In this document: positions 1 to 52,848 of the stretch, piece by piece | Layout of the letters: the number at the start of each line of letters is the position of its first letter | How positions within the stretch are numbered: position 1 is the first letter of the stretch | Origin: an uncultured Eubacteriales bacterium | GTDB taxonomy: Bacteria; Bacillota; Clostridia; Peptostreptococcales; Anaerovoracaceae | NCBI GenBank assembly: GCA_900315485.1 | Contig: OMZI01000016.1 | Coordinates: 1-52,848 of the forward strand | DNA length: 52,848 bases | Reading direction: 5' to 3' | The notes under the pieces: generated by a model | Database searches by the model: none | What the model was told of the DNA's origin: nothing | What the model saw: the letters and a program-made list of their open reading frames with translations, nothing else | Made by a program: the position numbers and the translations under genes

Positions 1-414
1 GATATGTACCAGGACTTCTTCGCAGATTTCAACAGGGAGAAAGCAGAGAACATGATCGCTGACCTCGGCATAGATATGAAACAGCAGATGAAGAATATGT
101 CCAAGGGAACCAAGGAAAAACTGCAGCTGTGCCTGGTAATGGCAAGAGAAGCTGAAGTGTATCTTCTCGATGAGCCTATCGGCGGAGTCGATCCGGCGAC
201 AAGAGATTACATACTCAGAACTATCATTTCAAATTACAACGAAGACGCTGTCGTTGTGATCTCCACCCATCTCATTTCAGATGTTGAGTCGGTGCTTGAT
301 GATGTTATCTTCCTTAAGGAGGGCAGAGTGGTACTCCACGGTCCTGCAGATGAGATACGTGAGGAGAAGGGCGAAAGCATAGATCTGCTGTTCAGGGAGG
401 TGTTCAGATGTTAG
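1..414 (+). CDS. ABC transporter ATP-binding protein (5' truncated by window edge)
   Basis: Only the C-terminal part of an ABC ATPase is present; the frame is open to base 1, so the start lies outside the window. Visible motifs are an ABC signature variant (NMSKGTKEKLQL), a Walker B with catalytic Glu (VYLLDEP), a D-loop (GGVD) and an H-loop (ISTH). The Walker A is missing because of the truncation. The stop overlaps the ATG of the next gene by 7 bases, which implies translational coupling to its membrane partner. The degenerate signature and the single ATPase plus 6-TM permease arrangement fit small exporters of the YtrB/BcrA type; the substrate is unknown. Confidence 0.9.
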   Translation, partial: DMYQDFFADFNREKAENMIADLGIDMKQQMKNMSKGTKEKLQLCLVMAREAEVYLLDEPIGGVDPATRDYILRTIISNYNEDAVVVISTHLISDVESVLDDVIFLKEGRVVLHGPADEIREEKGESIDLLFREVFRC

Positions 415-1166
415 GCAAACTGTTAAAATATGAGATCCCTGCACTGGGACGCAAACTTGTACCTTTATACATAGGATGGGCGGTCACCGCAGCGCTGCTT
501 GGACTGGCGGTAGGGCCGGCATCTTCAAAGTCGGACTTCATGGTCGTGATATCCGCTATGCTGTATTCGGCAGTTGCTGCTGCAGTTCTGGTGATGGCAG
601 TCGTCATGATCATTCAGAGATACAGCAAAAGCCTTCTCGGAGATGAAGCGTATTTCTATCAGGTGTTGCCGGTAACAGCATCAGAACACATAGTCAGCAA
701 AGCCGTTGCTGCCCTGATATGGGTGCTTCTCTCAGGAGCGGCAATGCTTCTGACCGGTCTTCTCATAGCCATTTTCAGCGGGAGCCTGAAAGAATTTTTC
801 GGAATCCTGCCGGATATCTTCAGAGGTATAAAAGGCTCTGAATGGCTTATAATCCTTGAATTCCTGATCCTGTTTGCTTTAAGCATCACCAAGAGCGTGA
901 TGGCAATATATGCAGCCATCACCATAGGACACCAGGCTCAGAAACATACTACGCTTGCTTCGATCGGAGCATATATAGCTGTACTGTGGTTCGAGGCGAT
1001 CGTCGGAAGGGCATGTGCAGGATTATATCCGGATCTCATCATGACATTCGACATATATGATTTCCATAAAATCTTCTTCGGAGCGCTGATAATCACTCTG
1101 GCATTCATGGCGATATACTTCTTCATCTGCAAGTACCTGATGGAAAAAAGACTCAACCTCAACTGA
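408..1166 (+). CDS. ABC transporter permease, multi-pass membrane protein
   Basis: A 252-residue hydrophobic protein with about six predicted membrane segments (for example around residues 20-37, 47-70, 105-127, 150-170, 185-205 and 222-242). It begins at an ATG inside the end of the ATPase gene, preceded by GGGAGGT. It is the likely membrane subunit of the exporter whose ATPase is upstream. No family-specific motif identifies the cargo. A strong terminator follows at 1205-1243, closing the operon. Confidence 0.85.
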   Translation: MLGKLLKYEIPALGRKLVPLYIGWAVTAALLGLAVGPASSKSDFMVVISAMLYSAVAAAVLVMAVVMIIQRYSKSLLGDEAYFYQVLPVTASEHIVSKAVAALIWVLLSGAAMLLTGLLIAIFSGSLKEFFGILPDIFRGIKGSEWLIILEFLILFALSITKSVMAIYAAITIGHQAQKHTTLASIGAYIAVLWFEAIVGRACAGLYPDLIMTFDIYDFHKIFFGALIITLAFMAIYFFICKYLMEKRLNLN

Positions 1167-1204
1167 TATCACAATTGAAATGGCTCTTACTGTCATCAAA
1201 TACG

Positions 1205-1243
1205 AAAAAACTGGCGGACCATATATCCGCCAGTTTTTGTTTA
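1205..1243 (+). terminator. Rho-independent terminator after ABC operon
   Basis: Perfect stem CTGGCGGA / TCCGCCAG (1211-1218 and 1226-1233) with A-run before and TTTTTG after. The A and T runs extend the pairing, so it could work in both directions. Confidence 0.9.
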
Positions 1244-1947
1244 TCTGGGTTCTATAGGAGGAGCTCGCCTTCGTTACCGTATCTCTCTGCAGGGATCATT
1301 GTCTTGCCATCTGTACGCCAAGTCCTGTGGATGCCTAAGTTTATTATTTGACTATAGCGGAAACCGCGCAGCAGCAGAATGAGTAGGGAGGCAAAACTTT
1401 GATAATCATTTAACAAAAAATGATGTAAAGAGAGCTTTACATCAGCTGAAATGCAGGGATTGTATGCATAAAAATGCATGACCAACAATTATTATTTGGG
1501 CTGAGCAACAATAAACCGGGACAATAATTGTGGGAAATGGCTCGAAAAGGGGTGATATTGACAATTAATTAACGAAGTTCAGGCTCTTGTTACATTAATA
1601 ACTAATCGCTCAAAGCCTTGAAAATCAAGGTTTTACTCTTTGAAGTGAATGCGTGAACGGCTGTGAACAAGCTCATTAATGTGAAGTTAATATCAATTTA
1701 AGATTGACTTAACATGAGAATTGGTCAATAATTAGTGTATGTTAAATATTGTCACCAATTTATCATCTTATTGCGACAATTCGTATCAAAATAACCCGAA
1801 ACTATTCTGGATATCGAAAATGCCGTAAAAAGTAACCACGAAATCGGACCGGACAGGTCGTGAGGATCCACGCCGGACGTAAGGTAAAATTTACCAGTTT
1901 TAAATCAAAATAAGCGCTGTAGGGTGGCAATAGAAAAGGAGTTTTAT
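1244..1947. other. AT-rich intergenic regulatory region upstream of the symporter
   Basis: About 700 bases with no convincing gene. It is clearly richer in A and T than its neighbours and full of dyads: TGTAAA-N6-TTTACA at 1424-1441, ACAATTATT/AATAATTGT at 1485-1493 and 1523-1531, two ATGCAT palindromes at 1464-1469 and 1474-1479, AATTGGT/ACCAATT at 1719-1725 and 1754-1760, and GGTAAA-A-TTTACC near 1884. The bases just before the symporter can fold into short hairpins (around 1838-1863). A 78-codon minus-strand frame at 1252-1488 has no ribosome binding site and is not called. Inference: a long leader or multi-operator promoter region. Confidence 0.5.
1424..1441. promoter_or_regulatory. TGTAAA-N6-TTTACA palindromic operator, copy 1
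   Basis: TGTAAA, six bases, TTTACA. The arms extend by one G/C pair to TGTAAAG/CTTTACA. The same spacing and half-sites recur twice after the symporter (3571-3588, 3605-3622). The half-sites match the variable-spacer CcpA sites (TGTAAA-Yx-TTTACA) described in clostridia; assignment to CcpA is an inference. Confidence 0.6.
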
Positions 1948-3462
1948 ATGAGTTCTGAAATGTTAACCTTTATACTTTACTTCGTCGCTCTGATGGGAGT
2001 AGTAATCTACTTCTACATCAAGGACAAGCAGAGAAGCCAGGAAGACTACTTCCTCGGCGGCCGTGCAATGGGACCTTGGGTAACAGCTCTCTCAGCACAG
2101 GCTTCAGATATGTCAGCCTGGCTGCTGATGGGACTTCCTGGATCGATCCTCGCATTCGGATTCGGTCAGATCTGGATCGGTATCGGACTTGCTCTCGGTA
2201 CTGCTCTCAACTGGATCCTCTGTGCGAGAAGACTGAGAGTATTCTCAGAGGAAGCTGATGACTCCATCACTATCCCGCAGTTCCTCGCAAACAGATTCGA
2301 TGCTGACACCAAGACACTGCAGGTAATCTGTGCTGTTATCTTCCTGTTTGCTTACACCATCTACGTTGCATCCGCATTCGTAGCAGGTACTACAGTATTC
2401 GGAACACTGTTCCCGGGAATCTCAACAACACTTGCTATGGTGATCTTCGCACTGCTGATCGTATTCTATACTATTTTCGGCGGATTCACTGCTGTATGCT
2501 GGACAGACTTCTTCCAGGGCATGCTGATGATGATCGCTCTGATGGCAGTTCCTATCGTAGTAATTGCTACACATCAGAACCTCGATACATCACTTCTTAC
2601 CAAGGTATATGAGTACACAGATGCCAACGGTGCAGTAGTGACATGTGACTTCGGTAGCGGAATCTTCAGCGCAAGCTGGCAGGATATTGCAACAGGTCTT
2701 GCTTGGGGCCTCGGATACTTCGGTATGCCGCACATCATCGTAAGATTCATGTCAATCGAGAAGCCTTCACAGATCAAGAAGTCTTCAACCATCGCTATCA
2801 TATGGGTACTGATCTCACTCGGAAGTGCATGCCTCATCGCTTACTTCGGCAGAATGCTCGTTGCTGATGAGCTTCTCCCTTATGGAATGCAGAAGCTGGT
2901 ATTCATCACAATGGCAAGAAAGTTCTTCCCACCAGCACTTTCAGGACTGCTGCTCGCAGCTATCATCGCTGCTTCAGTATCGACAGCGGACTCTCAGCTG
3001 CTCGTAGCTTCCAGCTCATTCACAGCTGACCTGTACACACTGTTCAAGAAGAATGTAAGTGAGAAGGAAGCCGTAATGGTAGGACGTATCGTAGTAGTAG
3101 TTATCGCTGTTATCGCTTACCTGATCGCTTCTTCAAAGGGAGCAGGTGCTCAGGCTATCATGAACCTGGTAGAGAACGCATGGGGCGCATTCGGTGCTTC
3201 ATTCGGACCTGTAATCATCCTGTCACTCTTCTGGAGAGAGTTCAACTACAAGGGAGCTATTGCAGGTATCATCGCAGGTTTCGTAGTTGACCTCGGATGG
3301 CTGTTCGGCGGTCTCTCAGCAAGCACAGGCGTATACGAGCTGCTGCCTGGATTCATCTGCGGCGCACTTGTAGCATTCATCGTTGCCAAGGCCACACCGA
3401 CTCTCGATAAGGAAAGAGCAGTATTCGACAAGGCAAGAGAAAGAGATGCTATCGCTGACTAA
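1948..3462 (+). CDS. putP: Sodium/proline-type symporter (SSS family)
   Basis: 504-residue solute:sodium symporter of the PutP type, an integral membrane carrier with about 12-13 helices driving uptake of proline or a related solute with Na+. Early residues carry the family hallmark: GGRAMGPWVTALSAQASDMS in helix 2, then the helix 3 glycine-rich segment and an SVSTADSQLL motif in the C-terminal half, which contains the Na2-site serines. A GTG at 1924 is in frame, but AAAGGAG at 1936-1941 points to ATG 1948. The length matches PutP (about 500). A terminator follows and palindromic TGTAAA-N6-TTTACA sites lie on both sides, suggesting carbon or nutrient control. Proline as substrate is the family's usual one and is not proven. 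Confidence 0.9.
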   Translation: MSSEMLTFILYFVALMGVVIYFYIKDKQRSQEDYFLGGRAMGPWVTALSAQASDMSAWLLMGLPGSILAFGFGQIWIGIGLALGTALNWILCARRLRVFSEEADDSITIPQFLANRFDADTKTLQVICAVIFLFAYTIYVASAFVAGTTVFGTLFPGISTTLAMVIFALLIVFYTIFGGFTAVCWTDFFQGMLMMIALMAVPIVVIATHQNLDTSLLTKVYEYTDANGAVVTCDFGSGIFSASWQDIATGLAWGLGYFGMPHIIVRFMSIEKPSQIKKSSTIAIIWVLISLGSACLIAYFGRMLVADELLPYGMQKLVFITMARKFFPPALSGLLLAAIIAASVSTADSQLLVASSSFTADLYTLFKKNVSEKEAVMVGRIVVVVIAVIAYLIASSKGAGAQAIMNLVENAWGAFGASFGPVIILSLFWREFNYKGAIAGIIAGFVVDLGWLFGGLSASTGVYELLPGFICGALVAFIVAKATPTLDKERAVFDKARERDAIAD

Positions 3463-3508
3463 TACTTTAGACTGATCACTATATCAATAATGATCGGTTC
3501 GGGTTATA

Positions 3509-3543
3509 GAGGTGCATACCGTAAGGTGTGCACCTCACTTTTT
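3509..3543 (+). terminator. Terminator of the symporter gene
   Basis: Stem GAGGTGCATAC / GTGTGCACCTC (3509-3519, 3526-3536) followed by a T run at 3539-3543. Confidence 0.85.
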
Positions 3544-3570
3544 GTCTTAAATGACCACGGAAGGGGCCGG

Positions 3571-3588
3571 TGTAAAAGGCGTTTTACA
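3571..3588. promoter_or_regulatory. TGTAAA-N6-TTTACA palindromic operator, copy 2
   Basis: TGTAAAAGGCGTTTTACA; arms of 7 bp. Centre-to-centre distance to copy 3 is 34 bp, about three helical turns, which suits cooperative binding upstream of the secreted-protein gene at 3818. Confidence 0.6.
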
Positions 3589-3604
3589 CACTTGCCGCCG
3601 CTGA

Positions 3605-3622
3605 TGTAAAAAACGCTTTACA
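3605..3622. promoter_or_regulatory. TGTAAA-N6-TTTACA palindromic operator, copy 3
   Basis: TGTAAAAAACGCTTTACA with the same half-sites and spacer length as the copies at 1424 and 3571. It is followed at once by a perfect 14-bp palindrome, GTTGAAATTTCAAC (3624-3637). Confidence 0.6.
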
Positions 3623-3817
3623 TGTTGAAATTTCAACGTTTTCGCGTCATAAAATCTGTATAGAAAAGTTCAAAAAAGCTCCATGCGGGAGTAGTATTCA
3701 GACAAGCGCCCTGACCGGATGCCTGTCTTTTATTTTGCAGGCTTGCCGGCCGGAATATCAGAAATACGCAGATGCGTATTCTCTGTTAGCGATGCAAAAA
3801 AAGAGAGGTGATTGCGG

Positions 3818-4795
3818 ATGCGAACAGACAGAAAGACATTCAGAAGAAAGGCCCTGCTGCTGGTCCTCGCACTGACGCTGGTGCTCGGGATCATGCCGTT
3901 TGAAGCCGGGGCAAGTGCCGCTCTTCCGGATCTGAATGACAAGAGCGTTTACTACACTCCTGACTACAAGAGCGGAGAGTGTATTCTCTCTTCATGTAAA
4001 TGCATGTTCAGAAGAGCAGCAATAATGAGAGGGTCACACGAGTGGGACACCATAACGAACACAGCGCTCAGGGGAATCGCGACCAATAAGTCCGGACTTT
4101 TCCGCCATTCTTTTGATTACACTAATGACGGAATAACATATACTGTGTCGATCATGGACCTTAAGGGAACAGAAGCAGCCAAAATCAATACGGTTGCAAA
4201 TATGCTGCTGAATCACCCTGAGGGCATCATCGTATGGGGAAGCAATGCAAACAGCGCAGGCCCTCATGCAGTCCTTGTTACAGGCTGCACGCGTGGTGTA
4301 TTGTATGCAGCTGATTCAGTTTACAACACAAACGGACGTAATTACGGCATCAGAGCGTGGAATGATACTTCGATGAAATCCATATCCAAGTGTACGGATA
4401 TCTGGTATATAAGCAAGATCAACGGAGTATCCCAGAAGACCCCTCAGTCAGGCAGCGCAGCTACGCAGGCAGGCTATGTAAAGCCTGATCCGCTGGTACA
4501 CATTATCAATGTGAGAGCGCCGCAGTCGATAAAGAAGGGCAGATCATTCAGTATCAAGGGAAAGATCTATTCCCTCAGAAAGATGAAGCGCGTCAGAGTA
4601 CAGATACTCAGGGCATCAGGAAAGACTGCTATATCTGTAACTACCAAGCCGAACAGAGCTTACTACAACCTCAAAAAGCTTGACAGAAGAGTCAAGTTCA
4701 GAAAACTCAAGAGGGGTACATATACGTACAAGGTGAAGGCTCAGACATCACGCGGCTGGGAGACTCTGGTTGAACAGGGCTTCACTATCTACTAG
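3818..4795 (+). CDS. Secreted protein with a papain-like/C39-like domain
   Basis: 325 residues. Basic N-terminus and hydrophobic core (residues 1-33) ending AGASA form a Sec signal peptide, so the product is exported. The body contains a Cys near residue 55 (GECILSSCKC), a His near 150 (GPHAVLVTGC) and an Asp near 166 (YAADS); that order and spacing suit the Cys-His-Asp triad of C39-like papain-fold domains. The last 100 residues are Lys/Arg-rich and beta-like, perhaps an Ig-like or wall-binding module. A TTG at 3812 is possible but the GAGGTG site fits ATG 3818. Catalysis is inferred, not proven; it may be an inactive surface protein. Confidence 0.75.
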   Translation: MRTDRKTFRRKALLLVLALTLVLGIMPFEAGASAALPDLNDKSVYYTPDYKSGECILSSCKCMFRRAAIMRGSHEWDTITNTALRGIATNKSGLFRHSFDYTNDGITYTVSIMDLKGTEAAKINTVANMLLNHPEGIIVWGSNANSAGPHAVLVTGCTRGVLYAADSVYNTNGRNYGIRAWNDTSMKSISKCTDIWYISKINGVSQKTPQSGSAATQAGYVKPDPLVHIINVRAPQSIKKGRSFSIKGKIYSLRKMKRVRVQILRASGKTAISVTTKPNRAYYNLKKLDRRVKFRKLKRGTYTYKVKAQTSRGWETLVEQGFTIY

Positions 4796-4836
4796 GGAAC
4801 AGCTGACAGGAGACAGGAGCACTGACGTAAGACAGG

Positions 4837-4871
4837 ACAGCGGACCGGTACATTCCGGTCCGCTGTTTTTT
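4837..4871 (+). terminator. Terminator after secreted C39-like gene
   Basis: Stem ACAGCGGACCGG / CCGGTCCGCTGT (4837-4848, 4855-4866) and a run of T to 4871. Confidence 0.92.
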
Positions 4872-4967
4872 CGGCAGGTTTAAGGATGGTTTAAACTTCG
4901 GGAGCTATCTTATACCTGCAAGCAGTTAAGGTACTGACAGAAGACACTAAGAAAAAGAGGGGAAAAC

Positions 4968-6404
4968 ATGTCACTGAAAACAAGAGGAAAAAAATACATT
5001 GCAATAGGTCTTGCGGCACTTCTGATGATGTCAGCGGCAGCCTGCTCACAGGAGGCTGCTGAAGCGGCTGAGACGGCCGCAGATTATCTGACTAAGGAAG
5101 ATATAACCGTCAACGAGACGATCGAAAACAGCGCTGACGGGGAACATGCCATTGAGGTAAGCGGGGAGGAAGCAGAATACTCGAATACCGGAGTTACCAA
5201 GACCGGTGATTCAGACGGGGATGAAGCAGACTTCTACGGTGAGAATTCAGCGATCTTCGCCACAGAAAAAGGAACACTTACTATAAAGGATTCACTGATC
5301 GAGACAAACGGAACACACGCCAATGCGGTATTCTCATACGGAGAGGGCACTGTGGTCAACATCGCCGATTCGGTGATCGAAACAAGCGGGAACTGTTCCG
5401 GCGGACTCATGACAACGGGCGGCGGTACCATGAACGCTGAGAACCTGACGATCAACACATCAGGCAACTCCTCCGCAGCCATCAGATCAGACAGAGGCGG
5501 CGGTACAGTAAATGTCACAAAGGGCTACTACAAGACGACCGGAACAGGTTCTCCTGTCATCTATTCGACAGCAGATATCACTGTCAGTGATTCGTACATG
5601 GAATCCACTGCGTCACAGGGTGTCGTAGTAGAGGGGAAGAACTCAGTAACACTGAAGAATGATACTCTGGTGGCTGACAACAACACCAAGAATGGAGACA
5701 AGTCTGACTACTATCAGGCGGTCATGATCTATCAGTCCATGTCCGGAGACGCCGCAGAGGGAAATTCATCATTTACCGCAGAAGGCGGCAGCATCACCAA
5801 CAAGAACGGAGACATATTCTTCGTAAACAACACTGCAACAGACATAAACCTCACGGGAGTCAGCATCACTAACGAGGACGCAGAAGGGAACTTCCTGAGA
5901 GCTGAAGCAGCAGGCTGGGGAAATGAAGGCTCCAACGGCGGCAAGGTCAATCTGAATGCATCAGCACAGACGATCGAAGGAAACATAATCGTTGATGATG
6001 TATCTGTACTCAACATGTATCTGAAGGACAAGTCCTCCTTCAGTGGTGCGATCAATACAGACGGTCAGAAGGGCGATGTGTATGTGGAGATCGAAGACGG
6101 AAGCACATGGACACTGACTGCGGACTCATATGTAAGCGGGCTTACCGTAGGAAAGGGGTCAGCAATAGATCTCAACGGACACAAACTCTATGTAGACGGA
6201 AAGGAATATACTGAGGGCTCAGCATCAGAGGGAACAGCTTTTGAAGTGAAGACAGAATCAAGCGGATCCGGAGCTCCTGAAGGCATGCCGGGAGGCGGAC
6301 AGACTCCTCCTGACGGCGGTCAGGGAGGACCGGGCTCAGGAGACAGCAGCGGAAAGCCATCAGGGAATCCGCCTGCAAAGCCGGGAAGTGACTCTGCAGC
6401 ATAA
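4968..6404 (+). CDS. Beta-helix surface lipoprotein with Gly/Pro-rich tail
   Basis: 478 residues. The N-terminus is a lipoprotein signal with lipobox SAAAC (Cys26), so the mature protein should be membrane-anchored outside the cell. From about residue 45 to 410 it is built of short repeats rich in Asn, Thr, Ser and Gly with patterns like GTLTIKDSLIETNG and GTVVNIADSVIETSG, typical of right-handed parallel beta-helix folds. The last 50 residues are Gly/Pro/Ser-rich, like a flexible wall-spanning linker. GGGGAA precedes the ATG. No catalytic motif was recognised, so adhesion, carbohydrate binding or pectate-lyase-like scaffolding are all possible. It has its own terminator. Confidence 0.8.
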   Translation: MSLKTRGKKYIAIGLAALLMMSAAACSQEAAEAAETAADYLTKEDITVNETIENSADGEHAIEVSGEEAEYSNTGVTKTGDSDGDEADFYGENSAIFATEKGTLTIKDSLIETNGTHANAVFSYGEGTVVNIADSVIETSGNCSGGLMTTGGGTMNAENLTINTSGNSSAAIRSDRGGGTVNVTKGYYKTTGTGSPVIYSTADITVSDSYMESTASQGVVVEGKNSVTLKNDTLVADNNTKNGDKSDYYQAVMIYQSMSGDAAEGNSSFTAEGGSITNKNGDIFFVNNTATDINLTGVSITNEDAEGNFLRAEAAGWGNEGSNGGKVNLNASAQTIEGNIIVDDVSVLNMYLKDKSSFSGAINTDGQKGDVYVEIEDGSTWTLTADSYVSGLTVGKGSAIDLNGHKLYVDGKEYTEGSASEGTAFEVKTESSGSGAPEGMPGGGQTPPDGGQGGPGSGDSSGKPSGNPPAKPGSDSAA

Positions 6405-6433
6405 ATCAGGCAAAATCAGCTGACCATACAAAA

Positions 6434-6480
6434 GGGCTCCTGCGCGTTTAAAGCGCAGGAGCCTTTGTCTGTGTTTTCTT
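6434..6480 (+). terminator. Terminator after beta-helix lipoprotein
   Basis: Perfect stem GGCTCCTGCGC / GCGCAGGAGCC (6435-6445, 6453-6463) with T-rich tail. It may also serve the convergent minus-strand gene. Confidence 0.88.
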
Positions 6481-6517
6481 CCCGTTCCTCAATAACAGGA
6501 ACGAAGCTCAGAGAGCT

Positions 6518-7828
6518 TTATTTTGCGATGTAGCGTGTCTCGATGTAGTATCTCTTCTCGTTGGCTTCGCCCATGGAGAAGGTCTTGCGAGGCAGTGCTC
6601 CGTCTGCTGCTACTGCAGGGAAGAGCATGAACTTGTCCATTGCAGGGAGCATGAATCCTGCATTGCCGTCTCTTGCTGACAGCTTCTCGACTGCATCTGT
6701 ACCATGGATGTAGTCGATATCGCATTCCTTGTTCTCCTTGACCATGATGTCAAGTACGTGCTGGAGGCATCCTACCTCGAGCTTGTTGGAAGGATCCTCA
6801 ACTACGATCTTGCCTCTCTGTGCACCTGTGATGTAAGGGATCTGGAATGCGCCGGCAGGTACTTCTGCATCTGCATCAGCGAGATATGCCTTGCCGTTGA
6901 ACTCATTCAGAAGCGAAACGACTTTGTTTACCATATCCATTCCGCTCTGTCCTTCCTTAGCGAAGATCACTCTGTGGATAGGCTCGAATACGATACCCTC
7001 ATCGTGGATGTTCTCGATCTCGCAGAGAGCGTATCTTGCAGGGTGGTTCTCGATCTCCTCAGGAGTAAGAGTCTTCTTGATGTTCTCCCATGCGGTCTTG
7101 GCTGTAGCGAGTGAGTGGTTACCGTCTCCCATAGCCTGGAAGATTACATTTCCTGCTCCGTACTTCTTCTCAGCCTCATCATAGAGTGCGGAGAGAGCTT
7201 CCTGCATTCCTGCGAGATTCTCTTCCTTGATGAACGAACCTGTGATATGTCCGCCGTTCATCATGAGGTCTGTGTCATAAATGACCTCTCTCGGCTGATC
7301 AACGAGCGGCTCGATAACTGTTTTGCCCGGATCATCGATCAGGATGATGATGTGAGGCATCTCGATAGGCGCGTCACCTCTGATCCTGAGACGAGGCGGG
7401 ATCCTCTCTACTACTGTACCCTCAGTAGCTCTTGTGAGTGATGTGGAACCCTTGTTGAAATCATATGCTTCAAGGTCTGTTGCAATAACAAGACCCATAC
7501 GTGTACGTCCTTCAGCGGTCCTCTTGATGAGCATGCATCCAGGCTCCATTTTGCGCAGTGTACCGTCTGCAAGATACTTGTCCATTGCAGCGCGGACTGC
7601 CTTGATGCGGTCTGCTTCGTCAGGTCCGTCGAGATAGAGCTCAGGGAGCATAAGGCGGAGAGCAGACGGGCTGTCACCGACGATCTCTTCGACTTTGTCC
7701 CAGTACTCCGGCTCGGATGTGTACTGGTCGCAGGCTACGACTGCCCATTTAAAGTAGTCGGTGCCTTCCTTCGGCAGCATCATTTCAGGGATATGAAGAC
7801 CGAATTTACTCCAATCATAAGTTGCCAT
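6518..7828 (-). CDS. DUF1015 family protein
   Basis: 436 residues, full length for the DUF1015/COG4198 family. The recognisable family signature GDGNHSLATAK sits in the middle, preceded by the IIILIDDPGKTVIEPL segment and followed by a conserved EPIHRVIF stretch. The family is soluble, has no firmly assigned reaction, and often lies near serine-biosynthesis genes in clostridia. Here its neighbours are an aminotransferase (divergent) and surface proteins. The start ATG is preceded by GGAGG on the minus strand (AACCGGAGGTTAAATT). Confidence 0.85.
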   Translation of the reverse strand: MATYDWSKFGLHIPEMMLPKEGTDYFKWAVVACDQYTSEPEYWDKVEEIVGDSPSALRLMLPELYLDGPDEADRIKAVRAAMDKYLADGTLRKMEPGCMLIKRTAEGRTRMGLVIATDLEAYDFNKGSTSLTRATEGTVVERIPPRLRIRGDAPIEMPHIIILIDDPGKTVIEPLVDQPREVIYDTDLMMNGGHITGSFIKEENLAGMQEALSALYDEAEKKYGAGNVIFQAMGDGNHSLATAKTAWENIKKTLTPEEIENHPARYALCEIENIHDEGIVFEPIHRVIFAKEGQSGMDMVNKVVSLLNEFNGKAYLADADAEVPAGAFQIPYITGAQRGKIVVEDPSNKLEVGCLQHVLDIMVKENKECDIDYIHGTDAVEKLSARDGNAGFMLPAMDKFMLFPAVAADGALPRKTFSMGEANEKRYYIETRYIAK

Positions 7829-7963
7829 AATTTAACCTCCGGTTGATTATGCATTGTGTAAAGCAAAAGTGTTGTTTTGTGGTCTCCGGAACCGTCCGCG
7901 AGGATGTACTTTCCGGCAGAAATCTGCCCGAAGACCATTCATCTAATTATCGAATAAATCCCG

Positions 7964-7992
7964 TTATAATTCAAGGACTAATATGCTATAAT
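7964..7992 (+). promoter_or_regulatory. Extended -10 promoter before the small ORF and aminotransferase
   Basis: TGCTATAAT at 7984-7992 is a perfect TGnTATAAT extended -10; the -35 position holds TTATAA (7964-7969, 17-bp spacer), a weak match. The predicted start near 7999 places an 8-bp hairpin, GTCTGAGA/TCTCAGAC (7999-8006, 8018-8025), at the extreme 5' end of the transcript, a typical RNA-stabilising position. Confidence 0.65.
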
Positions 7993-8078
7993 AATGATGT
8001 CTGAGAGACTGTGATCTTCTCAGACACAGCCGCAGCATCCGGTCCTGGACCGATAGTTTTCCTGAAAGGAGATCAGTT

Positions 8079-8165
8079 ATGTATAAATACTATGGGGGGC
8101 TCCTTCGATGGCGTGAAATAAAGGCTGCGGCAGGGTATATTCATCAGAACAGCATTCAACATTAA
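8079..8165 (+). CDS. Putative 28-residue small protein or leader peptide
   Basis: ATG 8079 has a near-ideal ribosome binding site (AAAGGAG at 8064-8070, 8-base gap). The product begins MYKYYGGLLRWREI and is basic and aromatic; it ends at TAA 8163-8165. It lies between an extended -10 promoter and the aminotransferase, about 90 bases before that gene. It resembles no family known to me. It may be a small membrane-associated protein or an upstream leader whose translation affects the downstream gene; there is no run of one amino acid that would suggest classical attenuation. Confidence 0.5.
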   Translation: MYKYYGGLLRWREIKAAAGYIHQNSIQH

Positions 8166-8254
8166 GGACACAGAGATTCTATGCATACGTGTCCTGCGTG
8201 GACGAATGCTTTTTTAGTCTGAACAGAAGTAAAGCTAACGGAGGTAATGAAAAA

Positions 8255-9457
8255 ATGATTTCCAATGCAATGAAACCTTTCCTGGCAGGAAGCTCGACTA
8301 TCAGAGCCATGTTCGAAGAAGGAAAGAGAATGGCTAAGGTTTACGGCGAAGAGAATGTCTATGACTTCAGCATAGGCAATCCGGGGCTCAATCCGCCACA
8401 GGAAGTGTTTGATGCCATAGACGAGATCAACCACAAGCTTGATCCTCACTATGTACACAGCTATCCGTCCAATGCCGGATATGAATCAACAAGAAAAGCT
8501 GTCGCTGATGACCTGAACGAGAGAGCCGGTGGAGATTATTTCGATGCAGACCACATCATCATGACATGCGGTGCCGGATATGCTATCAACATCATAAACA
8601 AGTGCATTTTCGATCCTGGCGACAAGCTTGTAGTATTTGCTCCTTATTTCGTTGAATACGGCAACTGGGCACGCAACTGGGGCGCTGATACTCTCGTGGT
8701 ACCTGCTAATCCTGAACTTAAATTTGACCCTGATGCTGAGGCCCTGAGAGAGATCCTCGTACCTGAGGTCAAGGCGGTAATGCTCAACAACCCTAACAAC
8801 CCTACAGGCAAGATCTATTCAAGAGAAGCTCTCGATGCTGTAGCTGATGTTCTCAGAGAGGCAGAGGAGAAATTCGGACATACTATCTATCTGATCTGCG
8901 ATGAGCCGTACAGAGAACTGGTTTATGACGGCTCTGACGTTCCGTTCCCTGGCGACTACTACAAGGATTCACTGATCGCTTATTCATGGTCCAAATCCCT
9001 GTCTATGCCTGGAGACAGAATCGGATACGTAGCCGTTCCGAAGTTCGCTGAAGGACACGAAGAGCTCGCACAGGCCCTTGTCGTAGCCGGCAGAGTACTC
9101 GGCGGGACCAATGCTCCGACGATCCAGGAACTGATAGTTGAAAGATGCCTCAAGGAGAGGTCTGATCTTGACTATTACAAGAGAAACGCTCAGGATCTGT
9201 ACAGAATCGTTCATGAAGAAGCAGGTTTTGAATGCATCTATCCGCAGGGCGCTTTCTACATGTGGATCAAGTCACCTGTGGAAGACGAAAAAGAATTCGT
9301 TCAGGCTGCCAAGGAAGAGAGAATCCTGATCGTACCGGGAAGCTCCTTCGCAGGTCCGGGATGGGTAAGGGCATCCTTCTGCATAGCCAACGAGACGATT
9401 CTGAGATCAACCGAATCCTGGCATAACCTCGGAAAGAAATACGGTCTCATGAAATAA
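8255..9457 (+). CDS. PLP-dependent aminotransferase, class I/II (aspartate aminotransferase-like)
   Basis: 400-residue cytosolic fold-type I aminotransferase. It has the N-terminal FSIGNPGLNPP segment, the glycine-rich TCGAGYAI loop that binds PLP phosphate, NNPNNPTGK with the cofactor Asn, CDEPYREL with the pyridine-contacting Asp, and SWSKSLSMPGDRIGY with the Schiff-base Lys. Near the C-terminus PGSSFAGPGWVRASFC contains the carboxylate-binding Arg. An in-frame ATG-proximal region upstream (from 8189) lacks a good site; GGAGG at 8240-8244 supports ATG 8255. It is a close paralogue of the enzyme at 50926. The amino-acid specificity cannot be read from sequence. Confidence 0.88.
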   Translation: MISNAMKPFLAGSSTIRAMFEEGKRMAKVYGEENVYDFSIGNPGLNPPQEVFDAIDEINHKLDPHYVHSYPSNAGYESTRKAVADDLNERAGGDYFDADHIIMTCGAGYAINIINKCIFDPGDKLVVFAPYFVEYGNWARNWGADTLVVPANPELKFDPDAEALREILVPEVKAVMLNNPNNPTGKIYSREALDAVADVLREAEEKFGHTIYLICDEPYRELVYDGSDVPFPGDYYKDSLIAYSWSKSLSMPGDRIGYVAVPKFAEGHEELAQALVVAGRVLGGTNAPTIQELIVERCLKERSDLDYYKRNAQDLYRIVHEEAGFECIYPQGAFYMWIKSPVEDEKEFVQAAKEERILIVPGSSFAGPGWVRASFCIANETILRSTESWHNLGKKYGLMK

Positions 9458-9458
9458 T

Positions 9459-9611
9459 GTGACACCGGGGACGGTTCTCTCTGTCATATTTCAATAATGC
9501 AAATCAAAAGCAGCATTTTTCATTGTCTGACGCAATAGGAAATGCTGCTTTGTTTCGTATGATATTCAGTTATCCGTAAAACATGACAGTGAGAACCGTC
9601 CCCGGCATCAC
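9459..9611. repeat. 153-bp palindromic REP/MITE-like element
   Basis: Outer arms 9459-9487 and 9583-9611 are inverted copies matching at about 26 of 29 positions, with the core GGGGACGGTTCTC. Inside is a second dyad, AAAGCAGCATTT / AAATGCTGCTTT (9507-9518, 9540-9551). The core resembles the GGGGACGGTTCTC ends I associate with non-autonomous elements and REP-type transposase (Y1/RAYT) repeats in many bacteria. It fills the gap between the aminotransferase stop and the buk stop and can act as a bidirectional terminator. Confidence 0.75.
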
Positions 9612-9612
9612 T

Positions 9613-10758
9613 TTATCTCTGTGGTACTGTGCCCGGCTTTACTCCCGGTACGATACTGATCCTGTCTTCAGCTGCTGCTGCGATCTCGCCGAAGTCCTGA
9701 AGGACTTCTTCGCCTCTGAGGACTCTGAGGCAGCCTGCTGCGAGAGCTTCCATCTCGTATTCGCCTGCCATGACTTCAACAGGGCAGATGAATGATACGT
9801 GATCAGTGATATATTCGGATACATACTTGGAGTATGAGATGCCGCCTGTCAGGATGATGCGGTCAACCTTGCCGCATACTGTTGCTGCGAGCTTGGCGAT
9901 ATCCTTGGCAACGCTGAGGCACATTGCTTCATATACGATTGCTGCATACTTGTCTCCGTCAGCGATCATTTTCTCTACGTCACGTGCATCTGCTGTGCCG
10001 AGATGAGCGATGAGACCGCCCTTGCCGTGGAAGAGCTTCATGGCTTCCTTGTATGAATACTTGCCGCTGTAGCAGAGGTCTACAAGACGCTTTGCGCTGA
10101 CTCCGCCGCCTCTTTCAGGTGTGAAGTTGCCCTCATCATCGTTGACGGAATCGATGTTGACACCGTCCTTGTACAGCCTGATGGAGCTGCCGCCGCCGAG
10201 ATGGGCAACGATGAATGTGCACTCCTCAAACTTCTTTCCGAGCTTTTCCTCTGCGCATTTGATAGCCATGGCTCTTGTGTTGAGTGTGTGGCCGACTGTG
10301 AAATGAGGAAGTTCAGGAACACCGCTTACTCTGCAGAGAGGGATCTTCTCATCCGTTCCGATAGCATCATAAATGCATACAGGGATACCGTATTCCTTGT
10401 TGAGGTCGAATGCGATCATGCTTCCGATCAGGGAAGGATGCTTGGCGAGATCCTCAGGCCTTGTCAGGAAGTCGATCATTGCCTGGTCGATACTTATTGC
10501 CCCGTGAGGACAAGGCAGGATATTGCCGCCTCTTGAAACGGCAGCTGTCAGTGAATCCATGCTGACGCCGTTGGCAGCCATTGATTCCCTGATTTTGTTG
10601 TATCTGAACTCATACTGCTCTGTAACATCGCCAAAAGGTGCGAGCTCCTCTGTTGTATGGCGGATGGTGTCGTTGAATACTTCTTTGTCGTCGTCGTAAA
10701 CTGCGATCTTGCTGGAAGTCGATCCGAGGTTCATTACGAGAATTCTCTCTGTGCCCAT
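9613..10758 (-). CDS. buk: Butyrate kinase
   Basis: 381 residues of the acetate/butyrate kinase (ASKHA) family; it converts butyryl phosphate and ADP to butyrate and ATP, the last step of one butyrate fermentation route. Motifs: N-terminal phosphate-binding LVMNLGSTSSKIAV, the VAHLGGGSS loop and LTGGISYS near the C-terminus. CAAAGGAG precedes the ATG. It is about 25 residues longer than usual, the extra lying at the C-terminus (ending PGVKPGTVPQR), and the stop codon is two bases from the palindromic repeat. No phosphotransbutyrylase gene is adjacent; branched-chain acid kinase activity is also possible. Confidence 0.92.
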   Translation of the reverse strand: MGTERILVMNLGSTSSKIAVYDDDKEVFNDTIRHTTEELAPFGDVTEQYEFRYNKIRESMAANGVSMDSLTAAVSRGGNILPCPHGAISIDQAMIDFLTRPEDLAKHPSLIGSMIAFDLNKEYGIPVCIYDAIGTDEKIPLCRVSGVPELPHFTVGHTLNTRAMAIKCAEEKLGKKFEECTFIVAHLGGGSSIRLYKDGVNIDSVNDDEGNFTPERGGGVSAKRLVDLCYSGKYSYKEAMKLFHGKGGLIAHLGTADARDVEKMIADGDKYAAIVYEAMCLSVAKDIAKLAATVCGKVDRIILTGGISYSKYVSEYITDHVSFICPVEVMAGEYEMEALAAGCLRVLRGEEVLQDFGEIAAAAEDRISIVPGVKPGTVPQR

Positions 10759-10893
10759 AAATGTTCTCCTTTGCTGTTATATCTGAAAAAATCTGAAGCG
10801 TGGTCTTGAAATGTGCCTGCCGGACTTCCAGGCTGCTGCCCCTCATGTATCCGCAGAACATCCACAAGATATATTATCATATTGAATTACAGA

Positions 10894-10935
10894 AAAAGTG
10901 AGCATTTCAAGGAAAAACCCCGGGTGCTCACTTTT
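10894..10935 (-). terminator. Terminator of the uracil permease gene
   Basis: Perfect stem AAAAGTGAGCA / TGCTCACTTTT (10894-10904, 10925-10935); on the minus strand it ends in a T-rich tract and lies just after the permease stop. Confidence 0.8.
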
Positions 10936-10961
10936 CTATATTATCAGTCAGTAATTATGTT

Positions 10962-12302
10962 CTAGAGATCTGCTGCCTCAGCTTCGATCTCAGCTGCTTC
11001 GCTGCTGTCCTCAGCGCCATCATACTCATTGGTGAGATGGAACTTGTCGAGCAGGTACATGACCAGTCCGAGTGCCATGCCTGTAAGTGCAGCCAGGCTC
11101 ATTCCGGAGAGCTGAGCTGAACCAAGCTTGATAGCGATACCTGAGAGACCGACAACGAATACTACGGAAGTCATTGCAAGGTTGCGAGGCTTGGAGTAGT
11201 CGATCTTGGCATCTACCATCAGACGGATACCGCTTGCTCCGATCATTCCGTAAAGCAGGAAGCTGACGCCGCCCATTACAGGACCAGGGATGGTCTGGAT
11301 GAGAGCCGATGCCTTGCCGATGAATGAAAGAAGGATCGAGAATGCAGCTGCGCCGCCGATGACCCATACGCTGTATACCTTGGTGATGGCCATGACACCG
11401 ATGTTCTCACCGTAAGTCGTAGTAGGGCATGAACCGCAGAATCCGGAGAGTGCTGTCGAGAAACCGTCAGCGAACATGGATCTGTGGAGTCCCGGATCCT
11501 TCAGAAGATCCTTACCTACGACCTCGGATGTAACGACCTGATGTCCGATGTGCTCGGAAACAACTACGAGAGTTGCAGGAATGATGATCAGGATAGCCTG
11601 CAGGCTCCACTGCGGTGTCTGGAATGCAGGAAGCTCGAATACAGGAGACTGGCCAACAGACGAGAAGTCAACAAGTCCGAATGCAAGTGCAAGGCAGTAT
11701 CCTGCAATGATCGAGATCAGGATGGCGATGGCGCTTGCAAATCCTCTGTACAGTACTCCGCCGAATACAGCAAGGAGAAGTGTGACCAGGAAAACGGTGA
11801 GGACCTTAGGGTCAAGATTCTCTACCATGGTTCCGTCAGAATTCAGGATGCCGCCTGTCTGTGCTGCGTTGCCTGCGAGCTCAAGACCGATGAGAGCGAC
11901 AACAGGTCCCATAGCAGCCGGAGGGAGGATGGCGTCGATCCACTTGGTCCCTACGAACTTGATCAGAATTGCGATCGCGCACATCAGGAGACCGGTCACA
12001 ACGAATCCGCCGAGTGCATATCTGTATCCGAGACCTTCAGTTCCGATGACAAGAAGTGCAGGGGAGATGAAGGCGAATGAGGAACCGAGATATGCAGGAG
12101 CTTTGCCCTTGGTGCAGATAATGAAGATGAATGTTCCGATGCCGTTCATGAGAAGGGCGATGGAAGGATTGATCCCGAGGATGTACGGTACAAGCACTGA
12201 TGCGCTGAACATAGCGAAAGTGTGCTGGATCGAAAGCGGGATACCTTTGCTCAAAGGGACTCTTTCCTGGATCCCAATGATTTTTCTCTGTTGCTTAGCC
12301 AT
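10962..12302 (-). CDS. uraA: Uracil permease (NCS2 family)
   Basis: 446-residue nucleobase:cation symporter-2 carrier with about 14 membrane segments. The start VPLSKGIPLSIQHTFAMFSASVLVPYILG is the classic UraA/PyrP N-terminus; the QHT histidine-containing segment and later PTTTYGENIGVMAITKVYS are substrate-site motifs of uracil transporters. The C-terminus is acidic. The frame could begin five codons earlier, but AAAGAGGTAATT directly before ATG 12302 supports this start. It is a single gene with its own promoter and terminator; no pyrimidine gene is adjacent. Xanthine transport is less likely given the motif set. Confidence 0.9.
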   Translation of the reverse strand: MAKQQRKIIGIQERVPLSKGIPLSIQHTFAMFSASVLVPYILGINPSIALLMNGIGTFIFIICTKGKAPAYLGSSFAFISPALLVIGTEGLGYRYALGGFVVTGLLMCAIAILIKFVGTKWIDAILPPAAMGPVVALIGLELAGNAAQTGGILNSDGTMVENLDPKVLTVFLVTLLLAVFGGVLYRGFASAIAILISIIAGYCLALAFGLVDFSSVGQSPVFELPAFQTPQWSLQAILIIIPATLVVVSEHIGHQVVTSEVVGKDLLKDPGLHRSMFADGFSTALSGFCGSCPTTTYGENIGVMAITKVYSVWVIGGAAAFSILLSFIGKASALIQTIPGPVMGGVSFLLYGMIGASGIRLMVDAKIDYSKPRNLAMTSVVFVVGLSGIAIKLGSAQLSGMSLAALTGMALGLVMYLLDKFHLTNEYDGAEDSSEAAEIEAEAADL

Positions 12303-12341
12303 AATTACCTCTTTCATTTAAACTATAAAATTTCCACGAAC

Positions 12342-12370
12342 ATTATACTGTCGCGCAGAGAAGGCCACAA
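12342..12370 (-). promoter_or_regulatory. Promoter of the uracil permease gene
   Basis: On the minus strand TTGTGG, 17 bases, TATAAT (plus-strand 12365-12370 and 12342-12347), 40 bases before the start codon. Confidence 0.6.
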
Positions 12371-12513
12371 CGATTTGAGGATAGTCATTTTGTATTTTTT
12401 GAGATAAAGCGTGAAAAACTATCAAAAAGCCGAACGTGCAATAATTTGAAGAAAGAGTTGTTCGCACTAAAAAACGGGCAAAAAGAGCCCGCAGAAGTGG
12501 TATGGGGAATGAT

Positions 12514-12541
12514 TGACTCACTTGCATATTGTGGTAATATT
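12514..12541 (+). promoter_or_regulatory. Putative selD promoter
   Basis: TTGACT, 16 bases, TAATAT. A start 6-8 bases later would fall at 12547-12549, that is on the selD ATG itself, leaving no leader. Confidence 0.5.
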
Positions 12542-12546
12542 TACTC

Positions 12547-13779
12547 ATGAGTAAGACAATAGATGATGAAAAATTAAGAGAAGCGAAGGCTAAGCTTGCG
12601 TGCCATATTGAACCGCCGAAGGGGAGCCCTTATGCAGAAATGCTCGCTCAGAGCGGGCTTGATTCTGATGCCCCGGAAGAGACTGTATCATCATGCGGAA
12701 CGGCGGCCCCTGTACAGGGTGAGAAGATACGTCTGACAGAGATGACCAGTGCCGGCGGATGAGGCGCCAAAATAGGACCGGGTGTCCTGTCAGATATACT
12801 TTCGGGTCTGCCTAAGATCAGCGACCCGAGGATCCTTGTGGGATTTGAAAGCAGCGACGATGCGTGCGTGTACAAGGTGTCTGATGATGTTGCACTGATC
12901 AACACGGTGGACTTCTTCCCGCCTATAGTTGACGATCCGTACATGTTCGGACAGATAGCTGCTGCAAACTCGCTCAGCGATGTCTATGCTATGGGCGGAG
13001 AGCCGAAGCTCGCCATGAACCTGCTGACATTCCCTAATAATAAGCTGCCGCTTGATGTGGTCAAAGCTATCCTCGAGGGCGGAAATGACAAGGTCAATGA
13101 AGCGGGTGCAACGATCGTCGGCGGGCACAGCATCGACGACAAGGAGCCGAAGTACGGACTGTCTGTGACCGGTTTTGCACATCCTGATGATATCCTCAGC
13201 AACAGCGCATGTGAGGGGGATCTGCTGGTCATAACCAAGAAGATCGGAACAGGTATTCTGACTACAGCAGCCAAGGTAGACCTCCTGACTGATGAAGAGA
13301 ATGCTGAGATGGAAGCAACGATGGCATTCCTGAACAGGTATGCATGGGAGGCCATGAAGGGCGTGAAGGTCGACGGATGTACAGATATCACCGGGTTCGG
13401 ACTCATAGGTCATGCTGCCGAGATGGCACGTGCGGGAAATGTCACGCTCGAGCTGTACAGCCATAAGGTGCCGGTATTCCCTAAAGCCATAGAGATGGCG
13501 ACGATGGGCATAATACCTGCCGGTGCATACAGAAACAGGGACTACACAGAAGGCGAAGTCATGGAGTTCCTCTCCAGGGACCCGATGCGCGATGCGATGC
13601 TGAGAGCAAGACTCGACTGCCTCTACGATCCGCAGTCATCAGGCGGACTTCTGATAGCCGTCAAGGAAAAGGAACTGCCGAGGCTGATAGAGCAGCTCGG
13701 TGAGAAGGGCTGCGAGACTGATGTGATCGGCGCATTCAAGCAGAAGAAGGGAAAATTCTCTATAGAGATCCACGATTAG
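12547..13779 (+). CDS. selD: Selenide, water dikinase; selenoprotein with in-frame UGA (Sec72)
   Basis: SelD makes selenophosphate from selenide and ATP. The frame is interrupted only by TGA at 12760-12762, inside TSAGG-U-GAKIGPGVL, exactly where SelD has its catalytic Cys or Sec; the reading frame continues unbroken for 338 more codons. A SECIS-like hairpin follows, and selA, selB and tRNA-Sec are in the same window, so the TGA is read as selenocysteine, giving 410 residues. Other family features are ESSDDACVY and the Gly-rich GGHSIDDKEPKYG region. There are about 55 extra residues before the usual N-terminus. No Shine-Dalgarno precedes ATG 12547; ATG 12640 after GGGGAG is an alternative start. 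Confidence 0.93.
12760..12790 (+). promoter_or_regulatory. Selenocysteine UGA and bacterial SECIS hairpin in selD
   Basis: UGA at 12760-12762 followed by stem AGGAC / GTCCT (12774-12778, 12784-12788) with a CGGGU loop. The loop starts 17 bases after the UGA and carries G residues, as bacterial SECIS elements recognised by SelB do. The stem is short, so pairing of flanking bases may add to it. Confidence 0.75.
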
Positions 13780-13799
13780 CATAATCAGGCAAAATAATA

Positions 13800-13833
13800 A
13801 CAGCATGGAGCCGGAGGCTTCCATGCTGTTTTT
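13800..13833. terminator. Terminator between convergent selD and LysR gene
   Basis: Stem ACAGCATGGA / TCCATGCTGT (13800-13809, 13820-13829) followed by T5. Confidence 0.85.
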
Positions 13834-13849
13834 CTGTATCCTATTCCGC

Positions 13850-14734
13850 TCAGTTCTGCAGTCTGGACCTTACGTATTCCATGAAGGCCTCTGCAGCAGG
13901 GGACAGAGAACTGCTTCTGAGAGTGATCATGTAGAATGAACGCTCTTCGTCAAAATCCTCTATCTGGATTATCCTTGTGCGGCTTCCGATAGTTGATGCG
14001 ACTTTTTCTGAAATGATCGCCACGCCAAGTCCGGCTTCTACGGCACGGATCACTGAATCCATATCGTCGAAAAGAGCGGCGACATCAAAGACTTCCTTAT
14101 CGTAGCCCATGGCAACAGCCGCATCCTCAAACGACTTGCGTGTAGCTGAGCCTGTCTCGCGCCAGATGAAAGGATAGGTAACAGCCTCAGACATGGTGAT
14201 CCTGTCCGGGATATCTGAAGAGGCCGGTGCTATCATTACGACCTTGTCGGTAAAGACCTTGACCGATTCAATGCCTCCGCCCCCGGGTTCATCTCCGATG
14301 AATCCTATCTCACCGCGGCGCTCTGTGATGTTATCGATAACAGTCTGTGTATCCGAAGAAGAAACATAATACTGGATGCCGCTATGCTCCATCCGGAAAC
14401 CTGCAAGAAGATCCGGAAGGAATGTGACTGCCGGAATCGAAGAGCTCTGGATCTCAAGGATACCTTCAACTCTGTCGCTGCTGTTATCGAGCGCGTCGAA
14501 AGCCTGGGCTCTCGCATTGATCATCTCGACTGCATATTTATAGAACTTGGCGCCCTGAGGGGTCATTTCCACAGCACGGCTCTTGCGGTCCAGGAGCTTG
14601 ACTCCGAGTTCCTTCTCAAGATTGCGTATATGTGTGCTGATCGTGGGCTGGGTGAAGAAAGTCGCGTCTGCGGCCTTGCTGAAGCTCTTGTATCTTACTA
14701 CGTTTACGAAAGCTTCTATCTGTTTGAAATCCAT
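13850..14734 (-). CDS. LysR-family regulator, selenium-metabolism-associated type
   Basis: 294 residues. The N-terminal winged helix-turn-helix (FVNVVRYKSFSKAADATFFTQPTISTHIRNLEKELG is represented by residues 9-43) is followed by a type 2 periplasmic-binding-like effector domain from about residue 90. The sequence and its place, convergent with selD, match the LysR subgroup found beside Sec genes in clostridia. It probably senses a small selenium- or sulfur-related effector, but target and ligand are not visible. A CysB-like sulfur role is the main alternative. Its stop is 70 bases from the selD stop with a shared terminator. Confidence 0.82.
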   Translation of the reverse strand: MDFKQIEAFVNVVRYKSFSKAADATFFTQPTISTHIRNLEKELGVKLLDRKSRAVEMTPQGAKFYKYAVEMINARAQAFDALDNSSDRVEGILEIQSSSIPAVTFLPDLLAGFRMEHSGIQYYVSSSDTQTVIDNITERRGEIGFIGDEPGGGGIESVKVFTDKVVMIAPASSDIPDRITMSEAVTYPFIWRETGSATRKSFEDAAVAMGYDKEVFDVAALFDDMDSVIRAVEAGLGVAIISEKVASTIGSRTRIIQIEDFDEERSFYMITLRSSSLSPAAEAFMEYVRSRLQN

Positions 14735-14747
14735 TAAAAAACTCCTC

Positions 14748-15185
14748 CTAATCCATACCCAGGAGCTGTACTTTGGTCACTCCTGGAATATTGCTGATAT
14801 CTCTGATCATATCGTCCAGAGCACCGGCATCCTCACCAAGCTCGAGTGTGATAACTACGTTGGCCTTGGCGTCTACGGGAGGATTCTGAGTGATTGTCCA
14901 GACACTGTAATCGTAGCCGGAGATGACTCCGATAACGGTTGAAAGGATACCTACCTTGTGGCTGATCATCATGCTGATGATAGCGTGACGGCCCATTGAG
15001 ACTGTGCTTATGTTTCTCACCAGGTCTTTGTACTTATAGTAAGTACTGCGGGATATCCCGACCATTTTTACTGCTTCACTGACATCTCTTGCCTGGCCGT
15101 CATCCAGCAGTTCTCTGGCCTGGACGACCTTTTCGAAATACGGAGGCAGTAATGCTTTGTCTACGATCAAGTATTTGCTTTGCAT
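14748..15185 (-). CDS. ACT-domain HTH protein (PheB/ThrR-like threonine regulator)
   Basis: 145 residues. The N-terminus LIVDKALLPPYFEKVVQA leads into a helix-turn-helix (VGISRSTYYKYKD, residues 42-54), then a C-terminal ACT domain (from about residue 72) that should bind an amino acid. This layout is that of PheB (UPF0735), whose Bacillus homologue ThrR represses threonine biosynthesis. Its position directly after thrC and close to hom supports the same role here. The frame extends 17 codons upstream, but ATG 15185 with AAAGG nearby gives the conserved N-terminus. Function as a repressor is inferred from the family and the neighbours. Confidence 0.82.
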   Translation of the reverse strand: MQSKYLIVDKALLPPYFEKVVQARELLDDGQARDVSEAVKMVGISRSTYYKYKDLVRNISTVSMGRHAIISMMISHKVGILSTVIGVISGYDYSVWTITQNPPVDAKANVVITLELGEDAGALDDMIRDISNIPGVTKVQLLGMD

Positions 15186-15232
15186 AGTAATGATAACCTT
15201 TATTATTAGATTTTTCAATAATGGACAGGCGG

Positions 15233-15285
15233 GCACCTGTTAACAATTGTTTAATGCGATATGTATCGCAGATTAACTCAGGTGC
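15233..15285. repeat. Nested hairpin between thrC and the ACT-domain gene
   Basis: Outer stem GCACCTG / CAGGTGC (15233-15239, 15279-15285), continued by TTAA/TTAA pairing, and inner stem TGCGAT / ATCGCA (15255-15260, 15265-15270). No T run, so more likely an RNA-processing or stability element than a terminator. Confidence 0.55.
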
Positions 15286-15292
15286 GCCGGTC

Positions 15293-16774
15293 TTATTCTG
15301 ATTTTCCGATCACATAGTCCTTCATGTCAGAGATCTCAATGACATCCCCGTGCCTTACCTCGCGCGAGAATATCCCGGCAAGGCCTTCAGGTACAGGCGC
15401 GCCTGTGACCTCATGTACTCTGTTCATGTTGGCTTCGTCACTTTCCGAGAGCTCCTCGCCGAGAGCTTCAAGGACTGCGCGTGAGAACTTGTACGGGGAA
15501 GCCGTCGACAGGACGACTGATGCTGCACCGTGCTCAGATGCTCCTGATGCTGCATGTCCTGCATCCAGTTTCTCCATGCAGGCCCACGCTATGGATGTGT
15601 GAGTGTCCATCAGATAGTGCTCTCTGTTGAAAACGTCCCTGATAGCTGCTGCGCCTTCATCATCATCAGCGCAGACTCCGGCGAATACCGAAGTGATCTC
15701 AGCGAGCTCCTCAGCAGTGATTTGATACTCACCGTTCTCCGAAAGAGCCTTCATATACTCAGCTGTGTGCTCTGCACCGCATACGTAGTACAGCAGTCTT
15801 TCGAGGTTGCTTGAAACGAGAATATCCATGGAAGGAGATGTCGTCTTGTGGAACGGCCTCTTTCTGTTATAGTGACCTGTCTCAAGGAACTCAGTCAGTA
15901 CATCATTGCGGTTGGATGCGCATACGAGTCTTCCGACAGGCAGTCCCATCTTCAGGGCAAAATATCCGGCCATGATGTCGCCGAAGTTGCCGGTAGGTAC
16001 GATGTAGTCGACCTTGTCTCCGTCGCTGATCTCACCTGAAGCGAGAAGCTGGCTGTATGCGGCAAAATAGTATACGACCTGCGGAACAAGTCTTCCTATA
16101 TTTATGGAATTTGCACTTGAAAGAGAAACTCCTTCCACAGGATGCGGGATCTCACGGAAGAGGGCCTTGACTCCTGTCTGTGCATCATCGAAGTTGCCGC
16201 GTATAGCACATGCGCATGTATTTGAGCCCGGAGCTGTTACCATCTGGAGACGCTGTGTCTCGGATACTCCGCCGTGAGGGTAGAAGACTACGATCCTTGT
16301 TCCCGGGACATCGCTGAATCCGCAGAGTGCAGCGCTGCCCGTGTCACCTGATGTTGCAGTGAGGATCATGATCTCATCCCTGAAGTCGTTCATGTCACGT
16401 GCTGCAGTCAGCAGGTTAGGAAGTGCTGAAAGAGCTACATCCTTGAATGCTGAGGTAGGACCGTGATACAGCTCGAGAACGTGGCTGCCGCCTACTTTTA
16501 CTACAGGTGTTATCTCAGGTGCCGAGAACTTTCCCTCGTAGCTTCTTGTGACGAGCTCTTCTATAAGAGCATCGCCGTAGTCAGGGAAGAAGATGTTCCA
16601 TACGGCCCTGGCCATTCCGCGGAAATCCTTACTTATAATATCGTGGTAGTCACATCTGATATCCTCAAGATGCTCAGGTATATACAGACCTCCGTCAGGA
16701 GCCTGACCGCTGAGTATGGCGCGGCTTGAACTGACCTTGTGGGACGGATTTCTTGTGCTTATGTAGTTGATCAT
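15293..16774 (-). CDS. thrC: Threonine synthase
   Basis: 493 residues, the long class of PLP-dependent threonine synthase, which converts O-phosphohomoserine to threonine. Starts MINYISTRNPSHKVSSSRAI, a typical N-terminus; the PLP-lysine motif is HGPTSAFKDVAL, and the phosphate-binding loop is TATSGDTGSAAL. It is transcribed away from hom, with 243 bases between, and is followed by the ACT-domain regulator gene on the same strand. The reaction before it, homoserine kinase (thrB), is not encoded in the window. Confidence 0.94.
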   Translation of the reverse strand: MINYISTRNPSHKVSSSRAILSGQAPDGGLYIPEHLEDIRCDYHDIISKDFRGMARAVWNIFFPDYGDALIEELVTRSYEGKFSAPEITPVVKVGGSHVLELYHGPTSAFKDVALSALPNLLTAARDMNDFRDEIMILTATSGDTGSAALCGFSDVPGTRIVVFYPHGGVSETQRLQMVTAPGSNTCACAIRGNFDDAQTGVKALFREIPHPVEGVSLSSANSINIGRLVPQVVYYFAAYSQLLASGEISDGDKVDYIVPTGNFGDIMAGYFALKMGLPVGRLVCASNRNDVLTEFLETGHYNRKRPFHKTTSPSMDILVSSNLERLLYYVCGAEHTAEYMKALSENGEYQITAEELAEITSVFAGVCADDDEGAAAIRDVFNREHYLMDTHTSIAWACMEKLDAGHAASGASEHGAASVVLSTASPYKFSRAVLEALGEELSESDEANMNRVHEVTGAPVPEGLAGIFSREVRHGDVIEISDMKDYVIGKSE

Positions 16775-16802
16775 AATGCTGTCCTCTCTTTATGTTGAAA
16801 AT

Positions 16803-16934
16803 TGTCCGCAATTATGTTACATTATTTTTGCGTCAAAGACAAGTGTTTTCGTGTCGCGGACACAGCTGCGAGTCTTGTCCGCAGTCAACGGAAAATGAAA
16901 AAAATTTTCAGAAATGTTTGTGATTATTCACAAA
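16803..16934. promoter_or_regulatory. thrC-hom divergent control region
   Basis: Contains direct repeats TTGTCCGCA (16803-16811, 16875-16883), the dyad GTGTC-GCG-GACAC (16851-16863), a CodY-like box AATTTTCAGAAATGT (16903-16917; 13 of 15 matches to AATTTTCWGAAAATT) and TTTGTGA-TTAT-TCACAAA (16917-16934). Several of these share a TGTC(C/G)GC core and could be the operator of the nearby ThrR-like protein. Assignments are inference. Confidence 0.5.
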
Positions 16935-17017
16935 AATATACGGGGCGCACTGTCGCGAAAACACAAAAGAAGCGGATTGCTTTTCTAAAAGTACAAAATA
17001 TATTCGGAGGTAAAAGT

Positions 17018-18181
17018 ATGAAGATCGCCATTATGGGATTCGGAACAGTCGGAAGCGGAGCGTATGATGTTGCAATGGCTGCCGGCGGCATCGAGGTAGT
17101 CAAGATCCTCGATCTGGTAGTAAGAAAGGGCTATGAGGACATAGCAGACCGTTTTACACAGGATCTTACAGAAATTACCGGTGATCCTGAGATAGAACTC
17201 GTTGTAGAGGCAATGGGCGGCGTCGACACACCGAGGAAGTTCGTCCTTGAGTGTCTGAAGGCCGGCAAGAGCGTTGTGACACCTAACAAGAACCTCATCA
17301 GCGCCTGCTACGGCGAGCTGATGAAGACAGCAAAGGAGAACGGGGCAGAGCTGAGATTCACTCCGGCTGCCGGCGGCGGTATCCCTTGGCTGTACAGCCT
17401 CCTCAGGACAAGAAGAACAGATAACATCCAGGAAGTAAGAGGAATCGTCAACGGCACATGCAACTTCATACTCGATGCGATGTATGACAGCGGAGCTGAT
17501 TTTGACGAAATGCTCCAGACCGCCAAGGAGCTCGGCTATGCAGAGGCTAATCCGGCTGCAGACATCGAGGGTACAGATACTCTCAGAAAGACAGTCATCT
17601 CCTCGAACCTCGCATTCGGAACCGTAATAGAGGAAGCTGACGTGCCTTGCTACGGCATCGATACCATCACAGCTGCTGATGTTGCTTACCTTAAGGAGCA
17701 GGGCCGCGTATGCAAGCTGATGATGAACTCCAGAAAGGAAGGCGATGTCATCACAGCTTATGTGGAGCCTGTCGCATTCCCGGCAACAAGCCTCGAGGCC
17801 AACGTAAAGACCAACAACAACCTCATCACTCTTGTCGGAGACAAGGTCGGAACTCTCAGCTTCTACGGACAGGGTGCCGGCAAAATGCCTACCGGCGAGT
17901 CGGTCATCCAGGATGTTCTCGATATAAGGGACGGAAGAGTGCTCCCGATCCCTCCGGCAGATGCAGAGTGCAGAGTTGACAACGATGCCGCAGTTCACAG
18001 ATACTACATCAGGCACAACAGAATGTGCGAGCACATCGAGCCGATAATAGACACATACGAAGAGAAGGACGGCATTTTCTACTGCATTTCGAAACCTGTT
18101 TCCGTAACAGAGATGCATAAAATGGGACAGCACCGTAAAGAAAAGGGCAAGCCGATGTTCTTCGCGGCGCTTGCAGAATAG
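17018..18181 (+). CDS. hom: Homoserine dehydrogenase
   Basis: 387 residues; reduces aspartate semialdehyde to homoserine with NAD(P)H. N-terminal Rossmann motif GFGTVGSGAYD, then TPNKNLIS, the catalytic-domain signature AAGGGIPWL and GIVNGTCNFILDAM, and AxPAADIEGTD region with the catalytic Asp/Lys. The C-terminal 80 residues after GxGAGKMPTGESV form a short ACT-like tail. The open frame extends to 16802, but CGGAGG at 17005-17010 fixes ATG 17018. It heads the hom-aspartokinase-asd operon and is slightly shorter than the usual 400-430. Confidence 0.93.
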   Translation: MKIAIMGFGTVGSGAYDVAMAAGGIEVVKILDLVVRKGYEDIADRFTQDLTEITGDPEIELVVEAMGGVDTPRKFVLECLKAGKSVVTPNKNLISACYGELMKTAKENGAELRFTPAAGGGIPWLYSLLRTRRTDNIQEVRGIVNGTCNFILDAMYDSGADFDEMLQTAKELGYAEANPAADIEGTDTLRKTVISSNLAFGTVIEEADVPCYGIDTITAADVAYLKEQGRVCKLMMNSRKEGDVITAYVEPVAFPATSLEANVKTNNNLITLVGDKVGTLSFYGQGAGKMPTGESVIQDVLDIRDGRVLPIPPADAECRVDNDAAVHRYYIRHNRMCEHIEPIIDTYEEKDGIFYCISKPVSVTEMHKMGQHRKEKGKPMFFAALAE

Positions 18182-18193
18182 GAGGGGCAGCTG

Positions 18194-19519
18194 ATGCTGA
18201 AAGTACTTAAATTCGGCGGATCAAGTCTGGCTGACAGCAGCCAGTTCAAAAAGGTAAAGGGCATAGTAGACAACGATGATTCAAGACAGGTAGTCGTAGT
18301 CAGTGCTCCGGGCAAAAGGCACAGCGATGACAACAAGATAACTGATCTTCTGTATCTTATACATGCCCATCTCAAGTACGGAGTATCTTACGACAGCATA
18401 CTTGTCATGATCATGGACAGATATGCAGAGATAAGAGAGACGCTCGGACTTACGACCGGCATCGAGAAGATCATCGATGATACATTTGCCGGAATAGATA
18501 AGAAGACTCCGGTGGACTTCATCGTATCAAGAGGAGAGTACTTCTGCGCGAGGCTCATGGCAGAATACCTCGGATATCACTTTGTCGATGCTGCTGACTG
18601 GCTCATGTTCGATTACGAGGGCAAGGTCGATTCAGCTGCTACAGAGAAAAAGCTCAGAGAGTACAAGGACAGTTACGGAACGATCGTAACTCCGGGATTC
18701 TATGGGGCAATGCCTAACGGCGATGTAAGAGTGTTCCCGAGAGGCGGATCGGATATCACAGGAGCGATCGCAGCTGCAGCTCTCAATGCGGATGTATATG
18801 AGAACTGGACTGACGTATCCGGAATACTGATGGTAGACCCGAGGATCGTACCTGATCCTAAGACGATCGCGAGAGTCACTTACGACGAGCTGAGAGAGCT
18901 CAGCTACATGGGAGCTTCCGTTCTGCACGAAGACACGGTATTCCCGGTCAGACTCAAGGACATACCTGTAAATATAAGGAACACCAATGCTCCGGACGAT
19001 GCGGGCACTATCATCAGAGAGAACTTTGATGATGAGCTTGAAGAAGAGCACGAAAGATTCATCACCGGTATTGCCGGAAAGAGGAATTTCTCGATCATCA
19101 ACATATACAAGAGCAGGATAGGAGAAGATAAGCTCGGACTGCTGAGGCAGGTGCTCGAGGTATTCGCCCGCTACGGCGTTCCGGTCGAACAGATACCGAG
19201 CGGAGTCGACAGCTTCTCGGTAGTGTTCCCAAGTGACAGCATCAGGGTAAAGAAATATGATCTGATGCATGAACTCAGCGAGAACGAAATGATAGATAAC
19301 TGCTCTCTGACCGAGGGGATCAGCCTCATAGCCATTGTTGGAAGACAGATGGCATACAGGACCGGTGTCTCGGGCAAGATATTCAAGGCGCTGGGAGAAA
19401 ACCACGTCAACATCAGGACGATACAGCAGGGCTCTGACGAGATCAACATCATGGTCGGAGTATTTGATGAGGATTTCAACACGGCAATAAGAGTGCTGTA
19501 TGAAAGCTTTGCCAAATAA
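18194..19519 (+). CDS. Aspartate kinase
   Basis: 441 residues; phosphorylates aspartate as the first step to threonine, methionine and lysine. N-terminal KFGGSSLADS is the kinase nucleotide/substrate motif, with FPRGGSDITGAI and VDPRIVPDPKTI further on. The C-terminal third has two ACT domains (from about residue 300), so feedback inhibition by threonine or lysine is expected. It starts 12 bases after hom with GGAGGGG upstream and ends 29 bases before asd. The long insert around residues 50-120 suits the monofunctional threonine-sensitive group. Confidence 0.93.
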   Translation: MLKVLKFGGSSLADSSQFKKVKGIVDNDDSRQVVVVSAPGKRHSDDNKITDLLYLIHAHLKYGVSYDSILVMIMDRYAEIRETLGLTTGIEKIIDDTFAGIDKKTPVDFIVSRGEYFCARLMAEYLGYHFVDAADWLMFDYEGKVDSAATEKKLREYKDSYGTIVTPGFYGAMPNGDVRVFPRGGSDITGAIAAAALNADVYENWTDVSGILMVDPRIVPDPKTIARVTYDELRELSYMGASVLHEDTVFPVRLKDIPVNIRNTNAPDDAGTIIRENFDDELEEEHERFITGIAGKRNFSIINIYKSRIGEDKLGLLRQVLEVFARYGVPVEQIPSGVDSFSVVFPSDSIRVKKYDLMHELSENEMIDNCSLTEGISLIAIVGRQMAYRTGVSGKIFKALGENHVNIRTIQQGSDEINIMVGVFDEDFNTAIRVLYESFAK

Positions 19520-19548
19520 CAGATAATAATTAAAAAAGAGGTATAGAG

Positions 19549-20583
19549 ATGAAAAAAGTAAACATAGGCGTAATGGGTGCTACAGGTGCTGTAGGACAGG
19601 AAATGATCAAGGTCCTGGGAGAGAGGAATTTCCCTGTCGGTGAGCTGAGATGTCTTGCCAGTGCAAGATCAGAGGGCAAAGTGCTCTCGACTCCGTTCGG
19701 TGACGTAACGGTTCAGAGAACATGTGAGACTGCTTTTGACGGACTTGATATCGTGCTGGGCGCTTCCGAGAATGATATCGCAATGGCAATGGCTCCTCAC
19801 ATCAAGGCAGCAGGCGCAGTATTCGTGGACAACTCATCCGCATTCAGAATGGATCCTGAGGTACCACTGGTAGTTCCTGAAATCAACCCTGAGGATGTAG
19901 AGTGGAACAAGGGGATCATCAGCAATCCTAACTGCTCGACGATCATCACTGTTGTCGCTGTCAATGCGATCAACAAGCTTTCACCGATCAAGGCAATGTA
20001 CGCTTCGACATATCAGGCAACAAGCGGAGCAGGAGCAGCCGGCCCGGTCGAGATGTATGACGAATCCGAGAAGATCCTCGCTGCAAGAGCTGCAGGCGGA
20101 AAGGGCAATTCATACGGCGCAGAGATCGAGCCTAAGGTATTCCAGCATCAGATCGCGTACAACGTTATCCCTCAGATCGGCGGATTCGGCGAGAATCTGT
20201 ACACATCAGAAGAGATGAAGCTTCAGAACGAGGGCCGCAAGATCATGCATCTGCCTGAAATGAATGTGTCCTGCACATGCGTAAGAGTACCGGTAGAAAG
20301 ATCACATGCTATCTCTGTAAATGTCATCACTGAAGAGAAGCTTGATCTTGATGACGTACGCAAGGCTATCGCTGAGGCTCCGGGAGCAAAACTCTATGAT
20401 GACAGAGAAAACAAGTTATATCCGATGCCGATCGTTACATCCAACCAGGATATCGTATATGTCGGCCGTATCAGACGCGACCTCGTATGCGAGAACGGCA
20501 TCAACCTCTGGTGCTGCGGCGACCAGGTAAGAAAGGGCGCTGCTACCAATGCGGTACAGATCGCAGAGCTGCTTCTTAAGTAA
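19549..20583 (+). CDS. asd: Aspartate-semialdehyde dehydrogenase
   Basis: 344 residues; reduces aspartyl phosphate to aspartate semialdehyde. It has the NADP-binding GATGAVGQEM, the active-site SNPNCSTI with Cys129, and the catalytic His region VRVPVERSHAISV. Preceded by AAAGAGGT. Third gene of the hom-aspartokinase-asd operon, followed by a strong terminator. Length and motifs agree with the bacterial family. Confidence 0.95.
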   Translation: MKKVNIGVMGATGAVGQEMIKVLGERNFPVGELRCLASARSEGKVLSTPFGDVTVQRTCETAFDGLDIVLGASENDIAMAMAPHIKAAGAVFVDNSSAFRMDPEVPLVVPEINPEDVEWNKGIISNPNCSTIITVVAVNAINKLSPIKAMYASTYQATSGAGAAGPVEMYDESEKILAARAAGGKGNSYGAEIEPKVFQHQIAYNVIPQIGGFGENLYTSEEMKLQNEGRKIMHLPEMNVSCTCVRVPVERSHAISVNVITEEKLDLDDVRKAIAEAPGAKLYDDRENKLYPMPIVTSNQDIVYVGRIRRDLVCENGINLWCCGDQVRKGAATNAVQIAELLLK

Positions 20584-20618
20584 TGATCTTAAGTGACCGC
20601 AGCTGACTGTTCACATCA

Positions 20619-20646
20619 CCCCGCTCCATAAAAGGGCGGGGTTTTC
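20619..20646 (+). terminator. Terminator of the hom-aspartokinase-asd operon
   Basis: CCCCGC / GCGGGG stem (20619-20624, 20636-20641) followed by TTTTCTT. Confidence 0.85.
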
Positions 20647-20668
20647 TTATGCGCAGGGAAGGCGGGAC

Positions 20669-20699
20669 AAATAGAAAGCCCCGCATCCTGTGCGGGGCT
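20669..20699 (-). terminator. Terminator of an unassigned minus-strand transcription unit
   Basis: AGCCCCGCA / TGCGGGGCT (20677-20685, 20691-20699); on the minus strand it ends in TTTCTATTT. It lies downstream of no recognised minus-strand gene, which implies transcription of the 20700-21340 region. Plus-strand use is also possible because the other side is T-rich. Confidence 0.75.
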
Positions 20700-21336
20700 G
20701 TTATTTCTATATCTTCTTATTATTAAGTTGTGGGTAATCTTACGTATCAAGATTTAAGCGTTGGCTTGTTTCTTCTCTGTTGATATACCCGGCAACCTTT
20801 ACTGTCTGTTTTTTATTTAGCCTGTAAGCAGGCTTGCCTTGCAGTGGTTACGCCGGATCAACCTCTCTAAATGAAGCTCCCATTGGTCCGTCCTCCGTTT
20901 CTGCGCCTGGCGCAATCTCGTCTCCGACCTTCTCCTGTACTTTGATTTCTTTTCCGGTTCCCTTCCTGACCTCCCGCTGTACTTATTCTATGATCTGACC
21001 GTCACCTGTGTACTTTCTTAGCCGGTTACTTTTTCCCCTTGTGTACTTTTTCCATTGCACCTGCGCTTGTCTGAGGCCCCATCAACATCCCTGTGTGTAG
21101 CTCTCTGCCGGCTGTGCTTCTGTACTTCTTCCATCCTGGTACTTCTTCATCAGCTTTCTTCTTCCACGGCTGGTCATATGTTCATATATCCAGTGCGGGG
21201 TTGGTTCAGTATTTCTCAGCACCTATCCCGTAATGCGATTATACGGCTTCAGTACCCGGATGCCCTTTTGCGTAGTGTTATCATACGTTGTAGCATCTGT
21301 TGAAATCCTGTGTACCTGTCGGCTTGTTTCTTTCCT
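20700..21336 (-). other. Gene-free region, probable minus-strand RNA or eroded gene
   Basis: About 640 bases with no intact gene. The minus strand is purine-rich, ends in a good terminator (20669-20699), and begins after a T/A-rich promoter-like stretch (around 21345-21385). One minus frame runs 163 codons (21336 to 20848) broken by TAG 21225-21223, TGA 21084-21082 and TAA 20985-20983; its C-terminal section, after the TAA, uses codons like those of real genes in this genome. It also holds six GTACTT hexamers (plus strand) and a hairpin AGCCTG-TAAG-CAGGCT near 20820. It could be a structured non-coding RNA or a decayed gene; I recognise neither. Confidence 0.4.
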
Positions 21337-21515
21337 TTAGGTTGTTTAAATTTTAATACAACGTTGATCAAAAATCAATACAATCCTTGTTCTAAAAGAA
21401 TACAAAATAAAAACAACAAAATACATGAAAGCCTTGCAAACGCTGGTTCACAGACTTGTCCGCCTGATTTCCGGCACGTTTAATGCGTTATGGAGAGTAA
21501 CATCCGGCGGGTTTC

Positions 21516-21524
21516 TGCTATAAT
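21516..21524 (+). promoter_or_regulatory. Extended -10 of the purine nucleoside phosphorylase gene
   Basis: TGCTATAAT; the same TGC-TATAAT block occurs at 7984-7992, and TGC-TACAAT at 48460-48468. No clear -35. Confidence 0.6.
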
Positions 21525-21574
21525 AAACATGCAGAAGGGAGAATATCACTATCTGAACATGGAGGTGTGCATAT

Positions 21575-22399
21575 ATGACAGCAGATGAACTGAGAGCCAA
21601 GATACTGGACACGGCGAATTACCTCAGGGCTAGAGGCGTCAGGGATCCGGAAGTCGGCATGGTGCTGGGAACAGGCCTGAATGACTACTCCGAGAGCATT
21701 GATGATGCTCTGATCATTCCTTATTCGGAGATCCCGAATTTCCACACAGGCAAGGTCGACAGCCACAAGGGCCAGATGGTATTCGGAAAGGTGCACGGCA
21801 AGAATGTCGTCATCATGGCCGGCAGATATCATTACTATGAGTCGATGGATATCCGTGAAGCTGTATTCCCGACAAGAGTGCTGGTTGAGCTGGGGATCAA
21901 GAGATTCATAGTCACCAATGCAGCAGGCTGCGTCAACGAGAACTGGCATCCGGGGCAGCTGATGATCATCAGAGATCACATCAATCTGTCGGGGATGAAC
22001 CCGCTGATGGGACCGAACCTTGACGAGTACGGCCCGAGATTCCCGGATATGTCGTACACATACAATAAGGAACTCCGTGAGAAGCTCTTCGACAAGGCGA
22101 GAAAAGAAGGAGTTAATGTCGTGGAAGGTGTATACACAATGATGTCGGGTCCGACCTTTGAGACACCGGCTGAGATAAGATTCGTAAGGACTATCGGCGG
22201 CGATGCTGTCGGAATGTCCACCGTGCCTGAAGTCATCATAGCCAATCATGCAGGTCTTGAGATAATAGGTATCTCATTCCTGTCCAACATGGCTGCAGGC
22301 GTGCTTGACCAGCCGCTCTCCAATGAGGAGGTAACTGAGGCGAGCAAGCATGTCTACAATGATTTCCGGAAGGTCGTAGACCTCGCGGTCGAACTGTAG
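21575..22399 (+). CDS. punA: Purine-nucleoside phosphorylase (trimeric class)
   Basis: 274 residues; phosphorolysis of guanosine/inosine (and deoxy forms) to base and ribose 1-phosphate. Motifs: GMVLGTGLNDY for phosphate, MAGRYHYYE, VTNAAGCVNENWHPGQLMII, and the purine-binding MSGPTFETPAEIR with GMSTVPEVIIANH. GGAGGTG before ATG 21575 sets the start. Single gene with its own promoter and terminator. The length and motifs are of the low-molecular-mass trimeric type rather than DeoD. Confidence 0.94.
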   Translation: MTADELRAKILDTANYLRARGVRDPEVGMVLGTGLNDYSESIDDALIIPYSEIPNFHTGKVDSHKGQMVFGKVHGKNVVIMAGRYHYYESMDIREAVFPTRVLVELGIKRFIVTNAAGCVNENWHPGQLMIIRDHINLSGMNPLMGPNLDEYGPRFPDMSYTYNKELREKLFDKARKEGVNVVEGVYTMMSGPTFETPAEIRFVRTIGGDAVGMSTVPEVIIANHAGLEIIGISFLSNMAAGVLDQPLSNEEVTEASKHVYNDFRKVVDLAVEL

Positions 22400-22424
22400 A
22401 TACAGAGATATGACACATGCAAAA

Positions 22425-22452
22425 TGAGTGCCTTCACGGCACTCAATTTTTT
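22425..22452 (+). terminator. Terminator after purine nucleoside phosphorylase
   Basis: TGAGTGCC / GGCACTCA (22425-22432, 22438-22445) and T6. It sits between convergent genes. Confidence 0.88.
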
Positions 22453-22461
22453 AGTGTATCG

Positions 22462-23997
22462 TCAATTGCCGATTATTCCGAGTATGTTTCTAAGAAGTAC
22501 CGGTGCGTCAAGCACTACGAGGGAGAGCTTTTCGCGGACGCGGGTGATACCCTGGTAGAAAAGGTTAGGGTATATGTAATCCGGATCAGGCTCAGGGACG
22601 CCCTTGAGGTAGCCGTTCTCATCATAGTAGAAGGAGCTGTCCATGAGCATCACGACCTTGTCGTACTCTCTGCCTATTATGTGCTGGACATCGAATTCCT
22701 CGGCGAGTTCAGCGAAAGGATCACTGCCGTCTTCACCGTCGGAATGCCGGGGTGCGCATGCGTTTATGAACACATATCCCTTGCTGCGGAAGTAGGTAAT
22801 GAGCCTGACCGCTTCAGGTATATCGTTGGCGTAGTTGACGGAAACATCTTCATATGCATATGGCTTGTCAGCCTTGTGACCCAGGTTCCTGAGAGTCAGT
22901 ATGAAATGATACAGTTCTCTGTTCATGCGCAGGCGTTCGGACAGCTCGAACTCGCCGTCTGGCGGAAGAGCGTGGATGCGGCCCGGGATATTGCGGCCGT
23001 GTTCCGCTTTCGTGAGAACGGCCTCGGGGTCTGATGAGAATATGCATATCTGCCCGCCCGCATCAGCGGACCTGCGGATCATTTCGAAGGCGCTGATGCT
23101 GAGACGCTGCGCTTCATCGCAAAGCACGAAGTCATATGAGCCTATGTCGCTGCTGATGCCGAGATCATCTGCAGATATTATGTCGAGATTGCTGATCTCA
23201 CGGCTGATGATACGCTCGCCTTCGGTCAGCTCGCCGCAGCGGATTATGACAGTATTCCCGCTGTCTGAAAGAGTCCGTGCGAGGTCGTACAGAAGGAGCG
23301 TCTTGCCGGTGCCCGGCCTTCCGGTAATGTGGAAGAATGAGCCGCTGCGGTCTCCGTCTGAAGCGGCTGAGCTTTCCGCACTGTCAATGCTCCTTATGAG
23401 CTCGGTCTTGACATATTCCTGGGCAGGCGTCAGGAAGTATTTGCCCCGTATGAACTTGTCCGGAGTGTTCATAGGAGATATCAGATATTCAGATGCCCTG
23501 AATGACTTGCCTATGTCATCATCATACGGTACATCGCATTTCTTAAGCATGTCAGCGATCTCACGCAGGTCTGAACGTACAAGGTTATCGCTGAGCGTGA
23601 GTCTGTAGCAGGTCAGGGTATCCGTTACCACGGTGAACAGGATGACTCTCTTGCCGAGGTGGGTGAGATAGTGCCTGTTCTTGCGCAGCTGGGCCAGTAT
23701 GGCTTCTTCGGATACATCCTGGGACTTCAGCTCAATGTTGAGGCAGTGCTTGTCCGTTACCTTGAGAAGGTCGAACTCCTTGCCGATCTGAGGGATCGTG
23801 AAACCGAAGTAAAAACCGTCGGCTTCCGATACTGTCATGCCGCATTCTGTAAGACCGTCTACCAGGATCCGGAGAGAGTCGATCTCGTGTATGCGGATCC
23901 TGTGCGTATCGTGAACACCGGCCTCGTGCTTTTCCACTATATTGAAGAGCTCCTCGTCGCGGACTCTTGTGACTGTATAAATATTGACCGGACCCAT
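22462..23997 (-). CDS. Nuclease-like domain fused to SF1-type helicase/ATPase (DUF2075-like)
   Basis: 511 residues. The N-terminal 130 residues contain a PD-(D/E)XK-like pattern: EFDLL (Asp76), 12 residues, then ELK (Glu89, Lys91). The C-terminal part is a P-loop helicase-like ATPase with Walker A GRPGTGKT (226-233), Walker B CDEAQR (Asp294, Glu295), an SSDPEAV motif III and a QGITRVREKL motif VI near the end, as in DUF2075 proteins. It is alone, divergent from an HD-domain gene. Such nuclease-helicase fusions are often in phage defence or DNA repair; the defence role here is inference. The start ATG follows CAGGAGC. Confidence 0.78.
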   Translation of the reverse strand: MGPVNIYTVTRVRDEELFNIVEKHEAGVHDTHRIRIHEIDSLRILVDGLTECGMTVSEADGFYFGFTIPQIGKEFDLLKVTDKHCLNIELKSQDVSEEAILAQLRKNRHYLTHLGKRVILFTVVTDTLTCYRLTLSDNLVRSDLREIADMLKKCDVPYDDDIGKSFRASEYLISPMNTPDKFIRGKYFLTPAQEYVKTELIRSIDSAESSAASDGDRSGSFFHITGRPGTGKTLLLYDLARTLSDSGNTVIIRCGELTEGERIISREISNLDIISADDLGISSDIGSYDFVLCDEAQRLSISAFEMIRRSADAGGQICIFSSDPEAVLTKAEHGRNIPGRIHALPPDGEFELSERLRMNRELYHFILTLRNLGHKADKPYAYEDVSVNYANDIPEAVRLITYFRSKGYVFINACAPRHSDGEDGSDPFAELAEEFDVQHIIGREYDKVVMLMDSSFYYDENGYLKGVPEPDPDYIYPNLFYQGITRVREKLSLVVLDAPVLLRNILGIIGN

Positions 23998-24213
23998 AAA
24001 TGCTCCTGTTCTGCAATATCTGTTCTTTTAGCTCTTCTTACAGTTTACTACAAAACCGCGTTTCTGCGGAAACAAAACAGCAGGCCGGACAATGCCGCGC
24101 CAAAATGAAAATGAAAACTGCTTGCTTGCAATCCTGGTGTTTTGTAGTAGAATATGCTGTGATTGACCCTGAAACGGGACACTGCACTATCATCAATAAA
24201 CGGAGTTATTATA

Positions 24214-24789
24214 ATGGAAGCAAAACTGACAAGAGACGAAGCTGAAGCACTGCTTCGCAAATATGTAAAAGGAGAACACTACATCACTCACAGTCTGGCT
24301 GTAGAGGCGATCATGCGCGGACTTGCAAAGCGTCTTGCACCGGATGATGTTGAGTACTGGGGCATCTGCGGACTCCTTCACGACCTCGATGAAGAGACTG
24401 CACCATGGAGAGACGATTTTGCCACACACGGTCCTACATCAGCTAAGATCCTTCAGGAAGAAGGATACGGCGATCCGGTGATGGAGAATGCCATCATGTC
24501 CCACAACCCTGTATGCGGAAAGAATCCTGAGACAACACTCGAGTATGCTCTTATAGCAGCTGACCCGATGTCCGGATTCATCAAGGCCATCGCACAGATC
24601 TATCCTGACAAGAAGGTCGCAAGCGTCAAGCACAAGTCTGTCAACAAGAGATACAAGGAGTCAAGATTCGCTGCAGGCGCCAACAGACAGTACATGATGG
24701 AGATCGAGAAGACGGGACTCACATGGGACGAGTTCATCGATATCGCACTTGAGTCGATGACAGAGATCGCAGACAAGATCGGTCTGTAG
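24214..24789 (+). CDS. HD-domain hydrolase
   Basis: 191 residues with the HD-superfamily metal-binding motifs: an N-terminal His (YITHSLAVEA), the central HD pair (GLLHDLDEE) and a later MSHNPV/AADP segment with the distal His and Asp. The family hydrolyses phosphate esters of nucleotides; substrate is not evident. The frame could start at 24163, but CGGAG before ATG 24214 fits better. It is followed 56 bases later by the TSCPD gene and then serine acetyltransferase, and may be co-transcribed with them. Confidence 0.85.
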   Translation: MEAKLTRDEAEALLRKYVKGEHYITHSLAVEAIMRGLAKRLAPDDVEYWGICGLLHDLDEETAPWRDDFATHGPTSAKILQEEGYGDPVMENAIMSHNPVCGKNPETTLEYALIAADPMSGFIKAIAQIYPDKKVASVKHKSVNKRYKESRFAAGANRQYMMEIEKTGLTWDEFIDIALESMTEIADKIGL

Positions 24790-24844
24790 TGACACTGCCG
24801 GCACACCGGCACAGAAATCTATAGTAGTAAAGAAGGTTATATCA

Positions 24845-25108
24845 ATGCAGAAAATGTTTACATTTTATCCTGAAGGCACATGCTCACAGATGATCGAGAT
24901 CGAGCTTGACGGAAACAAGATCAAAGACGTCGTATTCACAGGCGGATGCAACGGCAACCTGAACGGCATTTCCAAGCTGATCAAAGGCATGGATGCTGAG
25001 GATGTCATCGAGAGACTCGAGGGAACCAGATGCGGGTTCAAGGACACATCATGTCCTGACCAGCTGAGCAAGGCTCTGAGAGCTGCGATGGCTGAGCAGA
25101 ACGCGTAG
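24845..25108 (+). CDS. TSCPD domain protein (TIGR03905 type)
   Basis: 87 residues, full length for this small family. The C-terminal TSCPDQL box gives the family its name; other Cys residues are in GTCSQM, GGCNGN and RCGFKD. The TSCPD domain is also found at the end of B12-dependent ribonucleotide reductases, where the Cys residues may bind metal. Standing alone, its role is unknown. It lies between the HD gene and serine acetyltransferase on the same strand, 47 bases before the latter. Confidence 0.85.
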   Translation: MQKMFTFYPEGTCSQMIEIELDGNKIKDVVFTGGCNGNLNGISKLIKGMDAEDVIERLEGTRCGFKDTSCPDQLSKALRAAMAEQNA

Positions 25109-25155
25109 GAATACATAATGCACAGTCGCAGATATTACTGCGGAGGACCGGAGAT

Positions 25156-26082
25156 ATGACAGTACACAACAGGTGGACAGGTGCAGCTCATCTTGAAGAA
25201 ATAGCAGCTGCAATGACTGAGATCGACACAAGACCGGATGAGGGAAGATTCCTCGGAGTCGAGGAGATCGTCGCTGAAGCGGTCGAGCATCTGCTTACGG
25301 CTATGTTCCCTTATCATATGGGAAAGGCGAGAGGCAGATTCGTTGAGACTGAAAAGAGGACATGGGAACTTATGCGCGCCTATGATGCTCTGACCCAGGC
25401 GCTGAGCTTTGTGTGCGACTGTACTGACGGCGCTGCATACAAGGCGGAGCAGCTGATCGATGCTCTGCCGGAAATACTGGAAGTGCTGAAGACCGATGTC
25501 CAGGCAGGCTACGAGGGAGACCCGGCAGCCGCCAGCCTTGATGAGGTCATAATCACATATCCTTCGTTCAAGGCGATCGCCACCTACCGCATCGCGCACA
25601 GGCTGTACGAGCTGGGCGTACCGATGATACCGCGCGTGATGACCGAGCTGGCTCATCAGGCGACAGGCATAGACATCCATCCGGGTGCAGCGATAGGGAA
25701 GTATTTCTTTATCGACCACGGCACCGGTGTAGTAGTAGGAGAGACCACGGTCATAGGCGAGCACGTCAAGCTGTACCAGCATGTGACACTCGGAGCGAAG
25801 AGCTTTGACCTTGCTGAGGACGGCACTCCTGTCAAGGGCGTCAAGAGACATCCTAACATCGGCAACAATGTGGTCATATATGCAGGAGCCACGATCCTCG
25901 GAGGAGATACGTACATCGGAGATGACTGCGTCATCGGCGGTAACGTATGGCTCACTCATTCGATTGAGGCGGGCAAGACTGTTACCAACAAGTCTTCAGG
26001 CCAGCAGCTGTGGCAGGGAAGGCACGAGATCGAGAGCGGTAATATCACTCTCGAACCGGGCAACTCGGCACTGTTCATATAG
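25156..26082 (+). CDS. cysE: Serine O-acetyltransferase
   Basis: 308 residues; acetylates serine with acetyl-CoA, the first step of cysteine synthesis. The N-terminal 150 residues are helical as in the longer bacterial/EpsC form. From about residue 160 is a left-handed beta-helix of hexapeptide repeats: DIHPGAAIGKYFFIDHGTG with the catalytic Asp/His, VVVGETTVIGEHVKLYQHVT, and NIGNNVVIYAGATILGG. GGAGG ahead of ATG. Placed directly upstream of tRNA-Sec and selA, where it supplies the serine/cysteine branch of metabolism, though a direct link to Sec is not implied by sequence. Confidence 0.93.
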   Translation: MTVHNRWTGAAHLEEIAAAMTEIDTRPDEGRFLGVEEIVAEAVEHLLTAMFPYHMGKARGRFVETEKRTWELMRAYDALTQALSFVCDCTDGAAYKAEQLIDALPEILEVLKTDVQAGYEGDPAAASLDEVIITYPSFKAIATYRIAHRLYELGVPMIPRVMTELAHQATGIDIHPGAAIGKYFFIDHGTGVVVGETTVIGEHVKLYQHVTLGAKSFDLAEDGTPVKGVKRHPNIGNNVVIYAGATILGGDTYIGDDCVIGGNVWLTHSIEAGKTVTNKSSGQQLWQGRHEIESGNITLEPGNSALFI

Positions 26083-26132
26083 CATACAGAGTCAGACTGC
26101 GGCCCGGCGTTAAAGGACGGACATAATAACAC

Positions 26133-26176
26133 ACAGCAGAGGATCAGAAATCCGGTTGATACTCTGCTGTTTTTTT
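26133..26176 (+). terminator. Terminator of the serine acetyltransferase operon
   Basis: ACAGCAGAG / CTCTGCTGT (26133-26141, 26162-26170) and T7. Confidence 0.88.
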
Positions 26177-26184
26177 GCTAAAAT
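26156..26184 (+). promoter_or_regulatory. Promoter of tRNA-Sec
   Basis: TTGATA, 17 bases, TAAAAT (26156-26161, 26179-26184). It overlaps the cysE terminator: the spacer contains the descending stem arm and T run. Confidence 0.65.
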
Positions 26185-26228
26185 CTTATAAGTGCGTTCT
26201 CAATGAACGCATGTGAAAAAGGCGACCT

Positions 26229-26326
26229 GGGGGTAGATAGGTGCTGGTGTGCCTCGCGGTCTTCAAAACCGTTTGCAGGGGGTTAGTAGCCTCCCGGGTG
26301 GGTTCGATTCCCACATACTCCCGCCA
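26229..26326 (+). tRNA. selC: tRNA-Sec (anticodon UCA)
   Basis: 98 bases including encoded CCA. Anticodon loop CTTCAAA (26261-26267) with TCA at 26263-26265. It has the Sec hallmarks: long acceptor stem (GGGGGTA pairs with TACTCCC, G discriminator), a six-pair D stem with a four-base loop (AGGTGC-TGGT-GTGCCT), and a long variable arm (GGGGG / CCTCC). T arm GTGGG-TTCGATT-CCCAC. It lies just before selA and is the carrier on which SelA makes selenocysteine. Confidence 0.95.
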
Positions 26327-26398
26327 CTTAATTATTAACTGTTTCCTGTACTGCCTGACATGCGGCAGTATGGCTGCATTTAACCGGAGGTCGGATAG

Positions 26399-27913
26399 AT
26401 GAATAAGAATGAATTGCTGAGGAGACTCCCTAAGATCGATGAAGTTCTGAAAGAGGGGTCTCTTGTTGTTTTATCTGAAGAAAAGGGATCGCTTCTCGTA
26501 ACCGAGGCCGTGCGCGGCGTCATAGCGGATATGAGAAAGAACATCCTTGACATAGATGAGGAGAGGCTGGCAGTGCTGGATTCCGCGGCAGACGGAGCCC
26601 TGCACGGAAGCAATGAGAGCAAGAGTGCTCTGGCTTCCTTCTTCAGCCAGTTCGAGCCTGCCAATGTGGCAGCCAGGGCTGCTGCAAGGCTCGCTGAAGA
26701 CGAATCCCTCAATCTGTATCCTGTGGTAAATGCCACCGGAACGATCCTGCACACCAATCTCGGAAGAGCACCGCTGTGCGCTGACGCTGTAGAGAATGTG
26801 GCTAAGGTGTCCCGCAGCTACTCTGATCTTGAGTACAATGTGGCGAAGGGTGCCCGCGGCTCCAGACATGATCTTGTCGGCAACCTGATAGCGGAGCTTA
26901 CAGGAGCTGAGGACGCGATGGTCGTAAACAACAACGCTGCCGCAACGATGATAGTTCTTGCATCCATGGGAGCAGGCAAAGAGATAATCGTCAGCAGAAG
27001 CGAGCTCGTTGAGATCGGCGGAGCCTTCAGGATCCCTGACATCATGTCGCAGTCGGGCGCATTCCTTCAGGAGGTCGGCACCAGCAACAAGACCAAGCCG
27101 TCCGATTATGAGAAGGCGATAATGACTAAGGAAATGCTCGCTGAAGAGCCGTGGAAGAACGACCCGAGAGGGACCAGGAGATTTGAGACCGGAGCGCTCA
27201 TGAAGGTGCACAAGTCCAACTATGACATCCTCGGATTCACCGAAGAGGCGAGCCTTGAGGATCTCGTAGAGATAGGAAAGAAGCATGATCTGCCTGTGAT
27301 CTTCGATATGGGCAACGGCCTGATGCTGGACATGTCGGAATACGGACTGAGAGAGCCTAACATCCCGGCTTCACTGGCTACGGGAATAGACGTCATGCTG
27401 TTCAGCGGAGACAAGCTCCTCGGAGGACCGCAGGCCGGCATCATAGTAGGAAAGAAGAAATATATAAGCAGGATGAAGAAGCATCCTCTGGCGCGTGCAA
27501 TGAGAGTCGACAAGATGACTTTTGCCGCACTCGAGGCGACACTGGCCAAGTATAAGGACCCTAAGATCGCGCTCAGAGACATCCCTGTGCTGAACATGAT
27601 CTCGGCATCCGGGGATGAGATGAAGGCCAAAGCGAAGAGGCTCGCTGATGAGATCGCCAAGGCGAACAGCGGACTGGAACTTGAGATCGTTGCCGTTAAG
27701 GATCAGATCGGCGGCGGCTCGGCACCTATGGTGCGCCTGCCCGGATGGGCAGTTTCTGTCCGCGACGGCAGCAGATCGGCGGACAGCATCGAGCGCCGCC
27801 TGCGCAAGGGCAAAGTGCCTGTCGTAGCAAGGATACATGATGACATGCTGCTCCTGTGCGTACGCACGGTATTTGAAGACGAATTCGGCCTTATAGCTGA
27901 CGCGCTGAGATAG
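26399..27913 (+). CDS. selA: L-seryl-tRNA(Sec) selenium transferase
   Basis: 504 residues, somewhat longer than the usual 460-480. PLP enzyme converting seryl-tRNA-Sec to selenocysteyl-tRNA-Sec with selenophosphate. Visible motifs are VNATGTILHTNLGRAPL, VNNNAAA, the cofactor region IFDMGNGLMLD and the PLP lysine in FSGDKLLGGPQAG (Lys339). CCGGAGG precedes ATG 26399. It follows tRNA-Sec and precedes selB by 44 bases. Confidence 0.96.
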   Translation: MNKNELLRRLPKIDEVLKEGSLVVLSEEKGSLLVTEAVRGVIADMRKNILDIDEERLAVLDSAADGALHGSNESKSALASFFSQFEPANVAARAAARLAEDESLNLYPVVNATGTILHTNLGRAPLCADAVENVAKVSRSYSDLEYNVAKGARGSRHDLVGNLIAELTGAEDAMVVNNNAAATMIVLASMGAGKEIIVSRSELVEIGGAFRIPDIMSQSGAFLQEVGTSNKTKPSDYEKAIMTKEMLAEEPWKNDPRGTRRFETGALMKVHKSNYDILGFTEEASLEDLVEIGKKHDLPVIFDMGNGLMLDMSEYGLREPNIPASLATGIDVMLFSGDKLLGGPQAGIIVGKKKYISRMKKHPLARAMRVDKMTFAALEATLAKYKDPKIALRDIPVLNMISASGDEMKAKAKRLADEIAKANSGLELEIVAVKDQIGGGSAPMVRLPGWAVSVRDGSRSADSIERRLRKGKVPVVARIHDDMLLLCVRTVFEDEFGLIADALR

Positions 27914-27957
27914 TGCGCAGTCATAACTGCCGGTCATCACAGAAGATAAAAGGATAT

Positions 27958-29895
27958 ATGAAGAACATTATTATAGGTACTGCCGGGCACGTAGACCACG
28001 GCAAGACAACTCTGATAAAAGCACTCTCCGGCATCGACACCGACCGCCTGATGGAGGAGAAGAAGCGCGGCATCACGATCGAACTCGGTTTTGCCCACAT
28101 TCCCAATGACGCAGGATACAACATCGGCGTCATCGATGTTCCGGGACACGAGAAGTTCATCAAGAACATGCTCGCCGGCATAGGCGGCATAGATTTTGTG
28201 CTGTTCGTAGTCGCTGCGGACGAGGGCATCATGCCTCAGACGAGGGAGCACTTTGAGATCCTGAACGCTCTCGGCATTGACGACGGTATCATCGCCGTGA
28301 CCAAGACGGACATGGTCGAAGAGGAGTGGATGGAGCTTCTTCTTGATGAGGTAAATGAGTACTTCAAGGGGACCTTCCTTGAGGGCAAGCCTGTCATTCC
28401 GGTCAGCGCGGCAACAGGAGAGAATATCGAAGTCCTGAGAGAAGCCATCGTTGAGAAGTGCGACAGGGAGAACAAGCGCCGCGAGGAGAAGGAACTCTTC
28501 AGACTGCCTGTGGACAGGGTGTTCACGATGTCGGGCTTCGGTACGGTCGTGACAGGAACTCTTGTCGACGGCACTGTCAGAGTCGGAGATGAGATCGTCA
28601 TATACCCGCACGCCGGTGAGGGCCAGGGCGGTACAGACGGACGCAAAGTCAAGGTGCGCGGCATCGAGACTTACGGCAAAGAGACTGATATGGCTCTAGC
28701 GGGACAGAGGACAGCGATCAACCTCGCAGCCATAGGCAAGGAGGATGTGTCGAGAGGCGATGTGCTCGCTGCTAAGGATGCTGTAACAGTAACATCCATG
28801 ATCGATGTAAAGCTCAGGATGTTCAGCTCGTCTGACCGTATAGTGCTGAACAACAGCCGCGTGCATCTGTATTCGGGAGCTGCCGAAGTGCTTGCCAAGG
28901 TCATTCTCCTTGACAGGGACGCTCTGTCGGCGGGCGAGGAATGCTATGCCCAGCTGAGGCTCGAGGAGCCGATGGCTCTGAGGCGCGGGGACAAATTCAT
29001 AGTAAGATTCTATTCACCGATAATAACCGTCGGAGGCGGTACTGTACTGGATACTCTGCCGCTCAAGCATAAGAGAAACCGTGAGGAAGTGCTCGCCGGC
29101 ATGGAGATCCTTGCTGGCGGAAGCACTGAGGATATAATCGCAGCCAAGTCGGGTGAGCACAGATTCGTAAGGCAGGAAGAGCTCGCTCATGAGTTGGGAC
29201 TCCTCCCTGACGAGATGGAGAAGATCACAGCCGGGATGACTGCGGATGAGGGCGGAAACTGCCCGCTCGTAAGACTCCCTGACAGGACTCTCCTGAGCAG
29301 GGCAAAATACGAAAAGATGAAGTCGGGGCTCGAGGATATCATCAACGTATATCACGATGCGAATCCTCTTGCAGACGGTATTCCGAGACAGGAACTTCTC
29401 TCAAGGCTGAGGGAAGCATGGCACACCGATGATGACAAACTCATTCAGGGAGCTGTGAAGTATCTCATGGATAACGGAGTCATCGAAGATCACGGCAAGT
29501 CGATAGCACTCAGCGGATTCAGGATCGAGTATACTCAGGAGCAGCTGGCTCTGAAGAACCGCATAGCAAAGATGTATGCAGAGGCCGGTCTTGAGATGAT
29601 CAGAACTGAGGATGTGATGGCTCTTGACAGGAACAAGGGTGTTATAAATGCTATACTCTCGGATCTGACTGCTGAAGGCTGCATCGTCAAGGTCAATCCG
29701 TCATATTACATCTCAGCGGATGCCTGGGATGAAGTCAACAGATGCGTCAAGTCATTCGAGGGAGAATTCACGCTGGCTGAGTTCAGAGACAGGATAGGCA
29801 CATCGCGTAAGTATGCTGCCGAGTTCCTCCCGGCTCTGGATAAGGCGGGCATTACAGTATTCAACGGTACGACCCGTACCGTTGTAAGAAAGTAG
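27958..29895 (+). CDS. selB: Selenocysteine-specific elongation factor
   Basis: 645 residues. GTPase that delivers Sec-tRNA to UGA codons and binds the SECIS hairpin. G1 [14 protein letters not shown]3 [12 protein letters not shown]4 TKTD are all present in the EF-Tu-like N-terminal half; the C-terminal 270 residues are the winged-helix repeats that bind SECIS RNA. A GTG at 27913 is in frame, but AAAAGGA just before ATG 27958 fixes the start. Together with selA it forms the core Sec operon. Confidence 0.96.
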
Positions 29896-29910
29896 CGGCA
29901 AGTGAAGCTT

Positions 29911-30510
29911 ATGATTACAGGAAGAAAGAAAAACAGAACAGCGGCGGCCCTTATGTCGGCAATAATGATACTTGCGGTCATTTTTGCAGGATGCAGCGGG
30001 CAGAGCGGTGCAGAACTCAAGGTCAGCGAGGATCTAGAGTCGATGCGCTATGTCGAGCTCGATCCTGAGATCAATGCTGAGCTTGAGGGTCTGCTGAGTG
30101 ATCAGGGCAGGGAATACTATGAGATGTTTCTCGGCAAGGCGGGCGAATTCGACTATGCCATCACAGGAGCCGACAGGACGGATAACGGAACGGTGGTACA
30201 TGTTCGCATAACGACATATGATTTTGCCAGCGAATACCTGAAGTCCTGGACGGAGTTCCTTGAGCCGTATGAGAATGATGAAAGCAAAAAGGAAGGAGAC
30301 GGGAAGGAGAACTTCGATTCAGCACAGCTGTACGAGACTCTTTTCAGGAATCTCAGCAGGATCACGGAGAAGAAATACATCGCGGATGTGGATATAAACT
30401 GCGAAGAGGAAAACGGCAAATGGCATACTGATGCAGCAGTCAATGCAGCGCTGAGAGATGCCATTCTCGGCGGGATGCTGTCCGAGATGAGCAGCCTTGC
30501 GGGTCTGTAA
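29911..30510 (+). CDS. Small lipoprotein of unknown function
   Basis: 199 residues. N-terminal signal with lipobox IFAGC (Cys28); the remainder is acidic and hydrophilic with no family I recognise. It begins 15 bases after the selB stop (an in-frame GTG at 29902 is an alternative) and so is probably co-transcribed with selA-selB. A role in selenium uptake is conceivable but not supported by any motif; many clostridia have unlinked DUF5105-like lipoproteins of this size. Confidence 0.7.
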   Translation: MITGRKKNRTAAALMSAIMILAVIFAGCSGQSGAELKVSEDLESMRYVELDPEINAELEGLLSDQGREYYEMFLGKAGEFDYAITGADRTDNGTVVHVRITTYDFASEYLKSWTEFLEPYENDESKKEGDGKENFDSAQLYETLFRNLSRITEKKYIADVDINCEEENGKWHTDAAVNAALRDAILGGMLSEMSSLAGL

Positions 30511-30633
30511 CGGTATGATCATGGAATATTCCTGAAATTACACATATTATTTACCAATATAGATAGATTTTACACAGTAAAGTATATATAATGTTCAAAC
30601 TGAGCAAAAAAACAAGTTGGAGGAGATGAAAAA

Positions 30634-31530
30634 ATGCTTAAGGTAGAAAGAATGATGCCTATGATGCACCAGGCAGATGACCAGGGTGCACCGGATGAAA
30701 ACTGTACTCATGACTGCAGCAGCTGCGGAGCAGACTGCCCTTCAAGAAGCGGCGGTATCCAGAAGGCTCAGCTGAATGAGCACAGCTCGATCAAGAAGGT
30801 GATCGGAGTTGTCAGCGGCAAGGGCGGAGTCGGAAAGTCAATGGTGACTGCACTCAGCGCACTGGCAGCAACAAGAAACGGTTATAAGACAGGTATCATG
30901 GATGCGGATATCACAGGACCTTCCATTCCTAAGATGTTCGGCGTACACAGCAAGGCATTCGGTTCCGATTTCGGTATCATGCCGGCGGTCACTCCTACCG
31001 AGATCAGCCTCATGTCCATCAACCTTCTGGTTGAGAACGAGACTGACCCTGTAGTATGGAGAGGTCCGGTCATCGGCGGTGTTGTCGAGCAGTTCTGGAC
31101 AGATGTATGCTGGGGAGACCTCGATGTACTCTTCATCGACATGCCTCCGGGGACAGGCGACGTTCCGCTGACTGTTTTCCAGTCACTTCCTATCGACGGA
31201 ATCATCGTAGTAACATCCCCGCAGGATCTGGTAAGCATGATCGTTGCCAAGGCTGTAAACATGGCCAACCTCATGAACATTCCTGTCCTCGGACTTGTAG
31301 AAAATATGAGCTATATCACATGTCCTGACTGCGGACGCAAGATCGAGATGTTCGGACCTAGCCAGGCAGAGGCAGTAGCAGCTGCAAACGGCATCAGGCT
31401 TCTTGAGAGGCTTCCGATCGATCCTGTTCTTTCGCAGGAAGCAGACCAGGGCAAAATTGAATTCAACGAAGGAACTCAGATGGAATCCATCCTCGGAGTT
31501 CTTGATGAGCTGGGACTTAAAGCAGAGTAA
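30634..31530 (+). CDS. Mrp/NBP35 family P-loop ATPase (Fe-S cluster carrier)
   Basis: 298 residues. Cys-rich N-terminus (CTHDCSSCGADC, within residues 24-35) of the NBP35/Mrp type, deviant Walker A SGKGGVGKS, a DADITGPSIP segment, the IDMPPGTGD switch and a C-terminal CPDC pair that in this family bridges an Fe-S cluster between subunits. It probably carries Fe-S clusters to target enzymes. GGAGGAG precedes the ATG. The gap to potA is 17 bases, suggesting co-transcription with an unrelated transporter. Confidence 0.92.
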   Translation: MLKVERMMPMMHQADDQGAPDENCTHDCSSCGADCPSRSGGIQKAQLNEHSSIKKVIGVVSGKGGVGKSMVTALSALAATRNGYKTGIMDADITGPSIPKMFGVHSKAFGSDFGIMPAVTPTEISLMSINLLVENETDPVVWRGPVIGGVVEQFWTDVCWGDLDVLFIDMPPGTGDVPLTVFQSLPIDGIIVVTSPQDLVSMIVAKAVNMANLMNIPVLGLVENMSYITCPDCGRKIEMFGPSQAEAVAAANGIRLLERLPIDPVLSQEADQGKIEFNEGTQMESILGVLDELGLKAE

Positions 31531-31547
31531 TTCGGGAGGAGACTTTA

Positions 31548-32633
31548 TTGAGCGAACTGATCAGGCTTGAACATATTGTCAAAAGTTTTGACGATACTGT
31601 GGTGCTTAACGGCATCGACCTTAGTGTTGCGGAAAATGAGTTCGTAACACTTCTGGGGCCTTCGGGCTGCGGCAAAACAACTACTCTGAGGATAATCGGC
31701 GGGTTCGAAAAGCCTGACGAGGGAAGGGTGTACTTCGACGGAAAGGACATCACTGATCTTCCTGCCAATCAGAGACATCTGAACACTGTATTCCAGAACT
31801 ATGCTCTTTTCCCGCACATGAGTGTAGGTGAAAACATAGCTTTCGGACTGAGGGTCAAGAACAAGTCTGAACAGTATATAAAGGACAAAATCAAATACGC
31901 ACTTAAGCTCGTCAACCTGGACGGATTCGAGAACAGAAAGATCGATCAGATGTCCGGAGGACAGCAGCAGAGGATCGCGATGGCAAGGGCTATTGTAAAC
32001 GAGCCGCGTGTGCTGCTGCTTGACGAGCCTCTTGGCGCGCTCGATCTCAAACTCAGACAGGAAATGCAGTACGAGCTGGTAAGACTCAAAAAGGAGCTCG
32101 GCATCACTTTCCTGTACATAACACATGATCAGGAAGAAGCTCTGACGATGTCCGACAAGGTCGTCGTCATGAACGAGGGGTACATCCAGCAGGAAGGCAC
32201 TCCGGAGCAGATCTATGATGAGCCGGTAAACGCTTTCGTTGCCGACTTTATCGGAGACAGCAACATCCTTCCGGGACAGATGGTCGATGAGAAGGTCGTA
32301 CGCATCAACGGCATCGACTATCCGTGTATCGACGGTACTGAGCAGGGCTTCCCTCCGCGCCGCAAGGTCGACGTGGTCATAAGGCCTGAGGACATAGACA
32401 TCATGCCTTACGGACAGGGACAGTTCAACGGTACCATCATCTCCAAGCTGTTCATCGGCGTCCACTATGAGATGCTGGTGCAGAGCGAGAACGGCAAGGT
32501 GGAATGGCTGCTTCAGAACTACGACCAGCATGAAGTAGGCGAGAAGATAGGAATGAAGGTAGATCCGGAGAACATCCAGATCATGCACAAGCCCAAGAGT
32601 GAAGCCGAATCGGCGATGGAGATCGACATATGA
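31548..32633 (+). CDS. potA: Spermidine/putrescine ABC transporter ATP-binding protein
   Basis: 361 residues with Walker A GPSGCGKTT, Q-loop FQNYALFPHM, signature MSGGQQQRIAMARA, Walker B LLLDEPLGALD and H-loop THDQEE, then a C-terminal TOBE domain. It powers import of polyamines through PotB and PotC. The start codon is TTG 31548 with GGAGGA at 31536-31540, 7 bases away. Its stop overlaps the potB start (ATGA). Confidence 0.93.
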   Translation: MSELIRLEHIVKSFDDTVVLNGIDLSVAENEFVTLLGPSGCGKTTTLRIIGGFEKPDEGRVYFDGKDITDLPANQRHLNTVFQNYALFPHMSVGENIAFGLRVKNKSEQYIKDKIKYALKLVNLDGFENRKIDQMSGGQQQRIAMARAIVNEPRVLLLDEPLGALDLKLRQEMQYELVRLKKELGITFLYITHDQEEALTMSDKVVVMNEGYIQQEGTPEQIYDEPVNAFVADFIGDSNILPGQMVDEKVVRINGIDYPCIDGTEQGFPPRRKVDVVIRPEDIDIMPYGQGQFNGTIISKLFIGVHYEMLVQSENGKVEWLLQNYDQHEVGEKIGMKVDPENIQIMHKPKSEAESAMEIDI

Positions 32634-33445
32634 TAGCAAAGAAGCGTTTTGCAGCTCCGTTCATAGTGTGGATCATAGCGGGAACAGTCATCCCGCTCGC
32701 TTCGATTGCATATTACGGATTCTCATCGAGAGACGGAGGGTTCACATTCTCCAACATCACTGCGATGTTCCAGCATGACCACATGCAGGCACTCGGTCTG
32801 TCACTGCTTCTCGCGGTGATCAGCACGATCATATGCCTTCTTCTTGCGTTCCCGATGGCAATGGTTCTGAGGGACAGCAAGTACGGCAAGCAGGGCTTCC
32901 TCATATTCGTCATCATACTTCCGATGTGGATGAACTTCCTTCTGAGGACGATGGCGTGGCAGGTGCTGCTTGAAAGACAGGGCGTAATCAACGGACTTCT
33001 TGCAGCTGTAGGACTTCCGAGACAGGAAATGATGAACACACCGGGAGCGATAGTCCTCGGCATGGTCTATGACTTCCTTCCGTTCATGATCCTGCCTATA
33101 TACAACACGGTATCCAAGATAGACAACCACCTCATCGAGGCGGCCTATGACCTCGGTGCCAGCAAGGCAATGACTTTTGCAAAAGTCGTACTGCCGCTGT
33201 CGGTACCGGGAATAGTAAGCGGTATCACTATGGTGTTCATACCGGCCCTCACCACATTCGTTATCTCGAACATGCTGGGCGGAGGCAAGATCAACCTCAT
33301 AGGAAACATCATCGAGCAGGAGTTCACGGTCAACTCCAACTGGTATCTGGGCAGCGGACTGTCGCTGGTCATGATGGTATTCATAATACTCAGCATGGTG
33401 CTCCTTCAGAAGTTCGATAAGACCGGCGGAGCCAATCTTATTTAA
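32630..33445 (+). CDS. potB: Spermidine/putrescine ABC transporter permease
   Basis: 271-residue membrane protein with six predicted helices and the EAA loop (EAAYDLGASKAMTFAKVVLPLSVPG is at about residues 174-198). Overlaps potA by 4 bases, and a 15-base gap separates it from potC, indicating one operon. PotB/PotH-type permease. Confidence 0.92.
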   Translation: MIAKKRFAAPFIVWIIAGTVIPLASIAYYGFSSRDGGFTFSNITAMFQHDHMQALGLSLLLAVISTIICLLLAFPMAMVLRDSKYGKQGFLIFVIILPMWMNFLLRTMAWQVLLERQGVINGLLAAVGLPRQEMMNTPGAIVLGMVYDFLPFMILPIYNTVSKIDNHLIEAAYDLGASKAMTFAKVVLPLSVPGIVSGITMVFIPALTTFVISNMLGGGKINLIGNIIEQEFTVNSNWYLGSGLSLVMMVFIILSMVLLQKFDKTGGANLI

Positions 33446-33460
33446 AAGGCAGGGCTGGAA

Positions 33461-34240
33461 ATGAAGAAAACACTGGGAAACATATATGTATTAATAATCC
33501 TGCTTTTCCTGTATATGCCGATACTGACGCTTATCGTGCTGTCTTTCAATGACGCAAAATCGATGTCGGTATGGACAGGGTTCAGCCTCCACTGGTATCA
33601 GGAGCTGTTCCAGAGCAGGCTCATGATGGGAGCGGTAGTAAATACGTTCTCCATTGCTATACTCGCAGCCCTCATCGCGACAGTCATCGGTACGATGGGT
33701 GTGCTCGGAATGGCAGCGATGAAGCAGAGACAGGAAAACGTGCTGATGGGACTCAACAACATCCCGATGCTCAATGCTGACATAGTCACAGGAATAGCTC
33801 TCATGCTGTTCTTCCTCATGGTAAGATGGCCAAGGGGATACATGTCGATCCTGTTCGCACACACGGTATTCTGCATCCCGTACGTAATCCTCTCGGTCAA
33901 GCCGAGGCTCAACAAGAATACGGACAAGCTCTTCGAGGCTGCACTGGATCTCGGAGCATCTGAAAGGTACGCGTTCAGAAAGATCGTTTTGCCTGAACTC
34001 AGGCCGGGAATAATGTCGGGCTTCCTGCTTTCCTTTACGATGTCTGTAGATGACTTCATCATCACATACTTCACAAGAGGCGCAGGCATCAATACCATCT
34101 CCACACTCATATACAGTGAGGTCAAGATCGGTATCAGGCCGAGTCTGTTCGCGCTGTCGACGATAGTATTCGTCGTCGCGCTCGTGGTGCTCATAACCGT
34201 GAACCTGAGGCAGAGCCGGCAGGACAGGGCAGCAGCCTGA
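33461..34240 (+). CDS. potC: Spermidine/putrescine ABC transporter permease
   Basis: 259 residues, six helices, EAA loop EAALDLGASERYAFRKIVLP, and a SMSVDDFIITYFTRG segment typical of PotC/PotI. Pairs with PotB in the membrane. A terminator follows at 34268; no substrate-binding protein gene (potD) is downstream. Confidence 0.92.
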   Translation: MKKTLGNIYVLIILLFLYMPILTLIVLSFNDAKSMSVWTGFSLHWYQELFQSRLMMGAVVNTFSIAILAALIATVIGTMGVLGMAAMKQRQENVLMGLNNIPMLNADIVTGIALMLFFLMVRWPRGYMSILFAHTVFCIPYVILSVKPRLNKNTDKLFEAALDLGASERYAFRKIVLPELRPGIMSGFLLSFTMSVDDFIITYFTRGAGINTISTLIYSEVKIGIRPSLFALSTIVFVVALVVLITVNLRQSRQDRAAA

Positions 34241-34267
34241 ACATAATAATGAATGAAAGACAACATG

Positions 34268-34292
34268 TGCCGCACATTATGTGCGGCATTTT
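34268..34292 (+). terminator. Terminator of the potABC operon
   Basis: TGCCGCACA / TGTGCGGCA (34268-34276, 34280-34288) and T4. Confidence 0.88.
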
Positions 34293-34363
34293 GTATTTCG
34301 CAAGCTAAAACCACCGGTATCGTGTATAATAAATGAAGTATGTTATCAAAGGAGCAGATTCAA

Positions 34364-35479
34364 ATGGAAAGTAAAGACAAAATCGTATATCTTGACTGGG
34401 ACATTATCACATCGTTCATGACGGATGCGTTCGTTGGCTACGGAGTGCCGGCAGAGGACGCTGCCATCTGTGCCGATGTGCTTGCTGAAGCGGACAGGAG
34501 GGGAGTTGACAGCCATGGCTGCAACCGCTTCAAGCCTATATATATTGACAGATTTGAGAACGGAACACTTCTGCCGAAGACCGAGATAGAGATTCTGAAG
34601 GAGACTCCGACCACACTTGTCATGGATGCGCATGACGGCATGGGCATGGTCGCCAGCTACAGGATGATGAAGAGCCTTATTGAGAAGGCAAAGATCTGCG
34701 GCATGGCAGGCGGAGCGATCCGCAACTCCACACACTACGGCATGGCTGCCTACTGGGCTATGATGGCAAGCAAGGAAGGCCTCATCGGCATCACAGGCAC
34801 CAACGCAAGACCATCGATCGCTCCTACATTCGGAGTCGACAACATGATGGGAACCAACCCTCTGACCTTTGCACTGCCTACAGATGAGGAGTTCCCGTTC
34901 TGCATAGACTGCGCTACATCTGTTGTACAGCGCGGCAAGATAGAGTACTATGCCCGCCAGGGAATGGATACTCCGTCCGGCATGGTCATCAGAAACGACG
35001 GATCATACATGACTGACAGCAATGAGATCCTGAAGGCTCTCGTAAACGGCACTGCAGCTCTCGCACCTCTCGGAGGAGCAGGAGATGAGATGTGCGGCTA
35101 CAAGGGATACGGATACGCTGCAGTAGTTGAGATCCTGTCAGCAGCTCTCGCGGGCGGACAGTACATGAAGGCTCTGACAGGAAGAGCTCCTGACGGAAGC
35201 CCTCAGATGTACCACCTCGGACATTTCTTCTTCGTAGTCGATCCTGACGCATTCATGGGACAGGAAGAGTTCAGAAAGACTGCAGGAGAGATATGCAGGG
35301 CTCTGAGAGCATCGAAGAAGGCTCCGGGACAGGACCGCATCTGGACCGCAGGCGAGAAGGAGCACGACAAGTGGCTTGAGCGCAAGGACAAGGGAGTTCC
35401 TCTGAACGCTTCCGAGAGAAGCGACCTTACCGCAGTACGCGACAAGCTTGGACTGGACTACACATTCCCGTGGGAATAA
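34364..35479 (+). CDS. Ldh family oxidoreductase (malate/L-lactate dehydrogenase type)
   Basis: 371 residues of the Ldh2/malate dehydrogenase (MDH2) fold, NAD(P)-dependent 2-hydroxyacid oxidoreductases unrelated to classical MDH. Family segments: DRRGVDSHGCNRF, RNSTHYGMAAYWAM with catalytic His, TGTNARPSIAPTFG, GTNPLTFALPT and GYKGYGYAAVVEILSAALAG. AAAGGAG at 34348-34354 points to ATG 34364, not ATG 34340. A TATAAT box lies at 34325-34330. The exact substrate (malate, lactate, sulfolactate, ureidoglycolate) is unknown. Confidence 0.88.
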   Translation: MESKDKIVYLDWDIITSFMTDAFVGYGVPAEDAAICADVLAEADRRGVDSHGCNRFKPIYIDRFENGTLLPKTEIEILKETPTTLVMDAHDGMGMVASYRMMKSLIEKAKICGMAGGAIRNSTHYGMAAYWAMMASKEGLIGITGTNARPSIAPTFGVDNMMGTNPLTFALPTDEEFPFCIDCATSVVQRGKIEYYARQGMDTPSGMVIRNDGSYMTDSNEILKALVNGTAALAPLGGAGDEMCGYKGYGYAAVVEILSAALAGGQYMKALTGRAPDGSPQMYHLGHFFFVVDPDAFMGQEEFRKTAGEICRALRASKKAPGQDRIWTAGEKEHDKWLERKDKGVPLNASERSDLTAVRDKLGLDYTFPWE

Positions 35480-35489
35480 GCCGGCGGGT

Positions 35490-35519
35490 TTGATGTAAGG
35501 CCGGAATAAATGGTACAAT
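35490..35519 (+). promoter_or_regulatory. Putative promoter of rfbA
   Basis: TTGATG, 18 bases, TACAAT (35490-35495, 35514-35519), about 60 bases before the start codon. Confidence 0.5.
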
Positions 35520-35580
35520 TATCAGGATATAACCAATCAGCCGCTGAGACGGCACATAACCAAGGACTGAGGAAACTGAC

Positions 35581-36483
35581 ATGAAGGGAATAATACTTGC
35601 AGGCGGAGCCGGCACAAGGCTGTATCCGCTTACGATCGTTACATCCAAGCAGCTTCTGCCGGTGTATGACAAGCCGATGATCTACTATCCGCTGTCAACA
35701 CTTATGCTTGCCAAGATCCGCGAGGTGCTGATCATAAGCACACCTGAGGACACCCCGAGGATAAAAACACTCCTCGGTGACGGCTCGCAGTTCGGCATGG
35801 AGCTCTCATATGCTGTTCAGGAGAAGCCTGAGGGACTTGCACAGGCCTTCATGATCGGCCGCGAGTTCATCGGCGATGATGCATGCGCTATGGTGCTCGG
35901 AGACAACATTTTCTACGGAAACGGTCTCAACCACAAGCTCATGGATGCATACAGGGCAGCAGAGGCCGGCAGAGCTACCATTTTCGGGTACTATGTAGAG
36001 GATCCTGAAAGATTCGGCATCATGGAGTTCGACAAGGACGCAGATGATGAGCACGGAGTAAAGGTCATTTCCGTCGAGGAAAAACCAAAACAGCCTAAGA
36101 GCAACTACGCGATCGTCGGACTGTATTTCTATCCTAAGGGCGTAAGCGACATGGCGGACAACGTCAGGCCGAGCGCAAGAGGAGAGCTTGAGATCACCAC
36201 ACTCAACGACATGTATCTCCAGGAGGGCAGGCTGTCTGCACAGCTTCTCGGAAGAGGATATACATGGATGGATGCCGGCACATTCGACAGCCTGCAGAGA
36301 GCTACGGATTTCGTCAGCATGATCGAGCAGTATCAGGGCATGACTATTTCCGCACCTGAAGAGATCGCATACCATTTCGGATGGATCAGTGACGAGCAGC
36401 TTAAGGAAAGCGCACAGAAGTACGGCAAGAGCCCGTACGGAGATCGCCTGATGGCAGTGCTCGAGGGAAAGGTCGTACTGTAA
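35581..36483 (+). CDS. rfbA: Glucose-1-phosphate thymidylyltransferase
   Basis: 300 residues; forms dTDP-glucose for rhamnose and other deoxysugar synthesis. N-terminal GGAGTRLYPLT nucleotide signature, KQLLPVYDKPMIYYPL, and VLGDNIFYG with the metal-binding Asp. Full RmlA length. No rfbB, rfbC or rfbD neighbours; instead an ATP-grasp and an esterase gene follow, so the dTDP-sugar pathway must be completed elsewhere. Confidence 0.93.
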   Translation: MKGIILAGGAGTRLYPLTIVTSKQLLPVYDKPMIYYPLSTLMLAKIREVLIISTPEDTPRIKTLLGDGSQFGMELSYAVQEKPEGLAQAFMIGREFIGDDACAMVLGDNIFYGNGLNHKLMDAYRAAEAGRATIFGYYVEDPERFGIMEFDKDADDEHGVKVISVEEKPKQPKSNYAIVGLYFYPKGVSDMADNVRPSARGELEITTLNDMYLQEGRLSAQLLGRGYTWMDAGTFDSLQRATDFVSMIEQYQGMTISAPEEIAYHFGWISDEQLKESAQKYGKSPYGDRLMAVLEGKVVL

Positions 36484-36541
36484 ACATAATACGCAGGGCA
36501 GAGCCCTCATCATGATATGAAAGATATAAAGGGGGGAAAAA

Positions 36542-37738
36542 ATGAACTTTATATTCGTATCACCTAATTTTCCGCATACATACTGGAACTTCTGCGACCG
36601 CCTGAAGAAAAACGGGGTCAATGTACTGGGCATAGGAGATGCGCCTTACGACAGTCTTGAGGAGCCTCTGAAGGCGGCTCTGACTGAATACTACAAAGTC
36701 GGCAACATGGAGAACTATGACGAGATGTACCGTGCTGTCGCGTATTTTGCATTTAAATACGGAAAGATAGACTGGCTCGAGTCCAACACTGAATACTGGC
36801 TTGAACAGGATGCGAGACTGCGTGAGGACTTCAACATTCAGACAGGAGTCCAGCCGCATGAGCTTGCTCTGTGGAAGAGCAAGTCGGCAATGAAGCCTGT
36901 ATACAAGGAAGCAGGCATTCCTACTGCCCGCAACCACAAGGTAACAGACATCGCTGCAGCCAGGGAATTCCTCGATGAGATCGGAGGCTTCCCGGTCATC
37001 GTCAAGCCGGATGTAGGCGTCGGCGCGGCGGACACATGGAAGCTCGAGAATGAGAAGGATCTCGAATGGTTCTATAACAATCTTCCTGAACATCCGTATG
37101 TAATGGAGGAGTTCGTTTACGGCAACATCTATTCATATGATGCTATCTGCGACTTGAACGGCGATGTTCTCTTCGAATCATCGAACTGGTTCCCGCCTTC
37201 GATCGCTGACATGGTCAACAAGGGACTTGACCTTGCGTACTATACGACAGACTATGTTCCTGAGCAGCTGAAGAAGTACGGCCGTGCCGCACTCAAGGCA
37301 TTCAAGGTCAGAAGCAGATTCGTGCATTTTGAGTTCTTCCGCCTCACGCAGGCGAGAAAGAACCTCGGTGAAGTCGGAGACTTCGTCGGACTTGAGGTCA
37401 ACATGAGGCCTGCAGGCGGTTATACTCCGGACATGATGGATTACGCTCACAACACGGATGTGTATGAGATATGGGCTGAGATGGTAGCATATAATGAACG
37501 CAGGCTGCCTGACATAGGCGGTGACAGATTCTGCGCTTATGCTTCGAGAAGAGATATTCACAAATACGTCCACACCCATGAGGAGATCATGGAGAAGTAC
37601 GGCGACCGCATGAAGATGTGCGAGCGCATGCCTGATGTGCTGTCGGGAGCTATGGGCAACCAGATGTACACTGCAGTGCTCGATTCGATCGAAGAGGTCG
37701 AGGCTTACAACGAATTCATCCACGCAAGAGCTGAATAG
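36542..37738 (+). CDS. ATP-grasp superfamily ligase
   Basis: 398 residues with an N-terminal pre-ATP-grasp domain (NFIFVSPNFPHTYWNFCDRL), a lid and nucleotide region around FPVIVKPDVGVGAADTWK (residues 150-167), MEEFV, and VNMRPAGGYTPDMM with Mg-binding residues. Such enzymes join a carboxylate to an amine or thiol using ATP. GGGGGG lies before ATG 36542. It is 45 bases before the esterase gene and they are probably co-transcribed. The substrate is not evident; peptide or small-molecule conjugation is possible. Confidence 0.82.
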   Translation: MNFIFVSPNFPHTYWNFCDRLKKNGVNVLGIGDAPYDSLEEPLKAALTEYYKVGNMENYDEMYRAVAYFAFKYGKIDWLESNTEYWLEQDARLREDFNIQTGVQPHELALWKSKSAMKPVYKEAGIPTARNHKVTDIAAAREFLDEIGGFPVIVKPDVGVGAADTWKLENEKDLEWFYNNLPEHPYVMEEFVYGNIYSYDAICDLNGDVLFESSNWFPPSIADMVNKGLDLAYYTTDYVPEQLKKYGRAALKAFKVRSRFVHFEFFRLTQARKNLGEVGDFVGLEVNMRPAGGYTPDMMDYAHNTDVYEIWAEMVAYNERRLPDIGGDRFCAYASRRDIHKYVHTHEEIMEKYGDRMKMCERMPDVLSGAMGNQMYTAVLDSIEEVEAYNEFIHARAE

Positions 37739-37783
37739 CACGCGGGGTATTCGGGAACATTTCAAGGAAGGGACAAGGAAACG

Positions 37784-38521
37784 ATGAAAGAAACATATAA
37801 TAAGGAATACAGCTGGATAATGGACCGCGACATGGAGTACGCGGTGTTCGGAGAGAGCGGCAAAGTGATGTTCGCATTCGCTCCTCAGAACGGACACACA
37901 TATGACTTTGCAAGCTTCGGCATGGTCGAGACAGTAAGACCGTGGATCGAGGCGGGCAAGCTCATGGTAGTCTGCGTTGACAGTATTGATGCAGAGTCCT
38001 GGTCAGATCAGTACGGGGATCCGAGATACCGCATCGAGATGCAGGAGAAGTGGTTCCACTATGTGACAGATGAACTTGCACCTAAGTTCGTAAGCAGTGA
38101 GAACCGCGGCATCGTCACCGGATGCAGCATGGGAGGACTTCATGCAGGAGTATTCTTCTTCCGCAGACCTGATCTGTTCGACACTATGATCTCCCTGAGC
38201 GGACTTTTCGATGCACAGTTCTTCTTCCGTGACTACATGGACGACCTGGTATACGAAAATTCACCTATCCACTTCCTGCCTAACATGCCGGAGGATCATC
38301 CGTGGATGGACTGGTACAGAAAGAGCAACATCATAATCTGCGTAGGCCAGGGCGCATGGGAAGACGAGATGCGTTATGATGCAGCCCGCATGAGAGACAT
38401 CATGGAAGCCAAGGGCATCCCGGGCTGGGTGGACTTCTGGGGATATGACGTCAACCACGACTGGCCGTGGTGGCGCAAGCAACTCCCGTATTTTGTCGGA
38501 ACTGTGCTCGGAGAAGCATAA
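37784..38521 (+). CDS. Alpha/beta hydrolase, esterase-D-like
   Basis: 245 residues. Nucleophile elbow GCSMGG with the serine in the middle, and a C-terminal NHDWPWWRKQL segment with the likely catalytic His. This resembles the putative esterase/EstD group that hydrolyses acyl or S-formyl esters. Immediately follows the ATP-grasp gene, so the pair may make and break, or trim, the same acyl or peptide product. A terminator follows at 38558. Confidence 0.82.
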   Translation: MKETYNKEYSWIMDRDMEYAVFGESGKVMFAFAPQNGHTYDFASFGMVETVRPWIEAGKLMVVCVDSIDAESWSDQYGDPRYRIEMQEKWFHYVTDELAPKFVSSENRGIVTGCSMGGLHAGVFFFRRPDLFDTMISLSGLFDAQFFFRDYMDDLVYENSPIHFLPNMPEDHPWMDWYRKSNIIICVGQGAWEDEMRYDAARMRDIMEAKGIPGWVDFWGYDVNHDWPWWRKQLPYFVGTVLGEA

Positions 38522-38557
38522 ACGCGCGGCATAAAGCGTGCCTGATCACACATGCAG

Positions 38558-38581
38558 CAGGGCCTCAGGGCCCTGTTTTTT
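38558..38581 (+). terminator. Terminator upstream of the heat-shock operon
   Basis: CAGGGCC / GGCCCTG (38558-38564, 38569-38575) with T6. Confidence 0.85.
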
Positions 38582-38621
38582 GCGTGCAGAAAATCTTGTT
38601 TTCTTTTGTATAAAATAACTG

Positions 38622-38650
38622 TTGACAGAGAGGGGGAATAAGAGTATATT
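38622..38650 (+). promoter_or_regulatory. Vegetative promoter of the hrcA operon
   Basis: TTGACA, 17 bases, TATATT (38622-38627, 38645-38650), just upstream of CIRCE. Confidence 0.85.
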
Positions 38651-38661
38651 ATGCACAGTGA

Positions 38662-38688
38662 TTAGCACTCTGATTGGGTGAGTGCTAA
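38662..38688 (+). promoter_or_regulatory. CIRCE operator (HrcA binding site)
   Basis: TTAGCACTC-N9-GAGTGCTAA, a perfect match to the CIRCE consensus, placed between the promoter and hrcA so that HrcA can block transcription. Confidence 0.98.
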
Positions 38689-38720
38689 CAAACAAAAAAT
38701 TAGAGACAAGGAGGCACGCC

Positions 38721-39773
38721 ATGGATCTGAGCGAAAGACAATTGCAGATACTTCAGGCGATCATCAATGATTATGTTGAGAACGCTGAGCCGGTAGGCTC
38801 GAGATCGATCGCAAAAAAATATGACCTTGGCGTCAGCCCTGCAACCATACGTAACGAGATGTCAGACCTTGAGGAAATGGGTTACCTGACACACCCTCAT
38901 ACTTCAGCAGGCAGAGTCCCGTCGGATAAGGCTTACAGACTGTACGTCAACAACCTGATGAAGAAGAAGAACCTCAGCGCCAGGGACAAGAGACTCATCA
39001 ATGAGAGACTTGCAGCAAGCAGAGATGAATTCGATGCTACCATCAGACATGCTGCTGAGCTCCTCTCTGAGATCACTCATCTGACATCCTTCGCACTGAC
39101 GCCGGCTACCAATGAAGAGACGATCTCGTTCATTAGACTGCTGCCGGTCGATGAGAGAACGATCATCCTGATGATCGTAGGAGAGAGCGGCAATGTGACC
39201 AACACTACGCTGCGTCTCAAGGTGCCGTACACTCAGGAGGGACTGGATCTGCTGAGCAAGAACATGACAGTAACATACAAGGGCAGGACTCTTGATGATG
39301 TTCTCAAGAGCCACATCATAGAGGATGTGGGCACGGACATCGCAGCACTGAATGCTCTTGAGGCAGGCGTAATGCCGGGATTCCTCAGGACGCTCGAGGA
39401 CATGCTCAATGTCAACCTGTATATGGAGGGTATGACCAATATCTTCAATCTGCCTGAGTATTCAAGCATAGACAGAGCCAGAGACTTCATGCAGCTCTTC
39501 GCTCAGAAGGACTGGTTCACCCAGAAGATACTTCAGCGTGCAGACGGTGTCGTAGTCACGATCGGTGACGAGAACACGAAGATGAAGGACTGCTCGCTGA
39601 TAACAGCGACCTACCATGTGGACGGCAAACTCGTCGGAAAGATCGGAGTCATCGGACCTACGAGAATGAAGTACGGCGAAGTGACGTCACTCATGGAATA
39701 CCTGACCTACAACCTCAGCGAGTCTTTCAGGCTCACTGACGGTGACGATAAAACTGAAAGGAACAACAAGTAA
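38721..39773 (+). CDS. hrcA: Heat-inducible transcription repressor HrcA
   Basis: 350 residues. N-terminal winged helix starting LSERQLQILQAIINDYVENAEPVGSRSIAKKY and ending SPATIRNEMSDLEEMGYLTHPHTSAGRVPSD, then the GAF-like HrcA core. AAGGAGG (38708-38714) supports ATG 38721 although the frame begins earlier. It represses its own operon through CIRCE. The stop overlaps the grpE start by one base. Confidence 0.97.
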   Translation: MDLSERQLQILQAIINDYVENAEPVGSRSIAKKYDLGVSPATIRNEMSDLEEMGYLTHPHTSAGRVPSDKAYRLYVNNLMKKKNLSARDKRLINERLAASRDEFDATIRHAAELLSEITHLTSFALTPATNEETISFIRLLPVDERTIILMIVGESGNVTNTTLRLKVPYTQEGLDLLSKNMTVTYKGRTLDDVLKSHIIEDVGTDIAALNALEAGVMPGFLRTLEDMLNVNLYMEGMTNIFNLPEYSSIDRARDFMQLFAQKDWFTQKILQRADGVVVTIGDENTKMKDCSLITATYHVDGKLVGKIGVIGPTRMKYGEVTSLMEYLTYNLSESFRLTDGDDKTERNNK

Positions 39774-40375
39774 TGGCTGAAGACAATGTAAAGCACATCC
39801 ACATCGAGGATGCGGATGAAGCTGAAGAGCAGAAGACTGAAAGTCCGGAAGCTGAAGAAGCCGCTGCCGCAGAAGAGGCAGAAGCAGCTGAAGAGAGCGG
39901 AGCTGAAGAAACAGCAGAAGCAGGGGAAGACAAGGCTGCAGAGGAAGAGAAAAAGGCTGAGGAACAGGAGTCTGAACGCTACATGAGACTCATGGCTGAA
40001 TTCCAGAACTTCAAGAGAAGGGCCGCCAGAGAGAAATCCGACATACATGCTTATGCCAATGAGAAGATCATCGGAGAGCTGCTGCCGGTACTCGACAATT
40101 TTGAAAGAGCCCTTGATACGAAGTCGGAAGACGTCGAGGGTTACGCCAAGGGTATGGAACTTATATTCACACAGCTCAGGACAGCGCTTGAGCATGCGGG
40201 ACTCGCAGAAATACCTGCATTGGGAGAGGAGTTCGACCCTAATGTCCATAATGCAGTCATGACTGAGGACAGTGAAGAAATCGAAGACAATCACATCAGC
40301 AAGGTCCTGCAGAAGGGTTACAAGCTGAATGACAAGGTCATAAGACCTTCAATGGTAGCGGTTGTCCGCAAATAA
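39773..40375 (+). CDS. grpE: GrpE nucleotide-exchange factor
   Basis: 200 residues. The first 70 are very acidic (Glu/Ala-rich coiled coil), followed by the family core AEFQNFKRRAAREK, LLPVLDNFERAL and the C-terminal beta domain ending VIRPSMVAVVRK. It releases ADP from DnaK. Second gene of the operon, 40 bases before dnaK. Confidence 0.97.
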   Translation: MAEDNVKHIHIEDADEAEEQKTESPEAEEAAAAEEAEAAEESGAEETAEAGEDKAAEEEKKAEEQESERYMRLMAEFQNFKRRAAREKSDIHAYANEKIIGELLPVLDNFERALDTKSEDVEGYAKGMELIFTQLRTALEHAGLAEIPALGEEFDPNVHNAVMTEDSEEIEDNHISKVLQKGYKLNDKVIRPSMVAVVRK

Positions 40376-40415
40376 ATATGTTAAATAATCTATTTTCACA
40401 ATAGGAGGAAATACA

Positions 40416-42329
40416 ATGAGCAAGGTAATCGGAATCGATCTCGGAACAACAAACAGCTGCGTCGCTGTACTTGAAGGCGGCGAGCCAACAGTTATCACCA
40501 ATGCAGAGGGTGCAAGAACAACTCCTTCTGTAGTAGCATTCACAAATAAGGGCGAGAGACTTGTCGGCGAGACAGCCAAGAGACAAGCAATCACAAACCC
40601 TGACAGAACTATCGCATCCATCAAGAGACACATGGGTGAAGCTTACACCGTAGACATCGACGGCAAAGCTTATACACCTCAGGATATCTCCGCTATGATC
40701 CTCGCAAAGCTGAAGGCTGATGCAGAGGCATATCTCGGAGAGAAGGTAACAGAGGCTGTTATCACTGTACCGGCTTACTTCTCAGATGCACAGAAGCAGG
40801 CAACCAAGGACGCAGGTAAGATCGCAGGACTCGATGTCAAGAGAATCATCAACGAGCCTACAGCTGCTTCCCTGGCATACGGACTTGACAAGGATAACGG
40901 AAGCCAGAAGATCCTGGTATACGACCTGGGCGGCGGTACATTCGATGTATCCGTACTCGAGCTTGGTGACGGAGTATTCGAAGTACTCGCAACCAACGGT
41001 GACACACACCTCGGCGGAGATGACTTCGATAACGCACTGATGAACTTCCTCGCAGACTCCTTCCAGAAGGAGCACGGAATCGACCTGAGAGCTGACAAGA
41101 TGGCTCTCCAGAGACTGAAGGAAGCTGCAGAGAAGGCTAAGAAGGAACTCTCAAGCGCTCAGACAACCAAGGTCAACCTGCCGTTCATCACAGTATCTGC
41201 AGAAGGTCCTCTCCACATGGATATGGACATTACAAGAGCAAGATTTGAGCAGCTGACCAAGGACCTCGTTGAGAGAACTATCGAGCCTATGCACAAGGCT
41301 ATGAGAGACGCAGGCGTTACATCTGCTGACCTCGCCAAGGTCATCCTCGTAGGTGGTTCCACAAGAATCCCTGCAGTTCAGGAAGCTGTTAAGAGAGTCA
41401 CAGGCAAGGAGCCGTTCAAGGGCATCAACCCTGATGAGTGCGTAGCTATCGGAGCTAGCATTCAGGCCGGAGTACTTACAGGTGAAGTAAACGACATCCT
41501 GCTTCTCGACGTAACACCGCTTTCACTGTCCATCGAGACACTCGGCGGAGTAGCTACAAAGCTGATCGAGAGAAATACAACAATTCCTACCAAGAAGAGC
41601 CAGATCTTCTCAACTGCTGCTGACAACCAGACTGCAGTAGACATCCATGTAATGCAGGGTGAAAGAGAAATGGCTGCCGGCAACATCACACTCGGCAGAT
41701 TCCAGCTCACAGGTATCGCACCTGCTCCACGTGGAATCCCTCAGATCGAGGTTACATTCGATATCGATGCAAACGGTATCGTAAACGTAAGCGCCAAGGA
41801 TATGGCAACAGGCAAAGAGCAGAAGATCACTATCACTTCTTCCACAAAGCTGTCTGAGGACGAGATCAATGCCAAGATCAAGGAAGCTGAACAGTATGCA
41901 GAGGAAGACAAGAAGCAGAAGGAAGCAGTTGAGACCAAGAACCAGGCTGAAGGCATGATCTTCGAGATCGAGAGACAGCTGAAGGATCTCGGCGACAAGG
42001 TAACTGAGCAGGAGAAGTCCACTGTAGAGGCTGCAAAGAGTGACCTGCAGAGCGCTATCGATGCAAACGACATCGAGGGCATGAAGACTAAGATGGAAGC
42101 ACTCACAAATGCGTTCTATCCGATCTCCACCAGAATCTATCAGGAAGCTCAGGCTCAGGCAGGAGCACAGGGCGCAGGTGCAGGCGCAGGATTCGACCCT
42201 AACAACATGGGCGGCGCAGGCTTCAACCCTAACATGGGCGGATTCGGCGGAAATGCCGGCGGAGCAAACAACGGTCCTTCAAACGACGGAACAGTTGACG
42301 CAGACTATGAAGTTGTAGACGAAGACTAG
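40416..42329 (+). CDS. dnaK: Chaperone DnaK (Hsp70)
   Basis: 637 residues. N-terminal [17 protein letters not shown] nucleotide-binding signature, [25 protein letters not shown], linker [11 protein letters not shown] and a Gly/Ala/Asn-rich C-terminal tail ending in an acidic motif (ADYEVVDED). AGGAGG precedes the ATG. Full length and no disruptions. Confidence 0.99.
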
Positions 42330-42348
42330 TCTATGTGATATAGTTCAC

Positions 42349-42371
42349 GGGTGCGCCGCAGAGGCGCACCC
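42349..42371 (+). repeat. Stable hairpin between dnaK and dnaJ
   Basis: GGGTGCGCC / GGCGCACCC (42349-42357, 42363-42371), nine perfect pairs and a GCAGA loop but no T run. Likely limits or stabilises the dnaK-grpE mRNA relative to dnaJ. Confidence 0.6.
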
Positions 42372-42404
42372 TGACTACATTCAATACAAAGGAAGCATAA
42401 GATA

Positions 42405-43553
42405 ATGGCAGACAAGAGAGATTATTACGAGGTCCTGGGCGTTCAGAAGAGCGCAAGTGAGGATGAGATCAAGAAAGCTTACAGAAAGCTGGCTATGAAG
42501 TATCATCCTGACAGGAACCCCGGTGATAAGGCCGCAGAGGAGAAATTCAAGGAGCTGAATGAGGCTTACGAGGTGCTCTCCGACCCGGACAAGAAAAGTA
42601 AATATGACAGATTCGGATTTGCGGGAGTCGACCCGAGCTATGGCGGCGGTGCAGGCGGATTCGGAGACTTCGGCGGTTTCGGAGGATTCGGTGGTGCAGG
42701 CGGCATGAACTTCGACGATATCTTCGACATGTTCGGAGGATTCGGCGGGGGCAGACGCAGCTCCAGAAGAAACGGTCCTCAGAAAGGCCGTGACCTTCAG
42801 AAGACTGTAACGATCGACTTTACTGACGCTCTCTTCGGATGCAAGAAGACAATTGAGCTCAGCAAGGATGTCAAGTGCAAGACGTGTGGCGGATCCGGAG
42901 CCCGTCCGGGAACAGGACGCAGAACATGCGATGCCTGCGGCGGAACAGGCCAGATCTCACAGGTCAGCAGCACTCCTTTCGGAAGATTCCAGAACGTCAC
43001 CACGTGTTCAAAGTGCGGCGGAACAGGCCAGGTAGTTGAGTCACCGTGCTCAGACTGCGGAGGCAGCGGAAGGATCAGAAAGACAGTCAAGATAAATGTG
43101 GACATTCCTGCAGGCGTCGATACGGACAGCATCGTAACTGTCAGAGGACAGGGCGAACCGGGCATCAACGGCGGACCGGACGGCGATCTCTACATCGTAG
43201 TCAATGTCAAGGCTCACAGCACATATAAGAGAAGAGGAAACGACCTCTATCTCGACCTGCCTATCACATTCGACCAGGCAGCACTCGGAGCCAAGGTACA
43301 GGTGCCGGGATTCGGCGAGACATACAGCTACACCATCACACCCGGTACACAGACAGGCAGCTCTTTCAGACTCAAGGGCAAGGGCGTGCCTGATGTAAGA
43401 ACAGGACGTAAGGGCGACCTGTACGTAAGGGTGGTAGTAGAAGTTCCTACCAAGCTTTCACGCAAGGAAAAGAAGGCTATCGAAGAGATGGCAGGAAAGC
43501 TCGGAGACGATGCATATCCTAAGAAGAACAAATTCAGCAAGCTCAAATTCTAA
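42405..43553 (+). CDS. dnaJ: Chaperone DnaJ (Hsp40)
   Basis: 382 residues. J domain with HPD motif (KYHPDRNPG), Gly/Phe-rich linker (about 75-125), four CxxCxGxG zinc repeats ([32 protein letters not shown]) and the C-terminal substrate-binding domain. Stimulates DnaK ATPase. Last gene of the heat-shock operon. Confidence 0.98.
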
Positions 43554-43616
43554 TACAGCAGAGAGAGCCGGAGGTCTCCGGCAGGCTCCTGTAAGCTGAA
43601 CTGACAGAAAACATGG

Positions 43617-43661
43617 CGCACTGCAGAAAAGACCGGAAGCGGTCCTGTGCAGTGCGTTTTC
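43617..43661 (+). terminator. Terminator of the heat-shock operon
   Basis: CGCACTGCA / TGCAGTGCG (43617-43625, 43648-43656) with inner GACCG/CGGTC pairing and T4. Confidence 0.82.
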
Positions 43662-43693
43662 ATAATCAATGAATGTAATCGGGGGAAAACAGA

Positions 43694-45991
43694 ATGATAG
43701 TAATACCTGTATATAACGTGATACTTGCCCCTAAGGCAAAAGTATTCATGGGCCTTGATCAGGTGCAGAGAAGCGCGGGGGAAAGGATAATACTCCCGGG
43801 CGAAAGAGTCATCATGATCATTGCGAAGGAGAATGAGAATTTCTCCGACATGACTGAGCACAGCTTCTATCCTGTCGCAGTCTCAGGCAGCATTACAGAG
43901 GTCAATCAGCAGGGCTATGTAGCGATCCGCACTGAGTACAGAGTGGATGTTGAAAGCGTTACGATACATCCTAATCACACCATAAGCCTGCAGATAACCA
44001 GAAGAAGCGACATAGAGGACCTGAAGGCGGATGTCGAGGCTGAGAAGATCAAGAACCTCAAGCAGGAGATGAGAGATTTTGCCGCAGGTTTCGAATGGGC
44101 GGATTCGATAGAGTACTGGCTGAACCAGATCGATACTGTCGAGAGAGCTGCCTGCGCTCTGTCGCCATGGCTTGAGATAGATAATGAGAGGCGATACGCG
44201 ATTCTTGCTGAGGACAGCAGGAAGAAGAGAGCCGAAATGATCGAGGAGATCCTGTACGACTTCCTCGAGGTAGGCCGTATCACCAATGAAGCCATGAGCT
44301 CACAGCAGAAGGAGCAGCAGCAGATGTTCCGTGAGTCTGCGATCAAGCGTCAGATAGAGCGCCTCCAGCAGGAGCTCAACGATATGCATCCTGAGGATAT
44401 GACGGATATCCAGAAGTTCGAGCAGAAGATAGCTGAGTCGGGGATGAACGAAACTGCACGCAAGGAGGCAGAGAAGGTCCTCAACCGTCTCAAGCAGGAG
44501 GGCAGCCAGAGCGCTGAATCAGGCCTTCTGTACGACTATCTCGACTTCGTGACGGGCCTGTCGTGGAAGAAGGAGGATATGGTCGGCATCGATCTCGATG
44601 ACGCGAGAGCCATCCTCGATGAAGACCACTACGGACTCAGCAAGGTCAAGGACAGGATCATCCAGCAGATCGCAGTGATGAATCTGAAAAAGCAGCAGTC
44701 CGGATCCATACTCCTCTTCGTCGGAGCTCCGGGTACGGGCAAAACGAGCATCGGAAGAAGCATAGCGAGAGCTCTCGGCCGTGAGTATGTAAGAGTCAGT
44801 CTCGGCGGTGTCCATGACGAGTCGGATATCCGCGGTCACAGAAGGACATACATAGGCGCTATGCCGGGAAGGATCATGGACGGCATCCAGAAGAGCGGCG
44901 TGTCGAATCCTGTAATGGTCCTCGACGAAGTGGACAAACTGTCGGCATCATACAACGGGAGCCCTGCGAGCGCTTTGCTTGAAGTACTCGACCCTGAGCA
45001 GAACAACACATTCACGGATCACTACATGAACGTACCGTACGACCTCTCGGATGTGCTGTTCATATGTACCGCGAACACGACAGATACGATCCCTGAACCG
45101 CTTCTCAACAGAATGGAAGTTATACAGTTCAGCGGATACACACCTATAGAGAAGCTGTCCATTGCAAAGAGGCATCTCGTGCCTAAGTCGATGGAGAACA
45201 TGGGCATACTCCCTGAGCAGCTTGAGATAACGGATGAAGCTCTCGAAACTCTGATCTCCGATTACACAATGGAGGCAGGAGTAAGAGGCCTCAGAAAGAG
45301 AATAGACAACATCTGCAGAAGCTATGCGGTCAGAGTGTCTACGGATTCGGATGTAAAGCAGGTGGTCACGCCTGATGAAGTGCGCGAGGAGATGGATACA
45401 AGGCCGGTGCATCACGACAAGATACTGCCGCAGCCGAGGCCGGGTGTGGTGACAGGACTTGCATGGACGCCTGTAGGCGGCGAGATACTGTATATCGAGA
45501 CGATGTTCACAAGAGGCAAGGGGGAACTGATCATCACCGGACAGCTGGGCGATGTCATGAAGGAATCCGCAAGGATAGCGATCAGTCTCGTCAAGGCTAT
45601 CTTCCCTGATTCAGAGAAGAAGTTCAGCGAGAATGACCTTCACATACATGTACCTGAAGGTGCAGTCCCTAAGGATGGTCCTTCGGCAGGTATAGCACTG
45701 ACTACAGCTCTGGCATCTCTTGTCACGGGACATGCCGTTGATACGCACATAGCGATGACAGGCGAGGTCGCACTCCGCGGCGCTGTAACGCCTATAGGCG
45801 GACTGCCTGAAAAGCTGATGGCGGCCGAGAGAGCCGGGATAACCCGTGCGTTCATTCCTGAGGACAATGAATTCGACCTCAAGGATGTTGCTGACGAGGT
45901 GAAGGAGAAGATAGAGATCACTCCTGTAAGCCACGTAATGGATGTCCTCAAGGCAACGGGGATACTTGATTCCGTGCAGGTAAAGGCATAA
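43694..45991 (+). CDS. lon: Lon-type ATP-dependent protease
   Basis: 765 residues. N-terminal LON substrate domain, AAA+ module with Walker A GAPGTGKT (about residue 342), Walker B LDEVDKL and sensor regions, and the C-terminal protease with Ser664 in KDGPSAG and Lys707 in LPEKLMAAERAG, spaced 43 residues apart as in E. coli Lon. It degrades misfolded and regulatory proteins. It starts with GGGGG upstream and lies 140 bases after dnaJ beyond a terminator. Confidence 0.96.
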   Translation: MIVIPVYNVILAPKAKVFMGLDQVQRSAGERIILPGERVIMIIAKENENFSDMTEHSFYPVAVSGSITEVNQQGYVAIRTEYRVDVESVTIHPNHTISLQITRRSDIEDLKADVEAEKIKNLKQEMRDFAAGFEWADSIEYWLNQIDTVERAACALSPWLEIDNERRYAILAEDSRKKRAEMIEEILYDFLEVGRITNEAMSSQQKEQQQMFRESAIKRQIERLQQELNDMHPEDMTDIQKFEQKIAESGMNETARKEAEKVLNRLKQEGSQSAESGLLYDYLDFVTGLSWKKEDMVGIDLDDARAILDEDHYGLSKVKDRIIQQIAVMNLKKQQSGSILLFVGAPGTGKTSIGRSIARALGREYVRVSLGGVHDESDIRGHRRTYIGAMPGRIMDGIQKSGVSNPVMVLDEVDKLSASYNGSPASALLEVLDPEQNNTFTDHYMNVPYDLSDVLFICTANTTDTIPEPLLNRMEVIQFSGYTPIEKLSIAKRHLVPKSMENMGILPEQLEITDEALETLISDYTMEAGVRGLRKRIDNICRSYAVRVSTDSDVKQVVTPDEVREEMDTRPVHHDKILPQPRPGVVTGLAWTPVGGEILYIETMFTRGKGELIITGQLGDVMKESARIAISLVKAIFPDSEKKFSENDLHIHVPEGAVPKDGPSAGIALTTALASLVTGHAVDTHIAMTGEVALRGAVTPIGGLPEKLMAAERAGITRAFIPEDNEFDLKDVADEVKEKIEITPVSHVMDVLKATGILDSVQVKA

Positions 45992-46117
45992 AGGCTGCTT
46001 ATCTGTGAGCGGAACAGGTAAATGATGTATTCCTCAGCAGCTGCCTGTGATAGAATATACGGGATTACCGGATAAGGTGACCGCAAACAGCAGAAACACA
46101 CAACAAGGGGGACAACT

Positions 46118-47143
46118 ATGCTGCATTTTCTCAACGACTACCAGGAGGGAGCACATCCCGAGGTACTTAAGAAGCTGATAGACACTAATTTTGAGCCGCT
46201 GCCGGGTTACGGGGAGGACAAGTACTCTCTGTCCGCTGCAGAGAAGATACGTGATGCATGTGAGTGTCCTGAGGCTGAAGTGAGATTCATTGCAGGCGGG
46301 ACCCAGACCAATGTGCTGGTGATCGATTCGATGCTGAAGAGCTATGAAGGCGTTATCGCAGCTGAGACCGGCCACGTAAGTGTCCATGAGGCCGGTGCGG
46401 TAGAGGCAAGCGGTCACAAGGTGCTGACTGTCCCTCACACTGAAGGGAAGCTGCACGCGGCTGATGCCGACAGACTCATCGCTGACTTCTACAATGATGA
46501 GAATCATGAGCACATGGTATTCCCGGGGATGATATACATTTCCCATCCTACAGAATACGGAACACTGTATACGAAGGCTGAGCTGGAAGAAATATACTCT
46601 GTCTGCCGCAAGTGGGATATACCTCTGTATATCGACGGCGCAAGGCTCGCATATGCGCTTGCCAGCCGCGATACCGACCTGACACTGCCGGATATAGCAA
46701 GGCTGTGCGATGTCTTCTATATAGGAGGGACAAAGTGCGGAGCTCTCTGCGGAGAGGCTCTGGTGTTCACGAAGAACAATATGCCTGAGCACTTCACGAC
46801 TCTGATCAAGAGCCATCTGGCGCTCGGTGCCAAGGGAAGGCTGACGGGAGTGCAGTTCGATGCTCTGTTTACAGATGACCTGTATTTCAGGATAGGCAGG
46901 CGCGCCATTGATACTGCGATGCGGATGAAGGAGATCATGAAGGAGAAGGGCTTCAGGCTCTACCTCGACTCTCCGACCAACCAGCAGTTCTTCATTATAG
47001 AGAACAGCAAGGTGCCTGAGCTGTACAGCAAAGTGGCGTGCGGATTCATGGATAAGTATGACGATGAGCATTCCATCATAAGGCTGTGCACCAGCTGGGC
47101 AACCGATATGCGATCGGTAGAGGCATTACGTGATGTAATCTGA
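46118..47143 (+). CDS. Low-specificity threonine aldolase
   Basis: 341 residues. PLP fold-type I lyase splitting threonine or allo-threonine to glycine and acetaldehyde. Begins FLNDYQEGAHPEVLKKL, a variant of the family start; ETGHVSVHEAGAVEASG and IDGARLAYAL contain the aromatic-stacking His and cofactor Asp; the Schiff-base Lys206 is in IGGTKCGAL. AAGGGGG precedes the ATG. Alternative name: beta-eliminating lyase-like. Confidence 0.9.
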   Translation: MLHFLNDYQEGAHPEVLKKLIDTNFEPLPGYGEDKYSLSAAEKIRDACECPEAEVRFIAGGTQTNVLVIDSMLKSYEGVIAAETGHVSVHEAGAVEASGHKVLTVPHTEGKLHAADADRLIADFYNDENHEHMVFPGMIYISHPTEYGTLYTKAELEEIYSVCRKWDIPLYIDGARLAYALASRDTDLTLPDIARLCDVFYIGGTKCGALCGEALVFTKNNMPEHFTTLIKSHLALGAKGRLTGVQFDALFTDDLYFRIGRRAIDTAMRMKEIMKEKGFRLYLDSPTNQQFFIIENSKVPELYSKVACGFMDKYDDEHSIIRLCTSWATDMRSVEALRDVI

Positions 47144-47159
47144 TATACTTTATAATAAC

Positions 47160-47210
47160 AACGCCCTCAGCGTAAGCATCTTGAGCAGACGCATACGCTG
47201 AGGGCGTTTT
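47160..47210 (+). terminator. Terminator after threonine aldolase
   Basis: Long stem AACGCCCTCAGCGTA / TACGCTGAGGGCGTT (47160-47174, 47194-47208) with T4. Confidence 0.92.
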
Positions 47211-47213
47211 GCA

Positions 47214-47244
47214 TTAAAAAAACAGGCGGTCATCTGACCGCCTG
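47214..47244 (-). terminator. Terminator of the HaeIII-like gene
   Basis: CAGGCGGTCA-TC-TGACCGCCTG (47223-47244); plus-strand A7 before it gives a minus-strand T run. Confidence 0.88.
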
Positions 47245-47262
47245 CTGTGTGCTGATGGGGGT

Positions 47263-48276
47263 TTATGCTTCAGGATCCCACTTGACCTGATCTCTGTAGC
47301 TTCCGAACGGAGTCACAGGCAGATAAGCCTTGACTGCGAAGAAACGACCGTATTTCTCGTTCTCGTTGCGGATGATCGTGAGACATACAGCCCAGCCTCC
47401 GTCAAAGTTGAGCTGGATGGTATCTCTTGAGATCTCTCCGTGAGGACCGGTAGCGAATCTTACCTCAAGCAGCTGAGTCGGAGCATCGACTGTTGCTGTG
47501 TAGTGGTTCTTGTTGTTCGGTATGCATCCGAGACCGTGATGTACGTTGATAGCACCTATACGTGTGATCTCAAGCTCGTCTATAGGGTTGATGAAGTAAT
47601 AGTCATACTTGCTGTAGAAGAAGTCGAGCAGCTTGGCAGGTGCTTCAGGGTGATCCTTGCAGATCCTAGGGATCTCTCTTGCGATGGCGCTGAGCATCGG
47701 GGTGATCAGTCTGTTATATGCAAAATCATCATCCTTGAAACGCTCGACCCATTCCTGGTGCCCGTCATGTGAGATCTGCTCCAGGATAGCGTTCATATCC
47801 TGGAAGTAGTCATTCGTGCACGGAACACCGAAGATCCTCTCGCCGAAATCATCGATCACGTTGTAAACGTTGACGGTGTGATCATCATATTCTGCATCGT
47901 GTCTGTCTGCTACTGCCGCTGATGCAATGATCCTCGCGTCGTTCTTGATGGAAAATGCTATGCGCCAGTCAAGATCTTCGCGCTCAATGAGCATTTCACC
48001 GAAAGAATCCCTCATTCTGCGGGAAGCGTCATTGAATTTGAGAGCAAGCGGACCGCCGCTCTTGATGAAAACATACGGCTCTTTGTTGATGATGCGCTTT
48101 ATAGCCGGTCTTGCCTGTCTCATCTTGAGAGCCTTTTCACCGGCATCAGCGGTTTCCCACAGCTTCTGATACATATCTGATGCTTCGTCTTTATATATTT
48201 CGTAAGGAATATCATTGTCCTGCAGAATCTCTTCCAAAGCTTTAAGGGATGCTGCTACAAGTAAGGTGTTAATCAT
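47263..48276 (-). CDS. HaeIII-family restriction endonuclease homologue
   Basis: 337 residues. The central and C-terminal parts follow the order of segments I know from HaeIII-type endonucleases: a (D)x5-SIK nuclease motif (Asp103, Ser109-Ile110-Lys111), FGERIFGVPCTNDYFQDM resembling the FGxxWLGxPCSxxYF block, a YNRLITPMLSAIAREI segment, YDYYF, and a terminal FDGGWAV block matching the family's FDNGWxxSF. The N-terminal 90 residues are different and the RIHNA part is replaced by RNENE, so the protein is divergent. GGAGG before the ATG. No DNA methylase is in the window. Confidence 0.7.
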   Translation of the reverse strand: MINTLLVAASLKALEEILQDNDIPYEIYKDEASDMYQKLWETADAGEKALKMRQARPAIKRIINKEPYVFIKSGGPLALKFNDASRRMRDSFGEMLIEREDLDWRIAFSIKNDARIIASAAVADRHDAEYDDHTVNVYNVIDDFGERIFGVPCTNDYFQDMNAILEQISHDGHQEWVERFKDDDFAYNRLITPMLSAIAREIPRICKDHPEAPAKLLDFFYSKYDYYFINPIDELEITRIGAINVHHGLGCIPNNKNHYTATVDAPTQLLEVRFATGPHGEISRDTIQLNFDGGWAVCLTIIRNENEKYGRFFAVKAYLPVTPFGSYRDQVKWDPEA

Positions 48277-48459
48277 CTTGTGGATCCTCCATTATCCCGG
48301 TACTGTAAAATTGCTGACAAAATAACTCATACACATTAATTATAGCCTATCTCTTCGAAAAAAACACCCGTTAAGAAATCTATTTTGCCTGTTTGCCGGA
48401 TCTCCGCAGCCGGTTTATTCAATAGCCACAACATATGGGATGTAGTGTGCGTATATTTG

Positions 48460-48468
48460 TGCTACAAT
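48460..48468 (+). promoter_or_regulatory. Extended -10 before the GH25 gene
   Basis: TGCTACAAT, 52 bases before the ATG; no clear -35. Confidence 0.5.
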
Positions 48469-48520
48469 AACTATATCTAGGTGCATATTACTAAGGCGGA
48501 CTTGGGAAAGAGGAAACGAT

Positions 48521-49786
48521 ATGGCCGGGAACAACAGCGATTCAAAACAGAGCAGAAAAGATGCGAAGCGTGATGCCAGGATAGAGGCAAAACGGCGGAA
48601 GCTGGCTGAGCAGAGAGCTGGAAGGACAGTTGAACCTGCGGTGAAGGCTGCTCCGCCGGTGCAGACAGATGCGCAGAGCAGGAGGCTGTCGATTTTCAAC
48701 CGGAGCGGGAATAAAAGAAACGGAGGCGGCTTCAGATGGACGCCTAAGTTAATAGCGGCGAGTGCTTTCGCACTGCTCGTTCTGATCGGTATAGTGTGGG
48801 GAGCTCTCGAGATCGCTGACTATCTCGACAAAAAGCCTGAGTTCATAGTCACAGATGAAGGTTTCAGCCACGCGGATAAGTTCGACGGTTGCGTTCCGCT
48901 GAACGGTATAGATGTGTCAGTCCACCAGGAGGGCGAGATCAACTGGGAACGCGTAAAGTCCAGCGGAGTGGATTTTGTATTCGTGCGTGCGGGATACAGA
49001 GCTGCTGACAACGGCAGCCTGCATAAGGATGAGAACTTCGATGCCAACATGAAGGGGGCAGAGAAGGCAGGCCTGATGGTAGGCGCATATTTCTACTCGC
49101 AGGCACTGACTCCGGGAGAAGCCAAGGAGGAGGCCGAATATGTTCTCGACCTTGTTAAGGATTATGACATAACCATGCCGCTCGTCATCGACTATGAGAT
49201 ATATGAAGGCGGCAGACTGGATAAGAAGATACAGGCCGGGGAGCTGTACGCAGCATCGTTCTATCATGATATAGTGCTGGGCTTCACTAACACGGTGGAG
49301 GCAGCCGGATACGAGTCGGCAGTATATGCGAACCGCAGCATGCTGACCAACTACATGCAGGCAGACCTCATCGACGACATGGCTACGATATGGCTGGCCA
49401 AGTACGACAGGACAGCTGACTTTGATGCGGACTACTGGTTCTGGCAGTGCTCGGAGAACGGAAGGGCCGGAGGCATCGAAGGCAGCGTGGATCAGAATTT
49501 CTGGTATGTACAGCCGGAGAAGGTCTATGAGACAAGAGCCAGGCACAAGAAGAGTGCTGTCTCTGTAAGGGAGTGCCGTATATCCTTCAGGAAGAGCGTA
49601 ACAAGACTGCGCAACTTCCGTGCCGTGCCTAAGTTCGACATGACATATGAGGGCAAGGGCATGAGAGAGGGCCGTGACTACATAAGCTCGGTGGTACACA
49701 ATACACAGTCGGGCACAGGGTACGTCATTGTCAGAGGAATAGGAAAGTACAAAGACTGGATCATGTATCCGTTTGAGATCGAATAA
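48521..49786 (+). CDS. GH25 lysozyme-like muramidase, membrane anchored
   Basis: 421 residues. A highly charged cytoplasmic N-terminus (to about residue 74), one membrane helix (about 76-98), then a GH25 domain with GIDVSVHQ (Asp131), the AGYRAADNG region, and VIDYEI (Asp224 and Glu226) and WLAKYDR. A roughly 80-residue C-terminal domain of unknown type follows. GH25 enzymes cut the MurNAc-GlcNAc bond of peptidoglycan. The topology puts the catalytic part outside, tethered to the membrane. GAAAGAGG precedes the ATG. Confidence 0.9.
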   Translation: MAGNNSDSKQSRKDAKRDARIEAKRRKLAEQRAGRTVEPAVKAAPPVQTDAQSRRLSIFNRSGNKRNGGGFRWTPKLIAASAFALLVLIGIVWGALEIADYLDKKPEFIVTDEGFSHADKFDGCVPLNGIDVSVHQEGEINWERVKSSGVDFVFVRAGYRAADNGSLHKDENFDANMKGAEKAGLMVGAYFYSQALTPGEAKEEAEYVLDLVKDYDITMPLVIDYEIYEGGRLDKKIQAGELYAASFYHDIVLGFTNTVEAAGYESAVYANRSMLTNYMQADLIDDMATIWLAKYDRTADFDADYWFWQCSENGRAGGIEGSVDQNFWYVQPEKVYETRARHKKSAVSVRECRISFRKSVTRLRNFRAVPKFDMTYEGKGMREGRDYISSVVHNTQSGTGYVIVRGIGKYKDWIMYPFEIE

Positions 49787-49791
49787 AAGCC

Positions 49792-49817
49792 GGCGGCCTG
49801 ATGGCCGCCTGTCTTTT
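49792..49817 (+). terminator. Hairpin/weak terminator after the GH25 gene
   Basis: GGCGGCC-TGAT-GGCCGCC (49792-49809) followed by TGTCTTTT. Confidence 0.7.
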
Positions 49818-49843
49818 CCAATGAAAATAACAGGAGAGAACAT

Positions 49844-50608
49844 ATGAAATTTGCAAGCTGGAATGTTAACGGCTTCAGAGCCGTGCTGAATAAAGGTTTT
49901 GAGGATGCATTTGCCGCGATCGATGCGGATTTCTTCTGCCTGCAGGAGACCAAGATGCAGGAGGGACAGGCGGACTTTCATCCTGAAGACTATTACGAAT
50001 TCTACAATTATGCTGAGAAGAAGGGGTACTCGGGCACGGCGGTCTTCGCACGCAAAACGCTCGGCGAACCGCTGTCTGCCGCATACGGCATACACGGTGA
50101 GCACGACGATGAGGGCCGCGTCATAACTCTCGAGTATCCTGAATTTTACCTTATAACCTGCTATGTGCCTAATGCAAAGGACGGACTGGCAAGGATCGAT
50201 TACCGGTGCGAGTTCGAGGATGCGATGAGGGCATACCTGCAGGAGCTGGATCAGGTCAAACCTGTCGTTTACTGCGGCGACCTCAATGTCGCTCATAACG
50301 AGATCGACCTCAAGAACCCTAAGACCAACAGAGGGAATGCGGGATTCTCGGACGAAGAGAGGGGGAAGATGACCGAGCTCCTCGGAGCGGGGTTCACTGA
50401 CACTTTCCGTTATCTGTATCCTGAGCAGGTGACATATTCCTGGTGGTCATACAGATTCCGCGCAAGAGAGAAGAATGCGGGATGGAGGATCGACTACTTC
50501 ATCATATCGGACAGGCTGAGGGACAGACTGAAGGAGGCGGAGATACTTACTGACGTCATGGGAAGCGACCACTGCCCGGTGACTGCAGTGATCAGTTTTG
50601 ACGAATAA
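49844..50608 (+). CDS. xth: Exodeoxyribonuclease III / AP endonuclease
   Basis: 254 residues. SWNVNGFRA, LQETK with the metal-binding Glu, YCGDLNVAHNEIDL, and the C-terminal GSDHCPV with catalytic His are all in place. Repairs abasic sites and trims 3' ends. GGAGAG precedes ATG; 57 bases after the GH25 stop. Complete. Confidence 0.96.
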   Translation: MKFASWNVNGFRAVLNKGFEDAFAAIDADFFCLQETKMQEGQADFHPEDYYEFYNYAEKKGYSGTAVFARKTLGEPLSAAYGIHGEHDDEGRVITLEYPEFYLITCYVPNAKDGLARIDYRCEFEDAMRAYLQELDQVKPVVYCGDLNVAHNEIDLKNPKTNRGNAGFSDEERGKMTELLGAGFTDTFRYLYPEQVTYSWWSYRFRAREKNAGWRIDYFIISDRLRDRLKEAEILTDVMGSDHCPVTAVISFDE

Positions 50609-50625
50609 TGAGTGTAACATAAGGT

Positions 50626-50649
50626 GCGCATGGAAGTGCGCGCTTTTTT
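50626..50649 (+). terminator. Terminator of the exonuclease III gene
   Basis: GCGCAT / GTGCGC (50626-50631, 50636-50641) followed by T6. Confidence 0.7.
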
Positions 50650-50925
50650 GTGCAGTTCAGACCGGTGCAGACTGACCTAAATACATTTTTCACTAAATAA
50701 ATACAATAGCTCAGAATGAATGGTGTTATAATTTTATCAGGTGTATGGGACATTCATGCTGACTTGCATCCAATGCATCTTGCTGACGATGCTGAATGAC
50801 GCCTAACTACTAACTACACTTATATTTTTTCATGCAAGCCGGCATATTCATGCTGCAGCAGTGGGGACCATACGCACGGGCTGCAGACGCATTTGCGAAT
50901 AACTTTTTCAAAAGGAGACAACGTT
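50650..50925 (+). other. Structured leader/promoter region of the second aminotransferase
   Basis: Contains TATAAT in GGTGTTATAATTTT (about 50733), then a region rich in pairing: CATTCA/TGAATG arms around 50752-50800 and CTGCAGC / GCTGCAG (50853-50859, 50880-50886) before the start codon at 50926. No T-box consensus (AGGGTGGTACCGCG) and no known riboswitch core was recognised. A cis-regulatory RNA is possible. Confidence 0.4.
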
Positions 50926-52119
50926 ATGGTAAATGAGAAGTATTACGGCTATGGCACAGCGCCAAGCATCATCCGTGAGCTGTTCGCCTACGGACTGGAG
51001 CAGGCCAAGAAAATCGGCAAGGACAAGGTCTATGACTACTCCCTTGGGAACCCGAGTATACCTGCTCCTGTAAAAGTAAACGAGACAATCAAGAAGCTCG
51101 TTGATGAAGAAAGTTCCATCCTTCTGCACGGCTACTCAATGGCTCCTGGATTTGAGAGCACAAGAGAAGCTATCGCAGCAAATCTCAGAGAGAGATTCAA
51201 CACTAACGCACAGGCAAGTGAGATTTTCATGACATGCGGATGTGCACCTGCACTCGTATCTGTAGCCTGCGCTCTTACATGCAAGCCTGAAGACAATTTT
51301 GTCTGCATTGCTCCATACTTCCCGGAATACAATGTATTCTTCACAGCAGGCGGCGGCAAGGTCAAAGTAGTAGCTGCCGACGTTCCTGATTTCCAGATCA
51401 ACCTCGAGGCACTCGAAGCAACAGTAGATGAGAATTCCGTCGCTGTAGTAATCAACTCGCCTAACAACCCGTCCGGAGTCGTTTACACCAAGGAGACTCT
51501 GGAGAAGATCGGCGCTTTCCTCAAAGAAAAGGAAGCTGAGTACGGACATCCTATCTACATCGTCGCAGACGAGCCATACAGAGAACTCGTTTACGGAGAT
51601 GCCAAGGTTACCTTCATCCCTGAAGTATATGACAATACTATCGTATGCTACTCCTGGTCCAAGAGCCTGTCTCTGCCTGGTGAGCGTATCGGTTATGTAT
51701 ATGTACCTGCAAAGTGCGAAGACGGCAAGGCTGTTTACGCTGCTGTTGCCGGTGCTGCAAGAGAGATCGGCTCGGTCTGCCCTCCGACACTTATCCAGAG
51801 AGTCGTACAGGAGTGCGTAGGCTGCATGCCTGACCTTGTAGCTTATGACGAGAACAGAAACGACCTTTACAACGGTCTGACTGAGATGGGCTATGAGTGC
51901 GCTAAGCCTGACGGTGCTTTCTATCTGTTCATGAAGGCACCTAACGGAGATGACTTTGCATTCTCCGAGGCAGCTAAGCTCGAAGAGAACATCCTGATCG
52001 TACCTGGTTCAGGATTCCAGTGCCCTGGATACCTCAGACTTTCCTACTGCGTATCCAACGAGATGATCAAGAACTCGATGCCTGGATTCAAGAGACTGAT
52101 CGAGAAGTACGGCAAATAA
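50926..52119 (+). CDS. PLP-dependent aminotransferase, class I/II (aspartate aminotransferase-like)
   Basis: 397 residues, close paralogue of the enzyme at 8255: YDYSLGNPSIPAPVKV, TCGCAPAL, NSPNNPSGVVY, ADEPYREL, SWSKSLSLPGERIGYV with the Schiff-base Lys, and PGSGFQCPGYLRLSYC. AAAGGAG before ATG 50926 is chosen over the in-frame upstream extension to 50893. Terminator at 52161. The two copies differ in the substrate-proximal loop (no Cys-rich CPPT stretch at 8255), so they may prefer different amino acids. Confidence 0.88.
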   Translation: MVNEKYYGYGTAPSIIRELFAYGLEQAKKIGKDKVYDYSLGNPSIPAPVKVNETIKKLVDEESSILLHGYSMAPGFESTREAIAANLRERFNTNAQASEIFMTCGCAPALVSVACALTCKPEDNFVCIAPYFPEYNVFFTAGGGKVKVVAADVPDFQINLEALEATVDENSVAVVINSPNNPSGVVYTKETLEKIGAFLKEKEAEYGHPIYIVADEPYRELVYGDAKVTFIPEVYDNTIVCYSWSKSLSLPGERIGYVYVPAKCEDGKAVYAAVAGAAREIGSVCPPTLIQRVVQECVGCMPDLVAYDENRNDLYNGLTEMGYECAKPDGAFYLFMKAPNGDDFAFSEAAKLEENILIVPGSGFQCPGYLRLSYCVSNEMIKNSMPGFKRLIEKYGK

Positions 52120-52160
52120 GGTTTCCTTCGGATCATACGGCGTTGCCGACAATGATTTAC

Positions 52161-52195
52161 AGGCCTCTCTGTGTTGCAACAGAGGGGCCTTTTTA
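52161..52195 (+). terminator. Terminator of the second aminotransferase
   Basis: AGGCCTCTCTGT / ACAGAGGGGCCT (52161-52172, 52179-52190) followed by T5. Confidence 0.88.
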
Positions 52196-52848
52196 ATTGT
52201 AGCTTCAGCGTGATTAAACCACCGGCTATGCCGGTGAGAATTAAGGGCTTTAGCTTCAAGAATAATACCTCCAATGCTAACATGAGAGTGGCTACGTAGT
52301 ATTTGCACCGAAGTATAGAAGACAAGCAATTTACGGAAAGATCAAAGGCGACATAGGAAAGATCATACGACAGCTGTGCGATCAAAAGGGAATAGAAATA
52401 ATCGAGGCGGAGTTGTGTCCGGATCATATCCACATGTTGATCAGCATACCTCCAAAGTATAGCGTTGCTCAAATCATGGGATATATAAAGGGCAAAAGTT
52501 CGCTCATGATTTTTGACCGGCATGCAAATATGAAATACAGGTATGGCAACAGGCATTTCTGGTGCAGGGGCTACTATGTTGACACTGTGGGACGGAACAA
52601 AAAAGCGATACAGGAATACATAAGGAACCAGCTTCAGGAAGACATTGCCAATGATCAGATATCGCTGAAAGAATACATAGACCCGTTCACGGGTAGCAAG
52701 AATACGTAGGCAATAGAAAAGCGCCTTTAGGCGCCGCCTGAGAATAGAGATGCGGTTGGCAGTCTATTCGGCGCGTCTTAAGACGCTTGCAAGTACGAGG
52801 CCCTTTTAGGGCTTGTGCATACCACCAGTTCAACTGGTGGTTATGATT
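52196..52848. mobile_element. IS200/IS605-family element, transposase only, decayed
   Basis: Left end hairpin CACCGGC-TAT-GCCGGTG (52220-52236), right end hairpin ACCACCAGTT-C-AACTGGTGGT (52821-52841), typical of IS200/IS605 subterminal palindromes. Between them is a Y1 transposase gene, followed by short hairpins GCGCCTTTAGGCGC (52721-52734), GCGTCTTAAGACGC (52773-52786) and GCCC/GGGC (52800-52803, 52809-52812). The right boundary lies at the window edge, so the exact ends are uncertain. Confidence 0.8.
52281..52709 (+). pseudogene. tnpA: IS200-type Y1 transposase TnpA, N-terminus disrupted
   Basis: The frame reads YVVFAPKYRRQAIYGKIKGD onward, with the HUH motif in CPDHIHMLIS and the catalytic Tyr in WCRGYYVDTVG, ending in EYIDPFTGS. 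That is the whole core of TnpA, about 138 codons. The first 15 or so codons are damaged: the frame is closed by TAA 52278-52280, while a neighbouring frame holds ATG and then TAG. A short deletion near 52290 explains this. A TTG at 52413 would miss the first third of the domain. It probably cannot move itself. Confidence 0.85.

What the first reader, a model, noticed from the sequence alone, without database searches (positions are those of the whole stretch)
12547..13779. selD is a UGA-recoded selenoprotein
The sequence shows one frame split only by TGA at 12760, at the catalytic Cys/Sec position of SelD (TSAGG-U-GAKIGP), followed by an AGGAC/GTCCT hairpin with a G-rich loop. The same window encodes selA, selB and tRNA-Sec. 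Selenophosphate synthetase with Sec at this position is established in other organisms; standard gene callers will split this gene in two.
Basis: partly seen in the sequence, partly recalled or inferred. Interest (0 to 1): 0.7.

Follow-up and report, generated by a model that had tools for sequence, protein, structure and literature searches.

The report
SelD selenoprotein with Sec at UGA
A gut bacterium related to Mogibacterium appears to make its selenium-activating enzyme SelD with the rare amino acid selenocysteine read from a UGA stop codon, a known arrangement, but its read-through signal sits at a different place from that of most relatives compared here and the enzyme carries an unusual extra tail.

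Summary
The finding is right. One 410-codon selD frame (12547-13779) is broken only by TGA 12760-12762, which aligns with residue 17, the catalytic Cys, of E. coli SelD. In 110 loci (own included) that codon is TGA in 103, TGC in 5, TGT in 2. The genome has selA, selB, tRNA-Sec and at least four other selenoprotein genes. One clade member (L056) has TGC, and its assembly shows no selA, selB or tRNA-Sec above cut-off. Sec-containing SelD is long known. The hairpin rests on conservation and synonymous constraint, not covariation or stability. Real, ordinary at its core, modestly new around it.

The parts
12547..13779 (+). selD coding sequence, 410 residues with U72, stop TAG
   Evidence: TIGR00476 E 1.3e-114 and NF002098 over cut-off; SelD fold
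12760..12762 (+). TGA codon 72, selenocysteine
   Evidence: aligns with residue 17 of E. coli SelD chain 3u0o_A; TGA in 103 of 110 loci, Cys codon in 7
12772..12790 (+). SECIS hairpin: arms 12772-12778 and 12784-12790, apical loop CGGGT 12779-12783, 16 nt after the UGA
   Evidence: single-sequence stability not unusual
12547..12723 (+). N-terminal tail, residues 1-59; predicted helix 7-17, motif A13-P24 (AKAKLACHIEPP), then variable linker
26229..26326 (+). tRNA-Sec (selC), anticodon TCA
26399..27913 (+). selA
   Evidence: TIGR00474 530.1 bits, cut-off 267.9
27913..29895 (+). selB
   Evidence: TIGR00475 345.1 bits, cut-off 242.25
13850..14734 (-). LysR regulator of the selenium-metabolism-associated family, convergent with selD
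   Evidence: NF040786 311.4 bits, cut-off 250; a similar gene found on 32 of 41 clade loci, whose flanks are short in part

Best explanation
selD encodes selenophosphate synthetase whose catalytic residue is selenocysteine. Ribosomes reach UGA 12760; [quoted passage not shown] The full protein turns selenide and ATP into selenophosphate, which SelA uses to make Sec-tRNA-Sec, including the Sec needed for more SelD. Shown by comparison: homology, position, Sec/Cys exchange, presence of the machinery, conservation of the element. Inferred from knowledge of the family: read-through itself, its efficiency, and enzymatic activity.
For: Family and fold: TIGR00476 1.3e-114; Foldseek to E. coli and Aquifex SelD, TM by target 0.88-0.93. 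Site: U72 pairs with chain residue 17 of 3u0o. Sec/Cys exchange: 103 TGA, 5 TGC, 2 TGT of 110. Natural control: L056, nested in the clade (beside L052, SH-aLRT 98 in a quick tree) and with uraA, LysR and thrC as neighbours, has TGC; its assembly has no selB over cut-off, no selA match, no tRNA-Sec over cut-off and no GrdB (three Sec-selD clade genomes also lack GrdB), and its hairpin core is weaker (-1.4 against -4.9 kcal/mol in L052). SECIS: 38 of 38 distinct clade sequences have a model-fitting hairpin at or below -3 kcal/mol, against a mean of 9.9 (maximum 16) in 40 synonymous-codon permutations; helix cells paired 95.1% against 31-45% when slid; RNAalifold finds the same hairpin unprompted. 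It meets the published model (G in the first two loop nt, 16-37 nt from UGA; passage of PMC13188914). Other selenoproteins in this genome: GrdA, two GrdB-type, PrdB.
Against: No compensatory double change in the clade's hairpin (0 pairs), and its pairing is no better than column shuffles because the columns hardly vary (500 of 500 as high). Single-sequence z-score +0.59. At or below -8 kcal/mol none of the 38 has a hairpin while the permutations give 1.1 on average. The minimum-energy fold holds the hairpin in 35 of 40 sequences from the UGA on, but in 32, 28 and 27 of 40 when folded from +3, +9 and +12. G130 has TGA selD and selB but no tRNA-Sec at E 1e-9; G131 has TGA selD but no selB over cut-off. 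No expression or protein data.
Confidence: 0.96

Rival explanations
1. The TGA is a true stop or a sequencing error: selD is a pseudogene or restarts at GTG 12838 as a shorter protein.
For: A 313-codon ORF from GTG 12838 is listed mechanically.
Against: TGA at the same codon in 103 of 110 loci from many assemblies. Residues between U72 and the GTG are strongly conserved (G71, U/C72, K75, L81 and L85 invariant in 46 proteins), and a restart at 12838 would leave them out.
Confidence: 0.01
2. UGA is reassigned genome-wide (to Trp or Gly), so the codon is not Sec.
For: The frame is open under such codes.
Against: UGA ends 3 of 20 family-supported window genes; the alternatives seen at the site are Cys codons only; selA, selB and tRNA-Sec are present.
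Confidence: 0.005
3. Sec is inserted, but the signal read by SelB is another structure downstream, the 12772-12790 hairpin being a by-product of codon preference.
For: No covariation in the clade, stability not above shuffles, hairpin absent from the minimum-energy fold in 5 to 13 of 40 sequences.
Against: Synonymous variability is lowest just here (CCG 39 of 39, ATA 33 of 33, GTC 37 of 39); synonymous-codon permutations give such a hairpin far less often; the distal hairpin of other selD genes is absent (39.7% of cells paired, shuffles 39.5%); an unprompted consensus fold finds this one.
Confidence: 0.06

Closest known systems
Sec-containing selenophosphate synthetase (SelD-Sec) of bacteria
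   Same: UGA/Sec at the catalytic position of SelD, bacterial SECIS just downstream, Sec machinery in the genome. PMC4561486 (section 4 read) reports Sec in 19% of the SelD genes found in 223 prokaryotic genomes, always at this position.
   Different: SECIS apical loop at 16 nt instead of the 32-33 nt found in 52 of the 63 other Sec-selD genes compared here; N-terminal tail.
SelD with N-terminal fusions (Ndh-SelD, NifS-SelD)
   Same: Addition on the N-terminal side of SelD (PMC4561486 section 4; PMC2398784 passages).
   Different: Those are enzyme domains and, by PMC4561486, all but one are SelD-Cys; here a short predicted helix, a Cys motif and a variable linker on SelD-Sec, with no domain hit at E 0.001.
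Sec-to-Cys conversions, some with remnant SECIS (PMC1794560, passages)
   Same: L056 reads as a Sec-to-Cys conversion nested in the clade, with a weakened hairpin. That paper counts three such events in SelD.
   Different: In 11 of that paper's cases the organism still decoded Sec; in L056's assembly selA, selB and tRNA-Sec are not found above cut-off.

Membership tests
SelD, selenide water dikinase | Equivalog model above curated cut-off | tested here: met
   TIGR00476 382.6 bits against 125; NF002098 338.9 against 299; a third model, NF010705, stays below its cut-off (170.9 against 291)
SelD, selenide water dikinase | SelD fold | tested here: met
   Foldseek 2yye_A E 3.3e-37, 3u0o_A TM by target 0.92; model mean pLDDT 87.9
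SelD, selenide water dikinase | Selenophosphate synthesis activity | not testable with these tools
   no assay
Sec-containing SelD | In-frame UGA at the catalytic Cys position with Sec/Cys exchange among homologues | tested here: met
Sec-containing SelD | selA, selB and tRNA-Sec in the genome | tested here: met
Bacterial SECIS | Stem-loop after UGA, G in the first two nt of a small apical loop, loop 16-37 nt from UGA | tested here: met
   loop CGGGT at 16 nt, the lower bound; model from a passage of PMC13188914
Bacterial SECIS | Compensatory covariation of the stem within the clade (supportive, not part of the published definition) | tested here: not met
   0 pairs with both sides changed among 35 sequences; the arms barely vary
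Bacterial SECIS | Binding by SelB and read-through | not testable with these tools
   no assay

The most novel reading that the evidence does not exclude
In selD the read-through signal has been rebuilt at a new place in the same coding sequence (apical loop at 16, 20 or 32-33 nt in different lineages), while GrdB in clade and non-clade genomes keeps its signal at 18 nt; in the Mogibacterium clade this came with a Cys-bearing N-terminal tail that acts as a selenium-handing or docking arm next to the catalytic Sec, and that is also the free 71-residue product made when selenium runs short and ribosomes stop at the UGA.
Probability: 0.1. Interest if true: 0.55.

Novelty: new member of a known kind. 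Interest (0 to 1): 0.3.

Why it matters
It fixes the annotation of a gene that mechanical ORF listing cuts in two, in a clade seen in many gut and rumen assemblies. It also gives a clean case for asking how a recoding signal moves inside a coding sequence under protein constraint: the same UGA, the same gene, GrdB signals unchanged, but the selD hairpin at another distance. The tail is a defined, testable feature bearing on how SelD receives selenium, which PMC13188914 (passage) calls incompletely elucidated.

Tried and rejected
Rejected: pseudogene or sequencing error, genome-wide UGA reassignment. The idea that the tail replaces the selenium-associated protein YedF was tested and failed: YedF is over cut-off in 38 of 40 genomes, tailed and tailless alike (misses: G119, none; G131, below cut-off). 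A second copy of the tail in the own genome was not found (next hit E 0.17). The idea that the clade moved its SECIS elements in general failed: the best hairpin of GrdB-type genes sits at 18 nt in 24 of 24 read, 11 from clade and 13 from other genomes (further GrdB matches gave no locus and were not read). PrdB did not fit the G-in-loop model (no hairpin at L113, L143, L145, L146; one at 29 nt at L147), and at L141, L142 and L144 my pattern found no site; GrdA fits only weakly or not at all. Formate dehydrogenase (TIGR01591) gave no match in the own genome. An in-frame TAG and a second TGA flagged in two relatives (G057, G035) lie outside the SelD protein.

Limits of the counts. They lean to close relatives and hold some copies (L003 = L057, L004 = L059). 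SelD matches without a locus were not read, G035 excepted. One search used 35 of the 41 clade loci and 43 of the 52 loci of the 32-33 nt group (plus-strand loci with distinct sequence, TGA only). The tail motif was picked with a pattern that contains Cys, so Cys in 31 of 31 is circular; unselected positions around it (Ala at -6 in 30 of 30 with four codons, Pro at +4 in 29 of 31) are the evidence. Registers come from the best-scoring hairpin of a simple scan of my own. The tree is a quick one without bootstrap.

Full report
What is there. The selD frame runs from ATG 12547 to TAG 13777-13779 and is interrupted once, by TGA 12760-12762; reading TGA as Sec gives 410 residues with U72. Two NCBIfam selD models hit above cut-off, and the predicted structure (mean pLDDT 87.9) matches solved SelD enzymes best. 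In the alignment to E. coli SelD (3u0o) U72 falls on chain residue 17, a Cys, which from general knowledge is the catalytic cysteine. Only one SelD is found in the 2.52 Mb, 86% complete assembly, and a 99% complete relative in three contigs (G060) also has a single, UGA-containing match, so the enzyme appears to be needed for its own synthesis; such self-dependence is known for other Sec-SelD organisms (recalled).

Sec, not stop. Of 110 loci, own included, 103 have TGA, 5 TGC and 2 TGT at this codon, and from codon 72 on the frame stays open for 315-342 codons (the shortest, L061, is cut by its contig end). TGA is the stop of 3 of 20 family-supported genes of the window. The window holds tRNA-Sec, selA and selB. 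The genome further encodes GrdA, two GrdB-type proteins and PrdB, each with an in-frame TGA (three of the four named over cut-off, L111 by PF07355 only).

A natural control. L056 lies inside the clade (with L052, SH-aLRT 98), keeps uraA, LysR and thrC around selD, and has TGC. Its genome G133 shows no selB above cut-off, no selA match, no tRNA-Sec above cut-off (best 35.1 bits against 47) and no GrdB (but three clade genomes with TGA selD, G123, G124 and G139, have no GrdB match either). The 5-bp hairpin core is worth -1.4 kcal/mol against -4.9 in L052 and -4.6 in the window. Completeness of G133 is not told, so the absences are a reading of 1.6 Mb of assembly. Of the 40 genomes, 38 have selB over cut-off; besides G133 the miss is G131, which has TGA selD, tRNA-Sec and a partial selA just below cut-off. 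G130 has TGA and selB but no tRNA-Sec at E 1e-9. Incomplete assembly is the simplest reason for both.

The SECIS. The published model asks for a G in the first two positions of a small apical loop 16-37 nt from the UGA for most elements (passage of PMC13188914). In the window the loop CGGGT begins 16 nt after the UGA, closed by AUAGGAC/GUCCUGU. All 40 Sec members of the clade (38 distinct) have their best hairpin at 16 nt. Of the 63 other Sec-selD genes, 46 have it at 33, 6 at 32, 8 at 20 (one of them very weak), 2 at 16 and 1 nowhere. For 43 sequences of the 32-33 nt group the stem covaries (score 0.446 against 0.186 shuffled, 0 of 500 as high; 55 cells with both sides changed against 21; the number of such pairs, 3, is not above shuffles). 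That helix does not exist in the clade (39.7% of cells paired, shuffles 39.5%), and the 16-nt helix does not exist in the other group (50.5%, shuffles 49.8%). In the clade itself the arms are almost invariant: 95.1% of cells paired against 31-45% slid, with no double change and no excess over column shuffles. Synonymous variability is the lowest of the gene exactly here, and permuting synonymous codons within each gene makes such hairpins rare. Against: stability is not above shuffles, no clade hairpin reaches -8 kcal/mol, and minimum-energy folds hold the hairpin in 27 to 35 of 40 sequences depending on the 5' end. The clade is one side of a starred branch (41 rows, SH-aLRT 100); the deeper branches are weak, so which register is older is not settled. 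GrdB-type genes have their best hairpin at 18 nt in 24 of 24 read, so the shift belongs to selD, not to SelB's reach in general.

The tail. In 31 of 41 clade loci a tail of 28-82 residues precedes U72 and carries an A-K-E-K-L-A-C-[HK]-I-E-P-P-like sequence (selected with a pattern including the Cys) followed by a linker of variable length and make-up; in other SelD frames the nearest start lies about 12-20 residues before the site (by eye). Neighbouring unselected codons vary synonymously while the residue stays, so the tail is translated and under selection. Of the other 10 loci, with short tails, 9 have a Cys before the core and one (L061) has none. AlphaFold gives a helix at 7-17 at moderate confidence and a low-confidence linker. 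No Pfam or NCBIfam domain covers it at E 0.001 and no second copy is seen in the genome. What it does is open; docking or handing over selenium is a guess.

What is known. PMC4561486 (section 4 read; passages) reports Sec in 19% of SelD genes found in 223 prokaryotic genomes, always at the same position, and N-terminal fusions that are SelD-Cys with one exception. PMC1794560 (passages) tables 38 Sec-SelD, three Sec-to-Cys events in SelD, and remnant SECIS-like structures in FdhA and a HesB-like protein. PMC2398784 (passages) describes Ndh-SelD fusions and CxxU sites; here the site is AGGU, without that Cys. For a SECIS that differs in place between selD lineages, or for this tail, my searches (listings) and the passages that I saw of seven papers showed nothing; most subscription papers are not in that library, and the original bacterial SECIS model paper was not among those listed.

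Judgement. The claim is confirmed and the core is well-known biology. The SECIS register and the tail make it a somewhat unusual member.

Noticed in passing
L186:611-708 (own genome C2), window 26229-26326: A second tRNA-Sec gene away from selA/selB in the own genome, one base different within the tRNA; two genes of 68 bits or more in 6 of 28 genomes examined (G000, G131, G137, G119, G127, G129), all six from the clade (22 of the 28). In L186 it lies beside an ORF that I read, from recall, as cysteine-desulfidase-like. Multiple tRNA-Sec genes in some Clostridia are in print (PMC5330540, passages).
   Followed up: partly
L189 (G132:C29, beside selA): The tRNA next to selA in L055's genome scores only 34.8 bits as tRNA-Sec and ARAGORN does not call it: perhaps an unusual or degraded tRNA-Sec.
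   Followed up: no
L113 (minus strand), L143, L145, L146: PrdB-type genes of this clade have a shared downstream stem CTCTGCA...TGCAGAG whose loop ACAATCG lacks the early G of the SECIS model.
   Followed up: no
window 10962-16774: A selenium-associated LysR gene is convergent with selD; on the 41 clade loci similar uraA, LysR and thrC genes are found on 29, 32 and 26, while selA (6) or selB (3) lies upstream of selD in some, Mogibacterium timidum, M. pumilum and Crickella among them, partly with LysR as well.
   Followed up: partly
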